In this document: in pieces, positions 1-34,997 of the stretch
Position numbering within the stretch: position 1 is the first letter of the stretch
How the letters are laid out: every line of letters starts with the position of its first letter
Source of the DNA: an uncultured Oscillospiraceae bacterium
GTDB taxonomy: Bacteria > Bacillota > Clostridia > Oscillospirales > Oscillospiraceae
Length of the DNA: 34,997 nucleotides
Reading direction: 5' to 3'
Assembly (NCBI GenBank): GCA_947581795.1
Contig: CANPVS010000022.1
Coordinates: 1-34,997, forward strand
Program-made: the position numbers and the translations under genes
Notes under the pieces: generated by a model
Told to the model about the DNA's origin: nothing
The model's input: the letters and a program-made list of their open reading frames with translations, nothing else
Database searches by the model: none

Positions 1-383
1 AGCTGGTGCTCGCTCTCCTCGCCGGTCACATAGAGGATGGTCTCCTCCGGGGCGATGGAGCCGCAGGCCTGCAGCAGCAGCGTGGATTTACCGATGCCCG
101 GCGCGCCGCCGAACAGGACGATGGAACCCCGCACGGCGCCGCCGCCCAGGACGCGGTCCAGCTCATGGATGCCGGTAGAAAACCGCAGCTCGTCGCTGTC
201 ATCCAGTTCCCGGAGCTTCTTGGGCATGGCCCGGCGCAGGGGCCGGACCTTCTCCGCCGCCTTTTGCTCCGCCGGGGCCTCCACCAGGGTATTCCAGGCC
301 CTGCAGCTGGGGCATTGGCCCTGCCAGCGGGATGTCTCATAGCCGCAGGCGGAGCAGTAAAACACGCTTTTTGACGCCTTCAT
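1..383 (-). CDS. radA: DNA repair protein RadA (Sms), N-terminal part, cut by window edge
   Basis: RadA is a RecA-like ATPase that acts in recombinational repair by promoting branch migration and loading of helicase on D-loops. The visible 127 codons start with a C4 zinc finger (C10, C13, C24, C27, spaced CxxC-x10-CxxC), as in the family. A Walker A motif GGAPGIGKST follows at about residue 90, then VTGEESEHQ, the RadA form of the region after the P-loop. The C-terminal two thirds, with the KNRFG motif and Lon-like domain, lie outside the window. The ATG at 383 overlaps the cwlD stop in ATGA, so the two genes are probably translated together. Family assignment is secure; completeness cannot be judged. 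Confidence 0.95.
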   Translation of the reverse strand, partial: MKASKSVFYCSACGYETSRWQGQCPSCRAWNTLVEAPAEQKAAEKVRPLRRAMPKKLRELDDSDELRFSTGIHELDRVLGGGAVRGSIVLFGGAPGIGKSTLLLQACGSIAPEETILYVTGEESEHQ

Positions 384-1087
384 GTCACTGTACCTCTTGT
401 GTATTGCAGATAGGAACCCAGCAGCACCGCCGCCAGTTCCATTCGGTATGTATCCGTCTTCAAATGGTCCAGATCACCGGGGTTGGAGAGGAAACCGCAC
501 TCCACCAGAACCGCCGGGCAGTTCACGTTCTTCATCAAATAAATATCCCGGTCAATGGGGACGGCCAGCCGGCGGTTATCCGGGCACAGCAGCGCCGTCA
601 GATTGCCCTGGGCGATCTCGGCCAGTTCTCTGCCTCCGTCGGTCTTGCCGTAAAAGACTTGGATGCCGTGGGGCGCCGCGGCGGGATAGTTGTTCTGGTG
701 GATGCTGAGGAGCACCGCGCCGGGGGTGTTGTTCACAAGACCCACCCGGGCGTGCTGGTCTGCCACCTTTTTGGCCGCGATGGAGCCGGCGCTGTCCGGA
801 TAGGAAATGTCCTCGCTCTCCCGGGTCATGACCGTCTCCACGCCCCAGAACCGGGCCAAAGCCCGCAGCCGCAGAGCAATATCCAGGTTGATGCCGCTCT
901 CCGTGGTGCCGTCGGCGGCCACCGCGCCCCCGTCCGCGCCGCCGTGACCGGGATCGATGACCAGCACCGGCGGCAACGCCGGAGCCTCCGTTATTTCCGT
1001 GTCCTCCTGTCCCGCCAGTGCCACTATCGCGAGGAACACCACCGCAAGCAGCGGATACCACCATTTTATCCACCTTTTTTCGCTCAT
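380..1087 (-). CDS. cwlD: N-acetylmuramoyl-L-alanine amidase, CwlD-like (spore cortex)
   Basis: This is an Amidase_3 family zinc amidase of 235 aa. CwlD trims peptide side chains from cortex peptidoglycan during sporulation so that muramic-delta-lactam can form, which germination enzymes need. An N-terminal membrane anchor spans about residues 9-26 (WWYPLLAVVFLAIVALAG). The zinc ligands and catalytic residues are visible: H48 in IDPGHGG, E63, H130 in SIHQNN and E196 in VECGFLSN. The reading frame is open upstream to 1183, but ATG 1087 is preferred because TGAGGTGGGCAGG lies directly before it and the membrane anchor then sits at the N-terminus. The spoIVA gene upstream supports the sporulation role. 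Other Amidase_3 enzymes are possible, but length and anchor fit CwlD. Confidence 0.85.
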   Translation of the reverse strand: MSEKRWIKWWYPLLAVVFLAIVALAGQEDTEITEAPALPPVLVIDPGHGGADGGAVAADGTTESGINLDIALRLRALARFWGVETVMTRESEDISYPDSAGSIAAKKVADQHARVGLVNNTPGAVLLSIHQNNYPAAAPHGIQVFYGKTDGGRELAEIAQGNLTALLCPDNRRLAVPIDRDIYLMKNVNCPAVLVECGFLSNPGDLDHLKTDTYRMELAAVLLGSYLQYTRGTVT

Positions 1088-1105
1088 CCTGCCCACCTCA
1101 TGAAA

Positions 1106-1133
1106 GAGTATGAACCGGATGGGACATCTATTC
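1106..1133 (-). promoter_or_regulatory. Candidate forespore (sigma-G/F type) promoter of cwlD
   Basis: Only 69 bp separate cwlD from the spoIVA terminator, so a promoter should lie here. On the minus strand GAATA (1129-1133) is followed after 16 bp by CATACTC (1106-1112). The sigma-G consensus is GHATR then CATNHTA, so one base in the -10 differs and the spacing is 1-2 bp short. B. subtilis cwlD is transcribed in the forespore. The assignment is inference. Confidence 0.3.
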
Positions 1134-1156
1134 TGACGCATGGTGTTGAAATATGG

Positions 1157-1196
1157 AAAAACGAGGCATATGCCTATGGGCATTATACCTCGTTTT
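1157..1196 (-). terminator. Rho-independent terminator after spoIVA
   Basis: A long imperfect inverted repeat pairs 1157-1174 with 1178-1196 (AACGAGG...CCTCGTT plus an inner TGCC/GGCA). On the minus strand the stem runs into TTTTTCC. It lies 20 nt past the spoIVA stop. The A/T-rich flanks also allow function on the plus strand. Confidence 0.8.
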
Positions 1197-1216
1197 GATG
1201 GGTTCGCGCAATAGGG

Positions 1217-2689
1217 TTAAAGCACGATGCAGATGAGACGCGTGCCCCCGTCGTTTACCAGCTTCTGAATAGTGGTGCGAAGCCTGTTCCGGGCCGCGGG
1301 GGGCATATGCTGGAGCTTTGTAGTGAGCCCCTCTTCAGCGATGTCGTAAAGGGATTTGCCGAAGATATTGGACTCCCAGATGCGGTTGATGTCCCCGTCG
1401 AAACCCTGGAGAAGGAAGCTCACGATCTGCTCCGACGCCTTCTCCCCGCCCACGGCCGGAGAGACCTCCGTCTCCACGTGGGTACGGAACAGGTGGATGG
1501 CCGGCGCGCCGGCCTTTAGGCGGACACTGTATCGGCCTGCCTTGTTCACGATCTGAGGCTCCTCCAGCTCCATCTCCTCCGGACCGGGCATGATGATGCC
1601 GTAACCGGTTTCACGGGCCTGTTCCAGGGCCTCGTGGACGTGGTCATATTCCATCTTCACGCTCTTCAGCGACCGGAGCAGCTCCATCAGGTCTCCGTCG
1701 TCCTGTATCTCGAACCCGGACTGCTCGCTGATGGTGCGGTAATAGAGAGACTGCTCCAGCTCCACCACGGCGCTGGCTGTGCCCGCCCCCGGCTGGACCG
1801 CGGATATGCGGGCCTCGCCAATGAGCTCGCTGGCGGTGAGGGTATCCATACAGCCGTAGGCGTCTTTCAAGGCGCACATGTGCTCGCCCGCGTCGGTAAG
1901 CATCCCGTAGAGCGTTTGGATCAGCTCACAGTCCTCCGGCAGCGCCTCCGCCCAGGCAGGCAGCCATATGGACAGCTCCTGCAGAGGGAACTGGAAGAGG
2001 ATAGCCTCCATGACCGCGTGAACGTCTTTCGTGTCCAACTCCTGACAGTTCAGCGCCATGCAGGACACGCCGTACTGGGCGCTGATCTGCCCTGCAAGAG
2101 CCGCGGCCTCCTCCCCTTCCGGATCGGCGCTGTTGACGATGACAGTGAAAGGCTTGCCGATGTCCTTCAGCTCCTTGATGACGCGCTCCTCGGCTGCCAG
2201 GTAGTTCTCCCTGGGAATGTCGCCGAAGCTGCCGTCGGTGGTGAGCACGACGCCGATGGTGGAGTGCTCAGAGATGACCTTCCGGGTCCCCTCCTCCGCC
2301 GCCTGGGTCATGGTGATCTCATGGTCGTACCATGGGGTCATCACCTTCCGCTCCGCCCCGTCCTCGTAGAGGCCCTCCGCGCCGGGGACCATGTAGCCCA
2401 CGCAGTCGATGAGCCTGACCTTGGCCGTGACAGCGGCGCTGAGCGTGAGCTCCGCGGCCTCCTCCGGCACGAATTTGGGCTCCGCCGTCATGATGGTACG
2501 GCCGGAGCCGGACTGGGGGAGCTCGTCGATGGCGCGTTCCTTCTTGTATATGTTCTCGATGTTGGGGATGACCAGCGTCTCCATGAAACGCTTGATGAAG
2601 GTCGATTTCCCTGTCCGCACCGGCCCGACGACGCCCAGATAGATGTCCCCGTCCGTCCTGCGGGCAATATCCTCATAGATGCTGTCCAC
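1217..2689 (-). CDS. spoIVA: Stage IV sporulation protein A (spore coat morphogenetic ATPase)
   Basis: SpoIVA is a cytoskeletal ATPase made in the mother cell. It polymerises on the outer forespore membrane and forms the basement layer for the coat, and it is also needed for the cortex. The 490 aa product matches the family length. Residues 22-30 form the Walker A motif GPVRTGKST, followed by the conserved DELPQSGSGRTIMTAEPKFVP region, LIDCVGYMVPGA and EHSTIGVVLTTDG, with the C-terminus ending ICIVL. The start chosen is GTG 2689, because CTTGGAGGG lies 6 nt upstream and the product then begins MDSIYEDIARRT, as in homologues. An upstream ATG at 2722 has no Shine-Dalgarno sequence. A terminator follows the gene. 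Confidence 0.97.
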   Translation of the reverse strand: MDSIYEDIARRTDGDIYLGVVGPVRTGKSTFIKRFMETLVIPNIENIYKKERAIDELPQSGSGRTIMTAEPKFVPEEAAELTLSAAVTAKVRLIDCVGYMVPGAEGLYEDGAERKVMTPWYDHEITMTQAAEEGTRKVISEHSTIGVVLTTDGSFGDIPRENYLAAEERVIKELKDIGKPFTVIVNSADPEGEEAAALAGQISAQYGVSCMALNCQELDTKDVHAVMEAILFQFPLQELSIWLPAWAEALPEDCELIQTLYGMLTDAGEHMCALKDAYGCMDTLTASELIGEARISAVQPGAGTASAVVELEQSLYYRTISEQSGFEIQDDGDLMELLRSLKSVKMEYDHVHEALEQARETGYGIIMPGPEEMELEEPQIVNKAGRYSVRLKAGAPAIHLFRTHVETEVSPAVGGEKASEQIVSFLLQGFDGDINRIWESNIFGKSLYDIAEEGLTTKLQHMPPAARNRLRTTIQKLVNDGGTRLICIVL

Positions 2690-2717
2690 AATGATCCCTC
2701 CAAGGCATGTTTGCTTA

Positions 2718-2746
2718 AACATACGCCCGGGAGGGATGGTTTATGA
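2718..2746 (-). promoter_or_regulatory. Candidate sigma-E promoter of spoIVA
   Basis: On the minus strand TCATAAA (2740-2746) fits the sigma-E -35 consensus KMATAWW. After 14 bp comes CGTATGTT (2718-2725), a partial match to the -10 CATACANT. spoIVA is transcribed by sigma-E in B. subtilis. An ATGTTT-4-AAACAT inverted repeat at 2707-2722 overlaps the -10 and could be an operator. The assignment is inference from motif and context. Confidence 0.35.
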
Positions 2747-2752
2747 CAAATT

Positions 2753-3520
2753 TTATAGGAACTGCGCCGTCTGGCCGTGAACTTTGGAAATACGTACGTC
2801 CACGTCCGGGAACGCCTGGGAGAGCCACCGGTGCAGCACCGGCACCACCACGTTCTCCGTGCAGAAGTGGTCACCGTCGATGAGGTTCAGCCCCAGATGC
2901 TTCGCCTCCAGGAATTGGTTATATTTCACGTCCGCCGTCACATATGTGTCGCACCCTGCCGCCGCGGCCAAACCGATGTCGCTGCCGCCGGAGCCGCCGC
3001 ATACGGCGAGATGCTTCACGGGCCGGCCCGCGTCGTGGTAGCGCAGGCCGTTGGAGGCGAGAGCTTTTTTCACGAAGGGCAGAAATTCCTTGAAAGGCAC
3101 TTCCCTGTCCAATCCGCCGATCCGTCCAATGCCGGTGTCCGGTTCCAATACAGCCTCCACCTTGCCGCCGAGGACTTCCATCAGGGCGTCGTTTACGCCG
3201 CCCTGGGCCGCGTCCAGGTTCGTGTGCATGCAGATGGCGGCGATGCCTTTCTCTGCGAGAGAAAGCGCCCTCTGGCCCTCCCAGGAGGTGTCCGTCACCG
3301 TCTTCAGCTCAAAGAACAGCGGATGGTGGCTCACGATGAGCTCCGCGCCCAGGTCCGCGGCCTCGGCGATGACCTCGTCCGTGATGTCCAGGGCCGTCAG
3401 AATGCGGGTCACGGGCGCGCTGCTGTGTCCCACCAGCAGACCGACATTGTCAAAGTCCATTTTCCCACTCACAGGGGCCTTTTCATTTAAAAACGCGAAG
3501 ACATCACCTACTGTCGCCAT
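2753..3520 (-). CDS. Nif3-like dinuclear metal centre protein (YqfO/DUF34 family)
   Basis: This is a 255 aa NIF3 family protein. Members form toroidal hexamers with a dinuclear metal site; the physiological substrate is unsettled, with GTP cyclohydrolase-like or metal-chaperone roles proposed. Metal-site motifs are visible: H65-H66 in SHHPLFF, H98 and D102 in MHTNLD, and a late GDHFCTEN near residue 218. This is the short form, without the PII/CutA-like insert of the roughly 370 aa Bacillus proteins. The gene overlaps trmK by 17 nt, the common trmK-nif3 pairing of Firmicutes, so it is co-transcribed. The ATG at 3520 is supported by GGAGAGATATTGCC upstream. Confidence 0.92.
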   Translation of the reverse strand: MATVGDVFAFLNEKAPVSGKMDFDNVGLLVGHSSAPVTRILTALDITDEVIAEAADLGAELIVSHHPLFFELKTVTDTSWEGQRALSLAEKGIAAICMHTNLDAAQGGVNDALMEVLGGKVEAVLEPDTGIGRIGGLDREVPFKEFLPFVKKALASNGLRYHDAGRPVKHLAVCGGSGGSDIGLAAAAGCDTYVTADVKYNQFLEAKHLGLNLIDGDHFCTENVVVPVLHRWLSQAFPDVDVRISKVHGQTAQFL

Positions 3521-4178
3521 GGCAATATCTCTCCTTTATCGTATCGTATTCGCCTGCAAGTGCCGCCGCATCAGCGTTGAAGGGCGCGGCCTTCGCCGCC
3601 TGGGCCCGCAGCGCATCCAGCCAGCGGCCCAAAAGCGGATCGTCCGCGATCTGCTCCAGGCGGCCCAAGTGGAGCTCTGCCTCGCTGTATGCCGGCGACG
3701 GCCCTCCCTGGACCGTCAGGATGGGATATATCCGCCCGGCGTCCTCTGCAAGCAGTTCAGATGTGATCACATAGCTGTGGCATATGAGCCAACGGCGCAG
3801 ATCGCTCCGCTTGCTCTGGGGCTCCAGGATGAGGAGTCTCCCCTCTTCCCTTGTCCAGGGCGCGGCGGCGAGGATGTGGATCATGGTCTCCCCGCCCATA
3901 CCGGCGAGGATGACGGTATCACCTTCATCCGATCCTACGCCGGTAAGACCGTCGGTCTGCAGAAGGCGTATGGCGCCGCCGGTTCCGGTGCGCTCAATGA
4001 GGGCCGCGGCGTTATCCAGCGGCCTGGAGCGGATGTCCGTGGCCAGCACATGGGAGCACCGCCCTGTCTGAACGAGCCAGACGGGGATCATGGCGTGATC
4101 GGTGCCCACGTCAATGACCCTGGCCCCCGGCCGGACAAGCCGGGCCACCGCCTCTAGGCGTGGTGATAGATGTATCAT
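3504..4178 (-). CDS. trmK: tRNA (adenine(22)-N1)-methyltransferase TrmK
   Basis: TrmK is a SAM-dependent methyltransferase that makes m1A22 in bacterial tRNAs. The 224 aa product has the SAM-binding motif VIDVGTDHA at about residues 21-29, ATDIRSRPLDNA, and ILAGMGGETM, the GMGG signature of COG2384. The start MIHLSPRLEAVA at 4178 aligns with family N-termini. The frame is open to an ATG at 4202, but that codon lies inside the terminator hairpin of the preceding gene. Neither start has a recognisable Shine-Dalgarno sequence; the bases before 4178 are the T-rich tail of that terminator. It overlaps nif3 downstream. Function is well supported and the exact start less so. Confidence 0.9.
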   Translation of the reverse strand: MIHLSPRLEAVARLVRPGARVIDVGTDHAMIPVWLVQTGRCSHVLATDIRSRPLDNAAALIERTGTGGAIRLLQTDGLTGVGSDEGDTVILAGMGGETMIHILAAAPWTREEGRLLILEPQSKRSDLRRWLICHSYVITSELLAEDAGRIYPILTVQGGPSPAYSEAELHLGRLEQIADDPLLGRWLDALRAQAAKAAPFNADAAALAGEYDTIKERYCHGDSR

Positions 4179-4185
4179 TGGCAAT

Positions 4186-4214
4186 AAAAAAGCGGCGGGC
4201 ATTCAGCCCGCCGC
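4186..4214 (-). terminator. Rho-independent terminator after the DUF1858 gene
   Basis: A perfect 9 bp stem, GCGGCGGGC (4192-4200) with GCCCGCCGC (4206-4214), has a 5 nt loop. On the minus strand it is followed by TTTTTT (4186-4191). It sits 8 nt before the trmK start codon. Confidence 0.9.
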
Positions 4215-4222
4215 ATCTGCTC

Positions 4223-4429
4223 TCAGGCGTTCGCCGCGATGAAGTCGTTGACTTCCTTCACAAAGGGCTCGACCTCCACGCCGTGGGCCCGGCAGGCCTG
4301 CTCCACGCTCTCGCCGGTGGCGAAGGCGCAGCCCAGGCAGTGCATACCGATGCGCTGGAACAGGGGCTGGGTCATGGGGGCGTTGACCATGATATCGTAA
4401 ACGATGGTATCCTTCGTGATCTGGTACAT
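4223..4429 (-). CDS. DUF1858 domain-containing protein
   Basis: This is a small 68 aa protein of the DUF1858 family (ScdA N-terminal-like / hybrid-cluster-associated helical domain). The family pattern is visible: ITKDTIVYDIMVNAP, then GMHCLGC with C31 and C34 near the middle, and a C-terminal helix. The two cysteines suggest a redox or metal-binding role, which is inference. ATG 4429 has GAGGAGG 8 nt upstream, and a consensus promoter and a strong terminator enclose the gene, so it is a single-gene transcript. The frame is open upstream to 4588, but that stretch contains the promoter and is not coding. Confidence 0.9.
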   Translation of the reverse strand: MYQITKDTIVYDIMVNAPMTQPLFQRIGMHCLGCAFATGESVEQACRAHGVEVEPFVKEVNDFIAANA

Positions 4430-4463
4430 AGAGATGGCCTCCTCGTAATATTTCTCTGGGAGT

Positions 4464-4492
4464 ATTATATCCTCAGACTGCGGATAATTCAA
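4464..4492 (-). promoter_or_regulatory. Sigma-A promoter of the DUF1858 gene
   Basis: On the minus strand TTGAAT (4487-4492) and TATAAT (4464-4469) are separated by 17 bp, close to the vegetative consensus. The predicted leader is about 28 nt with a good ribosome binding site. Confidence 0.8.
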
Positions 4493-4503
4493 TATGAAAA
4501 AAT

Positions 4504-4541
4504 AAAAAATAGAGGAAGCTACAACGCTTCCCCTATTTTTT
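4504..4541 (-). terminator. Rho-independent terminator after the zinc-ribbon gene
   Basis: A 16 bp stem pairs 4504-4519 with 4526-4541 (AAAAAATAGGGGAAGC on the minus strand, with one mismatch). It ends in TTTTTT and a further T-run, 13 nt past the stop at 4555. Confidence 0.9.
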
Positions 4542-4554
4542 GCAAGCGAACGAA

Positions 4555-4836
4555 TTACAGCTCGCCGGCACGCATCTTCGCAAAGCACTCACTGCAATAC
4601 ACGGGGCGGTCGCTCTTCGGCTCGAAGGGGACGCGGGCCTCGCCGCCACAAGCGGCGCACACAGCGGTGAAGTACTCACGGGGACCGCGGGCAGCGGCCT
4701 TGCGAGCGTCACGGCAGGCCTTGCAGCGCTGGGGCTCGTTCTGGAAACCGCGCTCCGCGTAGAACTCCTGCTCACCGGCGGTGAACACGAACTCCTGACC
4801 GCATTCCTTGCAAACAAGGGTCTTGTCTTCGTACAT
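4555..4836 (-). CDS. Zinc-ribbon domain protein (zf-trcl type)
   Basis: This is a 93 aa protein with four CxxC pairs: C9/C12, C38/C41, C60/C63 and C81/C84, enough for two zinc sites. The first half, TLVCKECGQEFVFTAGEQEFY followed by an RCKACR segment, is the pattern of the probable zinc-ribbon family zf-trcl common in Clostridia. The second half, CAACGGEARVPF...RPVYCSECF, is the CxxC segment often found with it. The function is unknown; nucleic-acid or protein binding is a guess. ATG 4836 is preceded by AGAGAGGAACCACA, so an ATG 30 nt further upstream is not needed. It follows sigH by 48 nt and may be co-transcribed. Confidence 0.88.
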   Translation of the reverse strand: MYEDKTLVCKECGQEFVFTAGEQEFYAERGFQNEPQRCKACRDARKAAARGPREYFTAVCAACGGEARVPFEPKSDRPVYCSECFAKMRAGEL

Positions 4837-4884
4837 TGTGGTTCCTCTCTTTAATAATTTTCCCATACGGGCAGTATATTGCGA

Positions 4885-5499
4885 TCAGCTTTCGCTGTTA
4901 TCGCCTGAGGGCAACTTCGCCAGCTTGCGCCGAATGCGCTGCACGGCGTTATCCACGGCTTTTACGTCTCTGCCTGAACGCTGGGCCATCTCTTCATAGG
5001 AAAGGCCGTCCAGGTAAAGACGGAGGATCTCTCCTTCCAGTTTTGACAAACACCGTGAATAGGCGGAAATAAACTCTTTTTCGGTCTCTCTGGCCAGAAC
5101 CTGCTCCTCGGGACTGCGCTCGTAATAGTTGGTACCTAGGGACTGGGATTCATCTGAGAGGACATCTTCAAGGGATACGCCGTCGTTCAGGGGCGCATTC
5201 TTCATGCGCTGAGCGCTTCGGACGGCTGATTTGATACGATTCTGGATACAAGTTTGGGCGTAGGTCTTAAAGGCGGCGCCCTTTTCACCGTCATACTCCC
5301 GGATGGCGGACAGCAGACCGATCATTCCCTCCTGGATCAGGTCCTCGCTGTCCCCGCCGATGAGAAAATACGGCCGGGCGCACATGCGCACAACGCGGGC
5401 ATATCGTTCCGCCAGAGCTTCCTCCGCTCCGGCCACCCGCGCTTTCGCGAGAGCTTGCAATTCTTCGTCCGATTTAGTTGTATAACTATAATAATACAC
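4885..5499 (-). CDS. sigH: RNA polymerase sporulation sigma factor SigH
   Basis: Sigma-H is the sigma-70 family factor that directs early-stationary and sporulation-onset genes such as spo0A and spoIIA. The 204 aa product has SDEELQALAKARV at its N-terminus, region 2 with DLIQEGMIGLLSAIREYD (about 53-70) and FKTYAQTCIQNRIKSA, the linker NAPLNDGVSLED, and a region 4 helix-turn-helix YEEMAQRSGRDVKAVDNAVQRIRRKL near the end. The start is read as GTG 5499, since SDEEL is conserved in SigH and no ATG lies upstream. No Shine-Dalgarno sequence precedes it, and a TATAAT ends 5 nt before the GTG, so the mRNA may be leaderless. A TTG at 5460 is a less likely alternative. Confidence 0.9.
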   Translation of the reverse strand: MYYYSYTTKSDEELQALAKARVAGAEEALAERYARVVRMCARPYFLIGGDSEDLIQEGMIGLLSAIREYDGEKGAAFKTYAQTCIQNRIKSAVRSAQRMKNAPLNDGVSLEDVLSDESQSLGTNYYERSPEEQVLARETEKEFISAYSRCLSKLEGEILRLYLDGLSYEEMAQRSGRDVKAVDNAVQRIRRKLAKLPSGDNSES

Positions 5500-5504
5500 T
5501 AATG

Positions 5505-5532
5505 ATTATATATCGTTCGGATAATAAGTCAA
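5505..5532 (-). promoter_or_regulatory. Sigma-A-like promoter directly abutting sigH
   Basis: On the minus strand TTGACT (5527-5532) and TATAAT (5505-5510) are separated by 16 bp. The -10 ends only 5 nt before the GTG at 5499, so transcription would start at or within the start codon. The rest of the A/T-rich gap to ruvB (5533-5615) holds a 7 bp hairpin at 5556-5572 without a T-run and nothing else recognisable. Confidence 0.7.
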
Positions 5533-5615
5533 GCATTTTTTACAAATTTTGTCGCGTTTTTCAATGAAAAACAGCCAAAATATGGGTAAAACCTGCAGAA
5601 AATGACAGATTTTCC

Positions 5616-6656
5616 TTAGATTTCCAACTTCTGCTGACCCAAGTACTCAATGCCCAGATGCTCGTACGCTTTCTGCGTGACGCAACGGCCGCGAAGGGTC
5701 CTGGTGAGGAATCCCTGCTGCAGCAGAAAGGGCTCATATACATCCTCCAGCGTCACGGCCTCCTCGTTGATGGTGGCCGCCAGCGCCTCCAGGCCCACTG
5801 GTCCGCCGTTGTAGAGCTCGATGATGCTGCGGAGCATCCGCCGGTCCACGTTGTCCAAACCGGCTTCATCCACCTCCAGGCGCAGCAGCGCCTCGTTGGC
5901 GATACCCTTTGTGACGACGCCCTCGCCCTTCACCTGGGCGAAGTCACGGACGCGGCGGAGCATACGGTTGGCGATCCGGGGCGTGCCACGGCTGCGGGAG
6001 GCGATCTCCACCGCCCCGTCTGGCTCTATCTCGATGCCAAGGATGCCGGCGCTGCGCTCAATGATCCGCCGCAGGTCCTCAGTGCTGTAGAGCTCTAACC
6101 GCAGAACTACGCCAAAACGGTCCCGAAGCGGCGCGGACAGCTGCCCGGACCGGGTGGTGGCGCCAATAAGGGTGAAATGAGGCAGGTCCAGGCGGATGGA
6201 GTTGGCCGAGGGCCCCTTCCCCAGGATGATGTCGATGGCGTAGTCCTCCATGGCGGGATAGAGTATCTCCTCCACGGAGCGGTTGAGCCGGTGGATCTCA
6301 TCCAGGAACAGAATATCATTCTCCTGCAGATTTGTCAGCAACGCCACCAGGTCGCCGGGCTTTTCGATGGCCGGGCCGGAGGTGATGCGCATATTGACGC
6401 CCATCTCGTTGGCGATGACGCCGGCGAGAGTGGTCTTGCCAAGCCCCGGGGGGCCGTGGAGCAGCACGTGGTCCAGGGGCTCGTTGCGCAGCTTTGCCGC
6501 CTGGATGAACACGGCGAGGTTCTCCTTTGCCTTCTCCTGCCCGGTATAGTCCTCCAGACGCTTGGGGCGCAGAGACGCCTCCGTCACGTCCTCAGGCTGA
6601 AAAGTCGCTGTCGTGAGGATCTGCTCGGGACCCTCGTCGGAAAAGTTGATACTCAT
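5616..6656 (-). CDS. ruvB: Holliday junction branch migration helicase RuvB
   Basis: RuvB is the hexameric AAA+ motor that, with RuvA, drives branch migration of Holliday junctions. The 346 aa product has [13 protein letters not shown], Walker [10 protein letters not shown] (68-76), Walker [10 protein letters not shown] (116-124), sensor GATTR (165-169), DRFG (179-182) and the C-terminal winged helix with TLRGRCVT, all as in the family. ATG 6656 follows GGGAGGGAACCCG. It is the last gene of the rimP-ruvB block, 13 nt after ruvA. No clear terminator follows before the sigH promoter. Confidence 0.98.
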
Positions 6657-6669
6657 CGGGTTCCCTCCC

Positions 6670-7278
6670 TCACTTCATCATGCTGCGCAGCGCGGCGCGG
6701 ATGGCGTCCTCCAGGTTCATGGCCTCCAGGTCCAGGCCCTTCACAGCCGCCGCGCACTCCGCCCGGCTGTAGCCAAGCACCGTGAGCGCGCTCATCACGT
6801 CAGACAGCTTCGTCTGCTCCCCACTGTCGGCAGCGGGCGTGGGCATGCCCATATCCGTGCCCGCCAGGCCGCCGGACTGTTTCTGGATCTTGTCCTTCAG
6901 CTCCAATATGATCCGCTGGGCCAGGCGCTTTCCCACGCCGGGGGCGGATGTAAGGGCGCGCTCGTCGTCGGACATGATGGCAGTGCACACGCGCTCGGGG
7001 GTGTTGGACGAGAGGATGGCGATAGCAACCTTCGGTCCCACGCCGGATACGGAGATGAGCATCTCAAAGCACCGCTTCTCCCCTGCCGTGGCGAAGCCGT
7101 ACAGGTCGAAGGCATCCTCACGGATCTGCTCGCAGATGTAGAGCTTGGCGCTCTCCCCACGGTGGAGCTGGCCCATGGTGTAGGCCGTGGTGTTCACCGA
7201 AAAGCCAACGCCGCCGCACTCGATGACAGCGAGACCGGGCTCCAGGTCGGTGATCGTACCGCTCAGATGGTGGAACAC
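6670..7278 (-). CDS. ruvA: Holliday junction branch migration protein RuvA
   Basis: RuvA is the junction-binding tetramer that loads RuvB. The 202 aa product begins [20 protein letters not shown] (OB fold, domain I). It contains the helix-hairpin-helix signatures [13 protein letters not shown] and [19 protein letters not shown] of domain II, and ends in a RuvB-binding three-helix domain III ([18 protein letters not shown]...). The start is GTG 7278, with GGGGGAGAGG just upstream. The longer open frame to 7335 only reads over ruvC. The 5' end overlaps ruvC by 16 nt, so translation is coupled. Confidence 0.96.
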
Positions 7279-7781
7279 GGGTCCTCTCCCCCTTTCGTGG
7301 ATAGCAGCTTGCTGGTCATGCTCCTGGCGTGGCATATGGCCAGGGCCAGGGCATCCGCCGCGTCGTCAGGCTTGGGCGGCGCCTTCATGTTCAAAAGCCG
7401 CTGGACCATGTAGATGACCTGATTCTTCTTGGCGTTGCCGTAGCCAACCACCGCCTGCTTCACCTGCATGGGCGTGTATTCATAGACGGGCACGCCGCTG
7501 CGGTAACAGCTCAATAATATGACGCCCCGGCCATGGGCCACGGCGATGCCGGTGGTGATGTTCTTGGAGAAGAAGAGCTCCTCCACAGAGATGGCGTCCG
7601 GTGCAAAGGTGACGATGAGCTCGTTCAGGTCGTTGTAGATCATGTCCAGCCGGGGCGACAGCGCCGTATTGGGCGGCGTGGTGACGGCCCCGCAGGCCAC
7701 GTAAGTATTCTTTCCCTTGTCCGTATCGATGACGCCGAAGCCCACCGTGCCCACGCCGGGGTCGATGCCCAGTATCCTCAC
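7263..7781 (-). CDS. ruvC: Crossover junction endodeoxyribonuclease RuvC
   Basis: RuvC resolves Holliday junctions by symmetric cleavage. The 172 aa protein has the RNase H-fold acidic residues D7 in LGIDPGVG, E67/E68 in SVEELFF, and D140/D143 in PDDAADA, matching the family. The frequent HGRGV and GNAKKNQVI segments are also present. ATG 7781 overlaps the ribF stop in ATGA. RuvC is absent from B. subtilis, which uses RecU, but is common in Clostridia. Confidence 0.97.
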   Translation of the reverse strand: MRILGIDPGVGTVGFGVIDTDKGKNTYVACGAVTTPPNTALSPRLDMIYNDLNELIVTFAPDAISVEELFFSKNITTGIAVAHGRGVILLSCYRSGVPVYEYTPMQVKQAVVGYGNAKKNQVIYMVQRLLNMKAPPKPDDAADALALAICHARSMTSKLLSTKGGEDPCSTI

Positions 7782-8689
7782 AGCGCGGCCCCCTCTCGTT
7801 CGGAAAAGTACTGCCGGGTCGCCTCGATATCAGAACGTATCTGCGCCGCCAGATCCTCCTGGGAGGGGAACTTCTTCTCATCCCGCAGAAAGGCTAATAA
7901 GTCGATGCGCACAGAGGCACCGTAAAGCTCCCCCTGGAAATCCAGCAGATTGGTCTCCACCGTCACGTGGCCGTCATCCCGGAAGGTGGGCCGCACGCCC
8001 ACGTTGGTGATGGCGGGACAGGGCCCCTGGGGCAGCCATGCCCTGGTGGCGTATACCCCGTGCCGGGGCACGATCACCCCCGACGGGATAGGGAAATTGA
8101 TGGTGGGAATGCCCATGCGGCGACCGCGCTCATAGCCGTGGACCACTGTGTCGGACACGGAATAGGGGTGCCCCAAAAACCGGGACGCCTCCTCCATGTC
8201 CCCCGCCGTTATCAGGCGGCGGATGTAGGTGGAGCTCACCACCACGCCGTCCAGCAGTACCGGCTGCACGATGTCGCAGCCAACGCCGTGCTCCCCGCAC
8301 CAGGCGGCGATGCGCTGGGCTCTCCCCTCGCCCCGCCAGCCGCAGGAGAAGTCGTGGCCCAACACCAGATGGACCGCGCCCATGTCCTCCGTCACCGAAC
8401 GGATGAAATCCTCCCAGGGCGTGCGCATGAACGTTTCGTCAAAGTGCAGCGTTATCACGTCGCCGATGCCCGCCACCCGGCGGATGAGCTCCTCCCGGCC
8501 GGCGTTGGTGCTCAAAAGGGGCACTTCCGTGCCAAACACCACCGCATCCGGGTGGGCGTCAAAGGTGATGACAGCGGGCTGGGCGTTAAGCGCCGCGGCG
8601 CGCTCCCGGGCCAGCTTCATAAGCGCCTGGTGTCCCAAATGCACGCCGTCAAAAAAGCCCAGGGCCACAACACGTTTGCCTGTGCTCAT
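7778..8689 (-). CDS. ribF: Bifunctional riboflavin kinase / FAD synthetase RibF
   Basis: RibF phosphorylates riboflavin to FMN and adenylylates FMN to FAD. The 303 aa protein has an N-terminal nucleotidyltransferase domain with GFFDGVHLGH (11-20), GHDFSCGWRGEG (111-122) and SSTYIR (152-157). A C-terminal riboflavin kinase domain carries MGIPTINFP (192-200) and VETNLLDFQGELYG. The flavokinase motif reads PTIN where PTAN is usual, a mild change. ATG 8689 overlaps the truB stop in ATGA; the upstream extension to 8731 is discarded. The truB-ribF pair is conserved in Firmicutes. Confidence 0.96.
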   Translation of the reverse strand: MSTGKRVVALGFFDGVHLGHQALMKLARERAAALNAQPAVITFDAHPDAVVFGTEVPLLSTNAGREELIRRVAGIGDVITLHFDETFMRTPWEDFIRSVTEDMGAVHLVLGHDFSCGWRGEGRAQRIAAWCGEHGVGCDIVQPVLLDGVVVSSTYIRRLITAGDMEEASRFLGHPYSVSDTVVHGYERGRRMGIPTINFPIPSGVIVPRHGVYATRAWLPQGPCPAITNVGVRPTFRDDGHVTVETNLLDFQGELYGASVRIDLLAFLRDEKKFPSQEDLAAQIRSDIEATRQYFSEREGAAL

Positions 8690-9378
8690 GGCGCCGCCTC
8701 CGCGCTGATCACGTCCAGCGGCAGGGCGCATCTCTCCGGGTCGGAGCGTATCTCCTCCAGAGTATGGGCCTGGGATATAGTGAACTTACCGGCCCGGACC
8801 CGGCGCAGGGCGCTCATGCACCCGCCGCAGCCCAACGCCTCGCCGATGTCGGCGCAGAGCGTACGGATATAGGTCCCCTTGGAGCACTCGATCTCCAGAC
8901 CCCAGTCTCCCTCCTCGTCCTGGCCGGTGAGCTCCAGGCGATAGATGGTGATGGGCCGGGGCTCGCGTTCCACCTCACCGCCCCGGCGGGCGATCTCATA
9001 GAGCTTCTTTCCCCGGTGCTTGATGGCGGAATACATGGGCGGCAGCTGCATGATGGGCCCGCGGAACCGGTCCAGCACTGCCTCGATCTCTTCTCTGTTG
9101 TTCCGGGCCTCTTCCTGATGCAGGACCGTGCCCCAGATGTCCTGAGTGTCGGTGACGGTGCCCAGGCGCATGCGGGCGGCGTACTCCTTCACGTCGTTCT
9201 CTGCGTATTTGGCCAGCTTTGTTCCCTTCCCCGCCAGTACCACAAGAAGGCCCGTGGCATTGGGGTCCAGGGTGCCGGTGTGGCCTACGTGCTTCTCATG
9301 CAGTACGTTCCGAAGGTAGGCGCACACGTCCATGCTGGTCCAGTCCATGGGCTTGTCCACCAGGAAGACGCCGTCCAT
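8686..9378 (-). CDS. truB: tRNA pseudouridine(55) synthase TruB, short C-terminus
   Basis: TruB makes pseudouridine 55 in the T-loop of tRNAs. The catalytic segment GHTGTLDPNATG puts the nucleophile at D38, followed by the conserved KEYAARMRLGTVTDTQD and PPMYSAIKHRGKKLYEIARRG. The protein is 230 aa and stops soon after SQAHTLEEI, where many homologues carry 60-80 more residues (a PUA-like or TruB_C domain). The catalytic core is complete. ATG 9378 shares one base with the nrnA stop (TGATG) and has CTGGAGG 7 nt before it; a GTG at 9381 is the alternative. Confidence 0.95.
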   Translation of the reverse strand: MDGVFLVDKPMDWTSMDVCAYLRNVLHEKHVGHTGTLDPNATGLLVVLAGKGTKLAKYAENDVKEYAARMRLGTVTDTQDIWGTVLHQEEARNNREEIEAVLDRFRGPIMQLPPMYSAIKHRGKKLYEIARRGGEVEREPRPITIYRLELTGQDEEGDWGLEIECSKGTYIRTLCADIGEALGCGGCMSALRRVRAGKFTISQAHTLEEIRSDPERCALPLDVISAEAAP

Positions 9379-10325
9379 CACATGGCCTCCAGGATGTCCC
9401 AGACGATGGTGTCCCGGGTCTCGTCCGGGTCGGAGGGGATGGTGCAGCCAGCGGCCATCTTGTGGCCGCCGCCGCCGTGGAGAGCGCAGATGGCGGATGA
9501 GTCAAAGTCCTCCCCGCTGCGCAGACTCACCTTGCAGAGCTTGGGCTCCAGCTGCCGGATGGTGACGGATACCTTATTGCCCGCGAGACGCCCTGCTAGG
9601 GAAGCCAGGTCCTCGCAGTCGTTCTCCGTGGCGCCGCTCTCGGCCATCATGTCCAATGTCACCGTGACCACGCTGACGCACTCGCCGGGACCAAAGCGCT
9701 GCATGCTGTCGTAGATCAGTCCCTCCAGCTTGAGCCGGGAATAGGTGCTGGTCCGGAAAAGCCGCTTATTGAGGGCCTTGTAGTCTGCGCCGGCCTCCAT
9801 GAGCTCCGCCGCCGCCCGATGGGTGTCGGGCTTGGTGTTGGCGTAGACGAAGCAGCCGCAGTCAGTGCTCACGGCCATGTAGAGAAGGTCCGCCTCGGTC
9901 TTGTCGATGCCGCCCAAGGCAAGCTTGCCCAGTTCCAGGACGATCTCACCGCAGGAAGCCTTCTCCGGCATGCAGAGGAGATTCTCCGCGTACTCAGAGT
10001 TAGTGGGATGGTGGTCGATACAAAGGCCGACCCTCCCCCCGGAGAAGCCCTCCGGGAACAAGTTCTCAGAGGCCAGGTCCACGCTGAGGATCGTCACAGG
10101 CTCATATCCCGGCGGGGCCATGAAGGGCTCCACATAGGGTTTATAGGTGTCCGTGATCTGGGGGTTGGGGTACAAAAAGGCCACCTTCCCCATCCGGCGC
10201 AGGATATGACAAAGGGCGGCGGCACTTCCCAGAGTGTCGCCGTCCGGACGGATATGCGTCAGGAGCAGGTATCCGTCGTTATCGTTCAGGTATTCGAGGC
10301 ATTCATTGAGAGTCATCTTCGTCAT
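9378..10325 (-). CDS. nrnA: DHH/DHHA1 phosphoesterase, NrnA-like oligoribonuclease / pAp phosphatase
   Basis: NrnA-type enzymes degrade nanoRNAs and dephosphorylate 3'-phosphoadenosine 5'-phosphate. The 315 aa product carries HIRPDGDTLGS (24-34), a DHH motif IDHHPTN (103-109) and the C-terminal DHHA1 signature GGGGHKMAAG near residue 290. These are the manganese-binding and substrate-binding hallmarks. It lies between rbfA and truB, a usual Firmicutes order. The start overlaps rbfA by 23 nt; ATG 10325 is listed, and ATG 10316 (MTLNECLEYL) is equally possible. Neither has a strong Shine-Dalgarno sequence, so coupling to rbfA is likely. Confidence 0.93.
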   Translation of the reverse strand: MTKMTLNECLEYLNDNDGYLLLTHIRPDGDTLGSAAALCHILRRMGKVAFLYPNPQITDTYKPYVEPFMAPPGYEPVTILSVDLASENLFPEGFSGGRVGLCIDHHPTNSEYAENLLCMPEKASCGEIVLELGKLALGGIDKTEADLLYMAVSTDCGCFVYANTKPDTHRAAAELMEAGADYKALNKRLFRTSTYSRLKLEGLIYDSMQRFGPGECVSVVTVTLDMMAESGATENDCEDLASLAGRLAGNKVSVTIRQLEPKLCKVSLRSGEDFDSSAICALHGGGGHKMAAGCTIPSDPDETRDTIVWDILEAM

Positions 10326-10674
10326 GTTTTATGTCCAGCTCGTTGATCAGTTTATTGATATAGGCCCCGTGGGCGATGGAGTCGTCCAGCAGGAACGTGA
10401 GCTCCGGGGTATACCGCAGATCCAGGCTCTGGCCCAGCTCCCGCCGCAGATACCCGGCCGCGGAGCGCAGGCCCCGCATCAGCTCCTTCTCATCCGCCTG
10501 GCCCAGGACGCTCACGTACACCTTGCAGTGGCGCAGGTCCGTGGTGGTGTCGGTGTGGGTGACGGTGAGCATGGTCCCCTCCTGGTGGAGACGGGGGTCC
10601 TTCACATCCCGCAGCTTATCCGCCAGCACCCGGCGGATGTCGTCGTTGATCCGGTCGATATGGTGGTTAGGCAT
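10303..10674 (-). CDS. rbfA: 30S ribosome-binding factor RbfA
   Basis: RbfA is a single-domain KH-fold protein that assists 16S rRNA processing and 30S maturation. The 123 aa product shows the family pattern: RINDDIRRVLADKL, then TVTHTDTTTDLRHCKVYVSVLG, a central helix ELMRGLRSAAGYLRRELG, and LRYTPELTFLLDDS. The start ATG lies in the last codons of infB (8 nt overlap), with TGGAGCAGATCA as ribosome binding site. It is part of the infB-rbfA-nrnA-truB module. Confidence 0.96.
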   Translation of the reverse strand: MPNHHIDRINDDIRRVLADKLRDVKDPRLHQEGTMLTVTHTDTTTDLRHCKVYVSVLGQADEKELMRGLRSAAGYLRRELGQSLDLRYTPELTFLLDDSIAHGAYINKLINELDIKHDEDDSQ

Positions 10675-13000
10675 TGATCTGCTCCATCACAAAGCACTCG
10701 ATGATATCCTGTTCCTTGATGTCGTTGAATTTATCCACCTGCATGCCGCACTCGTAGCCGGAGGCCACCTCACGCACGTCGTCCTTGAACCGGCGCAGTG
10801 AGGCAAGATCTCCCTCGTACACCACCACATTATCCCGCAGGACCCGGACCTGACAGCTGCGCTGGATCTTGCCGTCCAGCACGTAGCAGCCGCAGACGGT
10901 GCCCACCTTGGAGACCTTGTAGGTCTGGCGGACCTCGGCGTGGCCGATGATCTTTTCCTGGAACTTGGGAGCCAGCATGCCCTTCATGGCCGCCTCGATC
11001 TCGTTGATGCAGTCATAGATGACCCGGTACAGGCGGATGTCCACGTGGTCACGGGAAGCGCTGTCACGAGCGGCGTTGTCAGGGCGTACGTTGAAGCCCA
11101 CGATCACCGCGTTGGAGGTGGAGGCCAGCATCACGTCGGACTCGTTGATGGCGCCCACGGCGCAGTGGATGACACGGACACGGACTTCCTCGTTGGAGAG
11201 CTTCTCCAGGGAGGACTTCACTGCCTCGGCGCTGCCCTTCACATCGGCCTTGACGATAATGTTGAAGTCCTTCATCTCGCCCTCCTGGATACGGGCGAAC
11301 AGGTCGTCCAGGGAGACCTTCTTGGGGGCGGCGGAAGAGGCCTGCTTCTCCTTGGCCTTGCGCTCCTCCACCAGCTCACGGGCCATGCGCTCGTCTGCCA
11401 CGGCGTTGAAGTTGTCGCCGGCGTTGGGCACCTCGCTCATGCCCGCGATCTCCACGGGCACGGAGGGACCGGCCTCAGTGACCCGGCGGCCCTTGTCGTT
11501 AATCATGGTGCGCACGCGGCCGACAGCCGTGCCGGCGATGATCACGTCGCCCTGCTTCAGGGTGCCGTTCTGGACCAGCACGGTCATGATGGGGCCGCGG
11601 CCCTTATCCAGCCGCGCCTCCACAACGGCGCCGCTGGCGGCACGGTTGGGATTGGCCCGGAGGCCCAGCATCTCGGTCTGCAGAGCCAGCATCTCCAAAA
11701 GGTTATCCACGCCCTCGCCAGTCTTGGCGGAGATGGGGCACACGATGGTGTCGCCGCCCCACTCATCGGGGACCAGGTCGTACTCGGTCAGCTGTTCCTT
11801 TACGCGCTCGGCGTTGGCGCCGGGCATATCCATTTTATTGATGGCCACCACGATGGGGATATTGGCTGCCTTGGCATGGTTGATGGACTCGATGGTCTGG
11901 GGTTTGATGCCCTCGGTGGCGGCCACCACCAGAATGGCCACGTCCGTGATCATGGCGCCACGGGCGCGCATGGAGGTGAACGCCTCGTGGCCAGGCGTAT
12001 CCAGGAAGGTCACGGGACTGCCGTTGATGTCCACCACGTAAGCGCCGATGGCCTGGGTGATGCCGCCGGCCTCGCCGGCAGCTACCTTCGTGTTGCGGAT
12101 GTAGTCCAGAAGAGACGTCTTGCCGTGGTCCACGTGGCCCATGACCACCACAACAGGGGCGCGGGGCACCAGCTCCTCGTCGGTGTCTACGTGGTCGTCG
12201 ATGAGCTTCTCTTCAACGGTCACCACGACCTCGTGCTCCACCTTGCAGTTGAACTCCATGGCCACCAGGGCCGCGGTGTCGTAATCAATCATGTCGGGCA
12301 GGCCCGCCATAACGCCCATCTTGATGAGCTTGCGGACCACCTCTGCGCCGCTCTTCTTCATGCGCAGAGCCAGCTCCTGCACGGAGATCTCGTCGGGGAT
12401 CTGCACGCGGGTAGGCGCCTTCTTCGCAATTTCGAACTGGAGGCGCTGCATCTTGTCGCGCTCCTCCTGGCGGCGCTTGGCGCTGGCGGCGGCGGAGTTC
12501 TGGCGCTGCTTGTTGCGGTTGCCGATCTTCTCCTTGCCCCGCTTCATCTTGTCGGCCTTGTCGCCGGCCATGCGGTCAAAGCGCTCGTCATACTTGGAGA
12601 GGTTGGTATTGGCGGAGCCGCGGGTGTCCACAACCTTCTTCTCCGGCACCTGTCTGGGCATATGGGGTTTGTCGGGCTTGGGCTGCTTGGGCTGCATAGC
12701 AGGAGCATTCTGGGCAGGCTGGACCTTGCTGTCCCCGGTAGGAGCGGTCTCGGCCTTCTCCGTCTGAGGCGCGGCCTTCTCCGGCACCGCCTTGGCGGCG
12801 TCGGCAAATACCTCGGCGATGCTCTCCACCTGGTTATGCTGGGTCATATACTCGAAGATAATACTGAGCTCCTCGTCCTCCAGGACCTGCATGTGGTTCT
12901 TGGGGGTCGTGGCATATTCGGTCAATATCTCCGTAATGACCTTGGAGGCGACGCCAAAGTCCTTGGCGACCTCATGCACGCGGTATTTAATCAAGCTCAT
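10667..13000 (-). CDS. infB: Translation initiation factor IF-2
   Basis: IF2 is the GTPase that brings initiator tRNA to the 30S subunit and promotes subunit joining. The 777 aa protein has an N-terminal IF2_N helix bundle (YRVHEVAKDFGVASKVITEIL), a low-complexity charged linker (about 65-190) and a second IF2_N. Its G domain has G1 GHVDHGKT (288-295), DTPGH (334-338), NKMD (388-391) and SAK (424-426). Beta-barrel domain II and the C-terminal domains complete the usual architecture. ATG 13000 overlaps the ylxQ stop in ATGA. Confidence 0.98.
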   Translation of the reverse strand: MSLIKYRVHEVAKDFGVASKVITEILTEYATTPKNHMQVLEDEELSIIFEYMTQHNQVESIAEVFADAAKAVPEKAAPQTEKAETAPTGDSKVQPAQNAPAMQPKQPKPDKPHMPRQVPEKKVVDTRGSANTNLSKYDERFDRMAGDKADKMKRGKEKIGNRNKQRQNSAAASAKRRQEERDKMQRLQFEIAKKAPTRVQIPDEISVQELALRMKKSGAEVVRKLIKMGVMAGLPDMIDYDTAALVAMEFNCKVEHEVVVTVEEKLIDDHVDTDEELVPRAPVVVVMGHVDHGKTSLLDYIRNTKVAAGEAGGITQAIGAYVVDINGSPVTFLDTPGHEAFTSMRARGAMITDVAILVVAATEGIKPQTIESINHAKAANIPIVVAINKMDMPGANAERVKEQLTEYDLVPDEWGGDTIVCPISAKTGEGVDNLLEMLALQTEMLGLRANPNRAASGAVVEARLDKGRGPIMTVLVQNGTLKQGDVIIAGTAVGRVRTMINDKGRRVTEAGPSVPVEIAGMSEVPNAGDNFNAVADERMARELVEERKAKEKQASSAAPKKVSLDDLFARIQEGEMKDFNIIVKADVKGSAEAVKSSLEKLSNEEVRVRVIHCAVGAINESDVMLASTSNAVIVGFNVRPDNAARDSASRDHVDIRLYRVIYDCINEIEAAMKGMLAPKFQEKIIGHAEVRQTYKVSKVGTVCGCYVLDGKIQRSCQVRVLRDNVVVYEGDLASLRRFKDDVREVASGYECGMQVDKFNDIKEQDIIECFVMEQINA

Positions 13001-13329
13001 AAATGCTCCTCCTGTTCTCCTCGTTCATCCTTCACAGCGGACGCAAACGCCCTGGCAAGCCCCTCGTCTGAAAGCAGGGCCAACGCCACGGGACCGGACC
13101 GGCCCAATGCCTGGGCCAGTTCTGTTTTCGTATAGCCTACCCGGCGTATCGGGCACTTCCCCGCCGCCATGGTCTCGGCCTGGCGCAGGGTATTGGTTCC
13201 CGCGTCAGACGCCGCGATGAGCAACGCGCCCTTATTGCGGCCTCTCAGCGCTTTGCCGCTGTCCTCAGCGCCTACGGTCAGCTTGCCCGCCCGCAGGGCC
13301 AGGCCCAGATACCCCAGGGCCTTATCCAT
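12997..13329 (-). CDS. L7Ae/L30e family K-turn RNA-binding protein (YlxQ)
   Basis: This is a 110 aa protein of the ribosomal L7Ae family, the YlxQ type found between rnpM and infB in Firmicutes, which binds kink-turn RNA. Visible features are LGLALRAGKLTVGAED, ALRGRNKGALLIAASDAG (the glycine-rich RNA-binding face), and the later PIRRVGYTKTELAQALGR. It is encoded inside the nusA operon, overlaps rnpM by 8 nt and abuts infB by ATGA. Its cellular role is not firmly known; a translation-associated function is inferred from context. Confidence 0.93.
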   Translation of the reverse strand: MDKALGYLGLALRAGKLTVGAEDSGKALRGRNKGALLIAASDAGTNTLRQAETMAAGKCPIRRVGYTKTELAQALGRSGPVALALLSDEGLARAFASAVKDERGEQEEHL

Positions 13330-13585
13330 TGGCCGCCTCTATGGCCGCCGCCAGCGCGTCGTACGTCTCCGGGCTGATCGGGGTGTTCAGCATCCGCTCC
13401 AGGGCGCGGCTTCTCCGCGCCTTAGCCAGGCATTCCGCCTTCCGGCAGATGTAGGCGCCCCGGCCGGGGGTCTTCCCCGCCGCGTCCGCCACGATCTCAC
13501 CCGCGGGCGTGCGCACGATGCGGATCAGTTCCTTTTTGGGGGCATGCTCCCGGCAGCCCGCGCACATGCGCACCGGCTCCGCCAT
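13322..13585 (-). CDS. rnpM: RNase P modulator RnpM (YlxR family)
   Basis: This is an 87 aa YlxR/DUF448 protein. The B. subtilis homologue binds RNase P RNA and modulates its activity. The family signature is at the N-terminus (MCAGCREHAPKKELIRIVR), followed by GKTPGRGAYICRKAECLAKA with four cysteines in all. The gene lies 3 nt after nusA and overlaps ylxQ, the canonical nusA-ylxR-ylxQ-infB order. ATG 13585 is preceded by GAGCGAGGACTGACAT, which supplies a GAGGA ribosome binding site. Confidence 0.95.
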   Translation of the reverse strand: MAEPVRMCAGCREHAPKKELIRIVRTPAGEIVADAAGKTPGRGAYICRKAECLAKARRSRALERMLNTPISPETYDALAAAIEAANG

Positions 13586-13588
13586 ATG

Positions 13589-14641
13589 TCAGTCCTCGCT
13601 CTCGGGCTTGATGTCGATCTTGATGCCCGTGAGTTTAGCGGCAAGACGGGCGTTCTGCCCCTCCTTGCCGATGGCCAGGGACAGCTGGTTGTCGGGCACG
13701 ATGACCCGGCAGGATTTGCCGTCCTCATCCATATATACGTTGATGACCTCCGCCGGTGAAAGGGCCGCAGCCACATATTCCTCAGGGATCTCGCTGTATT
13801 TGACGATGTCGATCTTTTCGCCGCCCAGTTCGTCCACGATGCTGGACACGCGGCCGCCCCTGGGGCCCACGCACGCGCCGATGGGGTCCACGTCCGCCGC
13901 GGTGCTCCACACGGCCATCTTGGTCCGGGAGCCGGCCTCGCGGGCGATGGACATGATCTCCACCGTGCCGTCCGCGATCTCGGGCACCTCCAGTTCAAAG
14001 AGGCGCTTCACCAGCACCGGATGGGTCCTGCTGATGAGCACCTGGGGACCCCGGGCGGACTTTCGCACCTCGATGACGTAGACCTTCAGGCGTTTGCCCT
14101 CGGTGAGGACCTCGTCCCGGATCTGCTCGTTCACGCTCAAAAGCGCGTCGGTGTACTCGGAGTTGGAACTGATTTTCAGGGAGGCATTGCCGGTGCGCGG
14201 GTCGATGCGGGCCACTTCGCCGGTGAGGATCTCATGCTCGTGGGAGGTGAACTCGTCGTAGATGAGGCCGCGCTCCGCCTCGCGGATGCCCTGGATGATG
14301 ACCTGCTTGGCGTTCTGGGCGGCAATGCGGCCCAGCTCCTTGGTGTTCACGGGGACCTTGATCTGGCCGCCGACCTTGGCTCGCTTGTTGTATTTCTGGG
14401 CCTCGGCAAGGGTCATCTGGGTGGCGGGGTTCTCCACCTCGTCCACCACGTCGGTGACCACGAACATCTCGATCTTCTTTTTATCCTCGTCCATCTCGAT
14501 GACGGCGTTGTCGGCCGCGTCGGGATTGTCCTTGCGGAAGGCGGTCAGCATGGCCTGGTTGATCTTGTCGTACATGTATTCCCGGGGAATGCCCTTCTCC
14601 CGTTCCAGGTCCTCGATCGCTTCAAAAAATTCAGCGTTCAT
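13589..14641 (-). CDS. nusA: Transcription termination/antitermination factor NusA
   Basis: NusA binds RNA polymerase and nascent RNA and enhances pausing and intrinsic termination. The 350 aa protein has the N-terminal RNAP-binding domain (ERE-rich with MYDKINQAMLTAF), an S1 domain (about 130-200, EILTGEVARIDPRTGNASL), then two KH domains with GACVGPRGGRVSSI and LAIGKEGQNARLAAKLTG. There are no C-terminal acidic repeats, as is normal for Gram-positive NusA. In B. subtilis NusA controls its own operon through leader termination, which is relevant to the hairpin at 15149-15174. It follows rimP by 15 nt. Confidence 0.98.
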   Translation of the reverse strand: MNAEFFEAIEDLEREKGIPREYMYDKINQAMLTAFRKDNPDAADNAVIEMDEDKKKIEMFVVTDVVDEVENPATQMTLAEAQKYNKRAKVGGQIKVPVNTKELGRIAAQNAKQVIIQGIREAERGLIYDEFTSHEHEILTGEVARIDPRTGNASLKISSNSEYTDALLSVNEQIRDEVLTEGKRLKVYVIEVRKSARGPQVLISRTHPVLVKRLFELEVPEIADGTVEIMSIAREAGSRTKMAVWSTAADVDPIGACVGPRGGRVSSIVDELGGEKIDIVKYSEIPEEYVAAALSPAEVINVYMDEDGKSCRVIVPDNQLSLAIGKEGQNARLAAKLTGIKIDIKPESED

Positions 14642-14656
14642 CTTTCTGTCCTCCGT

Positions 14657-15109
14657 TCACATTTCCATGCGCAGCCTTACGCTGGCGATCTGCTTGCGTT
14701 CAAACCGGCGCTGGCCGCCGGCGTCTATGGTCACGTCCCCATCCTCATAGGAGACGAGCTTTCCGATCCACTGCTTGGCCCCGTCCACGGCGCTGTAGAG
14801 CTTTACCTCCACATTGGAGCCCAGAAACCGCTCGAAGTCGGACGGCCGCTTCAGCGCCCTCTCACAGCCGGCGGAGCTCACCTCAAAGATGTAGCTGTCC
14901 GGTACCGGGTCTTTCTCGTCCAAAATGGGGTCCATGGCCCGGCTCACCGCCTCGCAGGCGTTCAGGTCCACGCCCTCTGGCCCGTCCAGATAGAGGCGCA
15001 GATATTTTTGTCCGCCTTCGGTGACGTATTCCACATCCCAGAGCTCCAGGCCATGGCCCTCCACCACGGGCTTTGCCAGGTCCCAAACGGTCTTTTCGAT
15101 TCGATTCAT
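14657..15109 (-). CDS. rimP: Ribosome maturation factor RimP
   Basis: RimP is needed for 30S subunit assembly. The 150 aa product has the N-terminal alpha/beta domain (LELWDVEYVTEGGQKYLRLYLD), the central ISxAMD-like segment (VSRAMDPILDE), SYIFEVSSAGCERALKRPSDFERF, and a C-terminal SH3-like domain. The start MNRIEKTVWDL at 15109 matches family N-termini. The open frame extends to 15268, but that part contains the promoter and a terminator hairpin, so it is leader. The ribosome binding site is weak (GGAAATTTTTCT). First gene of the rimP-ruvB block. Confidence 0.95.
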   Translation of the reverse strand: MNRIEKTVWDLAKPVVEGHGLELWDVEYVTEGGQKYLRLYLDGPEGVDLNACEAVSRAMDPILDEKDPVPDSYIFEVSSAGCERALKRPSDFERFLGSNVEVKLYSAVDGAKQWIGKLVSYEDGDVTIDAGGQRRFERKQIASVRLRMEM

Positions 15110-15148
15110 AGAAAAATTTCCAATTTCTGACAAATTCTTTTTCATCAA

Positions 15149-15174
15149 GAAAAAGAGTGGGACAAGACCCACTC
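15149..15174 (-). terminator. Terminator-like hairpin in the rimP leader (possible attenuator)
   Basis: GAGTGGG and CCCACTC (15155-15161 and 15168-15174) form a perfect 7 bp stem with a 6 nt loop. On the minus strand it is followed by TTTTTCTTG. It lies between the rimP promoter and the rimP start, about 40 nt before the ATG, so it must be read through for the 12-gene block to be expressed. NusA-dependent leader termination of this operon is known in B. subtilis; the same control here is inference. Confidence 0.7.
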
Positions 15175-15200
15175 CAGGAAAATGACTATTGCTGATACTG

Positions 15201-15229
15201 AATATACCACATGAGCATGCATAAATCAA
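15201..15229 (-). promoter_or_regulatory. Sigma-A promoter of the rimP-ruvB block
   Basis: On the minus strand TTGATT (15224-15229) and TATATT (15201-15206) are spaced 17 bp. The predicted start near 15194 gives a leader of about 85 nt that contains the hairpin at 15155-15174. Confidence 0.75.
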
Positions 15230-15297
15230 GCCTTTTTTCAAAGCTTTATCTAATATTTGTATCCACAAAGCGTCGAACTACACAACATTTTGTCCTC

Positions 15298-15993
15298 TCA
15301 GCTTTCCAGCCGCTGCCGCAGCTTCTCCAGCGCCTTCTTCTCGATGCGCGATACATAGGACCGGCTGATACCGATGCGCTGCGCTACCTCCCGCTGAGGA
15401 AGCGACGCTCCTCCGCCCAGACCATACCGAAGTCGGATGACCTCTGCTTCCCGGCCGTCCAGCGCCGCGTCCACCGCCTTTCGCACTTGCTCTACTGTCT
15501 CCCAGCGGGACAGCTCCTCCAGCATATCCTGGTCGCAGGAGATGGTATCCAGCAGCGCCAGGCCGTCACCTTCCCCGTCCGTATCCAAGGCGTCGGACAG
15601 GGACACGTCCCCGGCCGTCTTCTTCATGCCCCGAAAGTGCATGAGAATCTCGTTTTCGATGCATTTGGAGGCATAAGTGGCCAGACGCACTCCTTTGTCC
15701 GGCCGGTAGGTGGACACGCCCTTGATGAGCCCGATGGTGCCGATGGACACCAGGTCCTCCGCGTCGGAGGCGGAGGTATAGTATTTCTTAATGATGTGCA
15801 TCACCAGCCGAAGGTTGTGCTCAATGAGTTGATTGCGTGCCTCCAGGTCCCCTTCCATGGCCCTTTGTATGTACTCCTGCTCCTCCTGCGCCTTCAGCGG
15901 CCGCGGGAAGGACGAGGCATTGTCCCCCAGCCTCAGCATCAGCAGCGCGCTGGACACCAGCAGCATGAACGTGGCCGACAGCATACCCGTCAT
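15298..15993 (-). CDS. sigK: RNA polymerase sporulation sigma factor SigK, uninterrupted
   Basis: Sigma-K is the late mother-cell sigma factor, made as an inactive pro-protein that the membrane protease SpoIVFB cleaves. The 231 aa product has a hydrophobic pro-sequence (MTGMLSATFMLLVSSALLML), then NASSFPRPL, like the segment after the B. subtilis processing site. Region 2 (ARNQLIEHNLRLVMHIIKKY, DLVSIGTIGLIKGVSTYRPDKG, ATYASKCIENEILMHFR) and region 4 (QREVAQRIGISRSYVSRIEKKAL) follow. The gene is continuous, with no skin-type insertion. ATG 15993 has GGCAGGAGAGGAG upstream; ATG 15984 is also possible. Confidence 0.93.
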   Translation of the reverse strand: MTGMLSATFMLLVSSALLMLRLGDNASSFPRPLKAQEEQEYIQRAMEGDLEARNQLIEHNLRLVMHIIKKYYTSASDAEDLVSIGTIGLIKGVSTYRPDKGVRLATYASKCIENEILMHFRGMKKTAGDVSLSDALDTDGEGDGLALLDTISCDQDMLEELSRWETVEQVRKAVDAALDGREAEVIRLRYGLGGGASLPQREVAQRIGISRSYVSRIEKKALEKLRQRLES

Positions 15994-16093
15994 CTCCTCT
16001 CCTGCCCATCTTATGAGAAAGGGGCCGTCCAAATTCGACAAAAACACCTCTCAAATTTTGGCAGGACCATGTTTGTTTTTCTGCTGTGGACAC

Positions 16094-16122
16094 TTGTAAT
16101 AGTGTGTGGAGCATGATATGAT
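16094..16122 (+). promoter_or_regulatory. Sigma-A promoter of gdhA
   Basis: TTGTAA (16094-16099) and TATGAT (16117-16122) are spaced 17 bp, with the ATG 34 nt downstream. The rest of the sigK/gdhA divergent gap (15994-16093) contains no clear sigK promoter. Confidence 0.7.
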
Positions 16123-16140
16123 AAATTTATCTAATTTTGA

Positions 16141-17505
<1,365 letters not shown>

Positions 17506-17524
17506 ATCAATTGAAAGACAGAAA

Positions 17525-17556
17525 GATCCCCGGAAAGCAAGCGCTTTCCGGGGATC
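17525..17556. terminator. Bidirectional terminator between gdhA and the MATE gene
   Basis: A perfect 14 bp stem, GATCCCCGGAAAGC (17525-17538) with GCTTTCCGGGGATC (17543-17556), has a 4 nt loop. It lies between convergent stops. The T-rich tail is better on the minus strand (TTTCTGTCTTTC) than on the plus strand. Confidence 0.8.
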
Positions 17557-17559
17557 ATC

Positions 17560-18939
17560 TTATCTACTCAACGCATCCTTATGATAGACCTTTTTGCGGA
17601 GGATGAAGTATACGGTAAACATCATGAGCCCTGTGATGGCCCAAGAGATGGGATACACGTTCATAAGCGAGGCAAAGTTATCGGTGTTGGGGAACAGCAA
17701 AAACACCCATATGAGCCGCAGGATGCAGGAGCCGAACACGGTGATGATGGCCGGGGTCAGGGAGTACCCCACTCCGCGCAGGGCCGCGCCCGTGACCTCA
17801 TAGCTCACCGCGAGCCAGGAGAAGGTCTCGATATGGGTGACGCGGATGAGGGCGTAGTCCATGACGGCGGGCTCCACGGTGAAGATGCGGATGAACAAGT
17901 TCCGGCCCAACACGAACATGGCGCACATGGCCCCGGAGCAGAGAAAGCCCGCCGCGAGGCTGAGAAACAGGACCCGTTTACACCGGTCAAACTGGTGGGC
18001 GCCGTAATTCTGGCTCACGAAGGTCACAGTGGCCTGGTTGAAGGAGTTGGTGATAAAGAAGGTGAAGGACTCGAAGTTCTGAGCCGCCGCGGAGCCCGCC
18101 ATGGCGTCGGAGCCGAAGGAGTTGACGGCGGACTGGATACAAACATTGGAGAGCGAGAACACCATGCCCTGGATGCCCGCGGGTACGCCGATACGGATGA
18201 CCCGGCCCAGGATGTTTTTATTGATGCGGAGCTTCTTCAGCTCCAGGCGGATGCTGTCCTTCTCCCGCATGAGGAAGAAAATAACAAGACTGGAACTCAC
18301 GCCATTGGATATCACCGTGGCGATGGCCACACCGTCGGCGCTGCGATGAAACACGATGACGAAGAGAAGATTGAGGCAAACATTGACGATACCGGCCAGG
18401 GTAAGACAAAGCAGCGGCCGGCGTGTGTCCCCCACGCTGCGCAGGATGGCAGAGCCGAAGTTATAGAGCATGATGAAGGGCATGCCGAGAAAGTAGATGC
18501 GAAGATAGGTCACCGCCAGGTCCAGCACATCATCCGGCGTACCCATGAGCGTGAGGATGGGCCTCGCCGCGACCTGGCCAAGGCACAGCAGGAACGCGCC
18601 GCTGATGAGCGCCAGGGTGATGACGGTGTGGACCGCGTCTCGTATCTCGTGGTCCTTCCGCTGGCCGATGAAGTTGGCGATGACCACGTTCCCGCCTACG
18701 GAAAGGCCCACGAACAGGTTGATGAGCAGATTGATGACGGGACTGTTCACGCCCACGGCGGCCTGGGCCTGATAACCGGCGAAGCGCCCGGCCACAGCTA
18801 CGTCAGCGGAATTGAAAAGCTGCTGCAGGATGCTGCTGGCCGCCAGGGGCAGCGCGAACAGCAGTATCTTCCCCAGCAGGGGGCCGTGGAGCATGTCTAT
18901 CTGATTGGAATGGTCCTTCAGGGTCTTGATATGGTTCAT
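17560..18939 (-). CDS. MATE family efflux transporter
   Basis: This is a multidrug and toxin extrusion family protein of 459 aa. These 12-helix antiporters export organic cations or other toxic compounds using sodium or proton gradients. The N-terminus has the MatE pattern LLGKILLFALPLAASSILQQLFNSADVAVAGRFAG, the middle repeats it (IRIGVPAGIQGMVFSLSNVCIQSAVNSFG), and hydrophobic segments run throughout. Substrate cannot be read from sequence. The ATG at 18939 begins one base after the glpK stop, and no terminator separates them, so the two genes share a transcript. The ribosome binding site is weak, consistent with coupling. Confidence 0.93.
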   Translation of the reverse strand: MNHIKTLKDHSNQIDMLHGPLLGKILLFALPLAASSILQQLFNSADVAVAGRFAGYQAQAAVGVNSPVINLLINLFVGLSVGGNVVIANFIGQRKDHEIRDAVHTVITLALISGAFLLCLGQVAARPILTLMGTPDDVLDLAVTYLRIYFLGMPFIMLYNFGSAILRSVGDTRRPLLCLTLAGIVNVCLNLLFVIVFHRSADGVAIATVISNGVSSSLVIFFLMREKDSIRLELKKLRINKNILGRVIRIGVPAGIQGMVFSLSNVCIQSAVNSFGSDAMAGSAAAQNFESFTFFITNSFNQATVTFVSQNYGAHQFDRCKRVLFLSLAAGFLCSGAMCAMFVLGRNLFIRIFTVEPAVMDYALIRVTHIETFSWLAVSYEVTGAALRGVGYSLTPAIITVFGSCILRLIWVFLLFPNTDNFASLMNVYPISWAITGLMMFTVYFILRKKVYHKDALSR

Positions 18940-18940
18940 C

Positions 18941-20440
18941 TTACTTGGTTTCCCAGTCCTTTGCCCTTTCTACCGCCTTGTGCCAGCCGGCCATGAGCCG
19001 CGCGGCCTGTTCCGCCTCCATGGCGGGCTCGAGCCGCCGCTGGGTCCGGCGCAATGCCTGCACCTGGGCCATATCGGTCCACACCCCGGCGGCGAGACCT
19101 GCCAGGAACGCCGCGCCCAGGGCTGTTGTCTCCACGGTCTGGGGCCGGTCGATGGGCCGCTGGAGCACATCCGCCTGGAACTGCATGAGAAGGTCGGACA
19201 CGGACGCGCCGCCATCCACACGCAGCAGGTCCATCTTGTACCCGCCGTCTGATTCCATGAGTTCCAGCAAGTCTGCCACCTGATAGGCGATACCCTCCAG
19301 CACCGCCCGGCAGATGTGGGCCTTTCCGGTGCCTCTTGTGACGCCTACCAGAGCGCCCCGGGCGTAGGGATCCCACCAGGGCGCGCCCAGGCCCGTGAAA
19401 GCGCTGACCATATATACGCCGCCGGTGTCCAGCACCTGCTCGGCCAGCACGTCGCACTCGTGGGCCGTGGAGATGAGCCCCAGCTCATCCCGGAGCCACT
19501 GGATGGAGGATCCGGCGTTGAAAACGCTCCCCTCCACGGCGTAGGTGGTCTCATCCCCCACCTGCCAGGCCACGCTGGTGAGAAGGCCGTTCTGGCTGCG
19601 GGGCGCGGTGCCGCCCACATTCATAAGCGTGAAGCAGCCGGTGCCGTATGTATTCTTGGCCTGGCCGGGCAGGACGCACCCCTGACCCAGCAGGGCCGCC
19701 TGCTGATCCCCCGCTGCGCCGCACACGGGCACGCCCTCCAGAAGCTCCAGACCGGGCAGGCCGCGCTTGATGACGCCGCACTTGCCGGAGTTGGGCACGA
19801 TCCGGGGCAGTATGCTCATGGGCACGCCAAGGGCCCGGCACATGTCCTCGTCCCAGACAAGCTTGTCGATGTCGAAGAGCATGGTCCGGGAGGCGTTGGA
19901 GGGGTCCGTCACGTGCTCGCCGGTGAGGTTCCAGATGAGCCAGGTGTCCACCGTACCGAACAGGAGCTTGCCCTGCTCCGCCCGTTCCCGTACGCCGGGA
20001 ACGTTGTCCAATATCCACTTGATCTTCGTGCCAGAGAAATAGGGGTCCGGCACCAGCCCTGTGGTGCGCAATATCTGCTCCCGCATACCGTCCGCCAGAA
20101 GCTGGCGGATGATGGGCGCGGTGCGGCGGCACTGCCAGACGATGGCGTTGTAAACGGGCTCCCCCGTCTCCCGGTCCCACACCAGCGTGGTCTCCCGCTG
20201 GTTGGTGATGCCGATGGCCGCAATATCCGCCGCGGACAGGCCAGACTTCTCAAAAGCCGCGCCCAGGGCGTGGAACTGGGTATCGACGATGTCCTTCGGG
20301 TCATGCTCCACCCAGCCCGGCTTGGGGTAATGCTGCTCAAAGGGATACTGTGCCTGGGAGACGATATTCCCCTCCCGGTCAAAGATGATGGCCCGGGAGC
20401 TTGTGGTTCCCTGGTCCAGCGCGATCACATAGCCTTGCAT
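18941..20440 (-). CDS. glpK: Glycerol kinase
   Basis: GlpK is the FGGY kinase that makes sn-glycerol 3-phosphate. The 499 aa protein has the N-terminal phosphate motif DQGTTSSRAIIFD (9-21), the substrate residues ITNQRET (78-84), GYWVxHDP-like WVEHDPKD, the catalytic aspartate D245 in GAAGDQQAALLGQ, NTYGTGCF, and VDGGASVSDLLMQFQAD near the C-terminus. Low-GC Gram-positive GlpKs usually carry a histidine about 13 residues before the catalytic Asp that HPr phosphorylates. Residues 206-244 here hold no histidine, so that control seems absent. The ribosome binding site is ATGAGGAGGGCACT. No glycerol facilitator or GlpD gene is nearby. Confidence 0.97.
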   Translation of the reverse strand: MQGYVIALDQGTTSSRAIIFDREGNIVSQAQYPFEQHYPKPGWVEHDPKDIVDTQFHALGAAFEKSGLSAADIAAIGITNQRETTLVWDRETGEPVYNAIVWQCRRTAPIIRQLLADGMREQILRTTGLVPDPYFSGTKIKWILDNVPGVRERAEQGKLLFGTVDTWLIWNLTGEHVTDPSNASRTMLFDIDKLVWDEDMCRALGVPMSILPRIVPNSGKCGVIKRGLPGLELLEGVPVCGAAGDQQAALLGQGCVLPGQAKNTYGTGCFTLMNVGGTAPRSQNGLLTSVAWQVGDETTYAVEGSVFNAGSSIQWLRDELGLISTAHECDVLAEQVLDTGGVYMVSAFTGLGAPWWDPYARGALVGVTRGTGKAHICRAVLEGIAYQVADLLELMESDGGYKMDLLRVDGGASVSDLLMQFQADVLQRPIDRPQTVETTALGAAFLAGLAAGVWTDMAQVQALRRTQRRLEPAMEAEQAARLMAGWHKAVERAKDWETK

Positions 20441-20502
20441 AGTGCCCTCCTCATTGACGAATGGACCCGTATCATGTAAAATATGGCTGTAAACAACTAA
20501 GG

Positions 20503-20511
20503 ATTATAACA
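20503..20511 (-). promoter_or_regulatory. Candidate extended -10 promoter of glpK
   Basis: The minus strand carries TGTTATAAT (20503-20511), an extended -10 with no good -35. On the plus strand the same bases offer TATAAC (20505-20510) for the divergent hydrolase gene, so the two promoters may overlap. Tentative. Confidence 0.4.
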
Positions 20512-20530
20512 CGGGGGACGGTGTATTGCT

Positions 20531-21460
20531 ATGGGTAAAATCAGCGATTTTTCATTTCCCTCTTCCGACGGCGTTCACGCCATCCACTGCCGCCTTTGGG
20601 AGCCGGAGGACAAACCCAAAGCCGTGGTCCAGCTGGTCCACGGCGTGGCGGAGTACATAGGCCGTTATGACGCCTTCGCCCGGTTCCTTACGGACAACGG
20701 CTACGCGGTGTGCGGCGACGACCATCTGGGCCACGGGGAGAGCATAAACGATGAGTCGGAGCTGGGCTGGTTTTCCGATGAAAAGGGCTGGGAGCACTTG
20801 GTGGAGGACGAGAAAAAGCTCCACGATGAACTCATCGCTCGCTTTCCCGGTCTGCCTCTCATCCTCTTCGGACACAGCATGGGCAGCTTCATCGCCCGGA
20901 CCTACCTAGGCGTATATCCCGACGGGTGCGACGCCTGCGTCCTCTCCGGCACTGGCCGCCAGGCGGCCGTGGTCTGCGGAGCGGGCAAGGCCTTGGCAAA
21001 GCTGGAGATCATGGCCCACGGCAGCAAATACCGCAGCCCCATGCTGCAGAAGATCGCCTTTGGAAGCTACCTCAAAAGAGTTGAAAATCCCATAGGAGCC
21101 AACGACTGGATATGCCGGGACGAGGCGGTGATCCGGGCATATGACGCGGACCCGCTGTGCGGCTTCACTGCCACCGCGGGGCTCATGTATGACATGATGG
21201 ACGGCCTTTCCATTATTGGAAGGAAAAGCCACATGAAGAAGATGAAGAAATCCCTTCCAGTCCTTTTCATCGCCGGCATGGAGGATCCGGTGGGCGCCTA
21301 CGGAAGGGGCGTCTGGACCGTGGCAGGACAGTTCAAAGATGCAGGTATGCGGGACGTGACCGTGGAGATCTACCCCGGCTTTCGGCATGAAGTGTTGAAT
21401 GAACTGGACAAGGAAATGGTTTGGATCGACGTGCTGGCCTGGATGAACAGAAGGATATAA
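20531..21460 (+). CDS. Alpha/beta hydrolase, monoacylglycerol-lipase-like (Hydrolase_4)
   Basis: This is a 309 aa serine hydrolase of the Hydrolase_4 / S33 type. Visible are the oxyanion segment VQLVHGVAEYIGRYD (HG at 37-38), DDHLGHGES, the nucleophile elbow GHSMGS with S116, an acidic residue in AGMEDPVG and the histidine in FRHEVLNE. Homologues are annotated as lysophospholipase or monoglyceride lipase. No signal peptide is seen, so it should act in the cytosol. Its divergence from glpK across an 89 bp gap would suit a role releasing glycerol from acylglycerols, but that is inference. The ribosome binding site is weak (GGGGACGG). Confidence 0.85.
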   Translation: MGKISDFSFPSSDGVHAIHCRLWEPEDKPKAVVQLVHGVAEYIGRYDAFARFLTDNGYAVCGDDHLGHGESINDESELGWFSDEKGWEHLVEDEKKLHDELIARFPGLPLILFGHSMGSFIARTYLGVYPDGCDACVLSGTGRQAAVVCGAGKALAKLEIMAHGSKYRSPMLQKIAFGSYLKRVENPIGANDWICRDEAVIRAYDADPLCGFTATAGLMYDMMDGLSIIGRKSHMKKMKKSLPVLFIAGMEDPVGAYGRGVWTVAGQFKDAGMRDVTVEIYPGFRHEVLNELDKEMVWIDVLAWMNRRI

Positions 21461-21475
21461 GAAGCAAAATGCGGA

Positions 21476-21508
21476 AGCAGGAGGCCTGAGCCTCCTGCTT
21501 TTCGTTTA
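21476..21508 (+). terminator. Rho-independent terminator after the alpha/beta hydrolase
   Basis: A perfect 10 bp stem, AGCAGGAGGC (21476-21485) with GCCTCCTGCT (21490-21499), is followed by TTTCGTTT. It also lies 5-37 nt past the convergent mreB stop, so it may serve both strands. Confidence 0.85.
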
Positions 21509-21513
21509 TCGCA

Positions 21514-22554
21514 TCAAGTGACGCTGCCCTTCATCTGCCGCTGGCGGGCCAGGTTGATCATGCCCTCCTGCATGTCGTTGAGGTTTTGCAGCATGCGTCC
21601 CGCGCCGTAGGCGGTGCAGCTGAGCGCGTCGTCCACCAGCACGGCCTCAATGCCGGTCTGCTCGGTGACCAGCCTGTCCAGGCCCCAGATCTGGCTACCG
21701 CCGCCGGACAGTACGATGCCGTTCTGGGACACGTCCGCCACCAGCTCGGGAGGCGTCCTCTCCAGGACCATGTGGATGGCCTCCATGAGCTGGGCGATGG
21801 GCTCTTCCAGGGCCTCGATCATATCGGCGGAGCTCACCGTGACGCTCCGGGGCAGGCCCGTCACCAAGCAGCGTCCCTTGACCTCCTCATAGGTCACCTC
21901 CGGCCGGGGATGGACGCAGCCGATGGAAAGCTTCAGCTCCTCCGCCGTACGAAGGCCGATGAGGAGGTTGTGCTTTTTGCGGATATACCGGGCGATGGCC
22001 TCGTCGAAGGCGGCGCCGGCGGTCTTGATGGACTCCTGCTCCACCACGCCGCCCAGGCTCACCACGGCCACCTCGGTGGTGCCGCTGCCGATGTCCACCA
22101 CCATATGACCGTCCGGTTTGGAGATGTCGATGCCCGCGCCAACGGCGGTGGCGAGGCACGCCTCCTTGAGATACACCTTCCGGGCACCGGCCTCGATGGC
22201 CGCGTCGATGAGGGCGCGCTCCTCCACGCCGGTGATGGAGCCGGGGACACAGATGAGCACCCGGGGCTTGAAGAGGCTGAAGGATGTGATGCGCCCGATG
22301 AACTCCTTGAGCATCCGGGCAGTCATGTCGTAGTCAGAGATGACCCCCGCCACGATGGGGCTGATGGCCACGATGTTGGCCGGCGTCCGGCCCAGCATCT
22401 TCTTAGCCTCCTCGCCGATGCGAAGGAGCCGGCCGTTGGTGCTGTCCAGGGCCACCAGGGACGATTCACGCAGCCGTATGCCCCGACCGCGCACGTACAT
22501 AAGGGTGGTCATGGTGCCCAGATCGATGGCGATGTCTCTTTCAAAAAACAGCAT
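21514..22554 (-). CDS. mreB: MreB/Mbl-family rod-shape actin homologue
   Basis: MreB-family proteins are bacterial actins that guide lateral wall synthesis. The 346 aa product has the phosphate-1 loop DLGTMTTLMYVRGRGI (11-26), PxVAGVISDYD, CVPGSITGVEERALIDAA, the phosphate-2 motif VVDIGSGTTEVAVVSLGG, and the adenosine motif VLSGGGSQIWGLDRLV. The usual DLGTxNT motif reads DLGTMTT, with Thr in place of the conserved Asn. No mreC or mreD is adjacent; it is the last gene after uvrA-recD2-comF. It may be an MreBH/Mbl-type paralogue. ATG 22554 has GGGGAGGAAAGAGAT upstream. Confidence 0.9.
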   Translation of the reverse strand: MLFFERDIAIDLGTMTTLMYVRGRGIRLRESSLVALDSTNGRLLRIGEEAKKMLGRTPANIVAISPIVAGVISDYDMTARMLKEFIGRITSFSLFKPRVLICVPGSITGVEERALIDAAIEAGARKVYLKEACLATAVGAGIDISKPDGHMVVDIGSGTTEVAVVSLGGVVEQESIKTAGAAFDEAIARYIRKKHNLLIGLRTAEELKLSIGCVHPRPEVTYEEVKGRCLVTGLPRSVTVSSADMIEALEEPIAQLMEAIHMVLERTPPELVADVSQNGIVLSGGGSQIWGLDRLVTEQTGIEAVLVDDALSCTAYGAGRMLQNLNDMQEGMINLARQRQMKGSVT

Positions 22555-22596
22555 ATCTCTTTCCTCCCCGGGCTTTATGCCCCGGATGATTCATTT

Positions 22597-23256
22597 TCAG
22601 TCTCTTGTGCTGGCCAGCGTGGCGCAGCGGACCTCCTCCGCCCCGGCCAGCAGCAGCGTCTTGGCACATTCGGACAGCGTGGAGCCTGTGGTCACGATGT
22701 CGTCTATGAGCAGAATGCGCTTACCCTCCACTAAGGACCGGTCCGTCACCTGATAGGCCCCGGCGATATTGGCCTTTCGGGCCTCCGGTCTGCCGGTCAT
22801 GGACTGGGGCGTCACGCCCCGCTTCTTTTTCAAAACAGCGACCGGCTCCCTTTGAAGCCTGCGGCCCACATCCCGGGCGATCAGCTCCGCCTGGTCATAG
22901 CCCCGGCTCCGTTTCCTGCCCGGGTCAAGGGGCACCCAAGAGAGAATGTCGTACTCCCCTTCCAGCTGCTCATAGATGACCGCCGCCGTCAGCTCGCCGA
23001 ACACCGGCGCATAGGCCTGGACGCCGCCGAACTTGTAGCGGTGGATGGCCTCCCGCACGTCGCCCTCGTAATAGAGCGCCGAGATGCACTCGGAGAAGAA
23101 GTCGCCTTTTCTCCGGCGGCCGTCCTCCGTCCTGGGCAGCTTCGCGTCGCAGGCCGGACAGATCCGGGGCGGCCCTGGCGGCAGGAACCGCCGGCAGAAC
23201 ACACACCGGCTGGGATAAAAAAGGTCCAGCAGGACGTCTTTCAGCTTATACTTCAT
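22597..23256 (-). CDS. comF: ComF family phosphoribosyltransferase-like protein
   Basis: This is a 219 aa ComFC-type protein. An N-terminal four-cysteine zinc finger (C18, C21, C33, C36) precedes a type I phosphoribosyltransferase domain with the PRPP loop ILLIDDIVTTGSTLSECAKTL and the RSRGYDQAELIA segment. ComFC is needed for DNA uptake in transformable bacteria and is thought to act on incoming single-stranded DNA; its reaction is not established. The start overlaps the recD2 stop by 11 nt, so the two are coupled. A DNA-uptake role here is not shown by the window, which has no other com genes. Confidence 0.93.
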   Translation of the reverse strand: MKYKLKDVLLDLFYPSRCVFCRRFLPPGPPRICPACDAKLPRTEDGRRRKGDFFSECISALYYEGDVREAIHRYKFGGVQAYAPVFGELTAAVIYEQLEGEYDILSWVPLDPGRKRSRGYDQAELIARDVGRRLQREPVAVLKKKRGVTPQSMTGRPEARKANIAGAYQVTDRSLVEGKRILLIDDIVTTGSTLSECAKTLLLAGAEEVRCATLASTRD

Positions 23257-25456
23257 CGAGCAGGCGGAGGCGAAGGCCGCTGTATCGCTTGGCCCGGCGG
23301 GCGTTTTCCGTCATGGCGCGGACGACCTCGTCGTCTCCCACAACCACCAAAAGCTCCGCCGCGCGGGTCACGGCGGTATAGAGAAGACTCCGATACATGA
23401 GCTGGGGCGCGGCACGTACGGCGGCCAAAACCACGGCCCGGTACTCGCTGCCCTGGGCCTTGTGGACCGTGGTGGCCCAGGCGTGGTCAAGCTCCGACGC
23501 CTGCTCATACACGTACTCCGCAAGACGCCCGTCAAAGTCTATGGTGAAGCTCTCAGAAGCCGGGTCGATGTGGCGGATATAGCCGATGTCCCCGTTGAAG
23601 ATGCCGTATCCGCTCTCCATGCCCTCGGTCTTCCAGCCGATGTCATAGTCGTTGCGCACCTGCATGACCCGGTCCCCCTCCCGGAAGGTCCGGCTGCCGA
23701 AGACGAACTCCTGTTTGCCTGTGGCAGGAGGGTTGAGCGCCGCCTGCAGGCGTTTATTGAGCTCTTCGGTGCCCGCCGCGCCCTTGCGGGTGGGCGACAG
23801 GACTTGTATCTGCCCCGAGGGGATGCCCATGTTCTTGGGAAGCCGCTCCTGGCACAGGGACACGATGGTCTCCGCCGCGGCCTCCGCCTCCCGGCGGCGC
23901 AGGAAGAAAAAGTCACCCTTGTTGGCCCGCAGGTCGGGCACCTCACCCCGGTCGATCTGGTGGGCGGCCAGGACGATGCGGCTCTCCTGCTTCTGGCGGA
24001 ATATCTCCGTGAGGCGCACCGTTTCAGCCACGCCGCTGCGGATCACATCCCGGAACACGGCCCCAGGTCCCACAGAGGGCAGCTGGTCTGCGTCCCCCAC
24101 CAGCACCAGCCGGCAGGACGGCCCTATGGCCGCCAGGACCGCTTTCATGAGGGCCATGTCCACCATGGAGCACTCGTCCAATATAAGCGCGTCGCACCGA
24201 AGGTGCTCGCTCTCGTTCTTGCGGAAGACGGTGGAATCCGTCTCCGGAGAGAAGCTGGCCTCCAAAAGACGGTGGATGGTGGAGGCGTCCCGGCCGGTCA
24301 GATCGGAAAGCCGCTTGGCCGCCTGACCCGTGGGGGCCGCCAGCATGGTCTCCAGGCCCATGGCGTCAAAGAGCGCCAGGACGGCACGGACAGACGTGGT
24401 CTTTCCTGTTCCCGGCCCGCCGGTGATGACCACCAGCTGCCTGTCCGCGGCGGCGTTCAGTGTCTCCCGCTGGAGCGGCGCGAAGCGTATCCCCTGCTCC
24501 GCCTCCAGCTTTTCAATGACGCGCTCCACGCTCACGTGATGCGCCTCATATGTATAGGCCGCCATCTCCCGCAGACGGGCCGCCACATACACCTCCGCGG
24601 CGTAAAGCGGCGTGAGATAACAGGCCGTCACGTTGGACACCGGCTCCCGGATGACCTCGCCCTCCTCCAGGAGAATATCCAGTCCCTCCCCGATCTGCTC
24701 TGTCTCCACGCCGATGAGCTGGGCCGTGGCGGCGGTGAGCTTGTCCTCGGGCAGAAAGCAGTGGCCGTTGTCACTGTTGTGCCGCAGTTCAAAGAGCAGC
24801 GCCGCCGCGACGCGCTGGGGCGCGTCGGATTCCACGCCGTTGGCAAGCGCCAGTGCGTCCGCCTCCGCGAAGGAGGCGCCGATGCGCAGGCTGGTGAGAA
24901 CATAGGGATTCTCCTCCACCGCCTCCAGGGCATGCTCGCCGTAGCAGCGGTACAGCCGCAGCGCCAGCGCCGGGGCCAGACCCGCGGCGGCCAGGTACTC
25001 CATCAGTGTGCGCATGCCTGTCTGCCGGCGGAACGCCTCGCTCATCTCCTGGGCCTTCTTCATACTGACGCCCCGAAGCGTCGCCAGCTTCTCGGGGTGA
25101 TCCCGCAGCACGTTCAGGGAGTCGTCTCCAAAAGTGCCTACGATGAGCGTAGCCGTGGCGGGGCCGATGCCCTTGATCACCCGGCTGGAGAGATAATCAA
25201 ATATGGCGGAGGCGCCGGAAGGCATGGTCCGCTCCGTATAGGCGGCCTTGAACTGCTCGCCGTAGTCGGCGTGACGGGTCCAGGTGCCCCACGCGGTCAG
25301 GTACTCCCCCGGCGCGGCCATAGGGATACAGCCCACCACGGTGGCCTGAGAGCCGTCGTCCACCTCCATGCGCAGGACCGTATAGCCGTTCTCGTCGTTC
25401 ACATAGATGACGGCGGCCACACGCCCTGCCAGTTGTTCCAATTCCTGCTCCTGCAT
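23246..25456 (-). CDS. recD2: RecD2-type ATP-dependent DNA helicase
   Basis: RecD2 is a 5'-3' superfamily 1B helicase found in bacteria outside the RecBCD complex, with roles in mismatch and recombination repair. The 736 aa protein has the long N-terminal OB/helix-hairpin-helix part (VIKGIGPATATLIV near 93-106), Walker A GGPGTGKTT (346-354), LDECSMVD (426-433), GDADQLPSVGPG, and the C-terminal motifs DHAWATTVHKAQGSEY and LLYTAVTRA. ATG 25456 is chosen because it gives the family N-terminus. The frame stays open to 25963, but that part overlaps the small membrane protein and is not RecD2-like. It starts 2 nt after the upstream stop. Confidence 0.96.
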   Translation of the reverse strand: MQEQELEQLAGRVAAVIYVNDENGYTVLRMEVDDGSQATVVGCIPMAAPGEYLTAWGTWTRHADYGEQFKAAYTERTMPSGASAIFDYLSSRVIKGIGPATATLIVGTFGDDSLNVLRDHPEKLATLRGVSMKKAQEMSEAFRRQTGMRTLMEYLAAAGLAPALALRLYRCYGEHALEAVEENPYVLTSLRIGASFAEADALALANGVESDAPQRVAAALLFELRHNSDNGHCFLPEDKLTAATAQLIGVETEQIGEGLDILLEEGEVIREPVSNVTACYLTPLYAAEVYVAARLREMAAYTYEAHHVSVERVIEKLEAEQGIRFAPLQRETLNAAADRQLVVITGGPGTGKTTSVRAVLALFDAMGLETMLAAPTGQAAKRLSDLTGRDASTIHRLLEASFSPETDSTVFRKNESEHLRCDALILDECSMVDMALMKAVLAAIGPSCRLVLVGDADQLPSVGPGAVFRDVIRSGVAETVRLTEIFRQKQESRIVLAAHQIDRGEVPDLRANKGDFFFLRRREAEAAAETIVSLCQERLPKNMGIPSGQIQVLSPTRKGAAGTEELNKRLQAALNPPATGKQEFVFGSRTFREGDRVMQVRNDYDIGWKTEGMESGYGIFNGDIGYIRHIDPASESFTIDFDGRLAEYVYEQASELDHAWATTVHKAQGSEYRAVVLAAVRAAPQLMYRSLLYTAVTRAAELLVVVGDDEVVRAMTENARRAKRYSGLRLRLLDEV

Positions 25457-25458
25457 GG

Positions 25459-25950
25459 TCAGAACACCAGGTGGATCACCCCGGCGGTGGCCAGGGATAC
25501 GATGAGGCCGGCCGCCAGCACGCCCAGCAGGATGGGCGGGATGGCGCTTTTCATGCGCATGTTCAAAAGCGCCGCCACCAGCGCGCCCGTCCAGGCGCCC
25601 GTGCCGGGCAGGGGGATGGCCACAAACAGCAGAAGGCCCCAGAACTTGGCCTGACGCACTCGGTCGGCTCTTCTCCCCTGGCCCTTGGATTCCAGCCATG
25701 CCACGAATCGGCGGGCTCTGTCGGACTTCCGCCGCAGCCAGTCCATCACCTCCCGGGCAAAGGCAATGATGAACGGCACCGGCAGCATATTGCCGATCAT
25801 GGCCAGCACTGCCGCCTGCCACACAGGCAGACCGAGCCCCACGCCCACGGGAATAGCGCCTCGCAGCTCCACCACCGGGAGCATGGAGACGATCAGCGTG
25901 GCGAGGGCCTTGCCCACACCCATATCCGAGATGAAGCTGACAATATCCAT
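25459..25950 (-). CDS. Small membrane protein, Sm_multidrug_ex family (COG2426)
   Basis: This is a 163 aa integral membrane protein of the putative small multi-drug export family. Sequence shows a first hydrophobic segment with the family motif VSMLPVVELRGAIPVGVGLGLP, a second (VWQAAVLAMIGNMLPVPFIIAF), a charged cytoplasmic loop (WLRRKSDRARRFVAWLESKGQGRR), and LLLFVAIPLPGTGAWTGALVAALL followed by a last helix. Transport function is not demonstrated for the family. ATG 25950 has TTGGAG 7 nt upstream, inside the uvrA stop region; a TTG at 25953 is also in frame. It sits between uvrA and recD2. Confidence 0.88.
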   Translation of the reverse strand: MDIVSFISDMGVGKALATLIVSMLPVVELRGAIPVGVGLGLPVWQAAVLAMIGNMLPVPFIIAFAREVMDWLRRKSDRARRFVAWLESKGQGRRADRVRQAKFWGLLLFVAIPLPGTGAWTGALVAALLNMRMKSAIPPILLGVLAAGLIVSLATAGVIHLVF

Positions 25951-25953
25951 CAA

Positions 25954-28782
25954 CTAACTCCAAAGGACCTTATTCAAAAACTGTCCTGTATAGCTCTTCT
26001 CGCAGGCCGCGCAGTCCTCCGGCGTACCGGAGAAGACCAGCGTACCGCCCTGGTCGCCCCCCTCGGGACCCAGGTCGATGATATAGTCCGCGCACTTGAT
26101 GACGTCCAGGTTGTGCTCAATGACCAGCACCGTATTGCCCGCGTCCGTGAGCCGCTGCAATATGTCCAGCAGCCGGGCCACGTCCGCCGTGTGCAGGCCC
26201 GTGGTGGGCTCATCGAGGATGTAGAAGGTATTGCCCGTGCTGCGGCGGGCAAGCTCCGTGGCCAGCTTTACACGCTGGGCCTCGCCGCCGGAGAGGGTCG
26301 TGGAGGACTGGCCCAGCTTTACATAGCCCAGGCCCACATCCCAGAGGGTCTGGAGCTTGGAGCGAATGGATTCCTGGTTCTGGAAGAAATCCAGCGCCTC
26401 TTCCACCGTCATGTCCAGCACCTCGGCGATGTTTTTGCCCTTATACCGCACCTCCAGGGTTTCACGGTTGTAGCGGTTGCCGTGGCACACCTCACAGGGC
26501 ACATACACATCAGGCAAAAACAGCATCTCGATCTTGATGAGACCGTCGCCGGAGCAGGCCTCGCACCGGCCGCCCTTCACGTTGAAGGAGAAGCGGCCGG
26601 ACTTGAAGCCCCGGAGCCTGGCGTCCTGGGTGGAGGCGAACAGGTCCCGTATCTCGTTGAACAGACCCGTATAAGTAGCGGGATTGGACCGGGGCGTGCG
26701 CCCGATGGGGCTCTGGTCGATGTCTATCACCTTGTCCAGGTATTCCAGTCCCTCAATGGACCGGCACTTTCCGGGCCGCACCTTCCGGCGGTTCAGGTCC
26801 GCCCCCAGCTTCTTCTCGATGACCTCGTTCACCAGGGACGACTTGCCGCTGCCGGATACGCCGGTAACGCAGGTGAAAGCGCCCAGGGGGATATCGACGT
26901 CCAAGTCCTGCAGGTTGTTGGCCGCCGCGCCCCGGACAGACAGGAAGTGGCCGTTCCCCTTCCGGCGGGACAGGGGCACGTCTATGCGCTTTTTGCCGCT
27001 TAAGTACTGGCCGGTGATGGAATGTTCGCAGGCCATGATGTCCTCCGGCGTACCGGCGCAGACCACACGGCCGCCGTGAGTCCCGGCGCCGGGGCCAATG
27101 TCTACCACCCAGTCCGCGGCGCGGATTGTGTCCTCGTCGTGTTCCACCACAATAAGGGTGTTGCCCGCGTCGGTGAGCTGGCGGAGGGTATTCAAAAGTT
27201 TCGCGTTGTCCCGCTGATGGAGGCCGATACTGGGCTCATCCAGCACGTACAGTACGCCCATGAGGGCGGAGCCGATCTGTGTGGCCAGGCGAATACGCTG
27301 GCTCTCGCCGCCGGAGAGGGTCGCCGCGCCCCGGGCTAGGGTCAGGTACCCCAGGCCCACGCTCACGAGGAAGCTGAGCCGCTGGCGTATCTCTTTCAGG
27401 ACTCGGTCCGCGATGAGCTTTTCCTTGGGCGTCAGCTTCAGCTGGTCCAAAAAGGCCAGCTCCTGGGTCACGGGCAGACGGCTGAACTGGGCGATGGAGA
27501 GGCCGCCCACTGTCACGGCCAATATCTCCGGGCGCAGCCGGTCGCCGTGACACTCCGGGCACTCGTACTCGCCCATGCAGTCCTCCAGGTCCGCCCGGGC
27601 GGAGGAGGACTGGGTCTCCCGGTAGCGCCGCTCCAGGTTGTTGACGATGCCCTCAAAGTCCTTGGTGAGGGTGCCGTAGCCGGAGCCTCGCTCATAGCGC
27701 AGCTCCAGGGGCTCCCCATTGGTACCGTAGAGGATGGCGTTGATGGCCGTCTCCGGCAGGGTCTTGATGGGGTCGTGCAGGTCGAAGTGGTACTTCCGGC
27801 CCAGGGCCTCGTAATACATCCGGCAGATGGAGTCGCCCCGGACGTTGGACCAGCCGTAGGCCATGATGCCCCCGTCCATGATGGACAGATTGGGGTTGGG
27901 CATGATGAGGGCCGGGTCCACCCGGAGCATAGTCCCCAGACCACTGCAGGCCGGGCAAGCGCCGTAGGGGGCGTTGAAGGAAAACATGCGGGGCGTCATC
28001 TCCTCGATGGATACGCCGCAGTCCTCGCAGGCATAGTTCTGGGAGAAGGTGAGCTGTTTGTCCTGTCCCGTCAGGTCCACATGGACCACGCCGCCGGAAA
28101 GACCCATGGCCGTCTCGGCGGAATCCGTGAGCCGGCGCAGCACGTCGGAGCGCATCACCAGCCGGTCCACGATGATGTCGATGTTGTGCTTTTTGTTCTT
28201 GTCAAGAGGGATGTCGTCCGTCAGGTCGTAGGTCTCCCCGTCCACCAGGGCCCGGACATAGCCGGCGCGCTGGGCGTCCTCGAACACTTTTCGGTGCTCG
28301 CCCTTCTTCCCCCGGATGACCGGGGCCATGATTTGCAGCTTCGTGCCCTCCGGCAGCTCCATGATCTGGTCAACGATCTGGTCTATGGTCTGCTGGCGTA
28401 TCTCCTTGCCGCATTTGGGGCAGTGAGGGATACCGATCTGAGACCAGAGAAGGCGGAGATAGTCGTGTATCTCCGTGACGGTGCCCACCGTGGAGCGGGG
28501 GTTCCGGGAGGTGGTCTTCTGGTCGATGGAGATGGCGGGCGACAGGCCGCCGATGTAGTCCACGTCCGGCTTATCCATCTGGCCCAGGAACTGCCTGGCA
28601 TAACTGGAGAGGCTCTCCACATACCGCCGCTGACCTTCGGCATAGATGGTGTCGAAGGCAAGGCTGGACTTGCCGCTGCCGGACAGGCCCGTGAACACGA
28701 TGAGCTTATCCCGCGGAAGCTCCAGATCTATATTTTTCAGGTTGTTGGCTCGCGCCCCCTGGATGACTATCATATCTGACAT
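25954..28782 (-). CDS. uvrA: Excinuclease ABC subunit A
   Basis: UvrA is the damage-recognition ATPase of nucleotide excision repair. The 942 aa product has two ABC modules: Walker [10 protein letters not shown] (32-40) with LSGGESQR, and GVSGSGKSS with LSGGEAQR. Zinc-site cysteines appear in YACEDCG...CPACSG and CEACSGDG...CEVCHG. Start [15 protein letters not shown] at 28782 is preferred, since the upstream extension to 28830 contains the -10 promoter element. It heads a tight group with the membrane protein, recD2, comF and mreB. uvrB and uvrC are not in this window. No LexA box was recognised at the promoter. Confidence 0.98.
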
Positions 28783-28821
28783 GCTCTTTTGTTTCCTCGC
28801 TGGCCTTGATGGCAACGATAT

Positions 28822-28851
28822 ATTATACACTATACATAAGCCAAATTACAA
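28822..28851 (-). promoter_or_regulatory. Sigma-A promoter of uvrA
   Basis: On the minus strand TTGTAA (28846-28851) and TATAAT (28822-28827) are spaced 18 bp. A leader of about 34 nt would end at ATG 28782. It lies in the 83 bp gap after dus, which has no terminator, so read-through from dus is possible. Confidence 0.7.
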
Positions 28852-28865
28852 CAAAAATTACAAAA

Positions 28866-29834
28866 TTAATGCTGTGTCTCAAACGGGCTTTTCTCCACCG
28901 GCTGTGCCAGTGGTAAGGACGCAAAGATATCCTCTGTCATGGCCAGGAAGTCCGGCCATTTCTTCGCCTTGGCAAGGCCCTTGGCGTAGGTCTCACCATC
29001 CTGGAAGCTGCCGATCATGTGCGCCCAGATGGCCTTCATCCGGTGCATGGCGCTGGATGGTCCTCCAAAGGCAGCGCAGTAGCACTCCCAGAGATCATTG
29101 TTGAAGGCTCGGAGCGTCTCCCTGTCCAGTTCAGCACCGTCACGACGGGCGACGAGCGCAGGGTCCGCCACCAGCCCCCGGCCGATCATAATGGCGCCCA
29201 GATCGGGAAAGCGCCGCTCCAAGGCCACGATGTCCGCAGGCGTAGTCACGTCACCGTTATAGCACACCGGCGCGTGGCTCGATATGAGCGCCTCGGCAAA
29301 AGTATCCACATGGACGGCTCCTGCGTACATCTCCTTAGCCGTTCGGACATGGACGATGAGCTCAGAGATCGGATAATCGTTGTATATGTCCAATATCGCG
29401 CCGAACTCCCCCGGCTCCCGGACGCCCAGCCGGGTCTTGACCGATATCTTCACGGGCGGCGCGGCGAAGATGCCGTCCAGAAGACGGCGCAGGCTGTCCT
29501 TGTCCGCCAGAAGGCCCGCCCCCTTCCCCTTGGCGGTGACGGTGCCGGAGGGGCAGCCAACGTTCAGGTTGACTTCCCCATACCCCATATCCGCCAGGGC
29601 GTTCGCCGCCCAGAGGAAGTCGCCGGCGTTCTTTGTGAGAAGCTGGGGCGTCAGAGGGACGTCCTCATTGTTCTCCGGCGCCAGCTGACGCAGCTGCCGC
29701 GGGGTGAACAGGTGGTTATAGGTAGGGCTGATAAAGGGCGTGAAATACATGTCCACGCCCGGAAAATACCGCCGGTGCAGCCGGCGGTAAATATAGTCCG
29801 TTATGCCCTCCAAGGGCGCAAAGTAGAGCTTCAT
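28866..29834 (-). CDS. tRNA-dihydrouridine synthase (Dus family)
   Basis: Dus enzymes are FMN-dependent and reduce uridines in tRNA D-loops. The 322 aa protein begins MKLYFAPLEGITDYIYRRLH (the PMxGVTD-like FMN-binding start), and has the LNVGCPSGTVTAKGKGAGLL segment with the catalytic cysteine, VKISVKTRLGV, LIVHVRT, VCYNGDV and IMIGRGLVADP. The D-loop positions modified cannot be told. The frame is open upstream to 29945, but that is only the repeat array read in frame. ATG 29834 has no Shine-Dalgarno sequence, and a -10-like TACAAT ends 6 nt before it, so a leaderless mRNA is likely. Confidence 0.93.
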   Translation of the reverse strand: MKLYFAPLEGITDYIYRRLHRRYFPGVDMYFTPFISPTYNHLFTPRQLRQLAPENNEDVPLTPQLLTKNAGDFLWAANALADMGYGEVNLNVGCPSGTVTAKGKGAGLLADKDSLRRLLDGIFAAPPVKISVKTRLGVREPGEFGAILDIYNDYPISELIVHVRTAKEMYAGAVHVDTFAEALISSHAPVCYNGDVTTPADIVALERRFPDLGAIMIGRGLVADPALVARRDGAELDRETLRAFNNDLWECYCAAFGGPSSAMHRMKAIWAHMIGSFQDGETYAKGLAKAKKWPDFLAMTEDIFASLPLAQPVEKSPFETQH

Positions 29835-29840
29835 GGCGGT

Positions 29841-29869
29841 ATTGTACCATGTCGTGCGGTTTCGCGCAA
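29841..29869 (-). promoter_or_regulatory. Promoter inside repeat copy 1, driving dus
   Basis: On the minus strand TTGCGC (29864-29869), 17 bp, then TACAAT (29841-29846) preceded by TGG, an extended -10. Only 6 nt separate the -10 from ATG 29834. The -35 half is poor, but the extended -10 compensates. Confidence 0.55.
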
Positions 29870-30038
29870 GCGAGAGCACGACTGGTATCTTTCTGGTACA
29901 ACAGCGCAGAGCGTCTGTTGTACCATGTCGTGCGGTTTCGCGCAAGCGAGAGCGCGACTGGCATTATTGATACAGCAACGCGGAGCGTCTGTTGTATCAT
30001 ACCCGCCACTTGCGCACAAGAGCGTGCTGTGATACACT
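29842..30038. repeat. Tandem array of three 74-76 bp palindromic repeats
   Basis: Copies start at 29842, 29918 and 29992, each with TTGTAYCAT, giving periods of 76 and 74 bp. Copies 1 and 2 share their first 36 bases and differ at one base over the first 44. They also share a (GCG)xAGCGTCTG end before the next copy. Copy 3 is degenerate and shortened. Copy 1 folds well: TTGTACCA (29842-29849) pairs with TGGTACAA (29894-29901), enclosing a GTCGTGC/GCACGAC stem and a TTCGC-GCAA-GCGAG tip. Copy 3 has TGTATCA/TGATACA. The array fills the 229 bp gap between divergent dus and the AlkZ-related gene, and no protein is needed to explain it. Confidence 0.85.
30010..30038 (+). promoter_or_regulatory. 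Promoter inside repeat copy 3, driving the AlkZ-related gene
   Basis: TTGCGC (30010-30015), 17 bp, then TACACT (30033-30038) preceded by TGA. This is the same TTGCGC-17-TACA architecture as the dus promoter, on the opposite strand. Transcription would start near 30045, before an AAAGGAG ribosome binding site at 30049-30055. Confidence 0.5.
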
Positions 30039-30063
30039 TTTCCCGGCGAAAGGAGCGGCGCAG

Positions 30064-30747
30064 ATGACGAGAGAGATACAGTCCGCCAAGGATATGGAGG
30101 CCCTGGCCCTGGAGTGGGGCTTCCTCCCCTTTTTTAAAAACGACATTCCCGGCTTCTCCGTGGAGGAGCACACCGCGCCCCAGTGCTGGTACGGCGCGGA
30201 AGACGACGACTGGGCCGCCTGGGACTGGAAGGGCCCGGTGGCCAGCGCGGGCACGTGCGTCTACGGCAAGCTCTTCTGGAAGAAAGCGGGCTTCGTGAGC
30301 CTGGAGTGGTTCCCGGACCTGGCCAACCTCCGCCGGGACGGATATGACTTCGACGCCCGCTTTGACGACGGCCTGGCCGCCTATAAGGACAAGGAGCTCT
30401 ATGACGCCGTGGCCCAGTGGGGCTCTCTCCAGACAGGACAGCTGAAAAAACTCTGCGGCTACGGCGGTAAGGACGGCAAAAAAGGCTATGAGAACTGCAT
30501 CACCCGCCTTCAGATGCAGACATACCTGAACGTGGCCGATTTCGACTACGCCCAGGACCGGTACGGCCGGCCCTATGGCTGGGGCATCGCCCGGTATACC
30601 ACTCCAGAGGCCCAATTTGGCTATGACGCCGTCACCGCCGCCTATCGACGCAAGCCGGAGGAGTCCCTCCGCCGGATGCTGGCACATTTGCAAAAACTCC
30701 TGCCCCAGGCCAGCGAGATACAGCTGTTGAAGCTGCTGAGAGGATAA
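30064..30747 (+). CDS. AlkZ-related conserved hypothetical protein
   Basis: This is a 227 aa protein that resembles uncharacterised clostridial proteins annotated as AlkZ-related (HTH_42 / winged-helix glycosylase-like). Seen in it are an aromatic-rich N-terminal half (WGFLPFFKNDIPGFSVEEH, WDWKGPVA, YGKLFWKKAGFVSLEWFPDLANLRRDGYDFDARFDDG) and a C-terminal half with GSLQTGQLKKLCGYG, ITRLQMQTYLNVADFDY and YGWGIARYTTPEA. The latter resembles a winged-helix segment (RLQ...Y). DNA glycosylase activity is not established, and the family link is from memory of the pattern. ATG 30064 has AAAGGAG 8 nt upstream; the frame is open further upstream only through the repeats. Confidence 0.75.
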   Translation: MTREIQSAKDMEALALEWGFLPFFKNDIPGFSVEEHTAPQCWYGAEDDDWAAWDWKGPVASAGTCVYGKLFWKKAGFVSLEWFPDLANLRRDGYDFDARFDDGLAAYKDKELYDAVAQWGSLQTGQLKKLCGYGGKDGKKGYENCITRLQMQTYLNVADFDYAQDRYGRPYGWGIARYTTPEAQFGYDAVTAAYRRKPEESLRRMLAHLQKLLPQASEIQLLKLLRG

Positions 30748-30809
30748 AAAGAATCAGTAGAAAGGGAGCGAAGGCCGGTCAGGCCGAGCCGCGCGGCATT
30801 CCCGCGCGC

Positions 30810-30846
30810 GAAGTCAAAAGCCGCAGAATGTCAGGCTTTTGACTTC
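30810..30846. repeat. Inverted repeat downstream of the AlkZ-related gene
   Basis: GAAGTCAAAAGCC (30810-30822) and GGCTTTTGACTTC (30834-30846) form a perfect 13 bp stem with an 11 nt loop. It has no T-run, so it is not a typical terminator. A GC-rich hairpin (GCGCGG-CATTC-CCGCGC, about 30791-30807) precedes it. Confidence 0.75.
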
Positions 30847-30890
30847 CTGCCGGCGGGATCCACTCTCGCCGAGCAGTTTCAATCTGAGCA

Positions 30891-30912
30891 GTCAAAAAAC
30901 TTGTTTTTTGAC
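30891..30912. repeat. Second inverted repeat with a GTCAAAA arm
   Basis: GTCAAAAAAC (30891-30900) and GTTTTTTGAC (30903-30912) form a perfect 10 bp stem with a 2 nt loop. It shares GTCAAAA with the inverted repeat at 30810-30846. The rest of the 203 bp gap holds no ORF with a ribosome binding site. Confidence 0.7.
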
Positions 30913-30920
30913 AAGCTTAT

Positions 30921-30951
30921 AAAAAGAGCAAGCCCGATGGCTTGCTCTTTT
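30921..30951. terminator. Bidirectional terminator between the AlkZ-related gene and dapF
   Basis: AAAAGAGCAAGCC (30922-30934) and GGCTTGCTCTTTT (30939-30951) form a 13 bp stem with a CGAT loop. The minus strand ends in TTTTT directly after the dapF stop; the plus strand ends in TTTT. Confidence 0.9.
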
Positions 30952-31790
30952 CATATCTCCAGCTCTTCATCGGTGACGGTTCCTTTGCAGACGATGTTGG
31001 TGGGGCCTGTCAGATAGATGGTCGGCGGAGCATCCTTCTCTTCCTCTACATCGATGGTGAGCGTCCCGCCGGGCATCTCCACGGCGACTGGCCCCTGACC
31101 CAGCGCGCCGCGGGCTTTCAGTACCGCCACGGCGGAGCCAGCGCCTGTGCCGCAGGCCAGGGTAAAGTCCTCAACCCCGCGCTCATAAGTAACGGCCTGG
31201 AGCCGGTCCTCTGCCACGATCTCGTAAAAGGTCACGTTTGCGCCCTGTGGGAATGAGGGATGATATCGCAGCTTCCGCCCCAGCGCCCGCAGAGCGTCAT
31301 TATTCTCGAATAGAAACCCCTCGCAGGGCGCCGCCGCGTGGGGCAGGCCAGGACTTCCCAGTTCCACGTAGGAGCAGTGATACGTCTTCCCGTCTATCTT
31401 CACGGGATGATCCGTCTCCAGTACCGACGGTGAGTTGAGCCGCACCCGGTAGCGGCGCTCATCCATGCGTGTCCCCTCCACCGTGCCGGAGAGGGTCTCC
31501 ACCCGCTGGGTCGTGCCTGCCAGACCATTCTCATAGCCGTAGCGGCAGATACACCGGGAGCCGTTGCCGCACATCCCGGCCTCGGAGCCGTCAGAGTTGA
31601 AAAAGAGCATCCGATAGTCACCGTCCTGCCGAGCCGGACGGACTACCATAAGCCCATCCGCACCGATGGACATCCGCCGGTGGCAGAGCTTCGCGGCGAT
31701 ATGGGGCAGCCTTTCGTCCGGGATGGCCTCCTCCCTGTCGTCCAGGATGATAAAGTCGTTCCCCGCGCCATTCATCTTCCAAAAATCCAT
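30951..31790 (-). CDS. dapF: Diaminopimelate epimerase
   Basis: DapF converts LL- to meso-diaminopimelate for lysine and peptidoglycan synthesis. The 279 aa product has KMNGAGNDFIILDD at the N-terminus, the first catalytic cysteine C74 in MCGNGSRC, and the second, C213, in LACGTGAGSA, so the two-base mechanism is intact. NVTFYE and ERGVEDFTLACGTGA are also conserved. ATG 31790 has AGAGGGATAGTT upstream; the open frame to 31937 reads back over the HAD gene. It follows the HAD phosphatase by 2 nt and ends in a terminator. Confidence 0.97.
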   Translation of the reverse strand: MDFWKMNGAGNDFIILDDREEAIPDERLPHIAAKLCHRRMSIGADGLMVVRPARQDGDYRMLFFNSDGSEAGMCGNGSRCICRYGYENGLAGTTQRVETLSGTVEGTRMDERRYRVRLNSPSVLETDHPVKIDGKTYHCSYVELGSPGLPHAAAPCEGFLFENNDALRALGRKLRYHPSFPQGANVTFYEIVAEDRLQAVTYERGVEDFTLACGTGAGSAVAVLKARGALGQGPVAVEMPGGTLTIDVEEEKDAPPTIYLTGPTNIVCKGTVTDEELEI

Positions 31791-31792
31791 AA

Positions 31793-32440
31793 CTATCCCT
31801 CTCTGGCGGCCAGATATCCGGGCAGCTCTTTCATACTTCCCATCACCACCGCGCCTGTGGCCTCCAGACGGGCTCTGCTCTGATGGCCTCCGGCGATGAG
31901 CACGCACCGGCAGCCCACGCTCCGGGCCGTCTCCCAATCGTGGACCGTGTCCCCCACGAAGAAAACATCCTCCGGGACCAGCCCGTTCTCCCGGATGTAC
32001 CCGGCGGCCAGGCCGGATTTACCGCCGCCCAGCTGGTCGGACATGCCCAGCACCACCTGGAACGCGCCGTCCAGGCCCCGGGCGCTCACCTGCCGCTCCA
32101 GGTCGTCCTGCCGGGAGGCGGAGGCCAAGACCTGCCGCACGCCCATACCATCCAAGGCCCGCAGGGTCTCTCTTGCGCCCTCCATCAGAGAGCAGCCGCT
32201 CTCATGGGCCCGATAGTCAGACATATACTCCTCCGCCAGGTCCGTGAAATCCTCCTTGTCCAGGTCCAGTCCTGCCAAAGCGTAGTAATCCTTTACCGGG
32301 AAGGTGAATATCTCCCGGTAGCGGGAAAGCGCCCCCAGGGGCTTCAATCCCCGGCGGGACAATATGCGGTCCATGATGGCCAGGCAAAGGTCCATATCGT
32401 CCAGCAGTGTGCCGTTCCAGTCCCATATAACGGTGAACAT
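31793..32440 (-). CDS. HAD family hydrolase, phosphoglycolate-phosphatase-like
   Basis: This is a 215 aa HAD superfamily phosphatase with an alpha-helical cap of the C1 type. Motif I is WDWNGTLLDD, with nucleophile D7. The usual acid/base Asp two residues later is Asn (N9), a variant seen in some clostridial HAD proteins. Motif II is VLASAS, motif III is the lysine in GGGKSGLAAGYI, and motif IV is VFFVGDTVHDWETA. The substrate cannot be read. It precedes dapF by 2 nt with its own promoter, but no functional link to lysine synthesis is evident. Confidence 0.88.
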   Translation of the reverse strand: MFTVIWDWNGTLLDDMDLCLAIMDRILSRRGLKPLGALSRYREIFTFPVKDYYALAGLDLDKEDFTDLAEEYMSDYRAHESGCSLMEGARETLRALDGMGVRQVLASASRQDDLERQVSARGLDGAFQVVLGMSDQLGGGKSGLAAGYIRENGLVPEDVFFVGDTVHDWETARSVGCRCVLIAGGHQSRARLEATGAVVMGSMKELPGYLAAREG

Positions 32441-32465
32441 ATCCTTCCCCCGCTTTCACAGACCA

Positions 32466-32494
32466 AGCATAGCATGGGCCGCCCGCCCCGTCAA
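32466..32494 (-). promoter_or_regulatory. Sigma-A promoter of the HAD-dapF pair
   Basis: On the minus strand TTGACG (32489-32494) and TATGCT (32466-32471) are spaced 17 bp. The start would be about 20 nt before ATG 32440, with GGGGGAAGGAT as ribosome binding site. Confidence 0.75.
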
Positions 32495-32507
32495 CTGGGC
32501 GGCAGGT

Positions 32508-32536
32508 AAAAAGCCCGGCGAAAAAACGCCGGGCTT
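32508..32536 (-). terminator. Rho-independent terminator after the GH112 gene
   Basis: AAGCCCGGCG (32511-32520) and CGCCGGGCTT (32527-32536) form a perfect 10 bp stem. On the minus strand it ends in TTTTT, 11 nt past the stop at 32547. Confidence 0.9.
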
Positions 32537-32546
32537 CATTCATTTC

Positions 32547-34706
32547 TCAAATGTCGAACCAGCGGATCTCGTTGGCCTGCAGGTGCAGGTCCATGCTCTC
32601 CCCATCGGTATACACAGTGGTGTCCTGGGGCTCATAGGTGTTGTTCACCACGCACCAGCGGCCGCTGTCCAGATAGGCGTGGACCTCGGCGTTCACGTTG
32701 GAGGAGAACCACTTTTTCAGTTCCTTCTCCCCGTGGCTGGACCAGAGGACGGCCCGGTGCAAAAGGCGGGTATTTTGGAAGGAGTACGGCAGGCCGGAGA
32801 TATATACCGCTCTGCCCCTGCCGAACTCGTTCACCGCCAGCTGGACCTCCTTGTCCCGCTGGACAAGGATCGATGCCTCCGGGAGGGCGTACATGCTCTT
32901 CATACCTTCCCCGAAGTCCACAGGACCGTCCGCGTCCGCTAAGATGAAGTGGTCAGGGTGCTCCGTCCAGTTGTACTTGTCATAGCCCAGGGTGAAGCCA
33001 GTCTCCTTCTCCACGCCCAGTATTCCGGCAAGCTGGATATACCGGCCCTGGTACTGATGACCGGATGGCTCGCCCACGCCGATGAGGCCGCCGCCGTTCC
33101 ACACAAACCGCTTTACGGCAGAAGAGACACGGGGGTCCTCCCATATGGCGCCGCCGGTGTGGGCCGTGTCCCCGTCGCCGATATTCAGGAGCACGTCCAC
33201 GCCGTCCAGCACATTCGGATCGCCCAGAATGTCGTCAAAGCTCAAAAACCGCACATCGTAGGGCGCGCCGGACAGGGCCTCGATGACGCCGGCGTAGGAG
33301 TAGTTCTTTTTGTGATACAGCGCGTGGTGGACCATGTGGCAGCCCCAGGACCGGGATTTGCCCCAGGAATTGAGCACCGCCACGGTCCGCACGCACCAGG
33401 GCTTCCGTCCCTTGATGGAGTCGTACAATTCCCGGAATTCGCTGCACACCGCCTCCACGTAGTCGATGAACTCCGGGAACTGGCAGGCAAGCTTCAGATA
33501 TCCCCCGTAGCCGATGCGGTCGATGGGCTTGCGCAGGATCGCCCGCCGTGCGGTGACCCAGTTCTCCTTTGCCTCCCGGACAGGGTCGCCGCCGGGATGG
33601 AAGGTGTCCGGGAAGAAATAGGGCAGGAACCGCCCTTCCGTGTACTTCACGCCGGGAATATCGGCAATGAGCCGGAGAGTGGAGCCGTTGCCCACACTGC
33701 CCACCACCGCGTCCAGGCCGATGGAAGCGAACTCCTCCATGTAAGGCTCCGTGCCGATCCAGTGGTCGCCCAGGAACATCATGGCTTCTTTGCCCATCTC
33801 ATGGGTGATGTCCACCAGCTCTTTGGCCAGCGCGGCCACCTCACGGCGCTGGAAGGCCATGAAGTCCTTGTATTCCTTGCTGGGCACCCTGTACTGGTTG
33901 TTGTAGTACCCCTGGTCGATGATGTACTCCGGCCGGAAGGGATAGCCCGCCTCCCTCTCGAACTTCTCCAGGATATTGGGACTCACGGAGGCGGAATAGC
34001 CGTACCAGTCCACATACTTCTCCCGCTTCAGCTCATCAAAGACAAGGGTGAACTGGTGAAAGAAGGTGGTGTAGCGTATCACGTCCACATAGGGGTGGTC
34101 CATGATAAACTTCCGCAGCCGCTCCAGGGAATAGGCGTGGGTCTTGGGCTGGCGTACATCGAAAGTGATCTGGTGCTCAAAGTCCTTCCAGTCGTTGGTG
34201 ACGGCGTTGTACATGTGCACCGGGTCCCAGATGAGGTAGGCCAGGAAGCTCACAGTGTAGTCGTGGAACCGCTCCGGCTGGTCGATGATGACGCAGCCGC
34301 TGTCCGCGTCATAACGCCACCGGTCCGGGTCCAGAGGCTGTCCCGCCGTCCGGTCCATGACCTCCCACCACCGGCGGATGTCGTCGTGGTCGTTCACGGC
34401 CATGAGCTCCGGACTCACGCCCTGCATGAGGCGGATATAAAGGGGTCCTCCCCCGGCAGTGCGGAAGCCAGTCATGATGTAGCACTGCTGGACCTCGTCG
34501 GGATTGGCCCTGGCCCAGGCGTTATCCTTGCGGGTGGTGTAGTAGGTGGAATATATCTTGGCGTCTGCGTCCTCCAGCTCCGGGGGAAAGCCGGTGCCGT
34601 CGCAGTCGCGGATGGCGTCCGCCCCCCACCGGCGGAGCAGGTCCAGTGTCTCCGGGACCACGTCGAAGTCGGTGGGGATGGTCACGCGCCCAGTCTTTTT
34701 GTCCAT
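32547..34706 (-). CDS. GH112 1,3-beta-galactosyl-N-acetylhexosamine phosphorylase
   Basis: GH112 enzymes phosphorolyse lacto-N-biose and galacto-N-biose, releasing galactose 1-phosphate and GlcNAc or GalNAc; some members act on galactosyl-rhamnose instead. The 719 aa product is near family length. Visible conserved segments are WGADAIRDCDGTGFPPEL (28-45), ARANPDEVQQCYIMTGF, WDPVHMYNAVTNDW, and FLGDHWIGTEPY, whose D314 matches the proposed catalytic acid (Asp313) of the Bifidobacterium enzyme. A C-terminal beta-rich part follows. It lies 28 nt after a sugar ABC permease gene, which supports a role in imported mucin or milk disaccharides. Which disaccharide is preferred cannot be decided from sequence by eye. 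ATG 34706 has AAAGGATATTCTCTCT upstream. Confidence 0.93.
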   Translation of the reverse strand: MDKKTGRVTIPTDFDVVPETLDLLRRWGADAIRDCDGTGFPPELEDADAKIYSTYYTTRKDNAWARANPDEVQQCYIMTGFRTAGGGPLYIRLMQGVSPELMAVNDHDDIRRWWEVMDRTAGQPLDPDRWRYDADSGCVIIDQPERFHDYTVSFLAYLIWDPVHMYNAVTNDWKDFEHQITFDVRQPKTHAYSLERLRKFIMDHPYVDVIRYTTFFHQFTLVFDELKREKYVDWYGYSASVSPNILEKFEREAGYPFRPEYIIDQGYYNNQYRVPSKEYKDFMAFQRREVAALAKELVDITHEMGKEAMMFLGDHWIGTEPYMEEFASIGLDAVVGSVGNGSTLRLIADIPGVKYTEGRFLPYFFPDTFHPGGDPVREAKENWVTARRAILRKPIDRIGYGGYLKLACQFPEFIDYVEAVCSEFRELYDSIKGRKPWCVRTVAVLNSWGKSRSWGCHMVHHALYHKKNYSYAGVIEALSGAPYDVRFLSFDDILGDPNVLDGVDVLLNIGDGDTAHTGGAIWEDPRVSSAVKRFVWNGGGLIGVGEPSGHQYQGRYIQLAGILGVEKETGFTLGYDKYNWTEHPDHFILADADGPVDFGEGMKSMYALPEASILVQRDKEVQLAVNEFGRGRAVYISGLPYSFQNTRLLHRAVLWSSHGEKELKKWFSSNVNAEVHAYLDSGRWCVVNNTYEPQDTTVYTDGESMDLHLQANEIRWFDI

Positions 34707-34734
34707 AGAGAGAATATCCTTTGCCGAATGTCGC

Positions 34735-34997
34735 TCAGCCCTTCACGCCGCCTGCCGTGACGCCGGAGATGATGCGCCGGCTCATGAACAGGTACAGCAG
34801 GAACGTGGGCAGGAACACGATGATGACCGCGGCGAAAAGGCCGCCGTAGTTGCCGGAGTACTTCATGGAGTTGACGATCTGCAAAAGTCCCACGCCCACG
34901 GGGGTCATGCTGTTGGAGCTGGTGAAGATCAGGGCCATGAAGAACTCGTTCCAGGTGGACAGGAAATTGAAGATGGTCACCGTGATGATGGCCGGCT
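34735..34997 (-). CDS. Carbohydrate ABC transporter permease (MalG-like), C-terminal part
   Basis: This is the last 87 residues of a MalG/UgpE-type inner-membrane permease (COG0395). The frame is open to the window edge, so the 5' end is missing; an in-frame GTG at 34980 is internal. Visible are the residues after the EAA loop (PAIITVTIFNFLSTWNEFFMALIF), an SNSMTPVGVGLL segment, and the last helix GGLFAAVIIVFLPTFLLYLFMSRRIISGVTAGGVKG, typical of the family. Its position just before the GH112 gene suggests import of the phosphorylase substrate; the binding protein and first permease would lie outside the window. Confidence 0.93.
   Translation of the reverse strand, partial: PAIITVTIFNFLSTWNEFFMALIFTSSNSMTPVGVGLLQIVNSMKYSGNYGGLFAAVIIVFLPTFLLYLFMSRRIISGVTAGGVKG

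Follow-up and report, generated by a model that had tools for sequence, protein, structure and literature searches.

The intergenic gap between dus, which encodes a tRNA-dihydrouridine synthase (28866..29834, minus strand; Pfam PF01207, E 4.8e-35), and an AlkZ-related gene (30064..30747, plus strand; Pfam PF24741 (AlkZ-rel), E 1.5e-79) contains a short palindromic sequence repeated in tandem, and raises the question of whether this repeat is a divergent promoter module serving both neighbours or a mobile element that has entered a promoter. The window, by which we mean the whole 34,997-nucleotide stretch of uncultured Oscillospiraceae DNA analysed here, has dus as the gene downstream of the array's left end. 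The original prediction saw three 74-76 bp copies with promoter-like patterns pointing in both directions, possibly a REP- or MITE-like element that had been co-opted.

A two-unit array between dus and an AlkZ-related gene

The repeat is real, with start-to-start spacings of 76 and 74 bp, but the gap holds two head-to-tail units rather than three. Copy 1 (29847..29922, plus strand) measures 76 bp from junction to junction, reads CCATG...CTGTTGTA and is matched by our covariance model at 29840-29925 (E 2.7e-20), its borders having been set by comparing filled and empty sites together with the fall in pairing at the junction. Copy 2 (29923..29996, plus strand, 74 bp) follows directly and is matched at 29916-29999 (E 1.9e-15), and the supposed third copy (29992-30038) consists of the last bases of copy 2, which stops at about 29996, followed by native DNA. 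Other parts of the earlier description held: read from the sequence, a single base separates copies 1 and 2 over 44 positions, and the unit is palindromic, with inverted repeats such as an 11 bp pair in copy 1 (29894-29904/29915-29925). Allowing up to 3 mismatches, a 20-mer from the unit is found at two places in the window and in none of 100 shuffles.

Each unit consists of a hairpin A followed by a hairpin B, and its two ends are direct repeats like TTATACCA. In copy 1, hairpin A (29851..29882, plus strand) pairs GTCGTGC with GCACGAC around a GG bulge and a GCAA loop, and hairpin B (29894..29925, plus strand) pairs TGGTACAACAG with CTGTTGTACCA; in copy 2 the corresponding hairpins lie at 29927..29958 and 29968..29999 (both plus strand), the second pairing TGATACA with TGTATCA and taking its outer bases from native DNA. 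For L019, a copy close to the consensus found in a relative, folding gives z = -7.3 as DNA and -7.4 as RNA, and across 25 copies standard pairs fill 98.1% of pair cells, with 31 double-change cells compared with 8.3 in shuffles.

Dispersed copies and their filled and empty sites

A covariance model built from 25 copies finds at least 24 copies at E <= 2e-9 in the draft genome that carries the window, a lower bound given that 150 of 1376 first-look candidates were scored; they stand among 40 rows at E <= 1, of which the rest are weaker, partial or antisense, and BLAST with the array also finds further copies in this genome. The similarity search proposed in the original prediction therefore shows a dispersed unit that is not unique to this locus. 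Matches at E <= 0.001 are present in 31 of the 35 genomes searched within the genus, each genome giving between 0 and 40 rows, and BLAST with one unit matched 25 of 60 genomes, the window's own included, all within the genus, with zero matches in the 25 genomes outside it. Eight named loci at 63% identity or more belong to MAGs of uncultured Oscillospiraceae whose isolate names start with Lapin. In an order-wide draw of 394 genomes, with 11 candidates scored per genome, at least 15 had matches at E <= 1e-7, six of them in another family, and several of these matches form arrays spaced 108-111 bp. One locus from another family of the order, L339, carries a distant relative of the element (1-401, a 110-111 bp array) in which the hairpin A core TGCGGTTCC...GGGAGCA and the word ATTATACCA are preserved, with a different outer stem and an additional hairpin.

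All genomes are drafts, and arrays probably break assemblies, making copy counts lower bounds. Copies were seen at contig ends at G018:C98 9643-9723, G034:C31 21049-21130 and G025:C62 1-88. Viral contigs gave no exact match to a 35-letter pattern of the genus consensus, from which the window's own hairpin A variant differs, and phage and plasmid records gave zero matches with copy L019 as query. Longer autonomous versions were absent from the best 45 of 77 partial hits viewed with up to 60 bases of flank, which is a weak test.

For junction analysis, 140 stretches around copies were fetched from 14 genomes, amounting to 2.2 Mb with the window, and nhmmer on these regions returned 208 copies distributed over 158 loci, of which 125 are single, 22 double, 5 triple and 6 quadruple. 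None of the 33 arrays is mixed in strand, and 42 of 50 spacings are 76-79 bp. The anchor test was passed by 156 loci, which provide 129 non-redundant left flanks and 123 readable right ends. We obtained 22 filled/empty pairs covering 19 filled loci (16 with orthologous ones counted once), and by eye a single TATA-like word in the empty site corresponds to two in the filled site at 18 of the 19. Clear cases are L138, L262 and L274 against L224, L201 against L193, L216 against L265, and L244 against L181 and L192, as well as the own genome's copy beside a gene whose ORF reads as a UvrD-like helicase, filled against empty L166; L195 has no clear word at its empty site, and the words are diverged in L265, L240, L250 and L215. 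At the dus locus itself, 2 of 20 readable orthologs are filled (G000 and G014, each with the two-copy array) and 18 are empty, counted over 21 of 23 strong dus loci, with L297 and L298 (partial matches) omitted and L285 lacking a readable start. The array common to G000 and G014 would most simply reflect an insertion that predates their split. Filled and empty sites between relatives demonstrate mobility, and together with the dispersed copies and tandem arrays they support the suggestion of a REP- or MITE-like mobile palindromic element.

A structured RNA gene or riboswitch-like leader could also account for so strong a fold (z -7.4) with covariation, yet its absence from 18 of the 20 readable dus orthologs and the lack of a clearly recurring downstream gene family make this reading very improbable, and no Rfam family reached its gathering score in 29600-30300. 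The one sub-threshold match there was sroD (19.2 bits vs 50), and for this stretch a known RNA family was rejected.

Copies in head-to-tail arrays are 92.6% identical within loci and 79.2% between them, 44 of 70 array copies find their best match in their own array, and one locus seen in two genomes (L024 and L042) is single in G033 and double in G018. A scan of 30 of 33 loci gave one copy in L306, although L277 shows two at this locus.

Target word, predicted promoters and junctions

The left junction has the profile ATTATACC (A.72, T.71, T.83, A.67, T.96, A.90 across 129 loci), which reads GGTATAAT on the other strand. Empty sites in relatives show that a pre-existing ATTATA/CCA-like word is the insertion point, and its opposite strand is an extended -10 promoter word, TGGTATAAT. 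Flanking sequence has the matching layout: native CAA, the TTG of a -35, lies at exactly 17 bp in the right flank of 45 of 123 loci, compared with 0-7 loci for each other spacing from 3 to 36. Left ends are turned toward a gene start at 95 of 129 loci, and among intergenic loci with two neighbours at 91 of 114, against 52.5% in a random intergenic control (p 1e-9). Distances from left end to gene start cluster around 20-60 nt, and at five loci the distance is 6-7 nt.

In the window, the target word is the native dus -10 box, TACAAT (29841..29846, minus strand), 6 nt before the ATG; of 18 element-free dus orthologs, 15 have TACAAT at this box and 3 have TAAAAT. Ahead of it the element supplies TG (29848-29849) and, at 17 bp, a putative -35-like TTGCGC (29864..29869, minus strand), which lies in a loop that differs among copies. 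The leftward promoter-like string accordingly lies where it had been claimed, with its -35 at 29864-29869 and its -10 at 29841-29846, and we infer a hybrid dus promoter in which a native -10 is joined to an element-borne TG and -35-like string. The native dus -35, TTGTGC (30014..30019, minus strand), identical in the empty orthologs L278 and L279, now stands 17 bp from TACAAC (29991-29996), the -10-like right end of the element. The rightward string was likewise correctly located (30010-30015 and 30033-30038), but this TTGCGC-17-TACACT (30010..30038, plus strand) lies outside the repeat and can be read at equal spacing in empty L278 and L279, so that the predicted promoter of the AlkZ-related gene is native. 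Of the promoters assigned to both neighbours, then, the dus half does involve the element and the other is readable without it; a divergent promoter carried by the repeat was rejected, the element taking part in the left half alone. Here and throughout, promoter activity and transcription are predicted from sequence.

The dus -10 box lies 6 nt before the ATG in the window (29832-29846) and at 6-7 nt in 17 of the 18 element-free orthologs, the exception being L296, whose chosen dus start falls directly at the box. Such spacing suggests leaderless transcripts. In the fetched regions, TGnTAnnnT ends 6 nt before the start in 12 of 1590 ATG genes, 5 nt before it in 1, and 7 or 8 nt before it in none, counts that take in element-bearing and orthologous loci.

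Orientation toward gene starts (95 of 129 loci), with the extended -10 intact at most left junctions, would also be expected if the unit were a promoter or regulatory module, favoured by selection because it expresses both neighbours and spread by useful duplication. Words without an element, however, have an identical gene context. Among 343 unoccupied words with up to 1 mismatch, CAA is found at 99, compared with 45 of 123 copies (p 0.11); at least 4 of 6 -35 bases at 16-18 bp are found at 129 of 343 and 42 of 123, respectively; and intergenic words face gene starts in 183 of 227 unoccupied and 95 of 118 occupied cases (p = 1). Since unoccupied words are equally promoter-like, recognition of the word suffices for targeting, and recognition of promoter context beyond it was rejected. 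As the rightward promoter is native, the -35-like string varies among copies and no gene family clearly recurs beside them, we regard a selected module as improbable. Nor do the target sites point to co-option, since most are promoters already, the target word being itself the extended -10 box. Copies are rarer than words inside ORFs called by our own script (9 of 129 vs 109 of 343); insertions into ORFs are probably lost by selection, and wrongly called starts may account for part of the 9.

The exact position of the junction follows from pairing between the element's internal arm (R2) and its right end (R3). Variant bases of the two are complementary in 104 of 108 loci with a readable R2 beside the right end, whereas at loci where the first native flank base (+1) is not C, R2 is complementary in just 7 of 25, with 7 more forming G-T. 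R2 pairing thus drops beyond TATA, which places the end of the element at TATA and the beginning of native DNA at CCA. The consensus has no terminal inverted repeats, its ends (CCATGTCGTG... and ...AGCGTCTG(TTATA)) being direct repeats.

A DDE-type miniature element that duplicates a TTATA(CC) target would likewise leave two words in filled and one in empty sites, and variant bases of the left word and right end do agree in 79 of 97 single-copy loci (those with readable R1 and R2), which could reflect duplication or target choice. Where the left word has T, though, another base stands on the right in 9 of 12 loci, a mismatch that appears to speak in part against plain target-site duplication; with a consensus free of terminal inverted repeats and with R3 complementary to the internal R2 (104 of 108), we consider a DDE-type element unlikely.

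Taking these observations together, the repeat is probably a non-autonomous two-hairpin mobile element of about 77 bp that inserts in one orientation into ATTATA/CCA, the extended -10 box TGGTATAAT on the other strand. Its copies are dispersed, its empty sites have one word and its filled sites two, its junction falls after TATA, it lacks terminal inverted repeats and it forms head-to-tail arrays. In the mechanism we propose, the right-end TTATA would travel with the element, so that each insertion recreates the target word at both ends, and the recreated words would permit further insertion or duplication and hence arrays. The downstream gene would retain its -10, preceded after insertion by TGG and a -35-like string from the element, making insertion presumably nearly neutral, while the native -35 would come to face TATAAC or TACAAC at the element's right end. 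A recombinase would act in trans on the hairpins, either in the manner of single-strand (HUH) enzymes or by site-specific insertion of a circle.

One way in which such an element might find its target is through the internal arm R2, with its paired R3, which would then predict the variable base in the left-hand host word. Copies with R2 = C sit at G-bearing words (TTGTACC) in 13 of 15 cases, compared with 6 of 82 others (p 5e-10). It is possible, and we put it forward tentatively, that the element is an orphan guide-programmed one that hops between -10 boxes, keeps promoters working, is mobilised by an undescribed enzyme and has relatives in another family of the order (L339). Against this, R2 = C also tracks an element lineage marker (p 3e-7), so that shared descent confounds the association, as does crossover position; matches continue past the junction in only 7 of 25 cases; and empty L224 has A where filled L138 has G, in a pair whose left flanks are 73% identical.

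At one locus represented in two genomes (L221 9974-10059 and L225 7923-8008, with L206 as the empty counterpart), the right flank reads TATAGC in one filled ortholog and in empty L206, and TATACC, matching the hairpin arm, in the other filled ortholog. This locus suggests that hairpin arms can also be corrected after insertion, possibly by template-switch correction of an imperfect palindrome.

Candidate mobilisers and known systems

No candidate enzyme has a distribution that fits the element's, bearing in mind that genome incompleteness weakens each absence. Searches of 60 genomes gave Y1 transposases in 23, and no match in the high-copy genomes G012, G014, G026, G030 and G031; among 30 of 34 Y1 matches viewed with up to 1500 bases on each side, one has a clear copy beside it, and in no case do copies bound the gene, and another Y1 locus holds an element match at E 0.68. 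IS110 (a DEDD recombinase) is matched in 13 of 35 genomes at E <= 0.001, 11 of them over the cut-off, and in none of G003, G030 and G001, all many-copy genomes. Y2 was found in 1 of 35 genomes, as was UPF0236, which is linked to ISLre2; a TnGBS/ISLre2-type element would be expected to have a UPF0236/p-MULT transposase. All four were rejected as linked mobilisers. Gene families beside copies were also considered and rejected, none with at least 4 members being clearly enriched (smallest p 0.0014, uncorrected, for a family that reads as phosphoglycerate mutase).

This search also bears on another reading, in which the repeat belongs to the GTAG or CGTC/RPE class of REPs and a RAYT (Y1) transposase moves it. 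The bulged hairpin and the dispersed, non-coding copies (9 of 129 called within ORFs) are in keeping with such an origin, and CGTC elements (PMC3733652) have a CCA-like tail reminiscent of the CCA at the left junction here. Neither GTAG nor CGTC, however, stands at the foot of either hairpin in the consensus, CGTC occurring instead in the loop side of hairpin B. Adding the Y1 loci viewed, one with a clear copy and none bounded by copies, and the high-copy genomes in which Y1 is unmatched, we find a RAYT-mobilised REP improbable.

The two-hairpin element points to a simple route to a low-harm life in a dense genome, namely to target the -10, keep it and bring a new upstream half. Its natural filled and empty promoter pairs could be used for testing the effects of insertion on expression, and it points to a further enzyme that would mobilise it in these uncultured gut bacteria, a large group. 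We found no description of this family in the literature searched, a coverage that mostly excludes subscription journals.

Members of the IS200/IS605 family and their miniature forms have subterminal hairpins, no inverted repeats, a fixed target word on one side and a fixed orientation. The element shares the fixed adjoining target word, the single orientation and the ends without inverted repeats, but differs in that no Y1 gene bounded by element ends was seen in the 30 loci viewed. Sigma-A promoters are also the target of TnGBS, ISLre2 and ISKra4, with a defined orientation for TnGBS and ISLre2; these enter 15-17 bp upstream of the -35, carry inverted repeats and use DDE transposases (PMC3942029). 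Unlike TnGBS and ISLre2, the element inserts inside the -10, and UPF0236 is present in just 1 of 35 genomes. Pneumococcal BOX elements are similarly modular hairpin repeats with tandem internal units, but have inverted ends and target duplications, a comparison made by description only (PMC3049150).

REP and Rickettsia RPE palindromes (GTAG- and CGTC-tagged) are likewise short dispersed hairpins, some in tandem clusters, and the CGTC families, with their CCA-like tail, have no known transposase (PMC3733652). The element differs in lacking a GTAG or CGTC foot and in being a fixed pair of two different hairpins. Its head-to-tail arrays share an 8-bp word, whereas head-tail dimers are described as under-represented (GTAG) or negligible (CGTC) among REP/RPE (PMC3733652). 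Correia repeat enclosed elements of Neisseria are small mobile repeats too, with promoters formed from element and native sequence at either end; they have inverted repeats (PMC2649163) and duplicate TA (some CA) targets, whereas here the ends are not inverted and the target is the whole extended -10 word. REP/RPE and Correia elements are the closest kinds, and among miniature palindromic mobile elements the combination of -10 targeting with direct-repeat ends appears to be new.
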